A stretch of DNA of 64,000 nt, taken from contig CAJXZL010000002.1 in assembly GCA_913063165.1 (NCBI GenBank), positions 1 to 64,000 of the forward strand. The letters run 5' to 3'. The translations under genes were made by a program, and so were the position numbers. Under the pieces are notes generated by a model. It searched no databases. It was not told the origin of the DNA and saw only the letters and a list, made by a program, of their open reading frames with translations. This DNA is from an uncultured Saccharospirillaceae bacterium. Lineage in GTDB: Bacteria; Pseudomonadota; Gammaproteobacteria; Pseudomonadales; Natronospirillaceae. Within the stretch, counting starts at the first letter, position 1. The number at the start of each line of letters is the position of its first letter. Positions 1-64,000 of the stretch are shown here, in pieces.

Positions 1-100
1 GCTCTTGTCTGCTCTTGTCTGCTCTTGTCTGCTCTTGTCTGCTCTTGTCTGCTCTTGTCTGCTCTTGTCTGCTCTTGCCTGCTGTTGCCTGCTTTTCTTT
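1..100. repeat. 10-bp tandem repeat array at window edge
   Basis: Seven exact head-to-tail copies of GCTCTTGTCT (1-70) are followed by three decaying copies (71-100). The array is cut by the window start, so its full size is unknown. An open frame runs through it only because the unit has no stop. It lies upstream of dsbD and ends about 125 bp before that gene's start. Confidence 0.95.
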
Positions 101-225
101 TACAACTTTCCTCGCAAATCAGATACTTTTTACGTCAGCAAGTTGTATAAATTGATCTGCACGGTGGCAACGGGCTTAAAAGCCTTTAAAATGCTGTTTT
201 TATTGATTTGTACAAAGGATTCAAC

Positions 226-1959
226 ATGACATTAGTACGCTTCATTTTGGCAATGTGGTTGATCGTCGCAGCCGCTGTCCCTGTATCAGCAAAGCCGGTG
301 ACTTTTCTACCGGTGGATGAAGCCTATGACATGAGTTTTTACCTAGATGGTCCTGAATTTGTCATCGACTGGATTATCGTTCCCGATTATTACCTCTACA
401 AAGACAAGTTTATTTATTCGGTAGTGCCTGAGTCTGCAGCGAATGCTGACGGCATTCCATACACAACCGAACAAGTGGTCACCGATGTCCAGTATTTGGA
501 AACGTGGGAAGAGAAATACGACCCGACCTTCGATGAAATAATGAACATTTATCATGCCGCAATGAGCGTTAGATTGATGCTCGCGGATATGCCGCGTCAG
601 TTTGACATGAAAGTAACCTATCAAGGTTGCGCGGATGCTGGATTGTGCTACCCACCCCAAAAAGTTCGTTTTCACATAGATCAAGACGCACGCACGGTAA
701 ATATAGTGCAGCCACAGTCTGCGTCTGCAGCGATGTCATTGCCAACAAAAGCCATTGGAAGCAACAGCCAGACAGGCATCGCATTGCCTATGGCACTCGT
801 TTTGGCGTTAATGGGTGGTTTGATTCTCAATTTGATGCCCTGTGTGTTTCCTGTGTTGTCTATCAAAGCGTTATCAATGGTACAGACCATTCATGACAAG
901 AAGGCAGGGCGCCAACAGGGTCTTTGGTACGGTTTGGGTGTGGTACTCGGCTTTTTGGTCATCGGGTTGTTGCCGGTGTTATTCCGCAGTACCGGGAACT
1001 GGCTGGGCTGGGGTTTTCAATTGCAGTCACCCGTCATGATCGGGTTGTTGACCCTGTTGTTTTTCGTACTCGCGCTGAACTTATCCGGTTGGTTTCAGAT
1101 CGGTGGTCGATGGATGGGTATGGGACAGTCGTTAACTGAAAAGCCCGGTGTTCAGGGTTCATTTTTTACCGGTATTTTGGCTACATTGGTCGCTACGCCC
1201 TGTATTGCACCGTTTATGGGTACCGCCATTGCATTTGCGCTGTCTCAGCCAGCCTGGGTGAGTCTGCTCGTGTTTGGCACCATGGGTGTGGGTATGGCGT
1301 TGCCGCTTACGCTATTGGCTTGGTTTCCACAATGGGGGCGTAAACTGCCAAAACCTGGGCCATGGATGGATCGCTTTAAGCAGGCCTTGGCATTCCCGCT
1401 CTATATCACGGCAATTTGGTTACTATCGGTGCTGGATATTATGAAAGGGGGCAATACCCTATTGTTGGCGGGCGTCGCCTTGGTGTTGGTGGCGATCGCA
1501 ACCTGGTCCGCTTTGTCAGTGACTGACCAAGATAGCAGTGTCACACGCAGTGTTAAGTGGACTGCGCGAATTCTATTGTGGGCCCTGGCACTGGGTATGT
1601 TGTTAAAGCCCACACCGACAGACGATGCTTGGCAAGCCTATGATCCAGACTTGGTATCGGATTATGTTGATACGGGTGTCCCAGTATTTATCGATGTCAC
1701 GGCAGCTTGGTGCATTACCTGTAAGGTGAATGAAAAAATCGCCCTGTCCAGTGATGCATTTTTTGCCCTAGCAGCGTCAAAAAATATTCAACTGGTAAAG
1801 GCGGATTGGACCAATCCTTCGCCGGAAGTAGACGCCTTGGTATCCACCTATGGACAATCTGGTGTACCACTGTATGTGCTGTTCGCTAATGGCAAAATTG
1901 AAGTGCTACCTCAAATCTTAACGCCAGAGTTGATGCGTAAGACTTTTTCTAAGGTCTAA
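226..1959 (+). CDS. dsbD: Thiol:disulfide interchange protein DsbD
   Basis: This 577-residue inner-membrane reductase passes electrons from cytoplasmic thioredoxin to periplasmic thiol proteins. All three DsbD parts are present. After a signal peptide (about residues 1-22) comes the periplasmic alpha domain with its cysteine pair C135 and C141 (motif GCADAGLCYPP). Next is an eight-helix-like membrane domain with C206 (LMPCVFP) and C326 (ATPCIAP). Last is a thioredoxin-like domain with the CxxC motif C496-C499 (AWCITC). The length is close to E. coli DsbD (565). The ATG at 226 follows an AAGGA motif with good spacing; an in-frame TTG at 208 has no such site. No cutA or groE neighbour is present. 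All key cysteines are intact, so the call is firm. Confidence 0.95.
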   Translation: MTLVRFILAMWLIVAAAVPVSAKPVTFLPVDEAYDMSFYLDGPEFVIDWIIVPDYYLYKDKFIYSVVPESAANADGIPYTTEQVVTDVQYLETWEEKYDPTFDEIMNIYHAAMSVRLMLADMPRQFDMKVTYQGCADAGLCYPPQKVRFHIDQDARTVNIVQPQSASAAMSLPTKAIGSNSQTGIALPMALVLALMGGLILNLMPCVFPVLSIKALSMVQTIHDKKAGRQQGLWYGLGVVLGFLVIGLLPVLFRSTGNWLGWGFQLQSPVMIGLLTLLFFVLALNLSGWFQIGGRWMGMGQSLTEKPGVQGSFFTGILATLVATPCIAPFMGTAIAFALSQPAWVSLLVFGTMGVGMALPLTLLAWFPQWGRKLPKPGPWMDRFKQALAFPLYITAIWLLSVLDIMKGGNTLLLAGVALVLVAIATWSALSVTDQDSSVTRSVKWTARILLWALALGMLLKPTPTDDAWQAYDPDLVSDYVDTGVPVFIDVTAAWCITCKVNEKIALSSDAFFALAASKNIQLVKADWTNPSPEVDALVSTYGQSGVPLYVLFANGKIEVLPQILTPELMRKTFSKV

Positions 1960-2109
1960 CCTAGAAAAGGTGCCATTTGCGCATTTCCGTGTTTTTTGAT
2001 TTCTCTTGTAGGAAGTCGCGAACTTGGTCGGTTTTGCCTTGGTAATTTGATGATAATGAATGGTATCATGCTCCCATTCTTTTCTTTCCAACTTCTGGGG
2101 TATTCATTC

Positions 2110-3027
2110 ATGTCGGATAAACTGACAGACAAATTGACTCACTTAAAGCAACTTGAAACCGAAAGCATTCATATTATTCGCGAAGTGGCTGCCGAGTTTG
2201 AAAATCCTGTCATGCTGTATTCAGTCGGCAAAGACTCTGCGGTCATGCTGCATCTTGCCATGAAAGCCTTTTTGCCGGGTAAACCACCATTTCCTTTGAT
2301 GCACGTTGACACGACTTGGAAATTTAAGGAAATGATCGCCTTCCGCGATCAAATGGCGGCCAAAGTAGGCATGGATTTAATCGTACACGTCAATCAAGAT
2401 GGCATTGATCAGGGCGTAGGTCCTTTTACCCATGGCAGCGCGAAACACACTGACATCATGAAGACACAGGGATTGAAACAGGCCTTGGACAAATATGAGT
2501 TTGATGCAGCTTTTGGTGGCGCGCGACGTGATGAAGAAAAATCCCGTGCCAAAGAACGCGTCTATTCATTTCGTGATGAGAATCACCGGTGGGATCCTAA
2601 GAACCAACGTCCGGAGCTTTGGAAAGCCTATAACGGCATGGTGAACAAGGGTGAAAGTATCCGCGTATTCCCGCTGAGCAACTGGACGGAACTCGATATT
2701 TGGCAGTATATCCATTTAGAAGATATCCCCATTGTTCCCCTATATTTTGCAGCCGAGCGCCCAGTCGTTGAACGGGACGGTACGCTGATCATGGTCGATG
2801 ACGATCGGATGCCGATTGGACCCAATGATAAAATTGAGAACCGCATGGTGCGATTTAGAACGCTAGGCTGCTACCCCTTAACCGGTGCTGTTGAGTCGAC
2901 AGCCACGACCCTGCCTGAAATCATCCAAGAAATGTTGTTGACCAAAACCAGTGAACGACAGGGGCGTGTTATCGACCACGATCAATCGGCGTCGATGGAA
3001 AAGAAAAAGCAAGAAGGCTATTTCTAA
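2110..3027 (+). CDS. cysD: Sulfate adenylyltransferase subunit 2 (CysD)
   Basis: This 305-residue protein is the catalytic ATP-sulfurylase subunit, making adenylylsulfate (APS) from sulfate and ATP. The PP-loop is seen as [14 protein letters not shown], followed by [27 protein letters not shown] and the C-terminal [15 protein letters not shown]-type segment, all typical of CysD. Length matches E. coli CysD (302). The ATG at 2110 is preferred because family homology begins there; the frame stays open to 1996 without homologous sequence. CysD normally works with the GTPase CysN, which stimulates the reaction, but the next gene is a permease and no cysN is in the window. The gene is otherwise intact. 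Confidence 0.95.
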
Positions 3028-3042
3028 CCCGCGTTATATTCC

Positions 3043-3064
3043 ACTGGCAGGACAATCTGCCAGT
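3043..3064 (+). terminator. Intercistronic hairpin after cysD
   Basis: A perfect 8-bp stem, ACTGGCAG/CTGCCAGT, encloses a 6-nt loop (GACAAT). It has no following T-tract, so it is more likely an mRNA-stabilising or attenuating hairpin than a strong intrinsic terminator. It lies 23 bp before the permease start. Confidence 0.6.
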
Positions 3065-3087
3065 CCTAAACATGAGTTGAGGATGTT

Positions 3088-4854
3088 GTGTTTGACCCGA
3101 TGGTAATGACGCTGGTTCTGATTGCTGTGGTGTTTGGCTGCTTGGCGTTTACCAAGCTGGCTGCTGACATGGTGCTGATGGCTGCCTTGGCATTCTTGCT
3201 CCTGTCAGACACCCTATCTGCAAGAGAGGCCTTTAGTGGGTTTTCGAATCCTGGGGTCATGACAATTGCAGTTTTATACGTCATTGCTGCTGGATTGCAA
3301 AATACCGGATCAGTTCAATGGGTCGCGCGGATGCTGTTGGGTATGCCCAAGTCGGTTCCCAATGCCCAGTTGCGTCTATTTGCCCCTTCCGCGTTTTTAA
3401 GCGCTTTTATGAACAACACCGCCATTGTGTCAATGTTTATTCCTGCTGTTCAAGATTGGGCTGACCGCCTCAATATACCCGCCTCCAAATTTCTCATCCC
3501 CCTGAGTTATGCCACCATTTTGGGTGGGGTCTGCACCCTGATTGGCACCAGTACCAACCTTGTTGTGGACGGACTGTTGCAAACGCAGCTGGATATTCAC
3601 CTGCGTATTTTCGATCTGGCATGGGTGGGTCTGCCGATCGTTTTTGTCGGTGGCGCATACTTGTATTTTATTGGACACCGGTTGTTACCCTCGAGACCCA
3701 ATATTTCAGCCAAGGTTGATGAGATTCGCCAATACAGCGTGACATTTAAAGTTGAAGCTGGTGGTGCAGTTGATGGCAAAACGGTTGCAGATGCGGGTTT
3801 GAGAAATTTGCGATCGGGCTATCTTGCAGAATTGCACAGAAATGGCCAGACCGTTACCTCCAATATTGCCAATACGGTGCTGCAAGCAGAGGACGAGTTA
3901 ACCTTTATCGGCGCCCCTGAAACTGCCAAAGAGTTACGTCGTCTTCAAGGCGTTACGCCCCTTGAAGGCAGCATCGACAAACTTTCCTTTAACAACCACG
4001 ATCGATGTTTGGTAGAAGTTGTGATTGGTCCGGACTTTCCTAATCTTGATCAATCTATTAAGGAATGTAAGTTCCGCACCCACTATGATGCAGTGGTATT
4101 GTCTGTGTCTCGTGGTGTGGATCGTTTACCCGGAAAATTAGGCGACATCATTTTAGAAGTAGGGGATACCCTGTTGCTGGAGACCAGCGAACAGTTTGTC
4201 GAGCATTATCGCTACCGACGAGACTTTATGCTGGTGAGTGCCTTGCACGACTCGACACCACCCGATTATTCAAAGGCACCCATCGCCATGGGCATTGTTG
4301 CTGTGATGGTGATGTTAAGCGCGATGCAACTGCTGACCATGCTAGAAGCGGGTCTATTGGCGGCTGGTGCCATGGTGGTCACGCGCAGCGTTAACGGTAG
4401 CAAGGCCAGAAGAAGTATTGATACCAGTGTTTTGGTGGTGATCGCAGCCTCATTTGCACTGGGCTTGGCGTTGGACAAAACGGGCGGTGCCGATTGGATT
4501 TCTGGGTTGTTGTTGCCGCTTACGACGATTTCCCCGCTAGTGGCGTTGATCGTGATCTATGTATTGACCGTCATTTTGACAGAATTGATTACCAATAACG
4601 CGGCCGCCATTATGATGTTTCCGATAGCAGTCAGCGTGGCTGCACAAAGCGAGTCCAGTGTTCTGCCATTTGCCATCGCTTTGATGGTTGCAGCTTCTGC
4701 CAGTTTTATCACGCCGTTGGGGTACCAAACCAATTTGATGGTGTACGGCCCAGGGCAATACCGCTTTACGGACTACATGAAAATCGGCATACCCTTGAGT
4801 ATATTGGTGGGCATAACAGCGCTTTCCGTCATTCCGGTGGTGTGGCCGTTTTAA
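3088..4854 (+). CDS. SLC13-family permease with two TrkA-C (RCK_C) domains
   Basis: This is a 588-residue polytopic membrane protein. An N-terminal half of about five or six helices carries the SNPGVMTIAVLYVIAAGL and FMNNTAIVSMFIP motifs. A cytoplasmic insert (about residues 210-390) resembles two TrkA-C domains. A second membrane half contains LTELITNNAAAIMMFPIA. The repeated NNT/NNA helix-hairpin motifs are those of sodium-coupled DASS transporters. Placement between cysD and cysC makes sulfate the likely substrate, but specificity cannot be read from sequence. The GTG start at 3088 has GAGG five bases upstream. It occupies the slot where cysN would normally lie. A bioenergetic role other than sulfate uptake remains possible. 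Confidence 0.88.
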   Translation: MFDPMVMTLVLIAVVFGCLAFTKLAADMVLMAALAFLLLSDTLSAREAFSGFSNPGVMTIAVLYVIAAGLQNTGSVQWVARMLLGMPKSVPNAQLRLFAPSAFLSAFMNNTAIVSMFIPAVQDWADRLNIPASKFLIPLSYATILGGVCTLIGTSTNLVVDGLLQTQLDIHLRIFDLAWVGLPIVFVGGAYLYFIGHRLLPSRPNISAKVDEIRQYSVTFKVEAGGAVDGKTVADAGLRNLRSGYLAELHRNGQTVTSNIANTVLQAEDELTFIGAPETAKELRRLQGVTPLEGSIDKLSFNNHDRCLVEVVIGPDFPNLDQSIKECKFRTHYDAVVLSVSRGVDRLPGKLGDIILEVGDTLLLETSEQFVEHYRYRRDFMLVSALHDSTPPDYSKAPIAMGIVAVMVMLSAMQLLTMLEAGLLAAGAMVVTRSVNGSKARRSIDTSVLVVIAASFALGLALDKTGGADWISGLLLPLTTISPLVALIVIYVLTVILTELITNNAAAIMMFPIAVSVAAQSESSVLPFAIALMVAASASFITPLGYQTNLMVYGPGQYRFTDYMKIGIPLSILVGITALSVIPVVWPF

Positions 4855-4886
4855 CAACGCCCAGATAGTGGCAATAGGAAGATTCA

Positions 4887-5489
4887 ATGACAGACGACAA
4901 TATCGTATGGCATAACCACCAGGTTTCAGATGACGACCGTGCGCGCCAAAAAGGTCAAAAACCCGCACTGTTGTGGTTTACCGGCCTGAGTGGATCGGGC
5001 AAGTCGACCATTGCCAACGCGGTTGAAATGCGTCTGTTTGAAATGGGTTGCCACAGTTTTTTGCTAGATGGCGACAATGTGCGTCATGGACTTTGTAAAG
5101 ACCTGACTTTTTCAGATGTTGATCGCGTTGAGAATGTCCGAAGGGTGGGTGAAGTCGCAAAACTGATGGTCGATTCCGGGTTATTTGTTTTATCAGCTTT
5201 TATTTCACCTTTCAGAGCAGAGCGCGCCTTGGTTGGCGGTTTGCTTGACCCCGGCAAATTTATTGAAATTTATGTTGATACACCGCTCGCCATTTGTGAG
5301 CAAAGAGATCCGAAGAAGTTGTATCAAAAAGCCCGCCAAGGATTAATCGCTAACTTTACCGGGATCGATTCAGCCTATGAAGCGCCTTTGCGTCCGGATG
5401 TGCATCTAAAAACGGCAGAAATGTCCATCGAAGCCTGTGTGGAAGCAGTACTGGCCCACATGAAGGCACTGGGGTTAACAAACCAGTAA
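4887..5489 (+). CDS. cysC: Adenylylsulfate kinase (APS kinase, CysC)
   Basis: This 200-residue enzyme phosphorylates APS to PAPS, the sulfate donor for PAPS reductase and sulfotransferases. The Walker A motif GLSGSGKS is at residues 33-40, followed by the APS-binding segment [15 protein letters not shown], the FISPFRAER motif and the flexible-lid region ([12 protein letters not shown]). Length is normal for a stand-alone CysC. It starts 32 bp after the permease, so co-transcription with cysD and the permease is likely. Because it is not fused to a CysN domain, CysN must be supplied from elsewhere or be absent. Confidence 0.96.
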
Positions 5490-5560
5490 ATCCCTTATTA
5501 TTCAGTGCGAAGGTGAGAGATCACTGTTTTTAGCAACGAAATTTATGGTCTAATACCACA

Positions 5561-6802
5561 ATGATAACTTCAATTCCTTGGCTGATTGGGACCCGCTATG
5601 TGCGGGCCAAACGGCGCAATCATTTTATATCCTTCATCTCAGCCGTTTCCATGATCGGACTGGTGTTAGGTGTCATGGTGCTGATCATCGTCATGTCCGT
5701 AATGAACGGATTTGATCGAGAAATGCAAACCCGCGTATTGGGCATGGTACCGCATGGCACGATTTCACAACCTGAAGGCATGTCTGACTGGCCTATGTTG
5801 CTCGATACCCTGGCAGCATCCCCCGATGTGGTGGCAGCAACCCCCTATATTGAATCTCAAGGCTTATTGTCTGTCGATAATGTGACACGTGGCGTCATGA
5901 TTTATGGCATCGATCCCGAGCGACATGACAAGGTCTCAATTGTGGGCGAGCACTTTGTTGCAGGGCAACTCAACGATTTAACACCCGGTCGGTTTGGCAT
6001 TGTCTTGGGTGATATTCTCGCCCGCATACTGGGTGTGGGTATTGGCGATTCAGTCACATTAATGGTACCTGAAGTGAGTGTGTCGATTGCAGGCTTGGCA
6101 CCGCGCTTTAAGCGTTTTGAGGTGGTCGGACTGTTTAGTGTTGGCGCTGAAATGGACTCAGGATTGGCCTATATCAATATGAGGGATGCGGCCAAATTGT
6201 TGCGTATGGGCGATAAGGTTGATGGTGTGCGTATTCGGGTAGCCAATTTGTTTGATGCCCGTGAAATCACATGGAATCTAGCCGTTAATCTACCGGGCCG
6301 TTATATGGTCAGTGATTGGACCCGTACCCAAGGCAATCTGTATAAAGCCATACAGATGGAAAAGCGCATGATTGGACTGTTGTTGGTCATGATTGTCGCG
6401 GTTGCCGCCTTTAATATCGTATCGTCTCTGGTGATGCTGGTGCAGGACAAACAGGGTGATATTGCGATTTTAAGAACCATGGGCGCCTCGCCACGACAAA
6501 TTATGGGCATATTTATTGTGCAGGGCAGCATGATTGGTGTCATCGGCGTAGTGATCGGCACGATATTAGGCGTACTCGGTGCCTTGTCGATCGACAAGCT
6601 TATTGGCTTCATCGAATCGGTATTTGGTATTCAGGTGATTGATGGCTCAGTCTATTTTATTGATTATTTCCCCTCCGAATTACAGTGGATGGACGTGGCT
6701 TGGATCACGGGGGTGTCATTAATTTTGAGCCTGTTGGCAACGCTATATCCTGCCTTTAGAGCGTCTCGATTGTCACCAGCAGAGGCTTTGCGCTATGAAT
6801 GA
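5561..6802 (+). CDS. lolC: Lipoprotein-releasing ABC transporter permease, LolC/LolE family
   Basis: This 413-residue MacB/FtsX-type permease extracts outer-membrane lipoproteins from the inner membrane and hands them to LolA. The N-terminus (IGTRYVRAKRRNHFISFIS) and first helix are characteristic. A large periplasmic domain spans roughly residues 45-265. The last three helices follow, with the conserved AFNIVSSLVMLVQDK stretch and a C-terminal ALRYE. The gene overlaps lolD by 8 bp. Only one such permease is present, and no second lolE gene follows lolD. That arrangement suggests a homodimeric LolF-type system unless another copy exists elsewhere. The symbol lolC is used for the family, not to exclude LolF. 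Confidence 0.93.
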   Translation: MITSIPWLIGTRYVRAKRRNHFISFISAVSMIGLVLGVMVLIIVMSVMNGFDREMQTRVLGMVPHGTISQPEGMSDWPMLLDTLAASPDVVAATPYIESQGLLSVDNVTRGVMIYGIDPERHDKVSIVGEHFVAGQLNDLTPGRFGIVLGDILARILGVGIGDSVTLMVPEVSVSIAGLAPRFKRFEVVGLFSVGAEMDSGLAYINMRDAAKLLRMGDKVDGVRIRVANLFDAREITWNLAVNLPGRYMVSDWTRTQGNLYKAIQMEKRMIGLLLVMIVAVAAFNIVSSLVMLVQDKQGDIAILRTMGASPRQIMGIFIVQGSMIGVIGVVIGTILGVLGALSIDKLIGFIESVFGIQVIDGSVYFIDYFPSELQWMDVAWITGVSLILSLLATLYPAFRASRLSPAEALRYE

Positions 6803-7487
6803 TATTGTATTGGCGTGCCAAGGCGTTTGTCGGGATTATAAGGTTGGTCCTGAGACGGTGCGTGTACTAAGAGGTTTAGACCTTCAGGTTGCACAGGGGA
6901 GCTTGGTGTCTATCGTCGGTACGTCTGGCAGCGGAAAAACCACCTTGTTAAATATTTTGGCAGGGTTGGACACGCCCACCGCAGGCGAGGTCATTATTGC
7001 TGGTCATGCCTTAAGTGCGATCAGTGATCGGCAACGCGGTGTCATTCGCAATAAAGACATGGGCTTTGTATTTCAATTCCACCACCTATTGCCTGAATTT
7101 ACCGCATTGGAAAACCTGTTGTTACCCTCCATGATTGGAAAGACCTACGGGCCTGACGTCAAGGAATATGCGGCGAGTTTGCTAGAGCGGGTAGGGTTAG
7201 GAGACCGGTTACACCATAAGCCTTCTGAGCTATCAGGTGGCGAGCGTCAGCGTGTAGCGATCGCTAGAGCATTGGTCAATAGACCTAAATTGGTGTTGAT
7301 GGATGAACCGACAGGCAACCTGGATGAAGACAATTCAAAACAGATTGAAGCCCTCATCGTCGATCTCAATCACAACTTCAAAATCAGCTTTGTGGTGGTG
7401 ACCCACAGCCGAGACTTGGCAGATGCAATGGCTGAGCGCTATCGATTGGTTGACGGTAAGCTGCTGTCAGGCGCAGTCACTTACTGA
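6795..7487 (+). CDS. lolD: Lipoprotein-releasing system ATPase LolD
   Basis: This 230-residue ABC ATPase powers the Lol permease. Walker A is GTSGSGKTT (residues 42-50), the Q-loop region reads GFVFQFHHLLPEFTALEN, the signature is LSGGERQRVAIARAL, and Walker B is LVLMDEPTGNLD. The QFHHLLPEF and PTGNLD segments are typical of LolD and MacB-type ATPases. It overlaps lolC by 8 bp, so translation is coupled. Its 3' end overlaps the convergent DUF2062 gene by 7 bp, leaving no room for a terminator outside the coding region. Confidence 0.95.
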   Translation: MNDIVLACQGVCRDYKVGPETVRVLRGLDLQVAQGSLVSIVGTSGSGKTTLLNILAGLDTPTAGEVIIAGHALSAISDRQRGVIRNKDMGFVFQFHHLLPEFTALENLLLPSMIGKTYGPDVKEYAASLLERVGLGDRLHHKPSELSGGERQRVAIARALVNRPKLVLMDEPTGNLDEDNSKQIEALIVDLNHNFKISFVVVTHSRDLADAMAERYRLVDGKLLSGAVTY

Positions 7488-8005
7488 GATTGGCTGCGCT
7501 TCTTAGCACGCAAAGCCCAGTGACGCCTTGCATTCCAATGCCACAGGCCATTAATGACCAGTGCCCCAACTAGCCCTGCCACGAGCCCTACGATAACCGA
7601 TCCCAAAATCAGGGGCTCCCAAATCGCGTTTATTTCAGAAGCCAACCATTTTAGTGACAGTTTGAAATCTGGCATCTTAACGGGTTGGTCTAGGATATGT
7701 GCGCCGAGCCAATAATTGAAATAGTAGATGGGCCCCATGGTTAATGGGTTCGATACCCACACCACAGAAATCGATAGCGGAATGTTGGCGTTGAAATAAA
7801 TCGCCAGTACGGCTGCCGTTAGCATGTGAAAAGGAAGAGGTAGCATCGCTACAAACAGACCAAAGAAGCATGCCTTAGCGACTGACTTTCTATTAAGATG
7901 CCACAGGCTGGGTTTATGAAGAAGGTGTCCTAGGAACTGCAAAGATTCGTTGTTCTTTATCTTTTCTGCTGTAGGCAGCCACTTTTTTAACGCTTTTCTA
8001 GGCAC
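7481..8005 (-). CDS. DUF2062 inner-membrane protein
   Basis: A 174-residue protein of unknown function. The N-terminus VPRKALKKWLP followed by SLQFLGHLLHKPSLWHLNRKSVAKA is the usual start of proteobacterial DUF2062 proteins. It is followed by membrane segments around FGLFVAMLPLPFHML, VVWVSNPLTMGPIYY and a C-terminal helix. The GTG start at 8005 was chosen from this family similarity. Upstream in-frame starts exist (ATG at 8035, GTG at 8065) but none has a clear ribosome-binding site. The gene is convergent with lolD and divergent from comEC, a neighbourhood also known in pseudomonads. The family call is firm; the start is uncertain. Confidence 0.85.
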   Translation of the reverse strand: MPRKALKKWLPTAEKIKNNESLQFLGHLLHKPSLWHLNRKSVAKACFFGLFVAMLPLPFHMLTAAVLAIYFNANIPLSISVVWVSNPLTMGPIYYFNYWLGAHILDQPVKMPDFKLSLKWLASEINAIWEPLILGSVIVGLVAGLVGALVINGLWHWNARRHWALRAKKRSQSQ

Positions 8006-8067
8006 TGATATATCGCATTGACCAATGAAGGTCATGATTATCCATAATAAGGCAAGGATTGCCACCT

Positions 8068-10371
8068 ATGTTACCACTCACGCTCGCCTTGATTGTGGGC
8101 TACCTGTTTGCATTACTATACCCCATTACACTGGCTGGCATTGTCATGTTGTGCTGCAGCATTTTTGTCGTAACGATGGGGCACAATCAAGTCTCTTATA
8201 AACCCGTTACCCGGGTTCAATTCGCCACCAATAAGCAACAAATGGCTAACCATTCTGCTGCCATTCTATGCTGGTTTGTCCTGTTTGGCCTGGTGATGAT
8301 GAACAGCACCATTGGCGCCAGATTAGAGCGACAGGTGTCCGTCACCCAAAGCGGTCAGAAGGTATCACTGGTAGGCAGGGTTGAGGGTGTGCCGCGAGAG
8401 AATCGGTATGGATGGCACACCACATTTCGTTCCGAACAGCGCACACTTTTTGCCTATTGGCCCTTGGATGCAGAGGTGCAGGCAGGAGATTTGTGGGCGG
8501 TAGATTGTATCCTGCAGCCAATCAATGCCATTTGGAGCCCGGGTGCAATGGACCCTGCGAAGTCGGCCTTCATGAAAGGGGTTGATGGGCGCTGTACGAT
8601 AAAATCAGCAGTTTTGTTGTCGTCAGACCGGCCGACCATCGTTGGCTTGCAGACGTGGGTGCGCAATTGGGTAAGGTCTCAGCCGATTGATGCGCCATTC
8701 AAAGCCTATGCGACCGCATTGTTGCTAGGTGATCGCACACAGCTGACGGTTCAGCAGCAACAGCTCATGAGAGATGCCCATACCAGTCATCTGTTGGTGG
8801 TCTCTGGGTTGCATTTGTCATTGGTATTTGGCGTGTTCTATGGCGTGGTAGGGCTCATCGGACGACTTCTTTGGCTGCATGCGATACGTCCCATTGGCGA
8901 TTTTCAGTGGGTAATTGGGCTGTTGTCGGCGCTCTTTTATGCGGTATTGTGCGACTTTCCATTGCCGACACAGAGAGCGTTGCTGATGTTGGCTGTGCCC
9001 GCGGCGCTGCATGTCACCAGAAGATCCGTAGGCTGGGGCAATGCCTATCTACTGGCGCTGTGTCTGGTGCTGGTGCTTGATCCATTTGCGTTGCTACAAT
9101 TTTCTGCTTGGCTGTCGTTTGGCGCCGTTGGCGTCCTCATGCTCGGCATGCGTGGGCGCCGCGTGGGCAAAGACAAAGCGCCGTTGCTGCTACATTGGCT
9201 GGCTTTGTGGACCAAGCCCCAATGGTTGGTTGCATTAGGGTTAGCCCCGATTCTGTGGCTGATGGGTGTGCCCAGTAATCCAGCCAGTATCTTGGTCAAT
9301 ATTGTTGCTATACCTCTAGTAGCGTTCTTCTTATTGCCCGGTCTGGTGGCAGCCATTACGCTCGGTTGGTTCCTGCCATTTGGGATCACAAATGCCTTTA
9401 TAGCGTGGTTGAATAAGGGTTTTTGGCTACTCGAAAGGCTCATGGAATGGGGTGGGCAATTTCAGATGCCAGTTCCGCCGCAGGGACCGGCAATACTGCT
9501 ATATGGGCTGTGGGTCCTGGTGTTACTCACCCCTTCAGGGCTACCGGGTCGTTTGCCCGCGGCCACCTTCCTTTTCATGGCCTGGATGGTGCGGTTGCTG
9601 TGGCTACCTGTGAATCATACCCCGCTTGAACTCTATGTGTTAGATGTGGGACAGGGTCAGGCAATCGTGATTCACCAGAGCGGTCATTGGATATTGATTG
9701 ATACAGGTCCGGGTGACATTGACCGTGCAGGGCAGTTGGGTCGTGTCGTGATGCCCTTTATTAAACAGAAGGGCGTGAGATCCTTCGACGCCGTGGTGTT
9801 GTCACATCAGGACACCGATCATGTCGGTGGATTGTTGTTGGCACCTGCCTGGATAGAAAGCCCGCTGTGGCTGTTTGGCGAAGCGCCCTATGGTACGCAT
9901 GCCTGTGTTGCGGGACAGCAGTGGGATTTGGGGCCTTTGTCACTTAAAGTACTATCGCCGCCAGCCGGTACTGCGCTTGAAGGCAATGCGGCTTCCTGTG
10001 TGGTTCAAGTGGCGTCAGAAGACGGCTGCATCCTCCTACCAGGCGATATTGATAAACGGACCGAATATGAGGTGTTGGCTGGACTTGGCGTCAGTGAAAG
10101 CCAACCCTGTTCAGTGCTCGTGGGGTCTCATCACGGCAGCGCGAGTTCGACAACCCATTCATGGTTGGCAACATTCTCTCCTAACCTGATGGTGTTTAGC
10201 GCGGGGAGGAATAATCGGTTTGGTCATCCCAGTGGTGTTGTGATTGATAAGTTGGATGCACTGAATATTCCATGGGTGTCTACCCATTCAAGTGGCACCC
10301 TGAAAGTAGTGCAGAAGAAGGGCGAGCTATCGGTTTCTGCGATATCTAAGCCATTTTTTTACTGGCAATAG
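8068..10371 (+). CDS. comEC: DNA internalization-related competence protein ComEC/Rec2
   Basis: This 767-residue protein is the predicted inner-membrane channel that takes single-stranded DNA into the cytoplasm. It has N-terminal hydrophobic helices and a DUF4131-like region. The competence domain reads LLLGDRTQLTVQQQQLMRDA followed by HTSHLLVVSGLHLSLVFG. A C-terminal metallo-beta-lactamase domain begins at about residue 520 (VLDVGQGQAIVIHQ), with the metal motif SHQDTDHVGG and later GSHHGSASS. Length is normal for a gammaproteobacterial ComEC. ATG at 8068 has AAGGA nine bases upstream; a TTG at 8059 is less likely. Intact domains imply potential natural transformation, though no other competence gene is in the window. 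Confidence 0.95.
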   Translation: MLPLTLALIVGYLFALLYPITLAGIVMLCCSIFVVTMGHNQVSYKPVTRVQFATNKQQMANHSAAILCWFVLFGLVMMNSTIGARLERQVSVTQSGQKVSLVGRVEGVPRENRYGWHTTFRSEQRTLFAYWPLDAEVQAGDLWAVDCILQPINAIWSPGAMDPAKSAFMKGVDGRCTIKSAVLLSSDRPTIVGLQTWVRNWVRSQPIDAPFKAYATALLLGDRTQLTVQQQQLMRDAHTSHLLVVSGLHLSLVFGVFYGVVGLIGRLLWLHAIRPIGDFQWVIGLLSALFYAVLCDFPLPTQRALLMLAVPAALHVTRRSVGWGNAYLLALCLVLVLDPFALLQFSAWLSFGAVGVLMLGMRGRRVGKDKAPLLLHWLALWTKPQWLVALGLAPILWLMGVPSNPASILVNIVAIPLVAFFLLPGLVAAITLGWFLPFGITNAFIAWLNKGFWLLERLMEWGGQFQMPVPPQGPAILLYGLWVLVLLTPSGLPGRLPAATFLFMAWMVRLLWLPVNHTPLELYVLDVGQGQAIVIHQSGHWILIDTGPGDIDRAGQLGRVVMPFIKQKGVRSFDAVVLSHQDTDHVGGLLLAPAWIESPLWLFGEAPYGTHACVAGQQWDLGPLSLKVLSPPAGTALEGNAASCVVQVASEDGCILLPGDIDKRTEYEVLAGLGVSESQPCSVLVGSHHGSASSTTHSWLATFSPNLMVFSAGRNNRFGHPSGVVIDKLDALNIPWVSTHSSGTLKVVQKKGELSVSAISKPFFYWQ

Positions 10372-10430
10372 CCTATGGACATCCCTAGGATGAGGACAAT
10401 GCCTTCTCATCAGCTTTAAAGGAATACGAT

Positions 10431-10769
10431 ATGCCTACTGAGTCAAAACAAACCTATTCGCCTGAAGTTATTCAAGAAGCGGCACAGCTCGCAAAAAAGG
10501 TGAAAGCGCCTCAGCAAACCAAAGAGCAAACCAAGATCATCGAACAAGGCATTCGCAAGGGTTTGGCGCAATACAAAAAGCAACAAAAAGCCCAAGCCCG
10601 TGACCAAGACAAGCAGCGAAAAAAGCAATTGAAACGAAAAGAACTAGAGGACACTCATGATATGCGTGCAGATGCCGATACGCAAAGGCATGCATTACCC
10701 GCATGGTTGCCCTGGTCGCTGTTGCTGGTCAGCTGGGTCGGTTTTGTGAGCTATGTGCTTACTATTTAG
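10431..10769 (+). CDS. DUF2956 small membrane-anchored protein
   Basis: A 112-residue protein of unknown function. The N-terminal two thirds is hydrophilic and very rich in Lys and Gln (QTKEQTKIIEQGIRKGLAQY, then KKQQKAQARDQDKQRKKQLK), which would form a charged helix. One membrane helix closes the protein (WLPWSLLLVSWVGFVSYVL). This pattern matches the DUF2956 family of marine gammaproteobacteria as I recall it. It lies 59 bp after comEC and converges with pabB. No function can be inferred beyond a cytoplasmic basic domain tethered to the inner membrane. Confidence 0.8.
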   Translation: MPTESKQTYSPEVIQEAAQLAKKVKAPQQTKEQTKIIEQGIRKGLAQYKKQQKAQARDQDKQRKKQLKRKELEDTHDMRADADTQRHALPAWLPWSLLLVSWVGFVSYVLTI

Positions 10770-10832
10770 TGAGTTATCAATCTTATATATCTAAATAAAA
10801 CAAAGACTTATTGAAGTTTGTTAATGTTATTT

Positions 10833-12263
10833 TTAGAATTTAATATTCAGGGTTTGGGCTTCTAAAGCGGCCATCAAGTACCCAACTTTTGTCAGGCTTT
10901 CTTCATATTCGCTTAGAGGGTCTGAATCAGCAACGATGCCGCCACCGCCCCAAACAGAAATGTGCCCCGCTTTGACTACCAGCGTTCTAATCAAAATATT
11001 GCTGTCCAGTGTGTTTAACGAATCCCAGTAAAATAATGATCCGCAATAAGGGCCACGCTGATGAGGTTCTAATGCGTGTATTATTTCCATCGCCCGCTTT
11101 TTAGGTGCGCCTGTAATAGAGCCACCAGGAAATGCGCGTAAAAAGCCCTCAATCGGGCTTAATCCAGGTAATAACTGGGCAGTAACGGTACTGACCAAAT
11201 GATGCACGTTTCGGTAAGACTCTAGGTTAAACAGGTGGGGCACCTTAACGCTACCGGGCACTGACGATTTGCCCACATCGTTGCGCAGCAAATCGACGAT
11301 CATGACATTTTCAGCGCGGTCTTTACTGCTAGAGCGTAATTGTTGGGCCAGATCATGGTCTTCTTCGGGCGTTTGACCCCGTTTGATCGTGCCCTTTATA
11401 GGCTGTGTTGCAATGGTACCCTGTGAAATTTGAATAAATCGCTCGGGAGAATGGCTGAGCACCTGCTCGTTGCCCGTATCCAGAAATGCGCCGAAAGGGG
11501 TTTCAGACAGCTTTCTGAGTAACTTAAAAGCCTGCCAAGCGTCTCCTGTGCAGGGTGCGCTGAATTTTTGGGTGTAATTGACTTGATAACAATCACCGGC
11601 ATTGATGTAGTTAAGGATACGTTCAATGTCCTGTTGGTACTGTGTCGCTGTTGTATGGGGCGTGAATGTCTGCGTTAAACGAAAGGGTTCAAAAGGTTGT
11701 GTTATCGACGGTTCATCACCCAAAGGCTGGCCAATTGTCGGGGCTGTTTGTAGAGACATTACCTGTGTGGCAAGCCACTCGGGACATTGGTCACTCACGC
11801 ATAGCTGCGTTGTTTTGGTGTCGTGATTGACAACAATTGCCCATACATAACTCCCGCATTGGCTTAATGCGGTATCCAAAGGGCCGTTCTGTAACAGCGG
11901 TCCGATGAAATTACTTTCATAACCGGCTTCATAGCTGAGCAAGCCCATAATACTGGGCTGCCATACAGATTCTGGGGCTGCAGGCTGAGTTAGGGTTGCA
12001 TGTAAGCGCTTGAGTTCTTGCTCAAGGTTTCCTTGCGACTGAGCAGTGACATAGGAGCCATCGCTTTGCAAAATATTGTGTGAAAACTGGCCCTGGACCG
12101 GTTGAGACAACCACTCTAACGGCACCGCAGAAAACACATCAGGGCCAAGATGCCCGCTGTCTAACAATAGGAAATAGGGCAGATGGCGATACTGGTCCGC
12201 CAGCGTTAGGGTGTCTTGAGTATAGGGAAGGGTATAGGTTTGCACAGAGCGCTCTCGACTCAT
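10833..12263 (-). CDS. pabB: Aminodeoxychorismate synthase component I (PabB)
   Basis: This 476-residue enzyme aminates chorismate to 4-amino-4-deoxychorismate, the step before p-aminobenzoate in folate synthesis. The chorismate-binding domain (about residues 200-470) holds PIKGTIKRG, whose Lys is the PabB-type catalytic residue. It also holds VDLLRNDVG, SYRNVHHLVSTV, FPGGSITGAPKKRAMEII and YCGSLFYW. The N-terminal domain corresponds to the TrpE/PabB N-lobe. PIKGT rather than the anthranilate-synthase pattern argues for PabB over TrpE. The glutaminase partner PabA is not in the window. The ATG at 12263 begins the conserved protein. Confidence 0.93.
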   Translation of the reverse strand: MSRERSVQTYTLPYTQDTLTLADQYRHLPYFLLLDSGHLGPDVFSAVPLEWLSQPVQGQFSHNILQSDGSYVTAQSQGNLEQELKRLHATLTQPAAPESVWQPSIMGLLSYEAGYESNFIGPLLQNGPLDTALSQCGSYVWAIVVNHDTKTTQLCVSDQCPEWLATQVMSLQTAPTIGQPLGDEPSITQPFEPFRLTQTFTPHTTATQYQQDIERILNYINAGDCYQVNYTQKFSAPCTGDAWQAFKLLRKLSETPFGAFLDTGNEQVLSHSPERFIQISQGTIATQPIKGTIKRGQTPEEDHDLAQQLRSSSKDRAENVMIVDLLRNDVGKSSVPGSVKVPHLFNLESYRNVHHLVSTVTAQLLPGLSPIEGFLRAFPGGSITGAPKKRAMEIIHALEPHQRGPYCGSLFYWDSLNTLDSNILIRTLVVKAGHISVWGGGGIVADSDPLSEYEESLTKVGYLMAALEAQTLNIKF

Positions 12264-12644
12264 TCAGTCTGATCATTGTATCGGTTTTTCACACATATCT
12301 CAGCAGCGAAAATGCAAAACAGCTGACGGTGGCAACATCATGCCACAAGGGTAGATATTGTGTTTTGTTTTGAGAGCACATCGGCATATTCTTTTTAAAA
12401 ATATTAATCTATGTCTCAATTTCACAATAAAAATCAAAAACTTAGTGTACCGGTATTCGGTATCGTGGTTTAGTGTAAAAAAATAAAAATGATTGGTACC
12501 CATATTTGAAGTAGGGTGTAGGCAGCACAAAAGACGATGCAGTTGCAGTTCATAGATTAACATCGAAGGAATGCTTGCAGCTTTTGGCGCTGAACCTGCC
12601 ATGTTGAAAATATTGCGTGCCCACTATTTGGGAAATGTTAGTTT
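12264..12644. other. Intergenic region between divergent pabB and degV
   Basis: A 381-bp AT-rich divergent spacer. No RNA gene, convincing small ORF or clear sigma-70 promoter was recognised. Open frames on the minus strand (12300-12602) have no plausible start signal and unlikely composition. It presumably holds the promoters of both flanking genes. Confidence 0.5.
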
Positions 12645-13589
12645 ATGAGCACCATCATTGTTACCGATTCTGCCTGCGATTTGCCAGATGCCTTTGTTGA
12701 GCAAAATCCAATTAAAAAATTGCCATTGAATATTTATTTGAATGGCGAAACCTTCCCTGATAAAACCACGGAAGCAGAGCGATTGGCCATTTATCAAAAG
12801 GGTTCATTATCCCGCGAACACGATGCGTCAAGTCAGCCCAGTTCTGTTGACGATGTTTATCATTATTTTCTGGATAAAATAGCCGTTCAGCACGATTTTG
12901 CCATTGGACAAACGGTGTCTAAAGCCAGAAGCCCGAATTTTGAAAACTGGCAGTCGGCTGCTGGTCTGGTACAACGTGATTATCACAAATTGCGAGCTGC
13001 AGGGGGCCGTACGGGTTCATTTGGCATCCGTATCATTAACAGTGGCACTATGTTTACTGGGCAGGGAATTCTGGCAGCCCACTCTTGTAAGCTGATTCAT
13101 GATGGGATCGGTCGAAACCAATTGCGGCGTGAAATTGAAGATTTCAAGTTAAAGATCCGCACATTGGCAGTGCCCAGAGATGTGGCGTACTTGCGCGAGC
13201 GGGCCCGTAAGAAGGGCGATAAGAGCATTGGATTCTTGGCCTCTTTGGTCGGCAAAACCATGGATATCTCGCCCATATTGCGGGGCTACCAAGATGTTAC
13301 CGAGCCTGTGGTAAAAGTCAGAGGCCGTGAGGCGGCGGTTAATCGCATGTTTACCTATGCGATGCATCGCATGAATGAAGGTCTGTGCACACCCTATATT
13401 GTGGTCAGCATTGCCGGAGATCCATTGGCGTTAGAGCAGTTTGAAAAATTTAGAGAAATGAAAATATTGGCCAAAGCCAAAGATATTCGTGTGATGACCA
13501 CCGTCATGAATTTGTCTGGTGGCATCAATATGGGTCCTGATACCGTCTCCATTTCGTTAGCATCGGATAATGAAGTCTTAGACGTGTGA
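12645..13589 (+). CDS. DegV family fatty-acid-binding protein
   Basis: A 314-residue protein with the DegV fold, which binds a fatty acid and in Firmicutes partners FakA in fatty acid kinase. The opening TIIVTDSACDLPDAFVEQ and the IKKLPLNIYLNGETFPDKT segment are typical, as are SGTMFTGQGILAAHSCKLI and ISPILRGYQDVTEP. Many gammaproteobacteria carry a lone DegV of this length without a FakA kinase gene nearby, and none is seen here either. The exact role in this organism is unknown. An open frame continues in the same reading frame after the stop and may encode the small protein annotated next. Confidence 0.85.
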   Translation: MSTIIVTDSACDLPDAFVEQNPIKKLPLNIYLNGETFPDKTTEAERLAIYQKGSLSREHDASSQPSSVDDVYHYFLDKIAVQHDFAIGQTVSKARSPNFENWQSAAGLVQRDYHKLRAAGGRTGSFGIRIINSGTMFTGQGILAAHSCKLIHDGIGRNQLRREIEDFKLKIRTLAVPRDVAYLRERARKKGDKSIGFLASLVGKTMDISPILRGYQDVTEPVVKVRGREAAVNRMFTYAMHRMNEGLCTPYIVVSIAGDPLALEQFEKFREMKILAKAKDIRVMTTVMNLSGGINMGPDTVSISLASDNEVLDV

Positions 13590-13610
13590 CCTACCGAGCA
13601 ACACTCACGC

Positions 13611-13778
13611 GTGATCAACAGCGGCCTTGAATGGGTGTTGTTAGTGTTGTTAGGATTGGCGGGTGTTGTTGCCAGTATTTTTCGTTACTTTGTTAACCTG
13701 TGTGCGGACATTGTGTCATTGACAGCCCCACACATAACAATGATCTGCATTGAATTTTCTGGAATTGATCAACTATGA
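13611..13778 (+). CDS. Possible small membrane protein (55 residues)
   Basis: A GTG-initiated frame of 55 codons between degV and the NAD(P)-binding gene. It encodes one clear hydrophobic helix (WVLLVLLGLAGVVASIF) followed by a short amphipathic tail (ITMICIEFSGIDQL). Its TGA stop overlaps the ATG of the next gene as ATGA, the arrangement used for coupled translation, which is the main argument that it is real. Against it: no good Shine-Dalgarno motif precedes the GTG, and I recognise no family. It is in frame with degV, only 21 bases after that gene's stop. Confidence 0.35.
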   Translation: MINSGLEWVLLVLLGLAGVVASIFRYFVNLCADIVSLTAPHITMICIEFSGIDQL

Positions 13779-14395
13779 AAACAGTATTGTTGGGTGGTAC
13801 AGGTCTGATTGGCAGACAAGTATTAAATAAAACGGCTGGGTTTGTGGTCATGTCGCGCCGAGAAATGCCTGAATACGATGGCCGTCATCAGGTGATTGTT
13901 GCGGGCAATTTATTAGATTTGGCTTGGCCAGAGCAATGTGACCAGGTGATTTGTTGCTTGGGCACGACCTTAAAAAAAGCAGGCAGCAAAGACGCCTTTA
14001 TTGAACAAGACTTTTTGTTAACCCGTGAATTGTTAGCGCGCGCGGTTAAAAATGGCGCCAAGCGATTGCTAATAGTCTCAGCGCTGGGTGCATCAGAACA
14101 ATCTATGGTTTTGTATAGCAGGGTAAAGGGTGAGCTCGAAGCCACGGTATCAGCGATGGGCTGGCAGCAAGTAGTGATTTATCAGCCATCGTTATTGTTG
14201 GGCGAGCGGATAAATGACACAAGGCCAACCGAATTTTTCAGCCAAAAAATAGGGGCTATATTGGCCCCTATTGTACCTGCAAACCTACGGCCTATTAAGG
14301 CAGATACCCTTGCGCAGCGCATTGTACATGATGGCCAGAGTCCATTGTTGCCAGGCATTCAGACTATCAAAGGCAAGCCGTTGTGGGCTTATTAA
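13775..14395 (+). CDS. NAD(P)-binding Rossmann protein, atypical SDR (TIP30/HTATIP2-like)
   Basis: A 206-residue protein starting directly with the nucleotide-binding loop: LLGGTGLIGRQVL (GGTGxxG pattern). It continues with CDQVICCLGTTLKKAGSKDA and LLIVSALGASEQSMVLYSRV, where a YSRVKGE sequence replaces the usual YxxxK motif, and then a YQPSLLLGER segment. These are features of small oxidoreductases related to TIP30 and YwnB. The substrate is unknown. The start codon overlaps the stop of the possible small ORF before it. Only the fold is assigned with confidence. Confidence 0.8.
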   Translation: MKTVLLGGTGLIGRQVLNKTAGFVVMSRREMPEYDGRHQVIVAGNLLDLAWPEQCDQVICCLGTTLKKAGSKDAFIEQDFLLTRELLARAVKNGAKRLLIVSALGASEQSMVLYSRVKGELEATVSAMGWQQVVIYQPSLLLGERINDTRPTEFFSQKIGAILAPIVPANLRPIKADTLAQRIVHDGQSPLLPGIQTIKGKPLWAY

Positions 14396-14482
14396 GGGTG
14401 GTATGTTTGATGGGTTACCACGTCTGGCAATTTGGTTTGATGCCTGTATTATTGGGTGAGATTTTTCAATGAGGCTGCACAA

Positions 14483-15304
14483 TTGACAACTGAATCAGTG
14501 ACCAAAATGCCAATTTTGTATGTGCCTCATGGCGGCGGACCTCTGCCACTGATGGGTGACGCATCGCAAGAGGATATCGCTGCATTTTTAACCCGCATTG
14601 GCCCGAGTCTTCCAAAACCCGAAGCGGTATTGGTGATAAGCGCACATTGGGAAACCGATACACCGACCATACTCAGCGTGGCAAATCCAACACTACTCTA
14701 TGATTATTACGGCTTCCCCGAAGCAGCCTATCATTATGATTACCCCATAGCGGGCGCAACAGCTCAGGCTGATCGCTTATCACAATTATTGGCAGTGCAG
14801 GGCATAGAACATGCCCATGACAACAGCCGAGGTTTGGATCATGGCGTGTTTGTCCCGCTCATGCTGATGTATCCAGCTGCAGATATACCGGTATTCCAGC
14901 TTTCTATGGGTTCACATCTAGACCCTCTGGCACATATCCAGTTAGGACAGGCGTTGAGTGACCTGCGCCATCAGGGGGTTTTGATTCTGGGTTCTGGCAT
15001 GTCCTTTCATAATATGAGGGACATGATGGCAGGCACATCCAATTTGCAAAATGCTGCCTACGCACGGGATTTTGATCATTGGCTGGTGGATGCGGTCACC
15101 AATGAGTCCTATTCATCCGACGAACGAAAAGAAAAACTCGTCCATTGGTCGGACGCACCTGCAGCGCGGTTTAGTCACCCGCGTGAAGAGCATCTGTTGC
15201 CATTACATGTTTGTGCCGGCGCAGCACAGCTGACGGCTGCGCACTTGACGTTCCATGAACCTGTTTTTGGTCGACAGGTGTCTGGCTACATTTGGAGAGA
15301 CTAA
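14483..15304 (+). CDS. Class III extradiol dioxygenase-like protein (LigB/DODA, YgiD-like)
   Basis: A 273-residue protein of the extradiol ring-cleavage superfamily, whose members use a His-bound metal to open catechols; the closest named group is the DOPA-dioxygenase/YgiD type. Conserved metal-site segments are visible: PHGGGPLPLMGD near the start, VISAHWET, GLDHGVFVPL and a C-terminal EEHLLPLHVCAGAA. The TTG at 14483 is chosen as start because GAGG lies eight bases upstream. A GTG at 14456 and an ATG at 14507 are alternatives. The natural substrate cannot be deduced, and many homologues have no known physiological role. Confidence 0.85.
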   Translation: MTTESVTKMPILYVPHGGGPLPLMGDASQEDIAAFLTRIGPSLPKPEAVLVISAHWETDTPTILSVANPTLLYDYYGFPEAAYHYDYPIAGATAQADRLSQLLAVQGIEHAHDNSRGLDHGVFVPLMLMYPAADIPVFQLSMGSHLDPLAHIQLGQALSDLRHQGVLILGSGMSFHNMRDMMAGTSNLQNAAYARDFDHWLVDAVTNESYSSDERKEKLVHWSDAPAARFSHPREEHLLPLHVCAGAAQLTAAHLTFHEPVFGRQVSGYIWRD

Positions 15305-15433
15305 TTAAGAATACTCTTACAAAAGGGTCTTGCGTGAGCACCGTGACTTATTTACAGTAGTAACACAGCAGATTGCGATACATAAAAATAAAATTCACTG
15401 TCAAAAGGCAGTGGCAATCACAGGAAACATTGC

Positions 15434-16207
15434 ATGCTATCAGTTCAGGAAGCGAGCCTTTCTTTTGGTGGAATACATGCGTTATCTGAACTGACTTTTG
15501 AAGCAAAGCAGGGTGAGATAACGGCCATCATTGGGCCCAATGGGGCAGGAAAAACCAGCTTATTTAATATCATATCGGGATTTTATAAGCCGCAAGCGGG
15601 ACGTGTATTCTTTCAAGATCAAGATATCACTCACGCACGACCTGATAAGCGGGCGGCGCTTGGTATCGCTCGAACCTTTCAAAATATTGCCTTATTTCGC
15701 GGCATGACAGTGCTTGAAAACATCAAGTTGGGTAGCCACAGTCGGTTGAAATCCGGCCTGTTCGATTCTGGTATTTACTATGGTGCCGCCCGTCGCGAAG
15801 AAATAGCCCTTCGCAATGAGCTTGAACGCGATGTTATCGATTTCCTAGAACTTGACCATATCCGCAATCTTCATGTCGCAACGCTCCCCTACGGGCTTCA
15901 AAAGCGTGTGGAACTTGCCCGTGCATTGGCACTTCAACCCAAAGTCTTGTTGTTAGATGAACCGGTAGCGGGCATGAATCGCGAGGAAACCGAGGACATC
16001 GCGCGCTTTATTCTCGATATACAAGAGCGCTGGAATACCACCATCCTATTGGTAGAGCATGACATGAGTATGGTGATGGACATTTCCGATCAGGTGATCG
16101 TATTGAATTTTGGTAAACAGATTGCCAGTGGTACGCCGAAAGATGTGCAAAATAATCCCGCTGTTATCGAAGCCTATTTAGGTACCAGTGCAAAGGGAGC
16201 GGCGTAA
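15434..16207 (+). CDS. livG: Branched-chain-amino-acid-type ABC transporter ATPase (LivG)
   Basis: This 257-residue ATPase is the first gene of a six-gene cluster. Walker A is GPNGAGKTSLFN, and the ARTFQNIALFRGMTVLEN segment is typical of LivG. The signature region reads LPYGLQKRVELARAL, a slightly divergent form of the usual LSYG-type LivG signature. Walker B is VLLLDEPVAGMN. AGGAAA precedes the ATG. The next gene starts three bases after this one, so the cluster is clearly an operon. HAAT-family transporters carry amino acids, urea, amides or aromatic and other organic acids; the acyl-CoA synthetase at the end of this cluster points to a carboxylic acid. Confidence 0.92.
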   Translation: MLSVQEASLSFGGIHALSELTFEAKQGEITAIIGPNGAGKTSLFNIISGFYKPQAGRVFFQDQDITHARPDKRAALGIARTFQNIALFRGMTVLENIKLGSHSRLKSGLFDSGIYYGAARREEIALRNELERDVIDFLELDHIRNLHVATLPYGLQKRVELARALALQPKVLLLDEPVAGMNREETEDIARFILDIQERWNTTILLVEHDMSMVMDISDQVIVLNFGKQIASGTPKDVQNNPAVIEAYLGTSAKGAA

Positions 16208-16209
16208 AT

Positions 16210-17214
16210 ATGGGACAGTTTTCTCAATATGTCATGAACGGCATTATGAATGGTAGTGTCTACGCACTGATTGCCCTCGGCATTGTATCCATTTTCAAAT
16301 CGACCAAGGTGGTCAATTTCGCCCAAGGTCACGTCATCATGTTTGGCGCCTATTTCTACTTCACTTTTTCAGTCATGTTGCCAGAAGCCACATTTATGCC
16401 TGACTGGGTGCTCAAGTGGGAACCAGAGTGGCTTGCTGCCTACAAAGAAGGGGCTTTAATGTTCTCACCCAAAGCCGCTATTGCTGGTTGGGTGAATAAC
16501 TTACCACGCATCATATTGGGCATTATCGGGGCGGTTATTTGCAACGGTATTCTTGGCTTATTGATTGAACGGGTCTTTATGAGGCCACTGTTAGGTCAAT
16601 CCAGTTTTGCCATGATCCTCTGTACTATCGGCCTTATTTGGGTGCTTGAAGGCAGTGCTTCTTTAATCTGGACCGCAGACGTTGACCAGGTCCCGCCATT
16701 GGGTCCCAATTTCCCCATCCGGTTCACGTTATTTGGCGAACAGGTATTCTTCTTTAGTGCCTCCGTGGTCAATTTTGGATTGGCATTGTTCCTGTTTGGC
16801 TTATTAATGTTGGTATTGCGATTTACACGATCTGGTGTGGCCATTCGTGCTACTGCAGAAGATCAAAGTACTGCCTACGCTATGGGTATCAATGTGCCCG
16901 CTGTTTTTTCTAGTGCTTGGGTTATTGCCTCAACCACCGGCGCATTCGCTGGTGCTATTTTGGCGAGCCGGAATGGGCTGTCTCCAACGCTAGGTCTGTT
17001 TGGTTTGTCCGTGTTGGCCATTGTATTAATGGGTGGGTTGGACTCATTTTTGGGTGTATTGATAGCGGCCATGCTGGTTGGCATTTTTGAGTCCTTGACC
17101 CAGTGGCAGTTGGGTGGAGAGATTGCTGAAATTGTGCCCTATGTGTTGGTGTTAATTGTGATTATATGGCGGCCTAACGGATTGTTAGGGCAGGCCGAAA
17201 TTGAACGAATATAG
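16210..17214 (+). CDS. livH: HAAT-type ABC transporter permease (LivH)
   Basis: A 334-residue integral membrane subunit with eight or so helices. The opening YVMNGIMNGSVYALIALGIV, then FKSTKVVNFAQGHVIMFGAY and the cytoplasmic EAA-like stretch GVAIRATAEDQSTAYAMGIN are diagnostic of LivH proteins. An insertion rich in Trp and Pro (about residues 58-85, TFMPDWVLKWEPEW) between the first helices is longer than in E. coli LivH. It lies three bases after livG and 13 before livM. Confidence 0.92.
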   Translation: MGQFSQYVMNGIMNGSVYALIALGIVSIFKSTKVVNFAQGHVIMFGAYFYFTFSVMLPEATFMPDWVLKWEPEWLAAYKEGALMFSPKAAIAGWVNNLPRIILGIIGAVICNGILGLLIERVFMRPLLGQSSFAMILCTIGLIWVLEGSASLIWTADVDQVPPLGPNFPIRFTLFGEQVFFFSASVVNFGLALFLFGLLMLVLRFTRSGVAIRATAEDQSTAYAMGINVPAVFSSAWVIASTTGAFAGAILASRNGLSPTLGLFGLSVLAIVLMGGLDSFLGVLIAAMLVGIFESLTQWQLGGEIAEIVPYVLVLIVIIWRPNGLLGQAEIERI

Positions 17215-17227
17215 GAAGAGATAATCT

Positions 17228-18280
17228 GTGATTATTGGCGAATACAAAACGGATTACGGACAGGACGAAGGCATCTGGAATACCTGGGCTAAAAAGCTGG
17301 GGTTTGTTGTGGCCTTGTTACTGCTGTTACTCATTCCCTTTATTGGAAACGACTACCAACTGCTGATGGCCGGACAAATCGCCATTTTTGTCATCGCGGT
17401 AGTTGGCCTTAATGTGTTGGTCGGATACACCGGACTGATGTCGTTAGGGCACGGAGCGTTCTTTGCTTTGGGTGCCTATACGACGGTTGCACTGCACCAA
17501 TTTTTTCCGCACCTGTTTCCGCTGATAACCTTGATAATTTCAATGGTGGTCGCGGGCTTTTTTGGTTTTCTATTTGGCTTGCCATCATTGCGGGTTAAGG
17601 GATTGTATTTAGCGGTTGCGACCCTATCTGCCAACTTCATCGTGTTGTTTTTCATTCGACAAGATTGGTTGGAGCATTTAACGGGTGGTCGCGGTGGCAT
17701 AGAAACGCCCAACGCCTATTTCTTTGGCACTGAATTGATTACCAATCAACAAAAATACTTTTTGATCGTGCCGATCGCGATCGTCATGTTTCTATTTGCA
17801 CAGAATCTTTTCCGAAGCCGGTTTGGGCGCGCATTGATTGCCATCAGAGACAATGACCATTCTGCAGAAATTTTGGGCATTTCATTGTTCAATTACAAAC
17901 TCAAAAGTTTTGTGATATCGGCAGCCTATTGCGGTGCTGCGGGTACGCTGTGGGCCTATTTCTTCCCTGCGATTCTGCCAGAAGATTTCGGTCTCAATAT
18001 GTCCATTACGCTGTTAATCTGCCTGGTTGCCGGTGGTATGGGGCGTTCACTGGGTCCCATTTTTGGCACGATCTTGATATTGATGGTGCCAGAGCTGCTA
18101 AAAATGGGTGCGTTTTACTTTTCAGAAGGTAACGCGAGTGCACAGATCTATTTCAGCCCGATTCGAGATATCGTATTCGGTCTGATGATTATTGGTTTCT
18201 TGATTTTCGAGCCCATGGGATTGGTATCCATTTGGGATCGTTTTTGGCGATTTATCAATCGTTGGCCGTTCGCAAAATAA
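17228..18280 (+). CDS. livM: HAAT-type ABC transporter permease (LivM)
   Basis: A 350-residue membrane subunit. Conserved LivM segments include VGLNVLVGYTGLMSLGHGAF, LRVKGLYLAVATLS and the coupling-helix region GRALIAIRDNDHSAEILGIS, then FVISAAYCGAAGTLWAYF. The GTG start at 17228 follows a GGAAGAG motif. It pairs with LivH to form the translocation pore. The sequence ends with a basic C-terminal tail (WDRFWRFINRW). Confidence 0.92.
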   Translation: MIIGEYKTDYGQDEGIWNTWAKKLGFVVALLLLLLIPFIGNDYQLLMAGQIAIFVIAVVGLNVLVGYTGLMSLGHGAFFALGAYTTVALHQFFPHLFPLITLIISMVVAGFFGFLFGLPSLRVKGLYLAVATLSANFIVLFFIRQDWLEHLTGGRGGIETPNAYFFGTELITNQQKYFLIVPIAIVMFLFAQNLFRSRFGRALIAIRDNDHSAEILGISLFNYKLKSFVISAAYCGAAGTLWAYFFPAILPEDFGLNMSITLLICLVAGGMGRSLGPIFGTILILMVPELLKMGAFYFSEGNASAQIYFSPIRDIVFGLMIIGFLIFEPMGLVSIWDRFWRFINRWPFAK

Positions 18281-18314
18281 TGTTGTCACTATAAAAACAA
18301 GAGAGGTTACAACC

Positions 18315-19511
18315 ATGGCAATTAAGAGAAGAACCTTACTGCAAGCTGGGGCAGCGTTAACCGCTGCTGTTGCTGCACCCTCCATCGTTAGGGCTGAAAC
18401 AAAAGTCTGGCGTGTTGGTGCATCACTGCCTATGACGGGCCCGTTTGCCACTGCGGGGCAATTAGTCGCTCCTGCGTTTGCAGAATTCGAAACTGTCGTT
18501 AACGATAACGGTGGTATCGGCGGTATTCCAATCAAAATCGAAGTAGAAGACTCAGGTTATATTCCAAAAAATGCCTTGGCTAACTTCCAACGCGCGCTTG
18601 CGGGCGGAGATCTCCATTATTACTTTGGTGATTCAACAGGTTTCATGGAATTGGTGGGTCCATCGCTGAAGGGTGACCAGGCAGTCATGATGGGGTCCAC
18701 CTCGTTTGCTTCTGTATTGGCGAATCCAAAAGAAAGACCCTACCAGTACATGGCAGGCCCAACCTATGAAGACCAGTTTGAAATTCTACTGAGAGATGTT
18801 GCAGCAAAAGGCGGTAAAACCGTCGCATTTATCTATTCAGATACAGAGTTTGGCAGGGATCCAATTGCACATGGTAAAAAGATTGCTGCAGAACTCGGTT
18901 TGAAAGTCGTTCTGGATGAAGTCACCAAGGCTGCCGGTGCTGACATTGAGAGTCACGTGACCAAATTGGCACAAGCGAATCCAGACTATGCCCTACTGCA
19001 GGGTTATGTCACAGGCGTATGGCCACAGCTTATTGGCGCAGCACGTGCGTTTGGCTTAAAAACCCAATTTATGGGTACCTTCTGGGCCATGGAAAAGGTG
19101 GTGGCGGATAAGGTAACGGCACAAGCGGGTCCTTTCTTGGACGGTTATCAGGGTGTTATGCCGTACCGATATTTCTATGATCAAGAAAATGCGCCGTATT
19201 ACCGTGAATTGGCAGCTCAGAAAAAGGCCGCTAATCCCGATTTCCCCGGTTATGTCGTGACTTGGGAACTTGAAGGCCGTTTGAATCTTGAGATATGGAA
19301 AAAGTCTATGGAGATGACTTTAGAGGCAAACAAAGAGATCAATGCAGATAATCTAATGGCTTCCTTTAGAAGCATTAAGGATTGGGATAGCGGCGGTTTC
19401 TTTGGTGCACCGGTCACGATCAAAGACCATAAGATTGGCCAGGGCAGGGTGTACCGTTACAGTGCGGAAACCAAACTGTTTACGCCTTCATCTGACTGGT
19501 TCACTACCTAA
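18315..19511 (+). CDS. Periplasmic substrate-binding protein of the HAAT transporter (LivJ/LivK-like)
   Basis: A 398-residue binding protein. It starts with a twin-arginine-like signal (KRRTLLQAGAALTAAVAAPS, cleavage near residue 27), so it may be exported folded by Tat. The mature part has the two-lobed Peripla_BP_6 pattern: VGASLPMTGPFATAGQ, NDNGGIGGIPIKIEVEDSGY and VAFIYSDTEFGRD. The cluster encodes no second binding protein. The ligand is not known; the linked acyl-CoA synthetase suggests an organic acid. A GC-rich hairpin just after the stop may stabilise this part of the mRNA, as is common for abundant binding proteins. Confidence 0.92.
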   Translation: MAIKRRTLLQAGAALTAAVAAPSIVRAETKVWRVGASLPMTGPFATAGQLVAPAFAEFETVVNDNGGIGGIPIKIEVEDSGYIPKNALANFQRALAGGDLHYYFGDSTGFMELVGPSLKGDQAVMMGSTSFASVLANPKERPYQYMAGPTYEDQFEILLRDVAAKGGKTVAFIYSDTEFGRDPIAHGKKIAAELGLKVVLDEVTKAAGADIESHVTKLAQANPDYALLQGYVTGVWPQLIGAARAFGLKTQFMGTFWAMEKVVADKVTAQAGPFLDGYQGVMPYRYFYDQENAPYYRELAAQKKAANPDFPGYVVTWELEGRLNLEIWKKSMEMTLEANKEINADNLMASFRSIKDWDSGGFFGAPVTIKDHKIGQGRVYRYSAETKLFTPSSDWFTT

Positions 19512-19521
19512 AAAAGGACAA

Positions 19522-19543
19522 GAGAGCCGCAAACGCGGCTCTC
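19522..19543 (+). terminator. Intra-operon GC-rich hairpin after the binding-protein gene
   Basis: A perfect 9-bp stem, GAGAGCCGC/GCGGCTCTC, has a 4-nt AAAC loop and no T-tract. It lies 10 bases after the binding-protein stop and 12 before the livF start. A GGAG ribosome-binding site follows directly. Its position fits a 3'-end stabiliser or partial terminator that raises binding-protein output over the ATPase. Confidence 0.75.
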
Positions 19544-19555
19544 GGAGCGACTCCT

Positions 19556-20347
19556 ATGCTACGAATTGAAAACATCGATGTGGATTACCACCATGCCATT
19601 CAGGTCCTGAAAGGATTGTCTATTGCCGTAAAATCTGGCGAGGTGACTGCTCTACTGGGTGCTAACGGCGCGGGTAAAACCACGGTGTTAAAAGCGGTGT
19701 CTGGATTGTTACCGCTAGAAAACGGTCACATTGGTGATGGTAGAATCTTTTTCGACGACAAATTGATCAATAAGACAAAGCCCCATGAATTAGCGCGAAA
19801 CGGCTTGGTGCATGTTCGAGAAGGTCGCCGGGTGTTTGCCGAGATGTCGGTCGAAGACAATTTGATTGCGGCCTCCTACGCGCTTACCGGACGCAACGCG
19901 GTTCCGGATTACGAACAGGTGTACCATTATTTTCCGCGTCTCAAAGAGCGTATGAAACAGTTAGCTGGCCTCCTGTCTGGTGGTGAGCAACAAATGTTGG
20001 CGATAGGTCGCGCTATCATTGGTCAACCCAAGCTCATTTTATTAGATGAGCCCTCGTTGGGTTTGGCACCCATAGTGGTAGAAGAAATTTTTAACATCAT
20101 CAGCAAAATTAACCGTGAACAAAAGGTCAGTATGTTGCTGGTTGAACAAAATGCCGGTGCTGCCTTTAGTATCGCGCATCAGGGTTATATTTTGGAAAAC
20201 GGTAAAGTGGTTTTAGAAGGCACCATTGAAGCGCTGCGCCAAAATGAAGATATTCAAACGTTTTACTTAGGTATGGGCGAGCATCACGACGAAAAATCAT
20301 TTCGGGATGTTAAACATTATAAACGACGTAAACGTTGGTTAAGTTGA
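19556..20347 (+). CDS. livF: HAAT-type ABC transporter ATPase (LivF)
   Basis: A 263-residue ATPase, the second nucleotide-binding subunit. Walker A is GANGAGKTTVLKAVSG, the VHVREGRRVFAEMSVEDNL stretch is LivF-like, the signature is LSGGEQQMLAIGRAI, and Walker B is LILLDEPSLGLAP. It ends with an unusually basic tail (KHYKRRKRW). GGAG lies eight bases before the ATG. The acyl-CoA synthetase begins seven bases downstream. Confidence 0.93.
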   Translation: MLRIENIDVDYHHAIQVLKGLSIAVKSGEVTALLGANGAGKTTVLKAVSGLLPLENGHIGDGRIFFDDKLINKTKPHELARNGLVHVREGRRVFAEMSVEDNLIAASYALTGRNAVPDYEQVYHYFPRLKERMKQLAGLLSGGEQQMLAIGRAIIGQPKLILLDEPSLGLAPIVVEEIFNIISKINREQKVSMLLVEQNAGAAFSIAHQGYILENGKVVLEGTIEALRQNEDIQTFYLGMGEHHDEKSFRDVKHYKRRKRWLS

Positions 20348-20354
20348 GGTAGGG

Positions 20355-22190
20355 ATGTCATTAGACGGTCAATTCGAACATACAGGGTACGTCAGCGTCA
20401 CCCAAATGCTAGAGCAGCATGCCAGCGCATTTTCAAATGAAGTAGCCATTCGCCAAAAGAAATTTGGTATTTGGCAGGAAATGACATGGCTGCAATATTT
20501 TGAAGAAACACAGCTCATTGCTGCGGGTTTACTGTCTATTGGTATCGAGCCTGGTGCACATTTGGGCATTGTTGCTGAGAATTGCCAAGAATGGATTATG
20601 GCCCAGTTGGGGTCCAATTTTGCCAATACAGTGCCCTGCGGCGTTTATCCTACCAGTCCAGCCAATGAAGTCCTGTATCTGCTCACCAGCGCTGAATGCT
20701 CATTGGTTTTCTGTGAAGACCAAGAGCAGGTGGATAAACTGCTTGAGATTCGAGACCAATTACCCTTGGTTAAAAAAATCGTGGTGTTCGATGACAAAGG
20801 TTTAAAGAACTATCAAGAACCAGATTTGATGACACTTGACGCATTGATGGCCCTTGGAAAAACCTTTTTAGAGCAGCACCCACATGCTGTGGCCGAGCGT
20901 CATGCACTCCAGGTACCAAACGATACGGCCTTGGTGGTGTTTACCTCTGGGTCTACTGGCTTGCCAAAGGCAGCTATGATTTCCTTTGAGAATATGTGGC
21001 ACCAAATGAAGTTGCTGTGGGACACGGTGCCCGCTGAAATGCATCAGGATATTCTGTCTTACCTGCCACTCTGCCATATTGCCGAACAGGCATTTTCAGT
21101 GCTGAACGCTATTGCCCGTCGTATGACAGTGAACTTTGGTGAAAGTCTACGAACCATTCGTACCGATCTGCAAGAAATTGCACCACAGATGTTTTTTGGT
21201 GTTCCCCGCGTCTGGGAGAAAATGCAGGCTGAAATTGTGGTGCTGACCTCTCGTAGCGGTGGCATACGCCAATGGTTGATTAAAGCAGCCATGGCGAGCG
21301 CGCAAGCGCGGGGCGAACAATCACCTGATGACTGGAGCTTGTCTGAGCGGATCCGTTTTCAGCTCTGGTACTGGACGATCTATCGTTATCTGTTGAACTA
21401 TTTGGGTCTTAGAAAATGTGAAATTGCGATGACCGCAGCAGCGCCTATTTCACCCCACCTGTTAGCGCAATTCCGCGGTATGGGTGTGCCCTTGGTTGAA
21501 ATCTTTGGTATGACAGAAACTACTGGAGCCGCCACAGTACAACCCTTTAACTTTAAATGTGCAGGTCGTATTGGGAAACCAGGTATTGGCGTTGAGTGCA
21601 AGATTGCTGAGGATGGCGAATTGCTGGTCAAAAGTGGCATCATTTTTAAGGGGTATTATAAAAACCCTGAAGCAACTGCTAATACGATTCAAGATGGTTG
21701 GTTACATACTGGTGACATTGCAACCGCGTTTGAAGATGGCTCGTACAGCATTGTAGACCGTAAGAAAGACATCATTATCAACGCTGCCGGCAAAAACCTG
21801 TCGCCAAGTTTGATAGAGAACACCATGAAGGCGAGTCCGTATATCAAGGAATGTATTTGTATTGGCGACCAACAACGCTATGTGGTGGCCCTCATTCAGA
21901 TTGACTATGACACCGTGACAACATGGGCAGAAAGCAAACAAATTTCCTATACTACCTTTAAGTCTTTAAGTGAAAATGCCGATGTTGTAGCGCTTATCGA
22001 AGAAGAGGTGGCTACTGGTAACAAACGGTTGGCTCGGGTAGAACAAATCAAAAAGTTTGTTCTATTGACCAAAGAACTGGACCACGATGACGGTGAAGTA
22101 ACCGCCACCATGAAAATTCGACGCAGCATTATTGCCAAACAATATGCCGCGCAAATTGAGGCCCTGTACGAAGACAAGCAGATTGCGTAA
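20355..22190 (+). CDS. AMP-dependent acyl-CoA synthetase (long-chain type)
   Basis: A 611-residue adenylate-forming ligase that would activate a carboxylic acid to its CoA thioester. Motifs: P-loop VFTSGSTGLPKAAMIS, IFGMTETTGAATVQ, DGWLHTGDIA, and the hinge/C-terminal region VDRKKDIIINAAGKNLSPS. The AAGKN type of A8 motif and the length fit the FAA1/long-chain group rather than acetyl-CoA synthetases. It follows livF by seven bases, so it is probably the last gene of the transporter operon and likely acts on the imported compound. Similar transporter-ligase clusters are common in proteobacteria, but the acid is usually not known. Confidence 0.9.
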   Translation: MSLDGQFEHTGYVSVTQMLEQHASAFSNEVAIRQKKFGIWQEMTWLQYFEETQLIAAGLLSIGIEPGAHLGIVAENCQEWIMAQLGSNFANTVPCGVYPTSPANEVLYLLTSAECSLVFCEDQEQVDKLLEIRDQLPLVKKIVVFDDKGLKNYQEPDLMTLDALMALGKTFLEQHPHAVAERHALQVPNDTALVVFTSGSTGLPKAAMISFENMWHQMKLLWDTVPAEMHQDILSYLPLCHIAEQAFSVLNAIARRMTVNFGESLRTIRTDLQEIAPQMFFGVPRVWEKMQAEIVVLTSRSGGIRQWLIKAAMASAQARGEQSPDDWSLSERIRFQLWYWTIYRYLLNYLGLRKCEIAMTAAAPISPHLLAQFRGMGVPLVEIFGMTETTGAATVQPFNFKCAGRIGKPGIGVECKIAEDGELLVKSGIIFKGYYKNPEATANTIQDGWLHTGDIATAFEDGSYSIVDRKKDIIINAAGKNLSPSLIENTMKASPYIKECICIGDQQRYVVALIQIDYDTVTTWAESKQISYTTFKSLSENADVVALIEEEVATGNKRLARVEQIKKFVLLTKELDHDDGEVTATMKIRRSIIAKQYAAQIEALYEDKQIA

Positions 22191-22212
22191 AGGCTAGATG
22201 CTGTATGGGAAG

Positions 22213-22230
22213 GGGGCCACTATAGGCCCC
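22213..22230 (+). terminator. GC hairpin after the acyl-CoA synthetase operon
   Basis: GGGGCC/GGCCCC forms a 6-bp stem around ACTATA. No T-tract follows. It lies about 22 bases after the synthetase stop and inside the longer form of the small ORF that follows. It could be a weak or Rho-assisted terminator. Confidence 0.35.
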
Positions 22231-22257
22231 ACTAGCAAAGCGAGTATGAGGTGTGTC

Positions 22258-22542
22258 ATGACAGCACTTTTTACGGCACGTATCGAGCAATGGCGATTCC
22301 AATCGCCGCTTCAGCCACATTTTGCTGTGGTCTCTATCCCTCTGTTCTTATCCTGTTGCAACGCAATGAGCCAACGACATTATCAACGCCAGATTGTGAA
22401 TATCGATGGTACACCCCTTCAAGATAGTCTTGGTGTCTTACCTACCGCGTCGCTTGCCGCCGTCACTCTACTAGGGGTGCTGTGGCCGTATCAGTGTCGT
22501 ACACGTGATGAGGCACTGTCTTCAGTAGCAAAAGGAGTCTGA
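22258..22542 (+). CDS. Doubtful small ORF directly upstream of phoH
   Basis: An open frame of 94 codons from ATG 22258 (GAGG seven bases upstream), or 114 codons from ATG 22198 (AAAGG upstream). It stops two bases before the phoH start, and the phoH ribosome-binding site (AAAGGAG) lies inside its 3' end. The predicted protein has a hydrophobic patch (FAVVSIPLFLSCC) and another near the end (LAAVTLLGVLWPY). No family is recognised and composition is not convincingly protein-like. The tight junction is the only real support. If it is not a gene, this is a 350-bp leader of phoH. Confidence 0.3.
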   Translation: MTALFTARIEQWRFQSPLQPHFAVVSIPLFLSCCNAMSQRHYQRQIVNIDGTPLQDSLGVLPTASLAAVTLLGVLWPYQCRTRDEALSSVAKGV

Positions 22543-22544
22543 CA

Positions 22545-23933
22545 ATGAACGCATCGAATAAAGTTTATGTACTCGATACCAATGTGTTGATCCACGATCC
22601 CAACGCGCTGTTCAATTTCGAAGAGCATGATGTGTATATTCCCATGCTCGTATTGGAAGAATTGGACAAGCTGAAGTCGGGCTTAACCCCTGTGGCAGCC
22701 GATGCACGTCACGCTGTCCGTGCGATAGATGCCGTGCTGTTCGACTCAAATCCCGAGCAGGTCAGCAAGGGTGTTGACATTAAAGCCACTGAAGATGACC
22801 CAGGCAGGGGCCGATTATTCATACAGATGTCTGGTGGAGAAATTGCGCATGTGGGCGAAACCAGTAGCCAAAAAAATGACAATCAAATTATTCATGATGT
22901 GATTGAGTTGCAGGAGAATATGACCGATTGCGAGGTCATTTTGGTCACAAAAGACATTAACATGCGCCTAAAGGCCAAGGGCAGCGGCATTGCTGCAGAA
23001 GACTATCAGAATGACCAGTTAATTAAGGATATTGACAGCCTCACAACCGGATATCACGCCGTCAAAGGCTCCTTTTGGGAAGCATTAGAGTCGGTTGAAA
23101 AAATCAAGCTAACCGGCGATAGCCAACAGCTGGTGCGACTCGAATCACTCGAAGCGGTCGTCGGCATGCCTGTGTATGTGAACCAATTTATTTTCGATGA
23201 CACCGAATTTGTTGGGCGCATTAAGGCAGTAGACGAAACCTATGCCAGCATAGAATTGCTCAATACAGGCATTTTGATGCGACAAAAAGTCTGGGGGCTG
23301 ATGCCACGGGATATTCTGCAAGCCATGTCGATGTACCTCATCATGGATCCAGACATTGATTTGGTTGCGTTAAATGGGCCTGCCGGTAGTGGCAAAACCA
23401 TCATTGCCTTGGCCTGTGCCTTAGAACTCACCATGGAAGAAAAGCGTTTCAATCGAATTATCGCCACGCGCAGCACGCGGGGGTTAGATGAAGATATTGG
23501 ATTCCTACCCGGCACCGAAACTGACAAAATGACGCCCTGGTTGGGTGCATTTACCGACAACCTAGAGGCGTTACATTCTGAGGATCTCGATCCTACCGGT
23601 ACATCAGAATATGTTGATAGCAACATCCCGATCCTGTTTAAGTCGTTGAACTTTGTGCGAGGCAGAAGCTTCCAACACAGTTTTCTCATCGTCGATGAGG
23701 CGCAAAACTTAACACCGCACCAAATCAAAACTATCGTAACGCGCGCGGGTGAGGGCACCAAGGTGGTCTGCCTGGGCAACCTAGCCCAAATTGATACCCC
23801 GTATTTAAAACCAACCAGTTCGGGCCTCACCTATATGAGTGAACGGTTTAAAGGCTTTCAACACGGGGGTGCCATTACCCTAGTTGGCGTTGCGCGCAGC
23901 CGGCTTGCAGAATATGCAGAACAGAATCTTTAA
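22545..23933 (+). CDS. PIN-domain plus PhoH-like ATPase (PhoH2/YlaK type)
   Basis: A 462-residue two-domain protein. The N-terminal PIN RNase domain (about residues 1-140) shows YVLDTNVLIHDPNALFNF, LEELDKLKSG and later CEVILVTKDINMRLKA, giving the usual acidic residues. The C-terminal PhoH domain carries Walker A LNGPAGSGKTIIALA, Walker B FLIVDEAQNLTPHQIKTI, and GNLAQIDTPY. The fusion matches PhoH2 proteins, which in mycobacteria act as RNA helicase/RNase toxins with an upstream antitoxin. In gammaproteobacteria they are usually single chromosomal genes of unclear role. The ATG has AAAGGAG upstream. Confidence 0.92.
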   Translation: MNASNKVYVLDTNVLIHDPNALFNFEEHDVYIPMLVLEELDKLKSGLTPVAADARHAVRAIDAVLFDSNPEQVSKGVDIKATEDDPGRGRLFIQMSGGEIAHVGETSSQKNDNQIIHDVIELQENMTDCEVILVTKDINMRLKAKGSGIAAEDYQNDQLIKDIDSLTTGYHAVKGSFWEALESVEKIKLTGDSQQLVRLESLEAVVGMPVYVNQFIFDDTEFVGRIKAVDETYASIELLNTGILMRQKVWGLMPRDILQAMSMYLIMDPDIDLVALNGPAGSGKTIIALACALELTMEEKRFNRIIATRSTRGLDEDIGFLPGTETDKMTPWLGAFTDNLEALHSEDLDPTGTSEYVDSNIPILFKSLNFVRGRSFQHSFLIVDEAQNLTPHQIKTIVTRAGEGTKVVCLGNLAQIDTPYLKPTSSGLTYMSERFKGFQHGGAITLVGVARSRLAEYAEQNL

Positions 23934-23950
23934 TCCACTGAACCGATAAT

Positions 23951-24007
23951 GGCCCGGCAAGGTAATAGTGACCCAGCAAGGTAATAGTGACCCGGCAAGC
24001 TATAGGA
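23951..24007. repeat. Three copies of a 19-bp tandem repeat
   Basis: Units at 23951-23969, 23970-23988 and 23989-24007, with core CCCGGCAAGGTAATAGT. The first two differ by two bases and the third is degraded at its end. It lies just after phoH and before the terminator of the sulfotransferase-like gene. Confidence 0.85.
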
Positions 24008-24040
24008 AGCCATTCATAAGGACTGCTGGTCTATCGACAT

Positions 24041-24065
24041 AAAAAAGGCGCCTCTTTTAGGCGCC
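24041..24065 (-). terminator. Intrinsic terminator of the sulfotransferase-like gene
   Basis: GGCGCC/GGCGCC forms a 6-bp GC stem around a 7-nt loop. Read on the minus strand it is followed by six Ts (plus-strand A run at 24041-24046). It lies 28 bp beyond the end of the minus-strand gene. Confidence 0.8.
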
Positions 24066-24092
24066 ATTGTGGTGTGACCTGAGTGAATAACC

Positions 24093-24980
24093 CTATCGGG
24101 CAGTCCATTGGTCTTTCAACGCTTGAAATCGCTCTGCCGGATAGAGTTGTTTCAACAAGTCGTAATCAAATAAACGGTCGACCAAGGGTGCGTCAAACTG
24201 CAGGTGCTTTTTACAGTACTTATAAAAATCTGCCCCTGCACCCTGTTCATTGGTGTTGGCCATGACAATCTCAATGTCTTGGCCTAGATAGGTTTTGATC
24301 TTGGAAGGGTATTGGGTGTTCATGTACTCCATCGCAAAGACCAAGCATTGTGTGTTGCCTTGCGCGGCATACATGAACCCTTCATCTACCTGCACATCGC
24401 TCTGTGATAGATCGATACCATAGAAATCTTTCAGTTCGTCTAGGTAAAAGTTCATCTGCCAACGCGTTGTTTCTTCAAGAAAGCCGCTGGACAGCATGTC
24501 GTTTTTCACCATGGCCGCTGCTGCTGCAAAATCGTCCTGCTTCAGTGATTCCTGCTGAATTTCTTTCAAATACACGTCGGGGTTTTGAAACTTGCCCCCT
24601 AAGGCGCGCGATATAGGGTCTCTGACCAAAGTAATCACAGTAATTTTCTTGTTCGCCATTTCGCCAGATGTGAGCATGTCGCGAATCACGTCCTGTTCTA
24701 CGTGCCGAGGCGTAATGGAGTTAATCTCAGAATCGTTGTTGTAACCTTCTGTCAGGGAATGGATGTCATAGATTCGGGTATCAGTGCCCCAATCAGCAGA
24801 GACCAGTGACCTAAAGGCCGTACTAGAGCCGACATGACCGGGCGTAGCAATGATGATAATCGACTGTGCCTTTCTTATTTCTGACCGGTATTTCAAACCA
24901 AACACGAATTTAAACAGACCGGGGAAAGTTTGCGCCAATTGGGCGAGGCGATTTTTTAAGTTGGCATGATTCATTAGCAT
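24093..24980 (-). CDS. Sulfotransferase-like protein (NKWYS / capsular polysaccharide synthesis type)
   Basis: A protein of about 295 residues with two features of PAPS-dependent sulfotransferases. One is an N-terminal phosphate-binding loop (IIIIATPGHVGSSTAFRSL); the other is VITLVRDPISRALGGKFQN, which resembles the 3'-phosphate-binding segment. The YDIHSL and RDP..R patterns recall the NKWYS family named for putative capsular polysaccharide synthesis. The acceptor is unknown and no polysaccharide genes are adjacent, so this is a single orphan gene. Starts at 24980 and 24974 are both ATG; 24980 is used. It is the only minus-strand gene in this stretch and lies between two tandem repeats, which hints at insertion. 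Confidence 0.65.
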   Translation of the reverse strand: MLMNHANLKNRLAQLAQTFPGLFKFVFGLKYRSEIRKAQSIIIIATPGHVGSSTAFRSLVSADWGTDTRIYDIHSLTEGYNNDSEINSITPRHVEQDVIRDMLTSGEMANKKITVITLVRDPISRALGGKFQNPDVYLKEIQQESLKQDDFAAAAAMVKNDMLSSGFLEETTRWQMNFYLDELKDFYGIDLSQSDVQVDEGFMYAAQGNTQCLVFAMEYMNTQYPSKIKTYLGQDIEIVMANTNEQGAGADFYKYCKKHLQFDAPLVDRLFDYDLLKQLYPAERFQALKDQWTAR

Positions 24981-25081
24981 GAGCAAAAGACCTGTAAGTA
25001 TTGGTTGTCAGCGATCATTGGCAATAGGTTCTTATAAATACTGGGGCATTGCAAGCGGTGACTGGTTTTCCCTGCCTATCC

Positions 25082-25134
25082 CAATAACTGAATGTGACAC
25101 TCACAATAACTGAATGTGACACTCACAATAGCTG
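25082..25134. repeat. 22-bp tandem repeat, about 2.4 copies
   Basis: Units 25082-25103 and 25104-25125 are identical (CAATAACTGAATGTGACACT plus CA). A third partial copy at 25126-25134 has one mismatch. The array lies in the divergent spacer between the sulfotransferase-like gene and gacA. Confidence 0.9.
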
Positions 25135-25272
25135 TCCATGCTGCGCTTTTCATTTTTCAAATTGATATACAGCGCCATGGGGTGAATATTCCCCAATGCT
25201 AAGGGATCTCCACTGGACTTTTCATGGTGCATTTTGTTCAATGAAGCACTCTATAACAGGCTAGGTTAACTT

Positions 25273-25923
25273 ATGATCCAAGTAATTGTCATTGACGACC
25301 ACGACCTCGTTCGGATGGGCATTTGCCGCCTGTTGGAAGATGTAGCCGGTGTGAAGGTTATCGGTGAAGGGCGTTCAGGTGAAGAAGCCGTTCTGCTAGC
25401 CAAAGAACACCAACCCGATGTCATTCTCATGGATGTGCGTATGCCTGGTATGGGTGGGTTAGAGGCAACCCGAAAGATCAAGCGGTTATATCCCGATATT
25501 GCCATCGTGGTGGTCACCGCTTGTATCGGTGATCCGTACCCCTCTAAGTTACTTCAAGCAGGTGCTGCAGGGTTTATCACCAAAGAGGCAAACCTGGCTG
25601 AAATGACATTAGCCATCCAAAAAGTCCACTTGGGCCAAAAGTATTTGAGCCCTGAAATCGCACAGCGTTTAGCGCTCAATGCCTATGATGGTAACCCACA
25701 AAAGGATGGTCCCTTTGCCGATTTGTCAGACCGTGAACTGCAAATCGCCATGTTGATTGTGTCTTGCAAGAAAGTTCAGGAAATATCGGACAGTCTCTTT
25801 CTCAGTCCCAAAACGGTGAATACCTATCGCTACCGTTTATTTGCCAAACTCAACATAGAAAGCGATGTGGAATTGGCCTTACTGGCAGTCAAACATGGTC
25901 TTTTGGATCCGAGTGAAGCTTGA
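25273..25923 (+). CDS. gacA: GacA/UvrY-family response regulator
   Basis: A 216-residue NarL/FixJ-type regulator. The receiver domain (1-120) has the acidic pair in VIVIDDHDLVR, the phosphoacceptor D54 in ILMDVRMPG, and the switch Lys in FITKEA. The LuxR-type HTH is at the C-terminus (LSDRELQIAMLIVS, then FLSPKTVNTYRYRLFAKL). Linkage gacA-uvrC-pgsA-tRNAs is the standard gammaproteobacterial arrangement and makes GacA/UvrY the right subgroup. It would respond to the hybrid kinase GacS/BarA and activate CsrA-sequestering sRNAs; neither is in this window. uvrC starts three bases after its stop. Confidence 0.95.
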   Translation: MIQVIVIDDHDLVRMGICRLLEDVAGVKVIGEGRSGEEAVLLAKEHQPDVILMDVRMPGMGGLEATRKIKRLYPDIAIVVVTACIGDPYPSKLLQAGAAGFITKEANLAEMTLAIQKVHLGQKYLSPEIAQRLALNAYDGNPQKDGPFADLSDRELQIAMLIVSCKKVQEISDSLFLSPKTVNTYRYRLFAKLNIESDVELALLAVKHGLLDPSEA

Positions 25924-25926
25924 TAA

Positions 25927-27756
25927 GTGGACAGTAGCCAATTTGACGCAAAAGCCATTATAAAATCCCTACCCAATAAACCTGGGGTTTATCGCATGCT
26001 GTCTGATACTGACGAGATACTCTACGTCGGTAAAGCCAAAAACCTAAAAAACCGGGTGGGCAGTTATTTTAGAAGCCGCGGGCTAACCGCTAAGACATTG
26101 GCGTTGGTCGCCAAAATTGCCAACATTGAAGTCACCATCACACATTCAGAAACTGAAGCCTTGCTGCTTGAGCAAACCCTCATAAAGGCGCATAGGCCGC
26201 ACTTCAATATTCTGTTGGTCGACGATAAGGGCTATCCCTTTATTTTGTTAACCGACCATAACGAACCAGGGTTGCATTTCCACCGAGGCAGTAAAAAGAA
26301 GAAAGGCCGGTATTTTGGGCCATTTCCCAATGCAAAGGCCGTAAGAGAGACATTGTCGGTATTGCAGCGCGCCTTCAAAGTGCGTCAATGTGAAGACTCA
26401 GTCTATAACAACCGCAGCCGACCCTGTCTTCAGTACCAAATTAAGCGGTGTAAGGCGCCATGCGTCGACTTGGTGAGTCCTGAAGAGTATGCGGAGGACG
26501 TGGGCCACACACGTTTGTTTTTAGCGGGCAAAAGCAATGACGTATTGGAGCAAATAGAAACCAAAATGGACCAAGCGGTAGTCGACCTTGCATTTGAGCA
26601 GGCTGCTGAGTACCGCGACCAATTGCTATTCCTAAGGAAAATTCAAGAACAACAGTTTGTCTCCGGTCATCAGGGTAACGTCGATGTATTTGCTGCGGAA
26701 CTAACCGATAGAGGCTGTTGTATCGCCTTACTGGTGATTCGCGATGGCCGGGTATTAGGCAATCGACAGTTTTTCCCTAAGGTCGGTTTAGAAGAGGGTG
26801 CCGCCGCCGTTTTAGAGGCCTTTATCGGACAATTCTATTTTGGTCAGCGTCAGCATGATATTCCAAACGAAATCTTAACCAGTGTCGGTTTAGAGCATGC
26901 TGCTTTATTTTCTGAAGCCTTTAAACATGAATTTGATACTGTCGTGCGTATTGCACACCAGGTGCGCAGTGAGCGCCGTAGTTGGATAAAGCTGGCCCAA
27001 ACCAATGCACAAGAACAATTGATCATGCGGTTAAACCACCGACAAAGCATGACCGGCAGAATGCGTTCTTTAGAAACGGAATTGGGCATTGGATCGGGTG
27101 ATATCAAACGGATGGAATGTTTTGATATTTCACATATTCAGGGCGAAGCCACTGTCGCATCCTGCGTGGTCTTTGATGAAACTGGGCCGCTAAAATCTGC
27201 TTATCGCCGTTTTAATATTACTGGCATAACACCTGGCGATGATTACGCTGCCATGGAACAGGCATTAACCCGTCGTTATGAAAAATTATTGAAATCGGAC
27301 ATGGGACTACCAGACGTGCTGATTGTCGATGGTGGCAAGGGGCAACTTGGGGTAGCGCGTGGCGTGTTAGAAGCCTTGGGTATCGATAATCTGTTGCTGC
27401 TTGGCATAGCCAAGGGAGAAGGGCGTAAACCTGGGCTAGAAACCCTATATGTCAACGATAAGGACCATACGTTGCAACTTGAAAAGCATGCGTCAGCCTT
27501 TCATCTGTTACAGCACATTCGTGATGAGGCCCACCGGTTTGCCATCGTGGGTCACCGCGAAAAGCGCCAGAAAACCCGCACAGGCTCTTTGTTGGATAAA
27601 ATTCCTGGGGTAGGTGACTTACGGAGAAAGGCACTGGTACGGCATTTTGGGAGTGCAAAAGGGGTGCAGGCGGCCAGTGTTGATGAAATTATGAAGGTAA
27701 AAGGCATTAATCAATCCCTTGCCGAGAATATTTATGAATACCTGCATAACGCCTAA
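25927..27756 (+). CDS. uvrC: Excinuclease ABC subunit C (UvrC)
   Basis: This 609-residue dual-incision nuclease of nucleotide excision repair carries all parts. A GIY-YIG domain comes first (KPGVYRMLSDTDEILYVGKA), followed by a UVR motif near residues 205-240 (ALEQAAEYRDQL-like). The RNase H-like domain has MECFDISHIQGEATVASCVV and VLIVDGGKGQLGVA, and a C-terminal helix-hairpin-helix pair reads LDKIPGVGDLRRKAL and VKGINQSLAENIYEYL. The start is GTG at 25927, three bases after gacA, so the two are co-transcribed. Length equals E. coli UvrC (610). Confidence 0.97.
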   Translation: MDSSQFDAKAIIKSLPNKPGVYRMLSDTDEILYVGKAKNLKNRVGSYFRSRGLTAKTLALVAKIANIEVTITHSETEALLLEQTLIKAHRPHFNILLVDDKGYPFILLTDHNEPGLHFHRGSKKKKGRYFGPFPNAKAVRETLSVLQRAFKVRQCEDSVYNNRSRPCLQYQIKRCKAPCVDLVSPEEYAEDVGHTRLFLAGKSNDVLEQIETKMDQAVVDLAFEQAAEYRDQLLFLRKIQEQQFVSGHQGNVDVFAAELTDRGCCIALLVIRDGRVLGNRQFFPKVGLEEGAAAVLEAFIGQFYFGQRQHDIPNEILTSVGLEHAALFSEAFKHEFDTVVRIAHQVRSERRSWIKLAQTNAQEQLIMRLNHRQSMTGRMRSLETELGIGSGDIKRMECFDISHIQGEATVASCVVFDETGPLKSAYRRFNITGITPGDDYAAMEQALTRRYEKLLKSDMGLPDVLIVDGGKGQLGVARGVLEALGIDNLLLLGIAKGEGRKPGLETLYVNDKDHTLQLEKHASAFHLLQHIRDEAHRFAIVGHREKRQKTRTGSLLDKIPGVGDLRRKALVRHFGSAKGVQAASVDEIMKVKGINQSLAENIYEYLHNA

Positions 27757-27798
27757 TTTATCTATATAATCACCCAAAACCTCCGGACAGGCAGCTTT

Positions 27799-28371
27799 AT
27801 GAACATCCCAAATTGGCTCACTACTGCGCGTATTCTGATGATTCCGGTGTGCGTTGTGCTTTATTATTGGCCGTCGCCATGGGCCTATATTGCAACGTCA
27901 GGCGTATTTATCCTGGCCGCCATCACCGACTGGTTAGATGGTTATCTTGCCCGCAAATTGGGGCAGTCTACCGCGTTTGGCGCATTCATAGATCCTGTAG
28001 CAGACAAGTTAATTGTCATGGCTGCTTTGGTTATTTTGGTTGAGCGACACAACACCGCTTGGTTGACCATACCTGCTGCCATTATTATCGGGCGTGAAAT
28101 CGTCATTTCTGCTTTGCGTGAATGGATGGCTGAGTTGGGTGCCCGCGCCAGTGTATCGGTCAACATGATCGGTAAAATCAAAACCACGTTTCAAATGACT
28201 GCGATTATATTGCTGTTAATGGCAGCGCCTGGGCACTGGATACCGCTAATCGGTCTGGTGGTGCTGCAAATAGCGGCATTGCTGACGGTGTATTCGATGT
28301 TTGTCTATCTGAAAGCAGCGTTACCCGTGCTACGCGAGTCGGATCGTCAGAAAAAAGACAGCGCGCAATAG
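27799..28371 (+). CDS. pgsA: CDP-diacylglycerol--glycerol-3-phosphate 3-phosphatidyltransferase (PgsA)
   Basis: A 190-residue membrane enzyme making phosphatidylglycerol phosphate, the first committed step to phosphatidylglycerol and cardiolipin. The CDP-alcohol phosphotransferase motif DG..AR........G...D...D is complete: DWLDGYLARKLGQSTAFGAF followed by IDPVADK. Several hydrophobic helices are present. It follows uvrC by 42 bp in the conserved gacA-uvrC-pgsA order. Confidence 0.96.
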   Translation: MNIPNWLTTARILMIPVCVVLYYWPSPWAYIATSGVFILAAITDWLDGYLARKLGQSTAFGAFIDPVADKLIVMAALVILVERHNTAWLTIPAAIIIGREIVISALREWMAELGARASVSVNMIGKIKTTFQMTAIILLLMAAPGHWIPLIGLVVLQIAALLTVYSMFVYLKAALPVLRESDRQKKDSAQ

Positions 28372-28498
28372 GCTATCTACTTTGCCAGGAAAACGACACC
28401 GCACGCCCTAATTTTTTTGCCGTCATTGACATGGGTGCATCCTAAAACACCCGATTTGCTAAGCTACCGATTTATAAGGTTTTTTTAGCAAAAAATAC

Positions 28499-28526
28499 TT
28501 GCATTAAGAACCCAAGACTATATTAT
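28499..28526 (+). promoter_or_regulatory. Sigma-70-type promoter of the tRNA cluster
   Basis: TTGCAT at 28499-28504 and TATTAT at 28521-28526 are separated by 16 bp. A GC-rich discriminator (GCCGCC) follows, as expected for a growth-rate-controlled stable-RNA promoter. It precedes tRNA-Gly by 13 bp. Confidence 0.65.
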
Positions 28527-28539
28527 TGCCGCCTGTTTA

Positions 28540-28614
28540 GCGGGAATAGCTCAGTGGTAGAGCACAACCTTGCCAAGGTTGGGGTCGCGAGTTCGAATCT
28601 CGTTTCCCGCTCCA
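28540..28614 (+). tRNA. tRNA-Gly (GCC)
   Basis: Acceptor arms GCGGGAA and TTCCCGC pair, followed by discriminator T and an encoded CCA (28612-28614). The anticodon loop shows GCC between CCTT and AAGG. The T arm has GTTCGAATC. It is the first of three tRNAs after pgsA. Confidence 0.97.
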
Positions 28615-28720
28615 ATCGCACTCTCGATTGGTTAAACAGGAATTGCACGGAAAGGTTGAATGCTTGTCAGTCAGCGCTCCAGCAGTGAAAGAGAAAAGCA
28701 TCGGTAACGATGTGAGGTAA

Positions 28721-28794
28721 GGCGCGATGGCAGAGTGGTCATGCAGCGGACTGCAACTCCGCGTACGCCGGTTCGATTCCGACTCGCGCCTCCA
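28721..28794 (+). tRNA. tRNA-Cys (GCA)
   Basis: GGCGCGA pairs with TCGCGCC, followed by T and encoded CCA. The anticodon GCA lies in GGACTGCAACTCC. The T arm has GTTCGATTC. It is 106 bp after tRNA-Gly. Confidence 0.97.
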
Positions 28795-28842
28795 TTTTTC
28801 TCCCTGTCGTAGACACCTCGGTGTAACGACTAGCCTCCTTTT

Positions 28843-28929
28843 GCCCGGGTGGTGAAATTGGTAGACACAAGGGACTTAAAATCCCTCGGCCGCAAGGCTG
28901 TACCGGTTCAAGTCCGGTCCCGGGTACCA
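28843..28929 (+). tRNA. tRNA-Leu (TAA)
   Basis: GCCCGGG pairs with CCCGGGT, followed by A and encoded CCA. The anticodon is TAA in GGGACTTAAAATCCC. The long variable arm typical of leucine tRNAs is seen as CTCGGCCGCAAGGCTG. It is the last tRNA of the cluster. Confidence 0.97.
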
Positions 28930-28960
28930 TATAAAACACGGCCTACAAGCCGATACGACG

Positions 28961-28983
28961 AACCGCCGAAAGGCGGTTTTTTG
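28961..28983 (+). terminator. Intrinsic terminator of the tRNA cluster
   Basis: AACCGCC and GGCGGTT form a 7-bp stem with a GAAA tetraloop, followed by a run of Ts. It lies 31 bp after tRNA-Leu and ends the pgsA/tRNA transcription unit. Confidence 0.95.
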
Positions 28984-29171
28984 TGTCTGGTCGAAAAGCG
29001 GGGTGGCTATTTTTGCTGTAATGGATCGGCACTGTAATGGCGGCTCTACAGGCTAACCCAATTAGCGCCGTACAATGTATGTCAGCGGGATAAAAATCAG
29101 CTACAATGCGCCCATTGTTGGCGTTTGGTCTGCTGGTAAGTGGCGTCCGTCATCGAACCTTGTAATCACCT

Positions 29172-30341
29172 ATGGGTAATGTTGTGAGACAGAGAAAATC
29201 TAAAGCAAAACAAATTGCGGTTCCCGTCGCGAATGAAAAGGGTCACTTGTTTGGTAAGAAAAACAAGGTATCTGTCTGGGCGTCTCAACTGCCCTATGCA
29301 GATATTCCCGATAGTTATTTTGAAGAACGTTTCTTTAAAAATAATACGCGGGCTTCCAACCAGTGGACCGACAATTATGACATCCGCTATTTTCGACCAG
29401 ATGACCTTGAAACCAATGGCGTTGAGGTCGGTTTGGGCGATGTTAAGGCAGTTGCGGGTGCTTGCTCCTTTTCTTACTCATTCATATTGCCCCTACTGAG
29501 CAAAGCCAGAAAGAAGAAGCTCACTGAAGTGAGTTGGCTTATTTTTCTCTACGAGTACGAATACAGCGTAAAAATCAGCGGTATTGAATCTGATGATGTC
29601 ACCACCTTTTTGGGTGCTTTTGATTACCGTGATGATGCTGAGAACGTATTTGAAGCAGAAGCCAGAATAGCCGCTGAATTGTTATTGAACCCGCCGGAAG
29701 TGCCGGTTGAGTCAGGATTCACTTTTTCGAAGCCCGCTGAAAAAACTGCCCGTAAGGCGCCGGTTTCTGATAAAACAAGCGACGTGAAGCCCAGTGAACC
29801 TAAGCAGGAAGTCATTGCGCCACGTAGCGATAAAGCCTTCAAAAAACCAGTTAAAAAAGTGGCAGAGCGCAAGCCGACTGATACGTCTGGTATTGCTGTT
29901 CAAAAGGTTGCTGCATCACCTAAGATAGCGGAACCTGCACCTGTTACAGAGTCCACAGCAGCGCCTAAGGTATCTGTGGTCGAAACAGTGCAAGAAGAGC
30001 GTCCTGTAGCCGCGCAGACTGTGGTTGATAAGCCAAAGAAGACCAGCAAGGCTGCAGCGACAGCTCCGATAGCAGACACTGCACCTGTCATAAAAGAGGC
30101 ACCTGCTGCAAAAGAATTGCCTGTTGTAAAAGCGACACCTGTGGCTGAAGCAGCGCCTGTTGTTAAAGAGGCACCTGCTGCAAAAGAATTGCCTGTTGTA
30201 AATGAATTGCCTGTTATTAAAGCGGCACCTGTGGCTGAAGCTGCGCCTGTTGTTAATGCGCCCTCTGTACCAGATGCAGCACCGGTGGCAAAGAAAAAGC
30301 CGGCTTTTTCTTTTGCGAAAAAAACACCACAATCTGAGTGA
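29172..30341 (+). CDS. Imm22/DUF4284-like domain with a long Pro/Ala/Val repeat tail
   Basis: A 389-residue protein in two parts. Residues about 30-160 resemble the Imm22 (DUF4284) fold as I recall it: KVSVWASQLP, SYFEERF, CSFSYSFILPLLSKA, WLIFLYEYEYSVKISG and TFLGAFDYRDDAENVF. From about residue 175 to the end the protein is low-complexity, rich in Ala, Pro, Val, Lys and Glu. It carries near-repeats of APVVKEAPAAKELPVV and TPVAEA blocks, then a Lys-rich end (KKKPAFSFAKKTP). The DNA of this tail also repeats. No signal peptide or membrane helix is present, so a cytoplasmic protein is likely. The domain assignment is by eye; no toxin gene is adjacent. Function unknown. Confidence 0.6.
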   Translation: MGNVVRQRKSKAKQIAVPVANEKGHLFGKKNKVSVWASQLPYADIPDSYFEERFFKNNTRASNQWTDNYDIRYFRPDDLETNGVEVGLGDVKAVAGACSFSYSFILPLLSKARKKKLTEVSWLIFLYEYEYSVKISGIESDDVTTFLGAFDYRDDAENVFEAEARIAAELLLNPPEVPVESGFTFSKPAEKTARKAPVSDKTSDVKPSEPKQEVIAPRSDKAFKKPVKKVAERKPTDTSGIAVQKVAASPKIAEPAPVTESTAAPKVSVVETVQEERPVAAQTVVDKPKKTSKAAATAPIADTAPVIKEAPAAKELPVVKATPVAEAAPVVKEAPAAKELPVVNELPVIKAAPVAEAAPVVNAPSVPDAAPVAKKKPAFSFAKKTPQSE

Positions 30342-30423
30342 ATGCGCTGATCAATGATCAGTATCACATACGGTGGCATGGGACCTTGTGTCTGTGCCTT
30401 TTTTATCCAATATAGGTTACATA

Positions 30424-30894
30424 ATGACCAACAATGATGTGTTGCGCCGCGTCCGTTATATCTTCGACCTCAATGACAAAGCGATGATAGAGATTTTTGC
30501 CTTGGGGCAGCTAGAGGTTACCCGTGAGCAAATCAGCCAATGGCTCAAGAAAGATGACGATCCTGACTACAAAAACTGCCACGACAAACAAATGGCGAGT
30601 TTTTTAAATGGTTTTATCGTTAAGCGCCGCGGCGCAAAGGAAGACGGTTCGGTGCCTGTTCCCGAAAAGCGGTTAAACAACAATATGATATTTATGAAGT
30701 TGAAAATCGCATTGAATTTGAAAGCTGAGGACATTATTGAGGTTATCTCGCTAACTGAATTCAGGCTCGGTAAGCACGAACTCAGTGCGTTCTTTAGAAA
30801 ATCTGACCACAAACATTATCGCGATTGTAAGGATCAAGTGTTAAGGAATTTCTTGAATGGCCTTATGTTACGCCACCGTGAAAAGCTTGAGTGA
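30424..30894 (+). CDS. DUF1456 protein (YehS-like)
   Basis: A 156-residue protein made of two similar halves of about 70 residues. Each half starts with a helix (NDVLRRVRYIFDLNDKAMIE and NNMIFMKLKIALNLKAEDII) and ends with a FLNGF/FLNGL segment. This internal duplication is the DUF1456/YehS pattern. ATG 30424 is the family start; the frame is open from 30373 but without homologous sequence. Cellular role unknown. A strong terminator follows. Confidence 0.88.
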   Translation: MTNNDVLRRVRYIFDLNDKAMIEIFALGQLEVTREQISQWLKKDDDPDYKNCHDKQMASFLNGFIVKRRGAKEDGSVPVPEKRLNNNMIFMKLKIALNLKAEDIIEVISLTEFRLGKHELSAFFRKSDHKHYRDCKDQVLRNFLNGLMLRHREKLE

Positions 30895-30914
30895 TCACAG
30901 CACTATTTGAGTAG

Positions 30915-30943
30915 AGGGCCTCATATCGAGGCCCTTTCTTTTT
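30915..30943 (+). terminator. Intrinsic terminator after the yehS-like gene
   Basis: AGGGCCTC/GAGGCCCT forms an 8-bp stem with loop ATATC, followed by TTCTTTTT. It ends the yehS-like transcript ahead of the convergent reductase gene. Confidence 0.93.
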
Positions 30944-30949
30944 GTGGTA

Positions 30950-31948
30950 TTAGGCGAGTTTCACCAACATTTTACCTGTATTTTTTCCTTCAAATAGGCC
31001 AATAAAAGCAGCCGTTGCCTGGTCTATGCCGTCATATACCGTTGATTCTGCCTCAACTTTACCCTCAATCAGCCACTGTGCCATGTGCTTTGAAAACTCT
31101 GCGTACTGCCCCCAATGGTCTGAAACAATAAAGCCTTCTATTCGCAATCGCTTGGCAATGATATTGGCCAAATTGGCTGGCCCTGGCGTTGGCACCGTAT
31201 CATTATATTGCGAGATCATGCCGCACACCGCGATACGACCGAAGCTGTTGAGCGTATTTAGCGCTGCAGTGAGGTGTTCACCACCAACGTTTTCAAAATA
31301 CAGATCGATGCCCTGTGGGGCTGCGGCGGCAATTGCCTTGGTCAGGCTGCCACAGGTCTTATAATTAATGACGTGTTCAATGCCTTTGGCACGTAGGTTG
31401 TCGGCTTTGTCGTCAGAGCCAACGGTAGCCACCACCGTTGCCCCAGCATTTAGTGCTATTTGGCAAGCCACCGAGCCTACCGCACCCGATGCAGCAGAAA
31501 TCAAAACGGTGTCTGATTCTTGCAGTTTCCCTACTGGATAAAGGCCACTCCACGCTGTCATACCCGGCATGCCCAAAGCCCCTAGAAAATGTTCATCGCT
31601 AATCGGAAGCGTGGGCAGTTGGGTTAAACCCTTTGCGCCAGACACAAAATGCGTTCGCCAACCCAACATGCTGCTCACTTTTGAACCGACGGGAAAATCG
31701 CTGTTTTTCGATGCGATAACTTCACCCACAGCGCCACCTTCCAATGGCGCGTCGATAGCAAAAGGCGGGATGTAACTTTTCCGGTCAACCATGCGCCCGC
31801 GCATATAGGGATCGACAGACATCCACCTATTCTTTACCAATACTTCTCCCTCTTGTAATTCTGGTAGCTGAATCGTTGCTAAAGCGAAGTTGTCAGGCGA
31901 AGGAGTCCCCTGTGGTCGGGACTTTAAAATTACTTGAATAGATTCCAT
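30950..31948 (-). CDS. NADP-dependent MDR-family oxidoreductase (CurA/prostaglandin-reductase-like)
   Basis: A 332-residue zinc-independent medium-chain reductase. N-terminal segments VLVKNRWMSVDPYMRGRM and the substrate-binding region are followed by the Rossmann motif AASGAVGSVACQIA and VINYKTCGSL, then DLYFENVGGEHLTAAL. These match the CurA/YncB and leukotriene B4 dehydrogenase group, which reduces enone double bonds with NADPH. No zinc-ligand pattern is seen. The physiological substrate is unknown; a detoxification role for reactive alkenals is the usual inference. Confidence 0.9.
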   Translation of the reverse strand: MESIQVILKSRPQGTPSPDNFALATIQLPELQEGEVLVKNRWMSVDPYMRGRMVDRKSYIPPFAIDAPLEGGAVGEVIASKNSDFPVGSKVSSMLGWRTHFVSGAKGLTQLPTLPISDEHFLGALGMPGMTAWSGLYPVGKLQESDTVLISAASGAVGSVACQIALNAGATVVATVGSDDKADNLRAKGIEHVINYKTCGSLTKAIAAAAPQGIDLYFENVGGEHLTAALNTLNSFGRIAVCGMISQYNDTVPTPGPANLANIIAKRLRIEGFIVSDHWGQYAEFSKHMAQWLIEGKVEAESTVYDGIDQATAAFIGLFEGKNTGKMLVKLA

Positions 31949-32126
31949 GACCGATCCTGTATAACGGGTTGAATGAGTAATTTAGATTAACCCATTCAAA
32001 GGCGTTTTACATCCACGTAAGGCAGGGTAGAATCGCTATGAAAAATAACCCTTTTGATTGAAAATAAAGGCAGCAGCGACGTATGAACCGTTTCATCCGT
32101 CGACCCCTACACAGGAAGCACCCAGC

Positions 32127-33296
32127 ATGGCTGAATCATCACAGATAGTTCCAGAGAAGACCTCGTTGGCGATTCAAGCAATCAGTGATACGGGAAAGAG
32201 TTTGCGACACTGGCTTCCTGAAAATGTGGTTCCAATCATCGACTATATCGACTCCACACCCATACTGGGCGCTATTGGCGTGGTCATGGTGTTTTTCGCG
32301 ATTGCATTTATCAGCCGCTATTTTATTTTGGCCAGTATCGAGCGTTTGCTGACCAAAACACGGCTTGAGATTGATAATCAGATTGTTAACCACTTAAGAA
32401 AACCGGTGTTTACCACCATTTTGTATTTTGGATTCGCGTTGGCTGTTGAAGTTGCGGCACTGTCAGTAGGGTCCGAAATTATTATTAACTTTTTGCTCTC
32501 TGTAATCGCTGCCAGTTGGATTCGTGCTGCGTTTGCACTGAGTACCGTCTCGTTAGATACCCTGGCGCGCAATCGGATGCAGTTTGCCATCGTTGAGCCT
32601 CAAACCGTGCCGCTGTTAGACCTAACGATCAAGCTGTTTGTTATCTTGCTCGGCAGCTATAGCCTCTTGATTATCTGGGGTATCAATCCCATGGGCTGGC
32701 TGGCATCTGCGGGTATCGTGGGTCTTGCTGTCGGTTTTGCTGCAAAAGACACCTTGGCGAACTTGTTTGCTGGCTTTTTTATTCTGGTGGACAGGCCCTA
32801 CAAAATCGGTGACTTCGTCAACCTAGATTCAGGTGAGCGGGGTAGGGTGACTAACATTGGGCTGCGAAGTACACGCCTGTTAAGCCGAGATGACATTGAA
32901 ATTATCTTACCCAACGCGATTATTGCTAACGCCAAAATTGTCAACGAAAGCGGTGGTCCTACAAAGAGTCTGCGTATTCGAGTCCCGTTAGGGGTGGCCT
33001 ATGGTTCGGATATTGACCAGGTGAGTGATATTTTACACCGCGTTGCAGGTGAACACCCTGAGCTGGTAGAAGATCCTGCTCCTCGGGTACGGATGCGTGG
33101 ATACGGTGCATCCAGCTTGGACTTTGAGTTGTTGGGCTGGATTGAATATCCAGAAAATAGAGGTCGCATTATTCACGAGCTCTATATGGCTATTTATAAG
33201 GCATTTGCAGCAGATGGCATCGAGATTCCCTATACCAAAACAGATCTCTATATTAAAGAAATTCCAGCGGCTATGAGACTAGATCGGGGCCAATAG
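32127..33296 (+). CDS. MscS-family mechanosensitive ion channel
   Basis: A 389-residue membrane protein with three or four N-terminal helices followed by the pore helix and MscS beta domain. The Gly/Ala-rich pore segment reads ASAGIVGLAVGFAAKDTLAN, then LFAGFFILVDRPYKIGDFVN, and IGLRSTRLLSRDDIEIILPN. The ATG at 32127 has AGGA ten bases upstream; a TTG at 32058 is unlikely. It would open under membrane tension to release solutes during osmotic downshift. It is larger than E. coli MscS (286) because of extra N-terminal helices. Confidence 0.92.
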   Translation: MAESSQIVPEKTSLAIQAISDTGKSLRHWLPENVVPIIDYIDSTPILGAIGVVMVFFAIAFISRYFILASIERLLTKTRLEIDNQIVNHLRKPVFTTILYFGFALAVEVAALSVGSEIIINFLLSVIAASWIRAAFALSTVSLDTLARNRMQFAIVEPQTVPLLDLTIKLFVILLGSYSLLIIWGINPMGWLASAGIVGLAVGFAAKDTLANLFAGFFILVDRPYKIGDFVNLDSGERGRVTNIGLRSTRLLSRDDIEIILPNAIIANAKIVNESGGPTKSLRIRVPLGVAYGSDIDQVSDILHRVAGEHPELVEDPAPRVRMRGYGASSLDFELLGWIEYPENRGRIIHELYMAIYKAFAADGIEIPYTKTDLYIKEIPAAMRLDRGQ

Positions 33297-33300
33297 CCCC
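33286..33300. terminator. Short hairpin at the mscS stop codon
   Basis: GGGGC/GCCCC forms a 5-bp stem with loop CAATA. It contains the TAG stop of the MscS gene and sits between two convergent genes. There is no T-tract, so it is weak. Confidence 0.4.
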
Positions 33301-33313
33301 AACAGTTTAAGCG

Positions 33314-34009
33314 CTATCCAACCACGCCAAATAGGGCGCCAACGCCGGCAGTCAATGCCATAGCCAACGCGCCCCAGAACGTCACTCGACTTACTGCTTT
33401 CAATACTGGCGCACCCCCTGCAACGGCGCTGGTACCCCCTAAAAGCGCCAAAAATACCAATGAACCTAAGGATACCGCCGCTATAAGATGTGTTGTAGGG
33501 ACGAACCAGACCAGTGATAACGGTAATAAGGCACCTACCACAAAGGTCGCTGCCGATGAGAATGCCGCTTGTATGGGGTTGGCTTTTAGAGATTCGGCGA
33601 TCCCCAGTTCATCTCTGGCGTGTGCGCCCAGTGCGTCCTTGGCCATTAACTGGGTGGCTACGGTGACTGCCAATTGGTCGTCGAGGCCCCTGTTACGATA
33701 AATTGCTGCCAATTCAGCCAGTTCATGAACCGGGTCATCTTGCAGTTCCTGTCTCTCCTTTTCAAGATCGGCCAACTCGGTGTCAGATTGGGACGATACA
33801 GACACATATTCACCTGCCGCCATAGACATCGCGCCAGCAAACAAGCCAGCAACCCCTGCAATCGCAATGGCATCCTGGGTTGCATTGGCAGCAGCGACTC
33901 CCACAATGAGGCTTGCTGTGGACACAATACCGTCGTTGGCACCCAATACAGCCGCACGCAACCAACCTACACGGTGGACACGGTGTAATTCTGGTCTATT
34001 GTGAATCAT
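33314..34009 (-). CDS. VIT-family (CCC1-like) iron/manganese transporter
   Basis: A 231-residue membrane protein. The first helix region LRAAVLGANDGIVSTASLIV and the SMAAGEYVSVSSQSDTE segment are hallmark VIT/CCC1 motifs. The cytoplasmic helix rich in Glu (DLEKERQELQDDPVHELAE) forms the metal-binding hub, and three more helices follow. Such proteins move Fe(II) or Mn(II) out of the cytoplasm. The gene is monocistronic, convergent with mscS. Confidence 0.92.
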   Translation of the reverse strand: MIHNRPELHRVHRVGWLRAAVLGANDGIVSTASLIVGVAAANATQDAIAIAGVAGLFAGAMSMAAGEYVSVSSQSDTELADLEKERQELQDDPVHELAELAAIYRNRGLDDQLAVTVATQLMAKDALGAHARDELGIAESLKANPIQAAFSSAATFVVGALLPLSLVWFVPTTHLIAAVSLGSLVFLALLGGTSAVAGGAPVLKAVSRVTFWGALAMALTAGVGALFGVVG

Positions 34010-34303
34010 AGCGACCTCATTATTTTTTGTGATAAAGGATACTTACATTTAAGACGAGGGCAGGGAGAATTACCAGATCCAACTAGGTTAAATTTAAGAC
34101 CTAATATTCCGATTACATGATAAGAATCTTATAGAAGAGTATGGTCTAAATCGCTGATATAACGGAGTTAAATCGCTGTTTGGGATTTTGAACGCATTAT
34201 TGAACATTATATGCCTTTACTATTGGCTCGATGGGTAGCCGACTAGGTATCCAGCAGACTAATTTTGGCAGTTTTTATTACTGTCTTTTACGTGGAAGTG
34301 TTA

Positions 34304-36922
34304 ATGCAACTATTTACGTCGTCTAACTTGGCCAAGAAGCTACCACTAAACATTGCCAGCAATGGTAAGTGGTATCAGGCGCTTTTATGGCTGTTGGGTT
34401 ATGTAGTCATTGAGTTGGCACAGTATACATTTGCCACCTTTCCATTTTCACAAAATTACTTACAACTTGGCACAGGCTATTTGTTTGCCGTGCTGCTTTT
34501 GCTTCCAGGTAATATAAAGATCATTTTTGGCATAGCGTCCTATAGCCTCGGTGTTCTATTGAGTATCAACTTTGGCCACCATAATGCCCTAGCCACAGGG
34601 GTCGCATACAGCATCATCTTTGTTCAAATGTTGACGGGTGTATGGGCCATACACCGTATCAAAAATTTCAATATCAACCGGCCTAAGCATGCTGTTCAAT
34701 TCATGGCCTTGGGTTTCTTTTTACCCGCAGTCGCTTCTAGCATTGTTCATGCAATATTTGTCAGTGCTCAGACGCTACAAGATGTCATCAATTGCATTGC
34801 GTTTTCAATTGCCCCTGCCATCTCTATTTTGATAGTCGTGCCATTATTTTTCGCCACGGTGACCAGTAAGTTAAGTGACAGAGTGCAGCAGGTCTGGCTC
34901 AAGGCGCTGTGGTTTTGTGTGCTGGTAGCGCTCACCGTAGGAATTTTCGGCATATTAAATAATGAAGGTCCTGATTTACCCCGATACAGCGTGTTTCTTT
35001 TTCCGTTGATCATGTATTCGTCTTACCAATACAGTTTTCGATTTAATACCCTTGTTATGCTTATCCTATTTACAATTGCCACATGGTTGGATGGCTATTC
35101 GGGCCATGTGAGCCTCTATAACGGTCAACAAAGTTTCGTCATGGTGGCTGTCTATTTCGATATTGCACAAAGCATCATGTTATTGATCGGTGCTTTTCGA
35201 TCAAAAAATGAGTGGAACGATCAGTCGATTGCCAAGAAGAATGACGCCTTAGAATTGGCAGATGCGGTATTCAAAAGCACCAGTAATGCCATTGTGATAT
35301 CTGATATACATGGCGTTATTTTGTCTGTAAACGAAGGATTTACTGCCATATCAGGCTATGAAAGCGAAGAGGTGATTGGCGCCAAAACGTCACTCCTTCA
35401 CTCGGGTATGCATGACGCTGCATTCTATAAGAATTTTTGGGATGAAATGGCAGCGAAAGGGAAATGGCACGGTGAGTTTTGTCACCGCCGAAAGGATGGC
35501 ACGCTCTACTACGAATTGAAAACGGTATCCCTAGTACATGAAGTTGAGGGTGACACATCCTGTTACGTCAGTATCGGCATTGATATCACAGAAGAAAAGC
35601 AGTTACGCGATGAGTTTGCGTATGTCACGACACACGATGTCATTACTGGTCTGATAAACCGCTCCAGTTTCGAAGCGCATGCTGTCAATGTATTGCGCAA
35701 CCAAGGCATAGGTACGGATTCTTCAGCAATACTGCTACTCGATCTCGACAATTTTAAGAACATCAATGACGCTTATGGGCATCACTTTGGCGATAGAATC
35801 TTGGGGCTGGTCGCCAAGAGATTGACAGACAACTTGGCAGAAGGGACCGTTGTAGCGCGGTTTGGGGGCGACGAGTTTGCAATTTTGGTACCGCAGTGCA
35901 ACAAGGCGCGCGCCATTCAAGTGGCCGAAGACATTCTGATCCATTTTAGTGAGCCGGCCGAAATTGATAACCTGGTCGTCGATGTCGGTTTGAGTATCGG
36001 CGTCGCGCTGTCGTCTAGCTTGGTTAAAGACTTGGATACATTAATTGCCAATGCGAGCCATGAAGTCCGAACATCCAAGCAGCAAGGCAAGAGCATCTAT
36101 AATTTTTTCCGAGAAAAGCCGCGTGACGAGAGTACGCGGGTTATCTGGATTCAAAATGAATTACGCAAAGGGCTGCACAATGGTGATCTCAGCCTGTTTT
36201 ACCAACCACAAAAGTCGTTGGTGACCCATCGTTCTGTGGGTTGGGAAGCATTAATCCGATGGAATCACCCAGAAGTAGGCCAAATATCGCCAGGTGTATT
36301 CATACCCATCGCGGAACAAAGTGGATATATCCGTACCATCGATGACTGGGTGTTAAATACGGCTTGTAAGCAGATTGTGAGTTGGATTGAACATGATTTA
36401 CCCCTGCGCCGGGTCGCCATTAATATCTCCTATTCGACCTTTGTTAGGCCGCAATTCTATCGAGAGCTAACCGAAATGGTCGCGGGTTATCGCATTGAAC
36501 CACGTTGGATAGAGCTTGAAATCACAGAGCGCATGTTGATTCATACCGACAATCACGTGTTGGATACCATGAACGCATTAGTCGCATTGGGCTTTAGTAT
36601 CTCTATTGACGATTTCGGTACTGGCTATTCAAACTTGGCTTATATTTCTAAGTTCCCCGTCAATAAGATTAAAATTGATATGTCATTCGTGCGCGGCATT
36701 GAAAGCAATGAAAAAAATCAGAATATCGTCAAAGCCATCATTGATCTGTCCCACGGGCTAAAGTTAACCGCCATAGCAGAAGGCGTTGAGACCGCAGCAG
36801 AAAGCGAATTTTTGGCGACCTTGGGCTGTGACGAGATGCAGGGATTTTGGTATCACAGGCCGATCAATTCTTTAGACTCTGGTCGATTACTTACCGATGA
36901 GTTTAGAAACTTAAAGATCTAA
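34304..36922 (+). CDS. Membrane GGDEF-EAL protein with MASE1-like sensor and PAS domain
   Basis: An 872-residue cyclic-di-GMP enzyme. Eight or more N-terminal helices (about residues 20-300) form a MASE1-like sensor. A PAS domain follows (SNAIVISDIHGVILSVNEGF, with a C-terminal cap ending DITEEKQL). The GGDEF domain has an intact ARFGGDEFAILVP motif but no RxxD inhibitory site just before it. The EAL domain is also intact, with GWEALIRWNHPE, LEITERMLI, SIDDFGTGYSNLAYI and AIAEGVETAAE. Both synthesis and hydrolysis of c-di-GMP are therefore possible. ATG 34304 has GGAAG upstream; a TTG at 34265 is less likely. Confidence 0.93.
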   Translation: MQLFTSSNLAKKLPLNIASNGKWYQALLWLLGYVVIELAQYTFATFPFSQNYLQLGTGYLFAVLLLLPGNIKIIFGIASYSLGVLLSINFGHHNALATGVAYSIIFVQMLTGVWAIHRIKNFNINRPKHAVQFMALGFFLPAVASSIVHAIFVSAQTLQDVINCIAFSIAPAISILIVVPLFFATVTSKLSDRVQQVWLKALWFCVLVALTVGIFGILNNEGPDLPRYSVFLFPLIMYSSYQYSFRFNTLVMLILFTIATWLDGYSGHVSLYNGQQSFVMVAVYFDIAQSIMLLIGAFRSKNEWNDQSIAKKNDALELADAVFKSTSNAIVISDIHGVILSVNEGFTAISGYESEEVIGAKTSLLHSGMHDAAFYKNFWDEMAAKGKWHGEFCHRRKDGTLYYELKTVSLVHEVEGDTSCYVSIGIDITEEKQLRDEFAYVTTHDVITGLINRSSFEAHAVNVLRNQGIGTDSSAILLLDLDNFKNINDAYGHHFGDRILGLVAKRLTDNLAEGTVVARFGGDEFAILVPQCNKARAIQVAEDILIHFSEPAEIDNLVVDVGLSIGVALSSSLVKDLDTLIANASHEVRTSKQQGKSIYNFFREKPRDESTRVIWIQNELRKGLHNGDLSLFYQPQKSLVTHRSVGWEALIRWNHPEVGQISPGVFIPIAEQSGYIRTIDDWVLNTACKQIVSWIEHDLPLRRVAINISYSTFVRPQFYRELTEMVAGYRIEPRWIELEITERMLIHTDNHVLDTMNALVALGFSISIDDFGTGYSNLAYISKFPVNKIKIDMSFVRGIESNEKNQNIVKAIIDLSHGLKLTAIAEGVETAAESEFLATLGCDEMQGFWYHRPINSLDSGRLLTDEFRNLKI

Positions 36923-36937
36923 ACAGGCGTCTTTTCC

Positions 36938-37477
36938 ATGATTGCACCCACACTACCTATTAAAATCATATTTTCCCACGGCAAAGAAAGTGGTCCTTGG
37001 GGCAGTAAAATAGCAGCATTGGCACAGGTAGCAGAACAGCGGGGCTTCAGTGTCCATAGCATTGATTATCAAGATATGATGAACCCAGATCAGCGGGTCG
37101 CTAGACTTAACGCGCTGTTAGACACAGAAAACCAGCCAGTAATATTGGTTGGCTCAAGCATGGGGGGTTATGTGTCGTTGGTAGCAGCCAGCCACCCGCG
37201 GGTAATCAGTGCGTTCTTAATGGCGCCGGCACTTTACATGCCTGGATACCAGCACCAACAATATCCCTTACTCGGCGATCGCGTCACCATTGTTCATGGT
37301 TGGCAAGATGACATTGTGTCGCCCAAGGTGTCAGTACAATACGCCTCTGAATCAGCCTCTACCCTGCATCTGATCACGGGTGACCATCGGCTAAATGCCG
37401 TCCTACCGCGGTTATTGGCTCTGTTTGGCTTATTCTTAGACCACAGCCAAGCAGTTGAAGTTGATGCTAGGATCTAA
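36938..37477 (+). CDS. Small alpha/beta-hydrolase fold protein
   Basis: A 179-residue hydrolase. The nucleophile elbow is LVGSSMGGYVS (G-S-S-M-G-G). The acid and histidine are likely in IVHGWQDDIVSP and TGDHRLN. The opening IIFSHGKESGPWGSKI would carry the oxyanion-hole residues. Length and motif are like YqiA-type and related uncharacterised esterases. It starts 16 bp after the GGDEF-EAL gene, so it may share that transcript. Substrate unknown. Confidence 0.83.
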   Translation: MIAPTLPIKIIFSHGKESGPWGSKIAALAQVAEQRGFSVHSIDYQDMMNPDQRVARLNALLDTENQPVILVGSSMGGYVSLVAASHPRVISAFLMAPALYMPGYQHQQYPLLGDRVTIVHGWQDDIVSPKVSVQYASESASTLHLITGDHRLNAVLPRLLALFGLFLDHSQAVEVDARI

Positions 37478-37692
37478 CACGTCCGCGCTCTTTCAGTTAA
37501 GAAACTGGGCCGCTCAACGAATTTTATTTCCGTATTTCGCATTCATTTTTCGTGCTCCCTATGGGTGAGTAAAACCCTGTGGTAGCATGCAGTTTCATCA
37601 TCTATATTTGCCGCTTAAATATTAATGCCGTTGCTAAGGAATGGGCAGTTCGGCTTATTGTGTTCAATTTTACTACAAGGACAGTACATCGC

Positions 37693-38922
37693 ATGCCTAC
37701 AGCATCCAACGCCAATCGTAACACTGGGTTAGCAGAATTTATCGCATTGGTAGCGGCAATGAGCGCACTGGTAGCGATAACCATCGATGCTATGTTGCCT
37801 GGCCTCCCGGCGATGGGCATAGACTTGGCGGTATCGGACCAAAATCATACGCAATTGGTCATTGCTTTTATCTTTATCGGGATGGTGATTGGATCCTTGT
37901 TCTTTGGCCCGCTGTCCGATTCTATTGGCCGTAAACCGGCGATAAGTATCTCGATGGTTGTGTTCCTCATTGGCTCATTTATTGCGTGGCAGGCAGAGTC
38001 ATTTACGACCATGCTCATCAGTCGGGTCATTCAGGGGTTAGGTGTATCTGGTCCCCGAATTATTGCCATGGCCATGGTAAGAGACCGTTTTGCAGGCAAT
38101 CAATTGGCACGGGTGATGAGTTTCATCAATGCGGTGTTTATATTGATGCCGGCCGTCGCGCCAAGCATTGGACAAGCAATTTTGGTCTTTGCTGGATGGC
38201 GCGCCATATTTGTCCTTTTCATGGTGTTTGGCCTAGCGGTATGGGTATGGATAAGCATAAGGCAGCCAGAGACGAATCCCAAATCTCAACGAAAACCGTT
38301 TGCAATCTCCCTAATTTGGCAGTCGTTTTTAGCCGTCATCACGACGCGAACAACGCTGCTGTACACCATTGCTTTGGGCGCGTTATTTGGTTCATTTTTG
38401 GGCTACCTAAACGCCTCGCAACAAATCTTTGAACAGTCGTTTGGCATTGTGGACCAGTTTCCAATGTATTTTGCCATGCTGGCCCTGGCCTTTGGCTCAG
38501 CATCGCTCATGAACGCCAAAATGGTTATGAAATGGGGAATGAAGGCCATTGCAGAAAAGTCGCTAACGGTATTTGTTGTGGCCTCGGTGGTATTTTTCAT
38601 TGTCTGCGTTATTTTTGAAGGTTACCCACCATTTTGGCTATTTATGGCCTTTGCATTGGTCACCTTTATGGCGCTGTCTGTTTCTTTTGGCAACCTGAAC
38701 GCCATGTCTATGGATCCTTTGGGTGCTCATGCAGGTATGGGCGCGGCGGTCATTTCGTCTTTGTCTACCAGCATTGCATTACCTATCGGCATCCTCAGTG
38801 GTCAGATGTATGATGGGCGACTCTATGTAATGGCCTTAGCATTCTCAATGTGTGGCGCAATTGCATTAGCCATCACAAAGGATGCAAGGGCGATTGATCT
38901 TGGAGTTTTAGGGCGTCACTAG
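37693..38922 (+). CDS. Bcr/CflA-family MFS drug-efflux transporter
   Basis: A 409-residue, 12-helix major-facilitator protein. Family motifs: DAMLPGLPAMG in the first helix, FGPLSDSIGRKPAI (motif A), RVIQGLGVSGPRIIAMAMVRDRF (antiporter motif C region, split here as RVIQGLGVSGPRII), and PSIGQAIL. This is the Bcr/CflA pattern of proton-driven drug or peptide efflux. ATG 37693 is chosen because homology begins near residue 15 and AAGGA lies upstream; the frame extends to 37579 without family sequence. Substrate unknown. Confidence 0.9.
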   Translation: MPTASNANRNTGLAEFIALVAAMSALVAITIDAMLPGLPAMGIDLAVSDQNHTQLVIAFIFIGMVIGSLFFGPLSDSIGRKPAISISMVVFLIGSFIAWQAESFTTMLISRVIQGLGVSGPRIIAMAMVRDRFAGNQLARVMSFINAVFILMPAVAPSIGQAILVFAGWRAIFVLFMVFGLAVWVWISIRQPETNPKSQRKPFAISLIWQSFLAVITTRTTLLYTIALGALFGSFLGYLNASQQIFEQSFGIVDQFPMYFAMLALAFGSASLMNAKMVMKWGMKAIAEKSLTVFVVASVVFFIVCVIFEGYPPFWLFMAFALVTFMALSVSFGNLNAMSMDPLGAHAGMGAAVISSLSTSIALPIGILSGQMYDGRLYVMALAFSMCGAIALAITKDARAIDLGVLGRH

Positions 38923-39166
38923 ATCGATAGGCTAGAACCAAGCAATGTGAACAGGTTGCCAAAATTAAATTGTTAATCGCTTATACTAAAGATGAAAAAC
39001 ACACATTTTGTCGTGCTCTGGTTTTCATTGTGGTGCTTATAATTAGATAGCAATTGCTAATGATTTTGGCTTAATTTGATCAGATTTTTCTGTTATCGTG
39101 AGCAGATGTTAATGGAAGTCTATAACAGTTTTGCTCGCCAACTGATGCTCAGGAGAGACATAGATT

Positions 39167-40435
39167 ATGCGGCAGTCCTTATTTAAGGAAGTGATGTTGC
39201 CCGTGTCCGATTTGCAACTAGGGATGCACGTTGTAAAATTGGATAGACCTTGGGAAGAAACATCGTTTTTGATACAAGGTTTTATCATTCAGTCCAATGA
39301 AGAGCTGGTACAAATTCAAAGTCAATGCCGCACGGTGTACGTGCAGGTTCGAATAACTGAAGTAGTCAAATTCCAAAAATCTGTGGCGGATCGCCGGAGT
39401 GGCCGCAGTGCTACTGACGGAGAGCGGCGAGGCTATGACAAACCGTTAACCGAAGAAAAAATCACCTATATTAACCAAATCAATTTTAATGAAGCGATGG
39501 GAGAGGGCCTGATGTCCTTTACCTCTGCGCGCAGTCTCGCCGCAGGCATTATGGATGGGCTGCGTATCGGGCAAGCCATCAATATGAATCGTTGTCGTGA
39601 AGTGGTTGAAGGTGTAGTAGGCACGATCATTAAGAACCAAGACGTCCTGCGTTTTCTGAGCCAAATTAAGCATAAAGATGAATACACAGCTGAGCACAGC
39701 ATGAACGTCTGCGTTTTGTCAGCAACCTTTGCTCGGTTTTTGGGCCTAGCAGAATTTGAAATTCGCGGCATTGCTATAGCTGGGCTCTTACACGATGTTG
39801 GTAAAGCCAAGGTGCCGCTCGACATATTGAATAAGCCATCACGCTTTAACCAAGACGAAGCCCGTATCATGTCAAGCCATGCCCGATGGGGCCGTGACAT
39901 GCTCATGTCATTACCCCAAGGTGATCGTTTGGCTGTCGACGTTGCTCATAGCCACCACGAGCGCGTCGACGGGAAGGGCTATCCGCGAGGACTTAAAGCA
40001 GGGCAAATACCCTATTATGCGAAAGTCGTTGCCATTGCAGATGCTTATGACGCCATCACCAGCAACCGTGTCTATGGAAACGCGAGAACGTCATATCAAG
40101 CCTTGTCGATCATAAAGGCAGGGGCGGGCACACAGTTCGACACGGAATTGGCGGGAGAATTCATAAAATGTATCGGCCTATATTCACCAGGATCCCTCGT
40201 TGAGCTGACTAATGGTGAAGTTGGCGTGGTGTTGTTCGCAGACAGTAAAAACAGATTGCGACCTCGGATTCTATTGGTAAGGGACGAGCAGAAGAATGTC
40301 CGTTTTCCTGAAAAACTGTTGAATTTGAATCACCCCAACAACGAAAGCTATGCCATCTTACAAGAACTGCCCAATGGCAGTTATGATATTGATGTCGGTG
40401 AACTGGTTGCTAAAGGGCTGCGGATCGGTAGTTGA
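39167..40435 (+). CDS. HD-GYP domain protein with DUF3391 N-terminus
   Basis: A 422-residue predicted c-di-GMP phosphodiesterase. The N-terminal DUF3391 region (VMLPVSDLQLGMHVVKLDRP) is followed by the HD-GYP domain. That domain shows KHKDEYTAEHSMNVCVLSA, the HD motif LLHDVGKAKVPLDILNKP, and HHERVDGKGYPRGL, the GYP signature. ADAYDAITSNRVY follows. The metal ligands and GYP are intact, so hydrolysis of c-di-GMP to GMP is likely. AGGAG precedes the ATG. No receiver domain is present, so any signal must come through DUF3391. Confidence 0.93.
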   Translation: MRQSLFKEVMLPVSDLQLGMHVVKLDRPWEETSFLIQGFIIQSNEELVQIQSQCRTVYVQVRITEVVKFQKSVADRRSGRSATDGERRGYDKPLTEEKITYINQINFNEAMGEGLMSFTSARSLAAGIMDGLRIGQAINMNRCREVVEGVVGTIIKNQDVLRFLSQIKHKDEYTAEHSMNVCVLSATFARFLGLAEFEIRGIAIAGLLHDVGKAKVPLDILNKPSRFNQDEARIMSSHARWGRDMLMSLPQGDRLAVDVAHSHHERVDGKGYPRGLKAGQIPYYAKVVAIADAYDAITSNRVYGNARTSYQALSIIKAGAGTQFDTELAGEFIKCIGLYSPGSLVELTNGEVGVVLFADSKNRLRPRILLVRDEQKNVRFPEKLLNLNHPNNESYAILQELPNGSYDIDVGELVAKGLRIGS

Positions 40436-40585
40436 TACGCGCCTCAACAGGCTATTTGGCTGCGCAAGCCTGATTTGTATAGCTGTCCTTGACCCTATGC
40501 GCTATTTGCCATTGTTTGATCCGATTGAATTCCTTTGGCCATGAGCCAGCACTGGCCTCCATTCCGTCTGCTAGAGCCCCATATC

Positions 40586-41005
40586 ATGTCATTGACAATT
40601 TCTGCAGGAATAACACTCTCAGACGATGAATGGACCATTACTGCCATTCGCGCGCAGGGGGCTGGCGGGCAAAATGTCAATAAGGTGTCCAGTGCGATAC
40701 ATCTGCGTTTCTCCATTCAGGCTTCATCGTTGCCCCCTATATACAAAGAGCGTCTTTTGGCGCTATCTGACAGTCGGATTACCAACGACGGTGATATCGT
40801 TATTAAAGCCCAATCCCATAGAACCCAAGAGAAGAATAGGGCGGAAGCAGTACAGCGGTTGTATGACATCATTATCGAAGTCACCAAAGTTAAAAAGCCT
40901 CGAAGAGCGACTAAACCGTCATTAAGTGCGAAGAACAAGCGTTTGAATACCAAGACCATTCGCGGTAAAACAAAGACCTTACGCAAAGTGAACCCTCAAG
41001 AATGA
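40586..41005 (+). CDS. arfB: Alternative ribosome-rescue peptidyl-tRNA hydrolase ArfB (YaeJ)
   Basis: A 139-residue release-factor homologue that frees ribosomes stalled on truncated mRNA. The catalytic GGQ (residues 27-29) sits in AQGAGGQNVNKVSSAIHLRF. The C-terminus is a long basic tail (KKPRRATKPSLSAKNKRLNT and following), which inserts into the empty mRNA channel. ATG 40586 gives the family length; an upstream frame to 40535 adds unrelated residues. Confidence 0.95.
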   Translation: MSLTISAGITLSDDEWTITAIRAQGAGGQNVNKVSSAIHLRFSIQASSLPPIYKERLLALSDSRITNDGDIVIKAQSHRTQEKNRAEAVQRLYDIIIEVTKVKKPRRATKPSLSAKNKRLNTKTIRGKTKTLRKVNPQE

Positions 41006-41035
41006 GCCAGTGCTGTCGGGTATGGGGATCCTAAA

Positions 41036-41929
41036 ATGAAACAGTCTCAAGAATGGCAAGGTATGCTGTTGGGTTTCCTTGGCGTTGCAGCGTTTGGTCT
41101 CACGCTGCCGGTCACCAGAACAATTGTGCCCTATATGGATCCACTTTTTATTGGCTTTGGTCGAGCAACCGTTGCTGCCGTGGTTGCTGCTTTTTTACTA
41201 TGGCAGCAGAAAGTGCCGCTGCCTGATAGTAAACAATGTATGCAATTGGTAGCGGTATCCCTTGGTGTGGTCATTGGTTTCCCTGTGTTGTCTTCAGTTG
41301 CCATGCAAACTGTCCATGCTTCCCACGGAGCTGTCGTTTTGGGGCTATTGCCGTTAGCGACCGCACTGGTAGCTGTATTCGTATCGCACGAAAAACCCTC
41401 TATTGGCTTTTGGTTGATGTCCATTTTGGGCAGCGCGGTTGTCGTGCGCTTTGTGCTAGGTGGGGTAGAAACACAGATTTCAATTGGCGATATTGCCCTA
41501 TTGGCCGCTGTTTTCTGTGCTGCCGTTGGTTATGCAGTGGGCGGCACATTGTCCCGCACACTTGGCGGCTGGCAGGTCATTTGTTGGGCGTTGGTATTCG
41601 CAAGTCCATTTACATTAATACCTGCTATTTGGTATATGCCCGAGATACAGTCGGTGCCCCATGCAGCCTGGATGGGATTTCTATATTTGGCACTGGTCAG
41701 TCAATTGTTTGGGTTCTTCCTATGGAACAAGGGATTGGCGATGGGTGGTGTCGCACGGGTGAGCCAATTACAGCTACTACAGGTATTTATCACGCTGTTT
41801 GTGGCCTACATCTTCCTAAATGAACCTTTATCAACCAGAACTTGGCTGTATGGCCTAGGCGTTGTGGCTATTGTTGGAATCGGAAAGTCGATGCCAGTAG
41901 CACGCCTAGACAATGCTAAGTCCCAGTAG
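41036..41929 (+). CDS. EamA/DMT-family transporter
   Basis: A 297-residue protein with ten predicted helices in two EamA repeats. The start is GMLLGFLGVAAFGLTLPVTR; the second repeat contains SQLFGFFLWNKGLAMGGVAR and ends with FLNEPLSTRTWLYGLGVVAI. Members export amino acids, purines or other metabolites, and the substrate is not predictable here. It starts 30 bp after arfB. Confidence 0.9.
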   Translation: MKQSQEWQGMLLGFLGVAAFGLTLPVTRTIVPYMDPLFIGFGRATVAAVVAAFLLWQQKVPLPDSKQCMQLVAVSLGVVIGFPVLSSVAMQTVHASHGAVVLGLLPLATALVAVFVSHEKPSIGFWLMSILGSAVVVRFVLGGVETQISIGDIALLAAVFCAAVGYAVGGTLSRTLGGWQVICWALVFASPFTLIPAIWYMPEIQSVPHAAWMGFLYLALVSQLFGFFLWNKGLAMGGVARVSQLQLLQVFITLFVAYIFLNEPLSTRTWLYGLGVVAIVGIGKSMPVARLDNAKSQ

Positions 41930-41989
41930 GCGAAAAAGCGGGTAGTTTACGAATAGCGCCAGATAATTAAAGGCTTTATGGCATGGGTG

Positions 41990-42017
41990 TTGACAGGGCA
42001 GGATAACTGTATATAAT
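41990..42017 (+). promoter_or_regulatory. Consensus sigma-70 promoter of the cold-shock gene
   Basis: TTGACA (41990-41995) and TATAAT (42012-42017) are perfect consensus hexamers separated by 16 bp. The predicted start near 42024 gives a leader of about 150 nt before the ATG, as in cspA-family genes whose leader acts as an RNA thermosensor. Confidence 0.9.
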
Positions 42018-42023
42018 CGTCCG

Positions 42024-42175
42024 CAGCTTGAAAGTACGTCTTACTATTTTTGTGTACACCGTTTCGAACCTTTAACTAGTGCTCGTCCTGTTTTCATAAT
42101 TAATAGCAGAACTTCCAGCAAAACCGGTCTTAATTTTGAGACCTCTATTACTACTGAAATTACAGGATACAAATC
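42024..42175 (+). promoter_or_regulatory. Long 5' leader of the cold-shock gene
   Basis: About 150 nt of untranslated leader lie between the predicted transcription start and the csp ATG, with no ORF of its own. cspA-type mRNAs control translation by leader refolding in the cold. No exact E. coli cold box was found, so this role is inferred from length and context. Confidence 0.5.
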
Positions 42176-42385
42176 ATGTCTACTACAACTACTGGTACAG
42201 TTAAATGGTTCAACGAAGCTAAAGGTTTTGGTTTCATCGAGCAAGAGTCAGGCCCAGACGTTTTCGCACACTTCAGCGCGATCCAGAGCTCAGGCTTCAA
42301 AACTTTGGCTGAAGGCCAGAAAGTACAGTTCACTGTTACACAAGGCCAGAAAGGCCCACAAGCAGAGAACATCGTTCCTTTATAA
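42176..42385 (+). CDS. Cold-shock protein, CspA family
   Basis: A 69-residue single cold-shock domain. RNP1 is KGFGFI and RNP2 is VFAHFSAI, within [18 protein letters not shown] and [20 protein letters not shown]. It binds single-stranded RNA or DNA as an RNA chaperone. A consensus promoter with a long leader precedes it and a strong terminator follows, so it is a highly expressed single-gene unit. Which Csp paralogue it is, and whether it is cold-induced, cannot be read from the protein. Confidence 0.95.
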
Positions 42386-42421
42386 GGAACAATTGCTAAG
42401 CTGCCTAGCAGCATAGTACAG

Positions 42422-42452
42422 AAGGGCGAGATCGAAAGATCTGGCCCTTTTT
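42422..42452 (+). terminator. Intrinsic terminator of the cold-shock gene
   Basis: AAGGGC pairs with GCCCTT, and inside it GATC pairs with GATC around a GAAA tetraloop, with a 2-by-2 internal mismatch. The right arm runs straight into a T-tract. Confidence 0.92.
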
Positions 42453-42582
42453 GCGTTTTTACGGATTAAAAAAGTCGTGGCATCTATTCGGTAGCAAGCA
42501 ACATTGGTACCTTCGCGGTTTTTAAGAATGTTGGCGCCAGTTGTGATACCATAGTCTGCTTAACCCACTAGAGAACCTTATT

Positions 42583-42768
42583 ATGGCTCCTAAACCTAAA
42601 AAAGCCGCGTCTACTGAAACCCATCAGTCGATTGAAGATCAAACAGCCGCGTTTCTAAAAGCCGGTGGTGCTATTCAAGAAGTTGAGCGTGGCGTTACTG
42701 GTCAACAAAAATTGGCAGGTCCACGACAAATTGTATTAGGTAAGCCTTCTGAAGCAAAAGCCAGTTAG
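42583..42768 (+). CDS. Conserved-looking 61-residue hydrophilic protein
   Basis: A short protein with a Lys/Pro-rich start (APKPKKAAS), then a compact segment THQSIEDQTAAFLKAGGAIQ and EVERGVTGQQ, and a basic end. The IEDQTAAFL-KAGG-IQEV-GVTGQ pattern reminds me of small proteins seen in pseudomonads and relatives, but I cannot name a family. It is flanked by terminators on both sides, so it has its own transcript. The terminator stem overlaps its stop codon. Coding status is likely because codon use is regular and the ATG, stop and terminator are in good register. Confidence 0.7.
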   Translation: MAPKPKKAASTETHQSIEDQTAAFLKAGGAIQEVERGVTGQQKLAGPRQIVLGKPSEAKAS

Positions 42769-42796
42769 TATCTGTTCTAACTGGTCCTTTTTTTTG
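42761..42796 (+). terminator. Intrinsic terminator overlapping the small gene's stop
   Basis: CCAGTTAG/CTAACTGG forms an 8-bp stem with an 8-nt loop. The TAG at the base of the left arm is the stop codon of the 61-residue gene. A run of nine Ts follows after TCC. Confidence 0.9.
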
Positions 42797-42897
42797 CCTG
42801 CCATTTCCCGAGTTAGATTCACACCAACATGACATCGTCTTGGTAACATCAGCTTTGCCTAGAGGGCTCTCAGTTGTTGTCCGGCATGCTATCCTTT

Positions 42898-42929
42898 TTG
42901 ACGCTAACGGATCCTAGCGTTGACGCTAA
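42898..42929. promoter_or_regulatory. Operator-like repeats upstream of benE
   Basis: TTGACGCTAA occurs twice as a direct repeat (42898-42907 and 42920-42929), 22 bp or about two helical turns apart. ACGCTA/TAGCGT also forms an inverted repeat (42901-42906 and 42915-42920). The site lies 68 bp before the benE start and could bind a dimeric regulator. No regulator gene is adjacent. Confidence 0.45.
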
Positions 42930-42996
42930 ATCACTTCGCTGTGTACACTGAATCGCATTCATTTCCCCCATGCATTGGTGATAGGTAGCGACGGTT

Positions 42997-44151
42997 ATGC
43001 GCAATTTGTTTCATTTCTCTCATATCACCACCGGATTTGTCGCAATTCTGGTTGGGTATACCAGTTCTGCGGTTATCATTTTTCAAGCTGCCAGCGCGGC
43101 AGGGGCTTCACCTGCAGAAATTAGTTCCTGGCTCTGGGCATTGGGTATAGGCATGGCAGTCACCTCAATTGGCCTATCGTTATACTACCGTGACCCTGTA
43201 CTCACTGCCTGGTCGACACCGGGTGCAGCCCTGTTGATATCTAGCTTGTCTGGTGTGCCATTGTCAGAAGCCATTGGAGCCTTCATGGTGTGTTCTGCTT
43301 TGATCACCCTAACTGGTGTGATGGGGTGGTTTGATCAGTTGATGCAGCATGTTCCAAAGCCTTTGGCAGGTGCCATGTTAGCGGGCGTATTGCTGCAATT
43401 TGGTTTGGGCCTTTTTAAAGAAATGGACGGCTTTCCAACACTCATTCTGGCGATGGTCGCGAGTTTTTGGTTGATCAGGCGATACAGTGCACGTTATGCG
43501 ATACCCATTACCTTGCTTATTGGCTTGAGCGTCGCCTATTTTCAAGGATTATTGGCATTCAGCGCTGTTTCAATATCCTTAGCTAAACCGATCTTTACCT
43601 TTCCAACCTTTAGTATCACCGCGACTGTCGGCATCGCATTCCCCCTATTCATCGTGACCATGGCTTCACAAAACGTACCAGGACTTGCTGTGTTGCGGGC
43701 AAATGGCTATCAAACACCGGTGTCACCTATTATAGGCTGGACTGGATTGACAGGCGTCTTGTTGGCACCCTTTGGCGGATTTGCATTCAACTTGGCTGCC
43801 ATCACAGCTGCCATTTGCATGGGAAAAGAGTCTGATCCAGATCCGAAGAAACGCTATTTATCCTCGATTTGGGCCGGTGTGTTTTATTTAATGACTGGGC
43901 TATTTGGCGCCACAGTGGCCTCGCTTTTCATGGCGTTTCCATCTGCACTCATTGTTGGTATTGCGGGTCTTGCACTATTGAGTACGATTGGAGGCAGCTT
44001 ATCGTCAGCCTTAGAGGATGTTGCAAGTCGTGACGCAGCGCTTGTCACTTTTTTGGTGACCGCTTCTGGTGTTAGCCTGTGGGGATTGGGCAGTGCTTTT
44101 TGGGGGCTTTTGTTAGGAATGGCTGCCTATTATACGCAGAAAAAAACATGA
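42997..44151 (+). CDS. benE: Benzoate/proton symporter-family protein (BenE)
   Basis: A 384-residue transporter of the BenE/UraA-like fold with 12-14 helices. Motifs: FSHITTGFVAILVGYTSSAV, SWLWALGIGMAVTSIGLSLY, TAWSTPGAALL, and TMASQNVPGLAVLRANGYQ. The Asn-Val-Pro-Gly stretch and the Gly-rich AAICMGKESDPDP region are family hallmarks. No benzoate-degradation genes are nearby, so the substrate in this organism is open. Confidence 0.9.
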   Translation: MRNLFHFSHITTGFVAILVGYTSSAVIIFQAASAAGASPAEISSWLWALGIGMAVTSIGLSLYYRDPVLTAWSTPGAALLISSLSGVPLSEAIGAFMVCSALITLTGVMGWFDQLMQHVPKPLAGAMLAGVLLQFGLGLFKEMDGFPTLILAMVASFWLIRRYSARYAIPITLLIGLSVAYFQGLLAFSAVSISLAKPIFTFPTFSITATVGIAFPLFIVTMASQNVPGLAVLRANGYQTPVSPIIGWTGLTGVLLAPFGGFAFNLAAITAAICMGKESDPDPKKRYLSSIWAGVFYLMTGLFGATVASLFMAFPSALIVGIAGLALLSTIGGSLSSALEDVASRDAALVTFLVTASGVSLWGLGSAFWGLLLGMAAYYTQKKT

Positions 44152-44154
44152 ATA

Positions 44155-44194
44155 TACTTTAAGTATCGACAGCAAGGTGTTGATACTTAAAGTA
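44155..44194. terminator. Bidirectional terminator between benE and the DUF3833 gene
   Basis: A 17-bp inverted repeat with one G-T mismatch: left arm TACTTTAAGTATCGACA, right arm TGTTGATACTTAAAGTA, loop GCAAGG. It lies in the 52-bp gap between convergent genes and so probably stops both transcripts, although T-tracts are short. Confidence 0.75.
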
Positions 44195-44203
44195 ATTATA
44201 TTC

Positions 44204-44767
44204 TTAATCCTGCTTTATAATGACCAATTGAATACTTCCAAGATTGATACCAAATTTAGACAATTTGGATTCATTGATAATGGTGGCTTCATCTACGGCA
44301 TACATCCGATCATCAACGGTAAGATAGATATTTCGGTTTTTATAAGGGATTAGCAGTTGGTATTTCATAAATAAGGCATTGCCTGCTAACGCCATTTTGG
44401 CGGGTTCTTTTACATCACCTGCTACGGCCCAATAATTATTGTCACCGTCTGGTGTCATAACCCATACGCGTTGCTGGCGTTCACCATCATCGAAAATAAA
44501 ATCTTCTGTTAGTGTCCCTACGCCATCACTATCCCATTCACCTGTAATGGTGACATTGAAATAGCGCGTCACCTGACCAGACCGACTCTTAATAATGCCA
44601 TGGGCCGTCAGGTTGCCGTCAAAATAGTGGGTAAGGTCAAACTGGGGCTGATTGTCTGCATAGGTATCAATGGGCACACTGCTGCAGCCGGTTAATAGGG
44701 CAGCAAATCCGACAATAAGCGCTGCAGAACGGAATTTAACGCGATAATGGCGTAATGTTGAATTCAT
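44204..44767 (-). CDS. DUF3833 lipoprotein
   Basis: A 187-residue predicted lipoprotein with signal peptide and lipobox LLTGC (Cys at residue 28). The body contains FDLTHYFDGNLTAHGIIKSR, TEDFIFDDGERQQRVWVM and a YLTVDDRMYAVDE segment typical of DUF3833. It is the last gene of the minus-strand operon and overlaps the DUF2878 gene by four bases. Function unknown. Homologues commonly sit in the same CFA/DUF1365 cluster in marine gammaproteobacteria. Confidence 0.88.
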   Translation of the reverse strand: MNSTLRHYRVKFRSAALIVGFAALLTGCSSVPIDTYADNQPQFDLTHYFDGNLTAHGIIKSRSGQVTRYFNVTITGEWDSDGVGTLTEDFIFDDGERQQRVWVMTPDGDNNYWAVAGDVKEPAKMALAGNALFMKYQLLIPYKNRNIYLTVDDRMYAVDEATIINESKLSKFGINLGSIQLVIIKQD

Positions 44768-45435
44768 GATGACGCTCTCTTTTTGGTCAAGGTTGATCGC
44801 AATAGTTGTAAACGTTGAATCCCTATTGCCTTAAATGATGCTGGACTGTTGCTTAACTCAATTAATTTAGCGAGTTGCATAGACAGCGGCAAAACAGCTG
44901 CCCACAAGAGGCCTTCTCTGAGCAAATAGTGCCATGTTGGGCCCACAATGACCGCATCTGAAAGGCGAGCACCGGTGTAATAGGTCACAGGCACCACCAG
45001 CAAACCCAATGCTGCTGACAGGAAAGGTTTTGTAGCAAGCCAGTAGAATCCGTGCATCAGTGTCATTGAAAAACCAACCCATAAACACGCCAACCAGAGT
45101 GGTATCCGACCAATAAAATGGACAGGAGCCTCACTGGTCCCGGTATTAAATTGGATTATCTGTGTATTAAGGATGAGATTGTCCAGTGATATGCCAATGA
45201 TGGATACCAAGGCTATCAGCAACCACTCCCTTTTCATTGAGACAAAAAACAACTGGTGCAGGACGATCACAATGCCCAACGCGAGCAATGTTTGCGACTC
45301 CGTGGCCACCACACACACCACCCACAAAGCATGAAACAATAGGGCGTTTAGTGCCATACCACCGGGTTTGATGCCCAACATGGTGCGGGCGGACCCACGC
45401 TGAGCTTGCATGGCTTTGTTTTGGGAAATCAACAC
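44764..45435 (-). CDS. DUF2878 inner-membrane protein
   Basis: A 223-residue protein with about six helices and a short basic tail (LRSTLTKKRASS). Segments like ALNALLFHALWVVCVVAT, LHQLFFVSMKREWLLIALVS and IPLWLACLWVGFSMTLMHGF match DUF2878. The GTG start at 45435 has GAGGA seven bases upstream, which decides it over inner ATGs. It lies 13 bp after the CFA synthase gene in the operon. Biochemical role unknown; a link to membrane lipid modification is inferred from neighbours. Confidence 0.85.
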   Translation of the reverse strand: MLISQNKAMQAQRGSARTMLGIKPGGMALNALLFHALWVVCVVATESQTLLALGIVIVLHQLFFVSMKREWLLIALVSIIGISLDNLILNTQIIQFNTGTSEAPVHFIGRIPLWLACLWVGFSMTLMHGFYWLATKPFLSAALGLLVVPVTYYTGARLSDAVIVGPTWHYLLREGLLWAAVLPLSMQLAKLIELSNSPASFKAIGIQRLQLLRSTLTKKRASS

Positions 45436-45448
45436 GGCAAGTTCCTCG

Positions 45449-46705
45449 TTAAGCCATCACATGCAGTGGCTTGGCAAATACAAAGTGGCCCGTGCCAATG
45501 GTTCTTTCACGGAATCCTGCTTCGCAGTAAGACAAATAGAATTCCCACATACGACAAAATTTATCGTCAAAGCCCATTTTCTGAATGGCGTCTACGTGTT
45601 CAAAGAATGCCGCTCTCCAGTGTTCTAGAGTGGTTGCATAATGATGACCAATTTCAGTGAATCCGATAAGCCGCATATCACTCTGGCGTTTAATGCAGTT
45701 CAGCATCACCTGATGAGAGGGTAGGCAACCGCCAGGAAAAATATAGCGTTGGATGAAATCAACAGCATTCTTTGCGGCTTCATAGCGTTGGTCAGGTATG
45801 GTAATCGCCTGAATCAGCATCAATCCGTCGGGCTTTAATAAGTCGTTACACTTTTTGAAGTAGGTGTTGTAATGGCTATGGCCTACGGCTTCGATCATTT
45901 CGACTGACACCAACTTGTCAAATTGACCTTCTAATTCACGGTAGTCGTTTTGTAAGACGGTAACCAAATCACCCAGACCCGCCTTATTCACAGCATCGAC
46001 TGCAAATGCGTGTTGCTCTTTGGATATCGTGGTGGTGGTGACACGACAGCCATAGTGGCTCGCGGCATATATTGCCATACCGCCCCAGCCCGTGCCGATT
46101 TCGACCAAATGATCGGATGCCTTCAATTCCAATTGCTGACAAATAGTCTCCAATTTGTGTAGCGACGCCGCGTGCAGAGTTGAGGCCTCGTCGGTAAATA
46201 TGGCCGACGAGTACATCATGGTGTCGTCTAACATCAGGCTGAAGAATTCATTACTCAGATCATAATGCGCAGCAATGTTGCGTTTAGCACCCGACAAAGA
46301 ATTGGCATACAACAAAGCGTTTACGATCTGGCTAAGACGTTTTCTGATGAATTTGTTTTTATCCCGTTGCTCAATCCAATCTAGGTTTTGTGCAAAAACA
46401 CGAATGACTGACTGTAGGTCTGGTGTCGTCCATGTGCCTTTAATATAGGCTTTTCCAGCGCCAACACCGGTGTCTTGGAGAATATCAGCATAGGCTGAGC
46501 TGTGCTCAATAATAACGCGAACACACAAAGTCGCTTCGTTGGTTGGTTGGCCAAACTCATACACATCTAAACCATCTACCAGGGTAAGATGTCCACGACG
46601 CAAGTACGTCAACGCACGTAACACTGCTTTTTTGGCAATACCGTCAAAAAGGCCTGCTTTGACATCTAGCGGTTGTGTGTGATTTTTTATTGAAGCAAGT
46701 GTCAT
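45449..46705 (-). CDS. cfa: Cyclopropane-fatty-acyl-phospholipid synthase-family methyltransferase
   Basis: A 418-residue SAM-dependent enzyme that adds a methyl or methylene group to unsaturated acyl chains of phospholipids. The SAM-binding motif is LVEIGTGWGGMAIYAA, with HYDLSNEFFSLMLDDTMMYS, VSVEMIEAVGH, FIFPGGCLPS and a C-terminal WEFYLSYCEAGFRER. Length and motifs fit the Cfa family. Genes of this type are in the ChrR-sigma-E regulon of Rhodobacter sphaeroides, where related enzymes contribute to cyclopropane or furan fatty acids. It lies 29 bp after the DUF1365 gene. Which product this enzyme makes is not decided by sequence. Confidence 0.93.
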   Translation of the reverse strand: MTLASIKNHTQPLDVKAGLFDGIAKKAVLRALTYLRRGHLTLVDGLDVYEFGQPTNEATLCVRVIIEHSSAYADILQDTGVGAGKAYIKGTWTTPDLQSVIRVFAQNLDWIEQRDKNKFIRKRLSQIVNALLYANSLSGAKRNIAAHYDLSNEFFSLMLDDTMMYSSAIFTDEASTLHAASLHKLETICQQLELKASDHLVEIGTGWGGMAIYAASHYGCRVTTTTISKEQHAFAVDAVNKAGLGDLVTVLQNDYRELEGQFDKLVSVEMIEAVGHSHYNTYFKKCNDLLKPDGLMLIQAITIPDQRYEAAKNAVDFIQRYIFPGGCLPSHQVMLNCIKRQSDMRLIGFTEIGHHYATTLEHWRAAFFEHVDAIQKMGFDDKFCRMWEFYLSYCEAGFRERTIGTGHFVFAKPLHVMA

Positions 46706-46734
46706 GCTCTATATCCTTTCATTTATAAATAATG

Positions 46735-47523
46735 TCACTGTTGGTTTGAGCCCTTTTTGGCGATATAAGGAATACCTTTTAGCCAAAGTTTCAGGGCCTG
46801 CCAATAGATATCCGCCATCACCTTTAACGTCATTGCGGGATACCGCACCAATATTCTTGTCATCGCACCTGAGGTGATCGGTTCTCTTTTCAACATCAAG
46901 GTCGCATTAAACTCTGGTTCAGCACGCGCTTCGCCTTTTTTATAGCTATTCAATGCGATACGCGCTGACTGATCTGGTATGTGCGACGACAATTCGTAGC
47001 ATTTTTCAAGGTCATAAAATGGCGATACATGCAGCGTCTTGTCGAACCTGATACGTTGCTCTGACTGAGTTGGATCACAAGCAAGCACATAGGCATGACT
47101 CTCTCCCCAAGGCGTATTGGTTACGTCCAAGACCATTGCCACTAATTGCTCATCGGAATTAAAACAATAGTAGGTGGTGATAGGGTTAAAGATGAAACCC
47201 CAGTATTTTAGATGGGTCATCATTCTGATAGCGCCTTCATCCTGAGCGCCTAGTACGTCCGACACACGCGACCAAACCGCTGCCTTTAATGGTTGGGTGG
47301 AGTCACCAAAGTATTTAGCGCGATCGTAACGGACAGGGTACCAGCGGTGTATTGACCACCACTTATTGAGCTGTAAAACCCTGTCTAATTCGTCTAGATC
47401 GAGGTACATCATAAATAGGTTGGTTTTAAAACCATGTGTCCGGGGTGACGCACGAAAATGGGTTACCTGACCGACATAGAAAGCACTGTGCAGTGATGAT
47501 CCATTGTCTGAAAGTGAACTCAT
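46735..47523 (-). CDS. DUF1365 protein
   Basis: A 262-residue protein beginning after a short leader with SAFYVGQVTHFRASPRTHGF, then MMYLDLDELDRVL, MTHLKYWGFIFNPITTYYCF and TNTPWGESHAYVL, all standard DUF1365 features. It overlaps the FAD oxidoreductase gene by four bases. DUF1365 genes are almost always next to an FAD oxidoreductase and a CFA synthase. In R. sphaeroides, members of this set have been linked to ChrR turnover and to unusual fatty acids. The reaction is unknown. Confidence 0.92.
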   Translation of the reverse strand: MSSLSDNGSSLHSAFYVGQVTHFRASPRTHGFKTNLFMMYLDLDELDRVLQLNKWWSIHRWYPVRYDRAKYFGDSTQPLKAAVWSRVSDVLGAQDEGAIRMMTHLKYWGFIFNPITTYYCFNSDEQLVAMVLDVTNTPWGESHAYVLACDPTQSEQRIRFDKTLHVSPFYDLEKCYELSSHIPDQSARIALNSYKKGEARAEPEFNATLMLKREPITSGAMTRILVRYPAMTLKVMADIYWQALKLWLKGIPYIAKKGSNQQ

Positions 47524-48776
47524 GAGTGGCTGCCTGTTAACAAGTGTTCCGCTACCCGCAAACCACTGACATGGCCGTCCTCATGAAAACCGTTGGCCCA
47601 ATAGGCACCGCAAAACCACGTGTTATTCACACCATTAATCTCATGCCACCTGCGTTGGGCCCGATAGGCTGCGGTAGAGAATTGCGGGTGCGCATATTGG
47701 AACTGTCCGAGAATTAGGTCTGGATTAATCAGGTGGTCTGCATTTAGGGTGACCAAAAAAGTACGATCTGACTGGATTGATTGCAGAATATTCATATTGT
47801 AGGTCAGGATTGGGGGCTGCTGAGTGTCGCCATCAATGTGATAGTTCCAACTCGACCATGCCCGCACAGCCTGTGGGAGAAGTCGGGTGTCTGTGTGCAG
47901 GGTAACCACATTGTTTTGGTAGGGTATCGCGCCCAAAATGGCGGTTTCCTCGTCAGAAGGGTTTTCCAACAACGCCAAAGCCTGATCGCTATGACAGGCA
48001 AAAATAACCTGGTCAAATTGCATCGGGTCTGCGTTTTCAAATGCCAGGGTGACGCCCGTTACATCCCTTGAAACCCGTTTGATGCGGCTGTTAAGGTGAA
48101 TACGGTCAGCATAGCCTGATGATAGGGGTGCCAAATATTGGTTGCTACCGCCCACCAATACACGCCATTGGGGTCTATTGGTAACGGACAGCAGACCATG
48201 ATTTTTGAAAAAAGTGACAAATAACTTAGCGGGGAAATCCGTCATATCAGCCGTGGTAGCCGACCAAATGGCACTGCCCATGGGTAGCAGATAGTGGCTG
48301 ACAAACAAATCAGAAAAGCCGTGTTGCTCTAGGTAGCCGCCTAATGTGAGGGTGTCAGAGAAATCACTTTTTTCAGCATCTCTGAGCGCTTGTTTATTAA
48401 ACCGAACAATGTCTAATAGCATGCGCCAATAGCGTGGTTTGAAAAGATTGCGGCGTTGCGCAAATAGGGTGTTGACACCGGCACCGCCATATTCCAACCC
48501 AGATTGCGCGCACTTAACACTAAAACTCATCTCTGACGGCTGGGTGGCGATATCCAGGTCGGCGAGCATCTTAATAAAATGCGGGTAGGTCCGGTCGTTA
48601 TAGACTATAAATCCAGTGTCAACCGCATAGGTCTGGTCATCGACTGTGACATCGACCGTTGCCGTATGGCCACCTATTCTAGGCGCTGATTCAAATACGT
48701 GCACATCATGGGTCTTATGTAATTGGTAGGCACAGGTCAGACCTGAGATACCGGAACCAATAACGGCTATTTTCAT
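47520..48776 (-). CDS. FAD-dependent oxidoreductase (amine-oxidase-like)
   Basis: A 418-residue flavoprotein with the dinucleotide motif AVIGSGISGLTCAYQL at the N-terminus, ESAPRIGGHTATVDV, and VDTGFIVYNDRTYPHF. The middle region DVTGVTLAFENADPMQF and VIFACHSDQALALL, and the C-terminal WFCGAYWANGFHEDG segment complete the FAD fold. It overlaps both neighbours by four bases (SDR upstream, DUF1365 downstream), so it is tightly coupled. The group is thought to act on acyl chains of lipids together with the CFA-like methyltransferase; this is inferred from gene linkage. Confidence 0.92.
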   Translation of the reverse strand: MKIAVIGSGISGLTCAYQLHKTHDVHVFESAPRIGGHTATVDVTVDDQTYAVDTGFIVYNDRTYPHFIKMLADLDIATQPSEMSFSVKCAQSGLEYGGAGVNTLFAQRRNLFKPRYWRMLLDIVRFNKQALRDAEKSDFSDTLTLGGYLEQHGFSDLFVSHYLLPMGSAIWSATTADMTDFPAKLFVTFFKNHGLLSVTNRPQWRVLVGGSNQYLAPLSSGYADRIHLNSRIKRVSRDVTGVTLAFENADPMQFDQVIFACHSDQALALLENPSDEETAILGAIPYQNNVVTLHTDTRLLPQAVRAWSSWNYHIDGDTQQPPILTYNMNILQSIQSDRTFLVTLNADHLINPDLILGQFQYAHPQFSTAAYRAQRRWHEINGVNNTWFCGAYWANGFHEDGHVSGLRVAEHLLTGSHS

Positions 48777-49549
48777 CGGGTTGCTCCATCGTCAGTTGAT
48801 ACCGTCGTTTTAGGTGTCATGAGGCGCTGCCATAATCCAGGTACGGCGTGAAGCAATCGAATGGACCAATACAGGCGTTTAGGAAAAATAAAACGCTGCT
48901 TGCGGTCCGCAATGGCTTCTGCCATGCGCATGGCAGCTTCGGTAGCCGTGATCTGAAAAGGCATCTCAAAATCATTCTTTTGTGTAAGCGGGGTGTCCAC
49001 AAATCCAGGCAATATCACACTGACATCAATTCCTAGGCCCTTTACATCTAATCTGAGGCTCTCCAATAGGTAGTCAAATGCGGCTTTAGAAGCGCCATAG
49101 GCTTCGGCTCGAGGAAATGGCGCAATACTGGCCAAAGACGCCACACCAACGATATGAGGCGCTTTGGCCGCCTTCAATAACGGCAATGCCATTTCCAAAC
49201 AATTGACGGGGCCATTTAGATTGACGTTAAAAGTTCGGGAAAAAAGCGTCCAGTCCGGCGCCTGAATGTCTAGATATTCACAGGTACCCGCATTGAGAAT
49301 CACCCGATCAATATACGAAAACTGAGCATGCAGGGTCTCTCTGGCGCGCGCAATCTGAATCGGGTCGACAACATCAAAAGCCAATGGAATCATGCCCGAA
49401 TAATCTTGTGCCATTTGATCCAGCAAGGCGGCATTTCTGCCACTAATAACAACCTGATTACCCAACTGGCTTAAATGAATGGCTAGGGCTTGTCCAATAC
49501 CTGAACTCGCGCCGGTTACCCAAATAACTTCATTCTTTATCGATTGCAT
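48773..49549 (-). CDS. Short-chain dehydrogenase/reductase
   Basis: A 258-residue classical SDR. The NAD(P)-binding motif is VTGASSGIGQALAIHL, the NAG-type motif is VILNAGTCEYLD, and the catalytic set includes S (VASLASIAPF) and YGASK (Tyr and Lys). It lies second in the operon, directly after the NTF2-like gene (adjacent stop and start) and overlapping the FAD gene by four bases. The substrate is unknown; a lipid-derived carbonyl is plausible from context. Confidence 0.92.
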   Translation of the reverse strand: MQSIKNEVIWVTGASSGIGQALAIHLSQLGNQVVISGRNAALLDQMAQDYSGMIPLAFDVVDPIQIARARETLHAQFSYIDRVILNAGTCEYLDIQAPDWTLFSRTFNVNLNGPVNCLEMALPLLKAAKAPHIVGVASLASIAPFPRAEAYGASKAAFDYLLESLRLDVKGLGIDVSVILPGFVDTPLTQKNDFEMPFQITATEAAMRMAEAIADRKQRFIFPKRLYWSIRLLHAVPGLWQRLMTPKTTVSTDDGATR

Positions 49550-50008
49550 TTACTTGCCCTTCAAATTGTTTTTAAGCCATGTATTAATGCCCCCAATTAC
49601 AGGGACGTGCTGATACAGCATCTGGCCAAGGTCATAAACGTCTTCGTGAAAATAGATCCTGTCGTTGAATCGAATGTGGCTAATGCCACGGACTGAAATC
49701 ACCTTTCCGCCAAGTTTAGGGTGCACAAAATGCATGTTCCATTTGATATAGGCGCGTTCGGCACCGACCATTTCATCTAAATATTCGAAACGACCGTTTG
49801 TGAGGTTTTGACACAGTGTCTCCATATAGGACCGCAATGTGTCGTTGCCATTGATTTCATGGACAGGATCTACAAATTTCACGTCTTCTGAATAGAGAGC
49901 AGCGATGTCATCGAGCGGCACCTGCTTTAGGTCACGATAGAAATCTTTAAACCGACGCATGAGAACATCAGTATCGTGCTTTGCTTCGTTAACAGTATTT
50001 GTATTCAT
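49550..50008 (-). CDS. NTF2-like/SnoaL-fold protein, first gene of the lipid operon
   Basis: A 152-residue single-domain protein with the NTF2-like cone fold: RFKDFYRDLKQVPLDDIAAL, YSEDVKFVDPVHEINGNDTL, RAYIKWNMHFVHPKLGGKVI and RFNDRIYFHEDVYDLGQML. ATG 50008 is preferred; ATG 50074 has only pyrimidines in front of it. It heads the seven-gene minus-strand operon and follows the predicted sigma-E-type promoter by about 90 nt. In related clusters a SnoaL-like gene often sits beside the ECF sigma gene. Its ligand is unknown. Confidence 0.85.
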   Translation of the reverse strand: MNTNTVNEAKHDTDVLMRRFKDFYRDLKQVPLDDIAALYSEDVKFVDPVHEINGNDTLRSYMETLCQNLTNGRFEYLDEMVGAERAYIKWNMHFVHPKLGGKVISVRGISHIRFNDRIYFHEDVYDLGQMLYQHVPVIGGINTWLKNNLKGK

Positions 50009-50108
50009 ACCTATATATTCCATCCAGTTATTTGAATCGGTTATGTTGTAAAACCGGTGCGCGCGTCTCTGCATGTAAAGGAAGCAAAATTCTTGCGCTT
50101 TCTGTTGG

Positions 50109-50134
50109 TACGCAGGTCTTTATAGATTAGATCA
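50109..50134 (-). promoter_or_regulatory. Predicted ECF-sigma promoter of the lipid operon
   Basis: On the minus strand, TGATCT (50134-50129) is followed by exactly 18 bases and TA (50110-50109). This is one base away from the TGATCC-N18-TA form I recall for R. sphaeroides sigma-E. The predicted start is about 90 nt before the NTF2-like gene. It is the mirror partner of the site at 50209-50234. Confidence 0.6.
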
Positions 50135-50208
50135 TTTTTGAAAATCCGTCGTTGTGGTAGTCAAATGGCGGTATGACTAGGTACAATAAAATCCGCATTC
50201 AATTGCAG

Positions 50209-50234
50209 TGATCCAAGCCCTAAACGCTGTCGTA
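50209..50234 (+). promoter_or_regulatory. Predicted autoregulatory ECF-sigma promoter
   Basis: TGATCC (50209-50214), exactly 18 bases, then TA (50233-50234) within TATAAG. It matches the recalled R. sphaeroides sigma-E consensus exactly and stands just before the sigma factor gene, as expected for autoregulation. A transcript starting near 50241 would begin after the in-frame TTG at 50239, so translation should start at ATG 50266. Confidence 0.7.
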
Positions 50235-50265
50235 TAAGTTGAAACATTGGCTTTTGGGTGATGAG

Positions 50266-50892
50266 ATGGGCAAATTGGCATTTTTTGAACAATACCGTGA
50301 ACCGTTAGCAGGGCGAAGCGTGAAAAGCGACCCATTAGATCAACAGTTAATTGATATCTCCGCCGTAGCGATTCATCGCGACACGGCTGCGTTTGAACGT
50401 TTGTTTCGCGCCTTTGTACCAATGATACGCGCCTTTAATTTGAAGGCCTATCCTGGTGCGTCGTTAATGGCTGACGAAGTAGCACAAGAAGTGATGATTA
50501 AGGTGTGGGAAAAAGCCCATACCTATCGTCCCGAAATGGCTGCCTTGACTACTTGGTTGTTTACGCTGTCAAGAAACGCCCGTGTCGATTATTTGCGTCG
50601 CAACGGTAAGCATGTCTCGTTGATTGATCCGGAGCCCATATGGGATCAATTGGAAGATGACAGTGCTGACCAGTTTCAAAAGGCGCGGCAACGTGAGTTT
50701 GAAAAGCAGGTTGCCGAAGGGTTGGCAAAGTTACCCAACGATCAGAGACAGGTGCTATCGCAGGTGTACTTGGAAGGATTGACCCATCAAGAGGTGTCTG
50801 AAAAATTTAATATCCCATTGGGTACGGTTAAGTCGCGAGTACGCCTTGCACTGAAGAGCCTATCCATTGTCGCAAAAGGATCGTCTATATGA
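50266..50892 (+). CDS. rpoE: ECF RNA polymerase sigma factor (RpoE/ChrR-type, ECF11-like)
   Basis: A 208-residue group IV sigma factor. Region 2 (about residues 45-115) has FERLFRAFVPMIRAFNLKAY, ADEVAQEVMIKVWEKAHTYR and LTTWLFTLSRNARVDYLRR. Region 4 (about 145-200) has LPNDQRQVLSQVYLEGLTHQ and FNIPLGTVKSRVRLALKSL. The next gene encodes a ChrR anti-sigma factor overlapping by four bases, which places it in the singlet-oxygen/ECF11 group rather than the E. coli envelope-stress RpoE group. The upstream site TGATCC-N18-TA supports autoregulation. The symbol follows Rhodobacter usage. Confidence 0.93.
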   Translation: MGKLAFFEQYREPLAGRSVKSDPLDQQLIDISAVAIHRDTAAFERLFRAFVPMIRAFNLKAYPGASLMADEVAQEVMIKVWEKAHTYRPEMAALTTWLFTLSRNARVDYLRRNGKHVSLIDPEPIWDQLEDDSADQFQKARQREFEKQVAEGLAKLPNDQRQVLSQVYLEGLTHQEVSEKFNIPLGTVKSRVRLALKSLSIVAKGSSI

Positions 50893-51602
50893 TTCACAGT
50901 CATCCCACATTAGAGCAACTTACTGAGTTTGCATCGGGTACCTTACCTTTAAGCGTCAGCTTGGGTTTGTCCGGACATTTGGAATATTGTCCAGATTGCA
51001 CGGCTCAGGTTCATAAGTTGCAATCTGTTGGTGCATCTATAATGGAGCAGGTTACGGTGCCGCAGAGCAGTGACGACGATATGAGTCGACTCTTGGCTGG
51101 TATTGCGAATCGCATTGACCGCTCAGATGAATCAAGTGCTGGCAACGCCACTGTAGAAGTGGCTGCTGTGACAGACATCAATATCAATAGCAGCACCAGT
51201 GGGTACCGTTTACCTAAGGTGTTAAGACAGTTTGTAGAAACAGATTACAATGAGTTGAATTGGGTGAGATTGTCTCCGGCTTTTAAGATCGCAACCTTAC
51301 TCAAAGACACCGATGGCACCCAGGTTGCATTGAGTCGTGTAAAAGCAGGCGGTGCTATGCCGCATCACAAGCATTCAGGTGATGAAATGACATTGGTGCT
51401 CGAAGGGAGTTTTTCTGATGAGTCTGGCGTATTTACACCTGGCGACTTTATCATGCGAGATAGCCGACACAAACACCATCCCATTGTTACTATGGACGGT
51501 GAATGTATCTGCCTGATGGTATTAGATGGTCCAGTTCAGTTTACTGGCACTTTTACCCGCTGGCTCAACCCTTTGATGAGATGGCAACATTCTGGCATCT
51601 GA
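50889..51602 (+). CDS. chrR: ChrR-type zinc anti-sigma factor with cupin domain
   Basis: A 237-residue anti-sigma factor. The N-terminal zinc anti-sigma (ASD) domain shows the H-x3-C-x2-C motif HLEYCPDC. The C-terminal cupin domain (about 110-235) has GAMPHHKHSGDEMTLVLEGS, GVFTPGDFIMRDSRHKHHP and a CIC pair (DGECICLMV). These are the metal and redox features of R. sphaeroides ChrR, which releases its sigma factor on singlet oxygen or organic hydroperoxide stress. It overlaps the sigma gene by ATGA. The paired genes and conserved residues make the function highly likely. Confidence 0.95.
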   Translation: MIHSHPTLEQLTEFASGTLPLSVSLGLSGHLEYCPDCTAQVHKLQSVGASIMEQVTVPQSSDDDMSRLLAGIANRIDRSDESSAGNATVEVAAVTDININSSTSGYRLPKVLRQFVETDYNELNWVRLSPAFKIATLLKDTDGTQVALSRVKAGGAMPHHKHSGDEMTLVLEGSFSDESGVFTPGDFIMRDSRHKHHPIVTMDGECICLMVLDGPVQFTGTFTRWLNPLMRWQHSGI

Positions 51603-51609
51603 TCTCCAC

Positions 51610-51634
51610 AACGACCAATGTCCTATTGGTCGTT
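51610..51634. terminator. Hairpin shared by chrR and the PhyH-like gene
   Basis: A perfect 10-bp inverted repeat, AACGACCAAT/ATTGGTCGTT, with loop GTCCT lies between the convergent genes and contains the stop of the minus-strand one. T-tracts are weak on both sides, but the position suggests a bidirectional terminator. Confidence 0.7.
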
Positions 51635-52489
51635 AAATCCTCTTAACGGCAACTCCCGCGTTTGTATCCAATTCTGCTCAGAGTACGCTGCGGCATTATC
51701 GGTGACGTGTAAGGTATACGCCTGTCTGGACCGGCTAGAGCGATTGGGTGCGCTGTAGTGTGGCAGTAAGCCATCAAAACAGATAAGCGTACCGGCTTTA
51801 ACGGGCATTGGTTCGCCACCGACGTCTGTTGGCCATGGCATCCTGTCCAAAGACTCCATGTCAGTCGCATCGCCAGTCCGTTTAAATACTTCCCTTAATG
51901 GACCCTGATGACCCTTGGGTTCAACCCATAGGCATCCGTTTTCAAGTGTTGCATCTTCAATAGCAAACCAATAGGTCACTACCGACTGTGGTGTTGTGAA
52001 AAAGAAGGTCGCATCCTGGTGCCAATGAATCTCCCCACCTATTCGGGGTTGTTTAAAAATATACATCGATTGCCGTATTACCGGTTCTGCCATGCCTAAT
52101 TGGTGCGCAATGACACCTAACCTTGCGTCATGGCTCATGGCTTCAAATACTGGATCCAATTCATGCAATGCATGGCCTATTTTATTGATACATTGCTCAG
52201 GCTCCTGAACAAATTTTCCCTCACTATCCAAAGCGCCTTCTTCGAAGAAGCAACGGATATTCTCTGCTGAATCCAAAAAGAAGTGGTTGTTAGTGCGGTC
52301 ATTATTCTCGGTAGTAAAAACCGCACTTTGGTCCTGAGCAAGTTTCATTGCTTGATCAGAAACCACCCATTTTTCAACCACATGTTCAGCCCGCATTTTA
52401 AGTGCTTCACATTGCTCTGTACTGAGAAATTGCGGTATTACCACAAAACCATCTTGTTGGTACCGGCTGATATCGTCCGCTGTCATCAT
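51623..52489 (-). CDS. Phytanoyl-CoA dioxygenase (PhyH) family protein
   Basis: A 288-residue Fe(II)/2-oxoglutarate-dependent oxygenase-like protein. The Fe-binding H-x-D is in EIHWHQDATFFF, and the distal His and 2-oxoglutarate-binding Arg are in LPHYSAPNRSSRSRQAYTLH. The start DDISRYQQDGFVVIPQFLS is typical PhyH. ATG 52489 has AGGAG seven bases upstream; an upstream TTG at 52561 lacks family sequence. It lies 68 bp after the RetSat/CrtI-like gene and may share its transcript. The hydroxylated substrate is unknown; lipids and small alcohols are typical of the family. Confidence 0.88.
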   Translation of the reverse strand: MMTADDISRYQQDGFVVIPQFLSTEQCEALKMRAEHVVEKWVVSDQAMKLAQDQSAVFTTENNDRTNNHFFLDSAENIRCFFEEGALDSEGKFVQEPEQCINKIGHALHELDPVFEAMSHDARLGVIAHQLGMAEPVIRQSMYIFKQPRIGGEIHWHQDATFFFTTPQSVVTYWFAIEDATLENGCLWVEPKGHQGPLREVFKRTGDATDMESLDRMPWPTDVGGEPMPVKAGTLICFDGLLPHYSAPNRSSRSRQAYTLHVTDNAAAYSEQNWIQTRELPLRGFNDQ

Positions 52490-52557
52490 CGAGAGGCTCC
52501 TGTTATTCAAAAACTGTTGGCCATTACATAAGGCAAAATACGGCGTGGCCGCATCAA

Positions 52558-54327
52558 TCAATCCTTATTGGTAGCCGAAATTGCGCGCCATAGTTTAAGG
52601 CCCTTATACAGACCCACGACTGATATTGACGTTAACACGCCAGACATTGCAGCGCCTACAACGCCACAGGTGAGGGTGTCTTGCCCAGTTAAATATAAAC
52701 CCTTCACCCTGGTCTTGGGTTTTAGCCATGATTGCTTAAATCGTTGTGGATTGTGTTGTAACCCATAAATCTCACCGCTTTGGTAAAAATTAAAGTGCTG
52801 GGTCGATAGGGGCGTCGACAATTCCCAGTAGGCGAGTTTACCTTCCAATTGCGGCAATTTTTGATACAACACCTTTAATAGTCGCTCGGCAAACTGTTGT
52901 TTGAATGCTTCATAGGCGTCTCCCCGGTGGGTCCAGGTCGTGTCAGACCATTGATCAAACCAACTGTGGACAGCAGGGGCTACAATCTCAATGGTCGCCT
53001 TGTTGGGATAGCGTTCGTCCCATGTGGGATCCTTGGCGGAAGGAAACGACACATATATCAGCGGTATGTCGGCGTTCATATCATTCATGAATGCATCGGC
53101 AGCTCGGTCATGATTGTCTTCCAAATAGATCCAAAAGTTGGTTTTGGGCAATCCTAAAGACTCAGATGATTGGTCAAAACCCAAATACATCCCCAAGTGA
53201 GACATTGATCGACTGACCTGACTGAGGGTTTGGGTATAACCGTGTTGTGCACAGATAGCTTCTGGAAGGAGCTTTTGAAACGTATTAAAGACACCCGCGC
53301 TGCTAATGACGACAGGGGCGGTGATGGCGTGTCCATCGGACATAAGCACACCGGTTACCTGATTGTTGGTGACTGATATCTCTTTAACTTCAGCATAGGT
53401 AAATACCTCGCCACCAGTGGCCTGTATGGCTGGAATTTGGGTACGTGCGATCATGCTAGCGCCACCGACTGGATAAAAACCGCCGTGTAAATAATGGCGG
53501 GCAATAATGGCGTGGATTAGAAAGCTGCTGTCTCTTGGGGTAACGCCGGCATCCCCCCATTGTGTGGTCAACACAGCAATAAGGCGTTGGTTGTGGGTGA
53601 GGCGCTCTAGTACCGTTCGTGTCGGTTCAAACATCATCTCGGGTAATCGCTTGCGAAACCATTTTGATACGCCTTCTGGGAGCAATTTACTTACTCCAAA
53701 GCCTGACATGCCAGTAGAAACCTGTCGCAACAAGTCAAAATACTGATCCAATGCAGCGGCTTCATCAGGGAAGTCCTTGAGCAAAGCTGTTTTTAACGCG
53801 TGTTCACCCTCAGGAAATTCAAACTGATAATCACCGATAAATACGGTGTCGTACGGTGATCCCATTGATTCCCATTCAAGCTTGTGATCAGACAAATAAT
53901 CGTAGAGCTGGCGGGCGCGCGTCGTTGGCAACCCCATATCACCAATATAATGGACACCGACATCCCACTCATATCCTTGGCGGCCATACGAGTGGGTGAA
54001 GCCACCAGCAGTATAGTGCTGTTCTAACACAGCCACTTTCCATCCCATTTTGGATAGGCAAACAGCAGTCGCAAGGCCACCAGGTCCAGACCCAATGACA
54101 ATGGCATCGTATGTCTCCTGCACGCGTGTGGGCCGGTATCGCTTACCAACACGCAATGCAGCAGGTGAGGGCGATGACCCCAGGGTGGCTTGCGATGCTG
54201 CTTTTATTGAATCTGAAAAGGTATCTGTCACGACGTGCTCCCAACCGTTATTTGTAGTCACTGGTGGACTCAATGCCACAAACCTATGTGTTTTTTTGAC
54301 AGTAACAGCGAGATCGCGTTTAGACAA
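52558..54327 (-). CDS. RetSat/CrtI-like FAD-dependent oxidoreductase
   Basis: A 589-residue flavoprotein. After an unusual leader of about 65 residues comes the FAD motif AIVIGSGPGGLATAVCLSKM, then LEQHYTAGGFTHSYGRQGYE and VGVHYIGDM. The central region has HAIIARHYLHGGFYPVGGAS, and the C-terminus YLTGQDTLTCGVVGAAMSGV followed by a membrane-like helix. This matches retinol-saturase and phytoene-desaturase relatives, which add or remove double bonds in isoprenoid or polyunsaturated chains. The leader starts at a TTG and may be too long by homology; no better start was found. No carotenoid genes are nearby, so the substrate is unknown. Confidence 0.87.
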   Translation of the reverse strand: MSKRDLAVTVKKTHRFVALSPPVTTNNGWEHVVTDTFSDSIKAASQATLGSSPSPAALRVGKRYRPTRVQETYDAIVIGSGPGGLATAVCLSKMGWKVAVLEQHYTAGGFTHSYGRQGYEWDVGVHYIGDMGLPTTRARQLYDYLSDHKLEWESMGSPYDTVFIGDYQFEFPEGEHALKTALLKDFPDEAAALDQYFDLLRQVSTGMSGFGVSKLLPEGVSKWFRKRLPEMMFEPTRTVLERLTHNQRLIAVLTTQWGDAGVTPRDSSFLIHAIIARHYLHGGFYPVGGASMIARTQIPAIQATGGEVFTYAEVKEISVTNNQVTGVLMSDGHAITAPVVISSAGVFNTFQKLLPEAICAQHGYTQTLSQVSRSMSHLGMYLGFDQSSESLGLPKTNFWIYLEDNHDRAADAFMNDMNADIPLIYVSFPSAKDPTWDERYPNKATIEIVAPAVHSWFDQWSDTTWTHRGDAYEAFKQQFAERLLKVLYQKLPQLEGKLAYWELSTPLSTQHFNFYQSGEIYGLQHNPQRFKQSWLKPKTRVKGLYLTGQDTLTCGVVGAAMSGVLTSISVVGLYKGLKLWRAISATNKD

Positions 54328-54407
54328 GTGTCTTCAATAATGGGTTCCTATAGACAATTGTGTAATACGCAATGATGACCAAACTGCTAGACTCCGTCAT
54401 CATAGTC

Positions 54408-54422
54408 GGCGATCGGATCGCC
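54408..54422. promoter_or_regulatory. 15-bp palindrome in the RetSat/LysE divergent spacer
   Basis: GGCGAT-CGG-ATCGCC is a perfect inverted repeat between the two divergent genes, 81 bp from the minus-strand start and 60 bp from the plus-strand start. It could be an operator, but no regulator gene is adjacent. Confidence 0.35.
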
Positions 54423-54481
54423 ATTGTCCCACAGTAATATGCATGCTTTATTTGACCCCCTACCTACAGGTTTATGACACG

Positions 54482-55093
54482 ATGGCAATGCACACTTGGC
54501 TTCTTTATTTATTGGCTGTTATTGGATTGTCTTTAACCCCTGGCCCTAATGGTTTACTGGCATTAACGCACGGGGCGTTATACGGGCATAAGAAGACACT
54601 ATTTACTATTTCTGGCGGGGTGACCGGTTTTGTGTTGATCATTGCATTGTCAATGGTCGGTATCGGGGCTTTATTACAAACTTCTGCATCGGCACTTGCT
54701 GTATTAAAGTGGTTGGGCGCTGGTTATTTAATGTATCTCGGTGTCCAAATTTGGCGATCGGATCCCATATCGTTAAACCTGAATGATAAACCTATCGATA
54801 AGACCGCCAAGGACCTCTATAGACAGGGCCTATTGGCCGCCATCTCGAACCCAAAGGTACTGTTATTTTATGGCGCGTTTTTACCACAATTTATTGCTGT
54901 TGATAGGCCACTACTCATCCAGTTTATTATCATGGCCCTTACTTTTGGTCTGGTAGAATTTGTTGTTGAAGCGCTATTAGCGCGCATTGCACATCGCATT
55001 CGCCCTTGGCTCAATTCTGTTGGAAAGCGATTTAATCACATCTGTGGTGGGGTGTTTATTGCTATTGGTCTGGCATTGCCATTAACGAGGTAA
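54482..55093 (+). CDS. LysE/RhtB-family amino-acid exporter
   Basis: A 203-residue six-helix exporter. The N-terminus LLAVIGLSLTPGPNGLLALT carries the TPGPN-type motif, followed by GGVTGFVLIIALSMVGIGAL, GAGYLMYLGVQIWRSDPI and GLLAAISNPKVLLFYGAFLPQF. These are LysE/RhtB features. ATG 54482 is chosen; the open frame to 54443 adds no family sequence. Substrates of close relatives are homoserine, threonine or lysine, but the sequence does not decide. Confidence 0.92.
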   Translation: MAMHTWLLYLLAVIGLSLTPGPNGLLALTHGALYGHKKTLFTISGGVTGFVLIIALSMVGIGALLQTSASALAVLKWLGAGYLMYLGVQIWRSDPISLNLNDKPIDKTAKDLYRQGLLAAISNPKVLLFYGAFLPQFIAVDRPLLIQFIIMALTFGLVEFVVEALLARIAHRIRPWLNSVGKRFNHICGGVFIAIGLALPLTR

Positions 55094-55123
55094 AAAAAAT
55101 GCCTCGGCGTTAACCGAAGCATT
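55091..55123 (-). terminator. Intrinsic terminator of the H-NS-like gene
   Basis: A 10-bp stem with one mismatch (AATGCTTCGG/CCGAGGCATT read on the minus strand) is followed by a run of eight Ts on that strand. It lies 25 bp past the end of the H-NS-like gene and just after the convergent LysE gene. Confidence 0.85.
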
Positions 55124-55147
55124 CCATCGACCGACTAGCGGTGTTTT

Positions 55148-55483
55148 TTACGCTTTGTATTTGGCGATAATGGCCGCTTTGCTCAAAGCCTTATCAGAAG
55201 CAGGTAATACCGCAATAACGTTATTAGGCAATTTTCCTCGGCCAGCTTTGGCCACATATTGATTGCCGTTGATCAGCAATGTCACTTTTTCGCCGACAGA
55301 CTTAGGTGCCGATTTGGTTGCTGAGGCTGTGACACCAAAACCAAATATCTTGTTTAATTCACGCAACTCACTTCGCTTATAGTCAGCAACATCGCTTAAT
55401 AATGCTTCGATTTCAGTTTTGGCAGCAGCAAAATCAGCAAGACTCATTTTTTTCAATGTATTTTCAAGATCAGAAAAAGGCAT
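55148..55483 (-). CDS. H-NS-like small DNA-binding protein
   Basis: A 111-residue protein. The N-terminal half is a charged helix ending in ALLSDVADYKRSELRELNKI, very like the oligomerisation region of H-NS family proteins. The C-terminal half, INGNQYVAKAGRGKLPNNV, has an AGRGKLP stretch in the position of the H-NS DNA-binding loop (GRGR-P pattern), but the usual Trp and following Pro-rich context are missing. It may be a divergent H-NS/XrvA-type silencer or only a coiled-coil relative. GAGGA precedes the ATG, and flanking DNA is AT-rich. A strong terminator follows. Confidence 0.55.
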   Translation of the reverse strand: MPFSDLENTLKKMSLADFAAAKTEIEALLSDVADYKRSELRELNKIFGFGVTASATKSAPKSVGEKVTLLINGNQYVAKAGRGKLPNNVIAVLPASDKALSKAAIIAKYKA

Positions 55484-55680
55484 TATTCAATCCTCAACAG
55501 TATAACGTGGGTTTTTATTTAAAATATTATTTAATAATGAATTAAATATAACAGTTAAAACAGGCAAATCAACTGAATTCTTTTGAAATCTGGCTTCTTT
55601 AAAGCTGCATTAACATTAACTTTATATATCGATGAAGTTTTTATATTAATAAATGTGTTTGATCTTTTTATACCAGGCAG

Positions 55681-55803
55681 CCTAGCTGCGCTTCCCCGTC
55701 ACTATTCAATGAAATGCACCTGTTAGTAATGGGGAGCGGATGAACAATCACATACCAACAGTGATGGGGGTGACACTGGTTTTTGGCGTCACCCTTTTAT
55801 TTT
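55681..55803 (+). ncRNA. Candidate small RNA upstream of tamA
   Basis: A possible promoter (TTAATA at 55646, 17 bp, TATACC at 55669) precedes a region that can fold into a strong hairpin (GCTTCCCC at 55690 with GGGGAGC at 55731, plus ACTA/TAGT inside). It ends in an intrinsic terminator (55768-55803). No plus-strand gene other than the 22-codon frame listed next would need this terminator. The fold is by eye and the -35 element is weak. Confidence 0.4.
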
Positions 55804-55808
55804 ACTGA
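55740..55808 (+). CDS. Possible 22-residue hydrophobic micropeptide
   Basis: ATG 55740 directly follows GGGGAGCGG, a strong ribosome-binding site three bases away. The frame encodes 22 residues ending in a short hydrophobic segment (VMGVTLVFGVTLLFY), like tiny single-helix membrane proteins. It overlaps the terminator hairpin at 55768-55803, so either the peptide or the terminator reading may be fortuitous. No family is recognised. Confidence 0.3.
   Translation: MNNHIPTVMGVTLVFGVTLLFY
55768..55803 (+). terminator. Intrinsic terminator without an obvious gene
   Basis: GGGTGAC/GTCACCC forms a 7-bp stem with a 13-nt loop, followed by TTTTATTTT. The nearest upstream plus-strand protein gene ends about 700 bp away, beyond another gene on the opposite strand, which is the reason for proposing a small RNA here. 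Confidence 0.8.
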
Positions 55809-55823
55809 CAGCTGCTAATTTAT

Positions 55824-55852
55824 ACGACAACTGCGACAAGTGACCATATAAT
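55824..55852 (+). promoter_or_regulatory. Sigma-70-type promoter of tamA-tamB
   Basis: ACGACA at 55824-55829 and a perfect TATAAT at 55847-55852 are separated by 17 bp. Transcription would start near 55859, giving a leader of about 30 nt that contains the AAGGAG site before the TTG start. Confidence 0.6.
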
Positions 55853-55887
55853 GTTACCAGAATGGCAATGCTCACAAGGAGCCTGGT

Positions 55888-57618
55888 TTGAAGCGGTACA
55901 CAAGGTTTTCTCAGCGCTTAATTTTGACATTGTTGGTGTTAGTGGCCGCTGCGGTTCCTGCACTGGCAGACAGCCGGTACGTCGTAAAGGGCCTCACAGG
56001 CGAGGCATTGGATAACGTTAATGCTTTTTTGCCCATGGCACCCATAGGTAATGGTGCCAATAATCTTCAATATCAAAGAAAATTAATTCAGCGATCAACC
56101 GACGCATTGCAAGCGGTGGGCTATTACAATGCGGTGATCACGCTTGACGTAATACCAGATAATGACGAATGGATCATTGAATTAACCATTGAGCCTGGCG
56201 CACCCACGCACATCAACACCATTGATTGGTCGATAGAAGGCGAAGGCGCAAAAGAATCGGTATTTTTACAACGCCTGATTAAAAGCCCCATAAAAAAAGG
56301 CGCGGTGTTAAATCATGACCATTACGAAAGTTTAAAAAATGACATTCAAACAATGGCACTGTCATTGGGGTATTTAGACAGCCACTTTGACAACCCAAGG
56401 GTTTTGGTGAACACCCAAAAACAAACGGCGACAGTGTTACTGCACTTTATTACTGGGCCGAGATATTATTTTGGTGACATTTATTATACGGATACACCAC
56501 TTAGCCGCGATTTCATCGAGCGAATCAGTGCCATTAAAAAAGGCGACTTATTCAGTTCAACGCAAATTAATCAGCTTTATCAAGACTTGGTGAATAGCCG
56601 TTATTTTCAATCCGTATCCTTAAACCCTGATTTAGAAGCCAGAGCGAATGGAGAAGTGCCTGTTACCATTGAATTAACACCGAGGTCTCGTAATCTCGTT
56701 TCTACCGGCATTGGTGCCTCAACCAACTTGGGTCCACGCGTTAAAGTAGGTTGGGAAAAACCTTGGATAAACCGCAGGGGGCACCGGGTTAATAGTGCCA
56801 TTGAGTGGTCGCAAGCGCTAAAAGCAGTATCAGCCCGTTATCAAATCCCTTTGGATCGCCCATTACAGGAATTCTTCACCTTGAGCACCGCTTGGACGGC
56901 GTCACAATTTGAAGATGTGGATATCGTAAAACAATCGATAGCCATTGAAAGGCAATCGATTGTGGGTGATCAATGGACCCAAACGGTGTTTATGCGTTGG
57001 GACAAAGAACATTCAATAGTCAATGGTGACCGACAAACAGATAACCTCTATGTGCCTGGTGGTAGTTGGTCAAAAGTAAAGGTGAGGGGGTCAAAGGCTA
57101 CTGACTGGTCACTCACTCGTGGTGTGGATGTCGAGTTTTCCAGCACAGTATGGGGTTCTGATACCGACCTAGCCAAAGTCCGTGGCCAGTTTTCAGCAAG
57201 TCGCATGTTAACAGCGCCGCACTACATCAGCTTTCGAGGCCAAATTGGGCGTATTGTCGCTGACGACACTGCTGATGTACCTGCTTCTATGCGATTTTTT
57301 ACCGGTGGCGACCAAAGCGTTAGGGGTTTTAAATACAACAGCATTGGACCAGAAGATGCGTTTGGCAACGTATCGGGCGGTAAAAACCTGATCGTAGGTA
57401 GTACAGAATATGCTTATGGCTTTTTACCCAACTGGCGCAGTGCATGGTTTGTAGATATAGGTAATGCCTTTGATGAACCAACTCCAATGAAAATGAGTCT
57501 AGGTACTGGCTTACATTGGTTGACTCCCATCGGCACGGTAAGGTTTGAACTAGGGTATGGGTTCAGCGAGCCAGAGCCACCCATCCGATTACATATCTCT
57601 TTCGGAATGCAACTATGA
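55888..57618 (+). CDS. tamA: TamA, Omp85-family outer-membrane assembly protein
   Basis: A 576-residue outer-membrane protein. A signal peptide (cleavage near ALADS, residue about 28) is followed by POTRA domains (about 30-260) and a C-terminal 16-strand barrel. Barrel segments include the Omp85 motif RFFTGGDQSVRGFKY (residues near 470) and the end RFELGYGFSEPEPPIRLHIS. Length equals E. coli TamA (577). The TTG start at 55888 has AAGGAG six bases upstream, and no ATG fits. It overlaps tamB by ATGA, so both subunits of the translocation and assembly module are coupled. Confidence 0.95.
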   Translation: MKRYTRFSQRLILTLLVLVAAAVPALADSRYVVKGLTGEALDNVNAFLPMAPIGNGANNLQYQRKLIQRSTDALQAVGYYNAVITLDVIPDNDEWIIELTIEPGAPTHINTIDWSIEGEGAKESVFLQRLIKSPIKKGAVLNHDHYESLKNDIQTMALSLGYLDSHFDNPRVLVNTQKQTATVLLHFITGPRYYFGDIYYTDTPLSRDFIERISAIKKGDLFSSTQINQLYQDLVNSRYFQSVSLNPDLEARANGEVPVTIELTPRSRNLVSTGIGASTNLGPRVKVGWEKPWINRRGHRVNSAIEWSQALKAVSARYQIPLDRPLQEFFTLSTAWTASQFEDVDIVKQSIAIERQSIVGDQWTQTVFMRWDKEHSIVNGDRQTDNLYVPGGSWSKVKVRGSKATDWSLTRGVDVEFSSTVWGSDTDLAKVRGQFSASRMLTAPHYISFRGQIGRIVADDTADVPASMRFFTGGDQSVRGFKYNSIGPEDAFGNVSGGKNLIVGSTEYAYGFLPNWRSAWFVDIGNAFDEPTPMKMSLGTGLHWLTPIGTVRFELGYGFSEPEPPIRLHISFGMQL

Positions 57619-60600
57619 CAACGCCATGGTTACGCAGGACCTTCATGGTGATTGGGGGTCTGGTGCTTCTGCTCATACTTGCCTTGAGTTGGATTTCAAT
57701 GACCACTGGCGGCGCCCGCTGGGTAGCCAAGCAACTAAGCCATGCTGAACCACGGCTATCGATTGCGGTCACCGAAGGACGGTTATTGACGGGTTTGACC
57801 TTGGCTTCTGTGGATTGGGATGATGGCGAGGCGCGTGTTGCGATTCGCGCATCAGAGCTTGCATGGTCCTCTGGCTGTCTCTGGCTTAAACACTGTGAAC
57901 TTCACTTACAAGCAGATGACGTCGACGTGCAATATGTGGCTGCCACTACCGATACGTCGACACCTGCACCTGCTGCTATCGCGCCGCTGGCGTTGCCTTT
58001 TTCACGACTGCAATTGACCGCTACAGTGAACCGATTGCAGGTATCATTATCCGATCAAACCATAACTGTATCCGAGGTAGCGACTGACCTGTCCATTACC
58101 GATGCGCGCTTCCACGTTGCTAGCTTGATGGTTGAACAAGTCGTTAGACGTCCTGTAATGCCGGTGGAAATGACAGCCACTGCGGCTACCCCAGCAGAAG
58201 CCCATTTGGATCAAATCGGCGATAACAACTCGCCCATTTTCACACCATTTGATTGGCCAACACTGCCTGTAATCGTAACCATAGACAAGGTTTCTATTGG
58301 GTCTCTGATTGCTGATAATACGCAGCCCGATGCCCTTGACATCCGCATCAAAGCCACGCAATTAACCGTAGATGGCGATGCTTTGAACATAGAGAGTTTG
58401 GGGGTGACAGTCGGTGATGCTGAGGCCAATGTCTCAGGTGAGGTCACACTGCATGGCATGTGGAACAGTCACCTTGTTTTGGAAGGTAGCCTAGGTGCCG
58501 ACAGCGCATCACCGATAGTGGGTAATGTCACTATTGCTGGTGACTTTGGACGCTTTGACTGGGAAGCGGCATTACTGGCACCGCTTAATATACAGGCAAA
58601 AGGCAACCTGTTTCCGCTTCAAGACAACCTGCCGGTTTCAGGCACTTTGCTGTGGAACCAAGGCGTGGCAGACCAATGGCTGCCAGAAGGTATTGCGCTA
58701 CAATCTGGTCGTGCAACCTTTGATGGCAGGCTCATAAACCCCCTTTTTGACCTTGGGTTGATTTCAGCCATCCAAGACACTAATAGTCTGGAAAGCATTG
58801 GCATTGAATTGGGGGCTATCTACGATCAAGACCAATTAGAAATTTACCGCGGTATATTCACACAAGCCGAAGGTCACTTAGCACTCAACGGCGTGGTAAC
58901 AGTATCTCCACGCATGCAATTGGACCTCGAATGGGACGCGCAGCATTTTAAACTGCCCATCAGGTTAGCGGAACAAACCACTTGGATTGATGGCCGCATC
59001 AGCACTATTGGTCATGTTGATGACGCTTTTTGGGAGGCCAGTATTGCCACCGACGCTTTTGATGTCGTATGGAATGAGCAGCCCTTTAATCTACAGGGTG
59101 AACTGAGCATCAACAGCGATTTGCAAGGACATACCAAAGGGATAACCCTTGTTAATGGTGTCAACAAACTCGAGGTTACAGGCGGGTATCAGACGGAATG
59201 GGATGGTTCCTTATCCGTCGTGATTGCCGATACAAGCCACATTATTGACGGCTTAGCTGCAACACTCGAGGGCAATATTGAGGTGACTGGTGCGCGTGAT
59301 ACACCGATTCTGGACTTAGATATACGGATCGCCGACGTTATTTGGGCGGATAATGCCATTGGCAATGCGGCCATAGCGGGATCGATGGCATGGATGGATC
59401 AGCCTTTTATCGACCTCCAGCTTCAGGCAACCAATGCGCGTTTAGGAACCCAACGGGTGTCGAATGCGAAAGTATCGGTGATTGGGTCAACGGTTGATCA
59501 CCTTGTGCGCATCGAACTCGATGCCGATATGGGAGCGGTTGATACCACATTAACCGGCACACTCTCGGACATGGATCACTGGATCGGATCGCTCAATCAG
59601 GCACAAATCAGGTCACCACTTGGCCAATGGGTTTTATCGGATACAGCAGGTATTCAACTTGATATTCAAAATGCAGTGGCGACCATTAATGACCATTGTT
59701 GGCGCAGTCAAGAAGCGCAAATTTGTGCAAATGAACCGTTGATTCTGGGAACCAGTGGCCGTGCATCTTTGTCGATGCACCGCATTGACTTTGCATCGGT
59801 ATCCACCTACTTACCTGAGGTGGTAGCCCTTGACGGAAAACTCGACGGGTCACTAACTGCGGCATGGGTAGATGCGCAGTTGACAGAGACAAGAGCAGTC
59901 CTCATAGGGCAACCGGGTGAACTAGCCGTCACCATCGATGAGACCAACACCGTCACCATTCCATTTAACAACTGGCAAGTATTGGCTGAACAGGAATCGA
60001 CAGGGTGGACATTTAATGCGAACTTGAGTGGGCAAGGCATTGGTCAGCTTGCGGGTCAAGCAACTGTGGCCGGCATGCCAAGTGCTGAAGGACCCTGGGT
60101 GGTGGATGCCACATTGGACGCCTTACAACTGGCCTCGTTTTCATCCCAGATAGAACCCTATACCGATGTATCGGGCACTGTAAAAGCACAGGTGAGATTA
60201 TCTGGTGCATTAGCCGATCCTCAGTTCACGGGCAGTGTGTCACTGTCTGATGGTCAGATTCACATGACGGATTTACCTGAACGCTTGTCTAATGTGGACC
60301 TCTTAGTGGCTTTTGATAACCAACACGCCGACATCAGCGCACACTTTGACATGGGTGGGGGTCAGGGCGCAGTTATGGGTCAAGGCGATTGGCAAGAAGG
60401 CGATTGGAGAGCGGATATTCAACTAACCGCAGACCATATTACCCTGTATGAACAAACCCTTGATGCAGTGCGATTGGGTTTTACCGGTGGCCTTTTAGAC
60501 CACAGCATACAGCTGGCAGTGGCCCATCCATTGGCAGACTTTTCCGTCACTGTTGACGGTGGACTCAACGCAGAACAGCATTGGATTGGTTCAATTCCAA

Positions 60601-63350
60601 CAGCCAATATCACCGCTGAAGTGGGCAGCTGGACAACACGCAATGCCATTGCACTGGATATCGATATACCGAAGCAAATCGCGCAACTGGGTGCTCATTG
60701 CTGGACGAGCAATACCACCGCAATATGTGCTGATCAGCCCTTGGTATTGGGTACAACCGGCAGTGCGTCGTTGACGTTGACAGATGCAGACCTGCAAATA
60801 CTGGCAGACTATTATCCTGACGGCATAGAAGTGTCCGGCGTTGCTGATGGCACCCTTGACGCACAGTGGCAGGATGGGCAATTGACAGGAGCATCAGCGT
60901 TGGTGACTGGGCGACCTGGTATGGCCACTGTTACTGGACGCTCCGAAGCGCCTTTGGCCATATCCTATGACGAATTTCTTTTATCCGCATCTCAGATGGC
61001 AGACGGGTGGGTGATTGACGCGGCGATAATGGGTGAGGGCATAGGCCAGCTAAGTAGCCACGCAGTATTCGATGGCCTACCCGCCGTTGATGCGCCAATG
61101 TCATTGACCGCGTCGCTCACTGATATGACTCTAGCGCCTTTTGCTTCGTTATTGCCTCCTACAATGTCGGCCAATGCGACAGTGGCTGCCCAGATACTGG
61201 TGAAGGGCAGTATGAGCACCCCTGACATTTCAGGCAAAATGGTGGTATCAGACGGCAGATTTCACTCAGAATCAATGCCGCTCTTAATTGAACAAGCGAG
61301 CATCATCTTGGTGCTCAATAATGAGTTATTGGATGTTGTGGGTGACTTCAACCTCGGTGGCGGCAACAGCAGCGTGTCGGGTCAAGCAGATTGGCGTGGC
61401 GGCAACTGGTGGTCAGATTTCACGTTGTCGGGTCAACAGATAGCGTTGTTTGATCAAGCCTTGCAGTCATTTCAGATTGGATTTATAGGAGGACAAAACA
61501 CCCATGATGTCCATCTTGAATTGGCACAAAATGATCGAACGGTGCGTATCGATCTGTCAGGTGGTTACACCAGCAATGCGCATTGGGTAGGTAATTTAAC
61601 CCAAGCAGTAATCGATTCAGAGTTTGGCATTTGGCAAACAGCACGACCCACATTGCTTGATCTAGATATCAATGCTTCGACGGTGGACATTGCGCCCCAT
61701 TGCTGGCAAAACGGTGCTGCGGCTATATGCGCTGACAGAGAATTGGCCATTGGGTTGGACGGAGATATCGCCTTATCCTTTTCAAGAATTGACCTCTCGT
61801 TGTTTTCAAACTACATGCCCGAAGGCATTCAGCCGACAGGCGTATTCGGCGGCAATGTCAGTGTTGCATGGACAGACGCCAATCTGACGCAGTTATCTGC
61901 CGTTGTGTCCGGAGAACGAGGTGAGGTATTGCTGACTACCGGCATGACAGATCCTTTGGTGCTGCCCTTTACAGAATGGAGTATTCAGACCGATCAAGTA
62001 CCCCGTGGTTGGTCCCTTAAAACACATGTATTAGGCGACGGCATTGGCATGTTCAGTAGCCATATCAATGTCGAGGGCATACCAAGCCTTGATGCGCCGA
62101 TAAACCTTGTCGCCACCCTAACGGATATGCCCGTGGTACTTTTCTCGGCGTTAATTGACCCCACTATGACAGCTACCGGCGAATTGTCGGCGCAAGTTCA
62201 GGTGTTAGGTACTGCTGCTCAGCCGGATATTTCAGGTGTATTGTCGTTGGCAGGCGGAACATTCGAGCAAGAGGGTATCCCTGTGGCTGTCGATAACGTT
62301 AATGTCGATGTGTCACTGAGCCATGACACAGCAGCGATCGACGGTCACTTCACTATTGGCAGCGGTAAAGGGCAAATCCATGGACGTGCAGCTTGGATAG
62401 ATGGCGGTTGGACGTCGACCATTGAGATGACCGGTGCCAATATGATCGTTAAAGATCCCATGATGACGCTGGCTATTTCACCTAGCATCACGCTAACGGT
62501 TACCGAGACTGGAGCCGATATAAAAGGGGTTGTTGAGATACCATCAGGCAATATAAAAATCTCGTCACTTCCAGACGCTGCCGTCACATTGTCGAGTGAT
62601 ATCCTGGTAATACAAGATGATGTTGTGGCAATACCCCCACCAAAATATCAATTAACAACCAATATTGATGTCAAGTTAGGAAGCGCCGTATGGATTGAAG
62701 CCTACGGATTAAAATCTCGATTAGTAGGTGGCGTTACCATACGACAAAAGGATGTTTCCGACCCGCAACTGTATGGCCAAATAGAGACACAGGATGGCAG
62801 TTTCAAAGCGCTTGGAGCAAACTTAGTGATTCGCAGAGGCAAACTCATTTTCTCTGGACCAATCGACAAGCCCCTTTTGGATGTTGAGGCGGTGCGGGTT
62901 GTCAATGACATCACTGCGGGCATATTGGCGAGGGGTGTGGTGACTGAGCCTGAAATCACATTGTTTTCTGAGCCGGCTATGACTCAGGCTGCAATTTTAT
63001 CCTATATAATGCGTGGGCAACCACTAGAAGGGGGAGCAGTGTCAGAGGGACTTCTGGCCACGAAGGTCGCGATGGGCATTGGCATATATGGAAGTGATTC
63101 ACCGTTAACTGCAGTCAGTGAAAAATTAGGGATCGAAGATTTCAATATTGACGCAGAGGGGACATCCGACTCCGCTCGCATCGCTCTAGCAGGCTATCTA
63201 TCGCCGAGACTCTATTTTAAATATGGAGTCGGGGTTATGAATGCAGCCAATGAAGTAACTTTACGATACAAATTGTTGCCGCGCTTGTTTGTTGAATCGA
63301 TAACGGGAATCAATAGTGCAGTCGATCTTATCTATACTGTAGAGTTTTGA
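57615..63350 (+). CDS. tamB: TamB, translocation and assembly module protein, with triplicated central module
   Basis: A 1911-residue protein anchored by one N-terminal helix (LRRTFMVIGGLVLLLILALS), spanning the periplasm as a long beta-taco and ending in the conserved DUF490 domain (TQAAILSYIMRGQPLEGG, then LSPRLYFKYGVGV). It works with TamA in outer-membrane assembly and probably phospholipid transport. It is far longer than E. coli TamB (1259). The extra length comes from three successive copies of a 334-residue module, each beginning with an HCW...IC motif (Cys at residues 695, 1029 and 1363, each followed about eight residues later by a second Cys). The four-base overlap with tamA confirms the operon. 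Confidence 0.95.
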   Translation: MTTPWLRRTFMVIGGLVLLLILALSWISMTTGGARWVAKQLSHAEPRLSIAVTEGRLLTGLTLASVDWDDGEARVAIRASELAWSSGCLWLKHCELHLQADDVDVQYVAATTDTSTPAPAAIAPLALPFSRLQLTATVNRLQVSLSDQTITVSEVATDLSITDARFHVASLMVEQVVRRPVMPVEMTATAATPAEAHLDQIGDNNSPIFTPFDWPTLPVIVTIDKVSIGSLIADNTQPDALDIRIKATQLTVDGDALNIESLGVTVGDAEANVSGEVTLHGMWNSHLVLEGSLGADSASPIVGNVTIAGDFGRFDWEAALLAPLNIQAKGNLFPLQDNLPVSGTLLWNQGVADQWLPEGIALQSGRATFDGRLINPLFDLGLISAIQDTNSLESIGIELGAIYDQDQLEIYRGIFTQAEGHLALNGVVTVSPRMQLDLEWDAQHFKLPIRLAEQTTWIDGRISTIGHVDDAFWEASIATDAFDVVWNEQPFNLQGELSINSDLQGHTKGITLVNGVNKLEVTGGYQTEWDGSLSVVIADTSHIIDGLAATLEGNIEVTGARDTPILDLDIRIADVIWADNAIGNAAIAGSMAWMDQPFIDLQLQATNARLGTQRVSNAKVSVIGSTVDHLVRIELDADMGAVDTTLTGTLSDMDHWIGSLNQAQIRSPLGQWVLSDTAGIQLDIQNAVATINDHCWRSQEAQICANEPLILGTSGRASLSMHRIDFASVSTYLPEVVALDGKLDGSLTAAWVDAQLTETRAVLIGQPGELAVTIDETNTVTIPFNNWQVLAEQESTGWTFNANLSGQGIGQLAGQATVAGMPSAEGPWVVDATLDALQLASFSSQIEPYTDVSGTVKAQVRLSGALADPQFTGSVSLSDGQIHMTDLPERLSNVDLLVAFDNQHADISAHFDMGGGQGAVMGQGDWQEGDWRADIQLTADHITLYEQTLDAVRLGFTGGLLDHSIQLAVAHPLADFSVTVDGGLNAEQHWIGSIPTANITAEVGSWTTRNAIALDIDIPKQIAQLGAHCWTSNTTAICADQPLVLGTTGSASLTLTDADLQILADYYPDGIEVSGVADGTLDAQWQDGQLTGASALVTGRPGMATVTGRSEAPLAISYDEFLLSASQMADGWVIDAAIMGEGIGQLSSHAVFDGLPAVDAPMSLTASLTDMTLAPFASLLPPTMSANATVAAQILVKGSMSTPDISGKMVVSDGRFHSESMPLLIEQASIILVLNNELLDVVGDFNLGGGNSSVSGQADWRGGNWWSDFTLSGQQIALFDQALQSFQIGFIGGQNTHDVHLELAQNDRTVRIDLSGGYTSNAHWVGNLTQAVIDSEFGIWQTARPTLLDLDINASTVDIAPHCWQNGAAAICADRELAIGLDGDIALSFSRIDLSLFSNYMPEGIQPTGVFGGNVSVAWTDANLTQLSAVVSGERGEVLLTTGMTDPLVLPFTEWSIQTDQVPRGWSLKTHVLGDGIGMFSSHINVEGIPSLDAPINLVATLTDMPVVLFSALIDPTMTATGELSAQVQVLGTAAQPDISGVLSLAGGTFEQEGIPVAVDNVNVDVSLSHDTAAIDGHFTIGSGKGQIHGRAAWIDGGWTSTIEMTGANMIVKDPMMTLAISPSITLTVTETGADIKGVVEIPSGNIKISSLPDAAVTLSSDILVIQDDVVAIPPPKYQLTTNIDVKLGSAVWIEAYGLKSRLVGGVTIRQKDVSDPQLYGQIETQDGSFKALGANLVIRRGKLIFSGPIDKPLLDVEAVRVVNDITAGILARGVVTEPEITLFSEPAMTQAAILSYIMRGQPLEGGAVSEGLLATKVAMGIGIYGSDSPLTAVSEKLGIEDFNIDAEGTSDSARIALAGYLSPRLYFKYGVGVMNAANEVTLRYKLLPRLFVESITGINSAVDLIYTVEF
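59692..62450 (+). repeat. Three diverged ~334-codon repeats within tamB
   Basis: HCWRSQEAQICANEPL, HCWTSNTTAICADQPL and HCWQNGAAAICADREL start units at about 59694, 60696 and 61698, exactly 1002 bp apart. Later landmarks also recur: SGQGIGQL, MGEGIGQLSSH and LGDGIGMFSSH; and GGGQGAV, GGGNSSV and GSGKGQI. The copies are diverged at the protein level, so duplication is old. Confidence 0.85.
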
Positions 63351-63564
63351 GTGGACAATTTATACTGGTAGCACTGACCGAATTGTTATATTGAGTAATG
63401 CAAATTTTGCTCAGAACAATAAAGATTCATGACATTGTGGGTTAAAATCTGGTAAATTGAGAAATTGAATGCCGTTTGGAATATGAAAAATGGCGGAATA
63501 TACCCATTGAAACACATTAATTGAGTAAAACTCGGTATGATGCACAAGCAATTGATCGGTTTGA

Positions 63565-64000
63565 ATGACCATGCCTGATTTGTCGCCACGCCGCGGATCT
63601 GCTGCAAGGATATCGTTGCAACTATTTGCACTGTCGTCCGCCATTTTATTCCAAATGTTGTTGGTAAAGCCGTTAAGTGCGAGTGAACAAAACAGCAATC
63701 AAACACCGGTAACTGTTACCGCCTATGCCCTTAAAAACCACAAACAGCTTGCATTGATATTGGCCTATGCCCGATATCGGGATGCCATGAAGTACGTGGA
63801 TTTTCAACTGGAATTGAAAAACCGTGTCAGTGAAATTGGCATAGCGACCTATAACAACCCCAATGCAATAGCCATTATTCCCATTATCGATTCAATTGAA
63901 TTAATGGTAAATACAAGTGCTTTAGCCATTGTCAATTTCGCCTATTCAGGTCCAATAACTGCAGTACTAGCCTCAGACAATCAAGACACCGATATTGACA
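63565..64000 (+). CDS. Unidentified secreted or membrane-anchored protein, 5' part only
   Basis: An open frame starting ATG-ACC-ATG at 63565 runs off the window end (at least 145 residues). The first about 40 residues look like a signal peptide: basic PRRGSAARIS, then a hydrophobic LQLFALSSAILFQMLLV, then a likely AxA-type site near LSASE. The rest (YALKNHKQLALILAYARYRD, then MKYVDFQLELKNRVSEIGIA) is not recognised. The start has only weak ribosome-binding signal, and the 214-bp gap after tamB shows no terminator. Function cannot be assigned from the fragment. Confidence 0.55.
   Translation, partial: MTMPDLSPRRGSAARISLQLFALSSAILFQMLLVKPLSASEQNSNQTPVTVTAYALKNHKQLALILAYARYRDAMKYVDFQLELKNRVSEIGIATYNNPNAIAIIPIIDSIELMVNTSALAIVNFAYSGPITAVLASDNQDTDID

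Follow-up and report, generated by a model that had tools for sequence, protein, structure and literature searches.

Paired ECF11-type promoter sites at a divergent rpoE-chrR and lipid operon locus, and a third, putative site inside its ufaO-like gene

The window, a 64,000-nucleotide stretch of contig CAJXZL010000002.1 from an uncultured Saccharospirillaceae bacterium, carries an ECF sigma factor gene and a chrR gene that are divergent from a seven-gene lipid operon. The locus contains the following features:

44155–44194, strand not assigned: terminator-like hairpin of 17 pairs directly after gene 7, scored on the + strand
44204–44767, −: operon gene 7, DUF3833 (family match; searched as 44204–44764)
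44764–45435, −: operon gene 6, DUF2878 membrane protein (family match)
45449–46705, −: operon gene 5, CFA/CMAS-family methyltransferase, probable UfaM (CMAS match)
46735–47523, −: operon gene 4, DUF1365, probable UfaO, a furan-forming oxygenase (PF07103, E 9.3e-72; role by analogy with RSP1090)
47052–47077, −: putative intragenic ECF11-type site in the DUF1365/ufaO-like gene (TGATCC-N16-CGTA, 10/10)
47520–48776, −: operon gene 3, FAD amine-oxidase-like, probable UfaD, a fatty acyl desaturase (Amino_oxidase; role by analogy with RSP1091)
48773–49549, −: operon gene 2, short-chain dehydrogenase/reductase (ORF and family match)
49550–50008, −: operon gene 1, SnoaL-like (SnoaL_2; searched as 49550–50011)
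50109–50134, −: ECF11-type promoter site of the lipid operon (TGATCT-N16-CGTA, 9/10 against the published consensus)
50209–50234, +: ECF11-type promoter site of rpoE-chrR (TGATCC-N16-CGTA, 10/10 against the published consensus)
50266–50892, +: ECF sigma factor, rpoE/ECF11-like, 208 aa (Sigma70_r2 and r4; RpoE 2q1z, E 2.1e-34)
50889–51602, +: ChrR anti-sigma factor (TIGR02451 above cut-off; 2z2s, E 4.7e-24; Cupin_7)

The sigma factor and ChrR assignments made in an earlier note on this DNA are borne out by the family matches. The closest solved relative of the sigma factor is Rhodobacter RpoE (2q1z), with 122 bits against 47 bits for the runner-up chain. ATG 50266 is preferred as its start over TTG 50239, because the latter would coincide with the predicted transcription start site. 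The chrR gene overlaps the sigma gene by 4 bp. Its product scores 172.3 bits against TIGR02451 (cut-off 124.5) and falls below the cut-off of the narrower NF051881 (116.5 against 300). The zinc and cupin ligands were matched by eye to the Rhodobacter ligands (PMC6852236) through the 2z2s alignment, and the zinc-binding N-terminal ligands and the cupin H, H, E and H are all found. Residues H5, H30, C34, C37, H160, H162, E166 and H196 are invariant in an 11-sequence alignment. The ChrR cupin family has a single match in the window's genome. Adjoining chrR and convergent to it are ORFs at 51623–54327 (−) of the window, which from their translations, by eye, we take to be dioxygenase-like and CrtI-like FAD proteins.

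Families of the UfaM, UfaD and UfaO types (CFA-like methyltransferase, FAD amine oxidase and DUF1365) occur together in the lipid operon. In Rhodobacter sphaeroides, ufaD, ufaO and ufaM make furan fatty acids (PMC7380195). By family and neighbourhood, the three window genes would be the counterparts of these genes; RSP1090 is taken to be a DUF1365 protein from its size and neighbours. The window's CFA-family protein falls short of the canonical Cfa equivalog (270 bits, cut-off 400), and the genome's other full-length CFA copy (contig C45) exceeds it with 527 bits. The window copy is therefore more likely to be UfaM than canonical Cfa. By the same analogy, the product of the seven-gene operon is probably furan fatty acids. 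The DUF3833 protein presumably resembles the RSP1088 lipoprotein. The start of the SnoaL-like gene is uncertain (ATG 50008, 50023 or 50074). The hairpin at 44155–44194 probably ends the operon, which would require its use on the − strand; terminator-like sites number 10 against 7.2 (sd 2.8) in shuffles, an excess that is not clear.

Two sites with the same spacing point away from each other between the sigma gene and the operon. The positions given for them in the earlier note are exact: TGATCT-N18-TA at 50134..50109 (−) and TGATCC-N18-TA at 50209..50234 (+). The sites are separated by 74 bp, and the operon-head site has T instead of C at position 6. CG precedes TA in both. Their proposed identity as promoters is supported, since both agree with the ECF11 promoter sequences published for Pseudomonas syringae and Shewanella. 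The motif on which the proposal relied held up only in a longer form. TGATCY-N18-TA exceeds its chance expectation in the window by little (7 matches against 2.99 expected; at least 7 in 4 of 100 shuffles) and was discarded as the defining motif. The CG-extended TGATCY-N16-CGTA has 3 matches against 0.10 expected, a count reached in 0 of 100 shuffles. A loose-motif match at 51600–51625 (+) was discarded because the CG is missing. A sigma-70-like site at 50158–50187 (+) was also discarded, as it scores no better than shuffles.

The third match to TGATCY-N16-CGTA lies at 47052–47077 (−), within the DUF1365 gene of the operon. It is in the operon sense, approximately 346 bp upstream of the start codon of the CFA-family gene. 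The wiring earlier proposed for these 7 kb is probably correct in its two promoters and incomplete in that this third, intragenic site precedes ufaM/cfa.

Similar sites are present in DUF1365 genes of relatives. Set 1 consists of 83 distinct DUF1365 genes from ChrR-selected named loci and ufaD-selected relatives, the window's gene included. A perfect sense-strand site is present in 19 of the 83, against 2.45 expected from a synonymous-codon shuffle (maximum 7 in 200). The excess of 9/10 matches is smaller (24 against 11.5 expected, maximum 22). Set 2 consists of 78 DUF1365 genes taken from other genomes in the order, which are the best 80 by E-value of G057–G207 less two that are near-identical to set 1. 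It contains 16 perfect sites against 2.13 expected (maximum 7 in 150 shuffles) and 12 sites of 9/10 against 7.69 expected (maximum 13). In the pooled sets, window included, 35 of 161 genes have a perfect site at a spacing of 16, against 4.6 expected from the synonymous-codon shuffle, and none has one at any of the 17 alternative spacings. When the letters of the motif were permuted to give 1,500 motifs, the true one included, the runner-up reaches 7 in the 161 genes. The shuffle counts overstate independence because DUF1365 genes are related by descent; when the genes are clustered at 75% identity, 27 of 117 clusters carry a perfect internal site. After the synonymous-codon shuffle test, the reading of the internal site as a chance match was dropped.

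Other genes of the locus rarely contain such a site. Perfect sense sites are found in 1 of 73 SnoaL, 0 of 55 SDR, 0 of 74 FAD (ufaD), 0 of 82 CFA, 0 of 21 DUF2878 and 0 of 7 DUF3833 genes, and in 1 of 79 sigma genes and 0 of 82 chrR genes. No perfect antisense site occurs in any of the operon, sigma or chrR gene sets.

The internal sites fall at two positions. Position A corresponds to the peptide CDPxxxxxR, as at the window's site, and position B to the peptide I[RQ]xPxxTV. In set 1, 12 perfect sites are at position A, 6 at position B and 1 elsewhere (L152). In set 2, 12 are at position A and 4 at position B. Overall, 34 of the 35 perfect sites are at one of these positions, and A and B never occur in the same gene. 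The same holds for sites of at least 9/10 in the 161 genes, with 32 at A (18 in set 1, 14 in set 2), 26 at B (19 and 7) and none with both. This pattern is what a change of place, or two separate origins, of the putative internal promoter would leave. Position A is approximately 300–400 nt upstream of ufaM and position B roughly 65–176 nt upstream, measured to an approximate ufaM start.

The internal site is not general among relatives. No internal site of at least 9/10 is found in 40 of 83 genes of set 1 and 51 of 78 of set 2, so that about half or more of these DUF1365 genes lack it. In a class-wide set of 38 DUF1365 genes from as many other families, 0.06 perfect sites are expected and 1 is present, at position A; for 9/10 sites the numbers are 1.07 and two. 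Because only 1 of these 38 genes has a perfect site, we limit the claim of an internal site to the order and its near relatives. Its presence is weakly associated with ChrR. In set 2, an A or B site is present in 21 genes, 19 of which are from genomes where ChrR scores over the cut-off; among the 57 genes without such a site the number is 37 (p 0.045). The two exceptions with a site have fragmentary ChrR matches. In a few DUF1365 genes, TGAACC-N16-CGTA occurs late in the gene, either 34 nt before its end (L225, L244, L253, L258 and L271) or at column 330 (L168, L175 and L176). They may mark one more internal position, at which the −35 box is a variant.

In the codon test, genes were picked by peptide alone and the expectation was taken from each gene's own codon usage. 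At position A in set 1, the codons that form the site are TGT in 17 of 18 genes (11.5 expected), GAT in 15 of 18 (11.2) and CGT in 15 of 18 (4.5). In set 2, they are found in 13 of 13, 13 of 13 and 12 of 13 (8.0, 9.2 and 4.6 expected). At position B in set 1, ATC is used in 19 of 19 genes (9.7 expected), ACC in 18 of 18 (8.3) and GTA in 19 of 19 (5.9). In set 2, each is used in 5 of 6 (1.9, 2.4 and 1.6 expected).

Codon choice also bears on the possibility that the intergenic sites are real ECF11 promoters while the DUF1365 match reflects a conserved protein and codon bias, with no promoter. This possibility agrees with the many relatives that have no internal site and with several features of position B. 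The match there partly follows the conserved peptide I[RQ][FY]PxMTV, which is found in most genes. The Leu codon supplies the TG of the −35 box in 5 of 18 genes of set 1, below the 9.8 predicted from codon usage. Many position B genes have TCATCC or TAATCC, chiefly in the window's family; the G of the −35 box is almost invariant among intergenic promoters. However, the synonymous shuffle that gives 4.6 genes instead of 35 preserves both the protein and its codon usage. At position A, both boxes are retained while the peptide between them varies widely. GTA is used in 19 of 19 set 1 genes that have the −35 residues but in 1 of 8 in which V is kept and these residues are missing (1.1 expected), although the small set 2 control, with V and without I[RQ], gives 2 of 3 (0.8 expected). 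Protein conservation and codon bias are therefore an unlikely source of the internal match. The ufaO gene probably carries overlapping messages, one for the enzyme and one for a sigma-E promoter that would dictate codons and even amino acids and give UfaM its own start.

An internal promoter might instead produce a shortened UfaO protein, or a small RNA that derives from the 3' part of the ufaO gene. The distance of position A from ufaM is consistent with this, and sigma-E-dependent small RNAs such as Pos19 exist in Rhodobacter. In the window, a ufaM message from the internal site would have a long leader. Position B, by contrast, lies at a distance from ufaM that fits a ufaM promoter, and we regard the truncated protein or small RNA as improbable. 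Where relatives keep the intragenic site, we read it as a probable sigma-E promoter that drives ufaM. It would not be surprising for ufaM to have a start of its own, since the Rhodobacter ufaM lies outside the ufaD-ufaO operon.

Conservation of the intergenic pair was assessed in named ChrR loci, using the best 80 of 205 confirmed loci. The sigma gene was located by tblastn in 78, and in 63 of these a lipid-operon gene is divergent from it inside the scanned distance. A sigma-side site of at least 9/10 is present in 55 of the 63 divergent loci and an operon-side site in 61. Both are present in 54, and both are perfect in 35. Among the nine exceptions, four have the missing site at an altered spacer: 17 in L095 and L110, 15 in L101, and 17 on the operon side in L051. 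These perfect boxes at a spacer of 15 or 17 are possible variant promoters. The sigma-side site is absent from L071, L079, L080 and L086, and L123 has neither site. Because both sites are conserved in 54 of 63 loci, a single sigma factor likely autoregulates and controls the divergent lipid operon, in agreement with the earlier proposal. The other 15 loci have no divergent lipid gene inside that distance, and two of them are cut by a contig edge; 12 of the 15 have a sigma-side site of at least 9/10 and 3 have a site in the operon-side orientation.

The extended motif is concentrated between the divergent genes. In 62 of the 63 loci, TGATCY-N16-CGTA has 107 matches within 22.3 kb of intergenic DNA. 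The 1,040 kb of surrounding sequence has 18, some of which are internal ufaO sites. This is an approximately 280-fold higher intergenic density. Spacers of 10–15 and 17–23 have 0–3 intergenic matches each. Among 194 genomes of the order, a divergent site pair with a gap of 10–100 bp occurs in 33, with CRTA permitted on one side and not all pairs checked as lying at rpoE; none of the 194 has the control pattern, which is the motif written backward. In 12 relatives (L056–L058, L061–L064, L067–L069, L073 and L074), the −35 boxes are only 0–6 bp apart, and two polymerases could hardly bind simultaneously. Helical phasing of the −35 to −35 gaps, judged by eye in the 63 divergent loci, shows nothing convincing.

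Members of the window's own family differ from the window in this arrangement. The ChrR locus was retrieved for 14 of the 21 members searched (G001–G021). All 14 carry the sigma-side site, and none has the operon-side site or the divergent layout. Thirteen of the 14 have ufaD at a distant genomic location, and G001 has it on the same strand at a distance of a few kb. Some of these distant ufaD operons are preceded by their own ECF11-type site (e.g., L164, L167 and L171). The ufaD and ChrR of the window are closer to those of other families than to those of its own. The whole window locus may therefore have been acquired, possibly by horizontal gain, or retained from an older state.

The paired TGATCC elements could in principle form an inverted-repeat operator for a dimeric regulator rather than two promoters. 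The half-sites are inverted, and 12 of the 63 divergent loci have them as close as described above. An operator of this kind is rejected as very improbable because the spacing inside each site is constant at 16 bp, whereas the two sites can be anywhere between 0 and 200 bp apart. Single sites also precede other genes, and the 14 family relatives keep the sigma-side site only. That the sites are chance matches to a short motif, as the weak excess of TGATCY-N18-TA in the window might suggest, is next to inconceivable given the counts for the full motif, the 33 genomes with a divergent pair and the intergenic density.

Candidate target genes extend beyond the locus. TGATCY-N16-CGTA has 13 matches in the genome against 4 for a reversed-pattern control. 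Two are the intergenic sites reported here and one is inside ufaO. Four of the 13 lie within approximately 100 bp upstream of a gene in the correct direction. One has downstream of it a DUF523/DUF1722 (YbgA-like) gene and then a photolyase gene, photolyase being a gene at which the earlier note had suggested looking for the motif. Others precede a lipocalin gene, a pair of RND genes for a membrane-fusion protein and a pump, and an ORF for which Pfam gives no match (1322–1347 of L142, contig C98, approximately 55 bp before its likely start). The MFS gene divergent from this ORF is presumably ArsJ-like. One match extends over the beginning of a gene that we take to be NAD kinase-like. The remaining five are inside genes or antisense (L009, L010, L013, L017 and L019), and the presence of the motif is thus not sufficient for a promoter. 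The ECF11 core target types present in the genome are photolyase, with a site, and cfa-like, FAD oxidoreductase and SDR genes in the divergent operon. The switch had been described as self-contained in 7 kb; the sites elsewhere speak against this.

Parts of this arrangement resemble known systems. In Stenotrophomonas maltophilia, rpoEc-chrR-chrA is found with a divergent lipid-modification cluster, smlt2375-smlt2367, and predicted sigma boxes precede both the rpoEc and smlt2375 sides (PMC11832516). The cluster is strongly induced in a chrR mutant, and this is reverted in a chrR rpoE double mutant; the system has a role in superoxide tolerance and not in singlet oxygen tolerance (PMC11832516). 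The sigma-chrR pair, the divergent lipid cluster and the boxes on both sides are as in the window. Unlike the window operon, the cluster has nine genes, including a desaturase, two CFA genes, a lipocalin and several hypothetical genes. The lipocalin site elsewhere in the window's genome echoes this lipocalin. No mention of an intragenic promoter was found for this cluster in the available portions of PMC11832516.

In Rhodobacter sphaeroides, the sigma and anti-sigma families and the ufaD, ufaO and ufaM family counterparts are shared with the window, and sigma-E targets feed back on ChrR turnover (PMC6852236, PMC7380195). Unlike in the window, ufaM (RSP2144) is apart from the ufaD-ufaO operon (RSP1091-1087), and the portions available do not describe the ufaD-ufaO operon or ufaM as adjoining rpoE-chrR. 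A plasmid table lists a 'potential promoter of RSP1089' that was retained in a ufaO deletion (PMC6852236, PMC7380195). This is a hint of an internal promoter near ufaO in Rhodobacter.

In Pseudomonas syringae, PSPTO_1043 (ECF11) has the consensus TGATCC-N16-CGTA, with binding (PMC5507510). Its regulon resembles that of the window in this consensus, in a photolyase and cfa cluster target and in a bound AcrA/AcrB-type pair; the photolyase and RND sites of the window's genome echo these bound loci. The lipid genes, unlike those of the window, are in a phrB-led locus distant from the sigma gene. In Shewanella oneidensis, RpoE2-ChrR has TGATCC...CGTA promoters and autoregulation (PMC4336711). It also resembles the window in a target numbered next to rpoE2 (SO_1987) and in a ybgA-phrB-cfa operon. 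The adjoining target is a Lon-domain protein, however, and the lipid genes are elsewhere.

The locus is very probably a sigma-E/ChrR (ECF11) oxidative-stress circuit with three promoters in the window and further targets elsewhere. ChrR would bind and restrain the sigma factor until singlet oxygen, peroxide or a similar stress releases it to TGATCC-N16-CGTA promoters. The released sigma factor would transcribe its own operon from 50209–50234 (+) and the divergent seven-gene lipid operon from 50109–50134 (−). From 47052–47077 (−), it would produce a shorter message with the UfaM methyltransferase gene and the next two genes, without ufaD and ufaO. This internal start would be expected to raise UfaM relative to UfaD and UfaO. 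The same sigma factor would act on the photolyase operon, the lipocalin gene and the efflux operon elsewhere in the genome. We infer from sequence that RNA polymerase starts at these sites, and likewise the inducing signal and the lipid product.

Back-to-back promoters for a sigma gene and a lipid operon are already published for S. maltophilia (PMC11832516). With the window and its relatives, this established circuit now reaches numerous gammaproteobacteria, most of them marine, in which the lipid operon is the closest partner of the sigma-E/ChrR circuit. The intragenic sigma-E promoter in ufaO is, as far as searches show, undescribed in the open-licence literature searched. It resembles a promoter that is maintained by codon choice within an enzyme gene. 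If this is true, UfaM gains its own sigma-E start inside the operon, compared with the Rhodobacter ufaM, which is outside the operon altogether. The internal site yields a prediction about how cells would balance the methylating step against the furan-forming step. In Rhodobacter, the genes for furan fatty acids in turn influence ChrR turnover.
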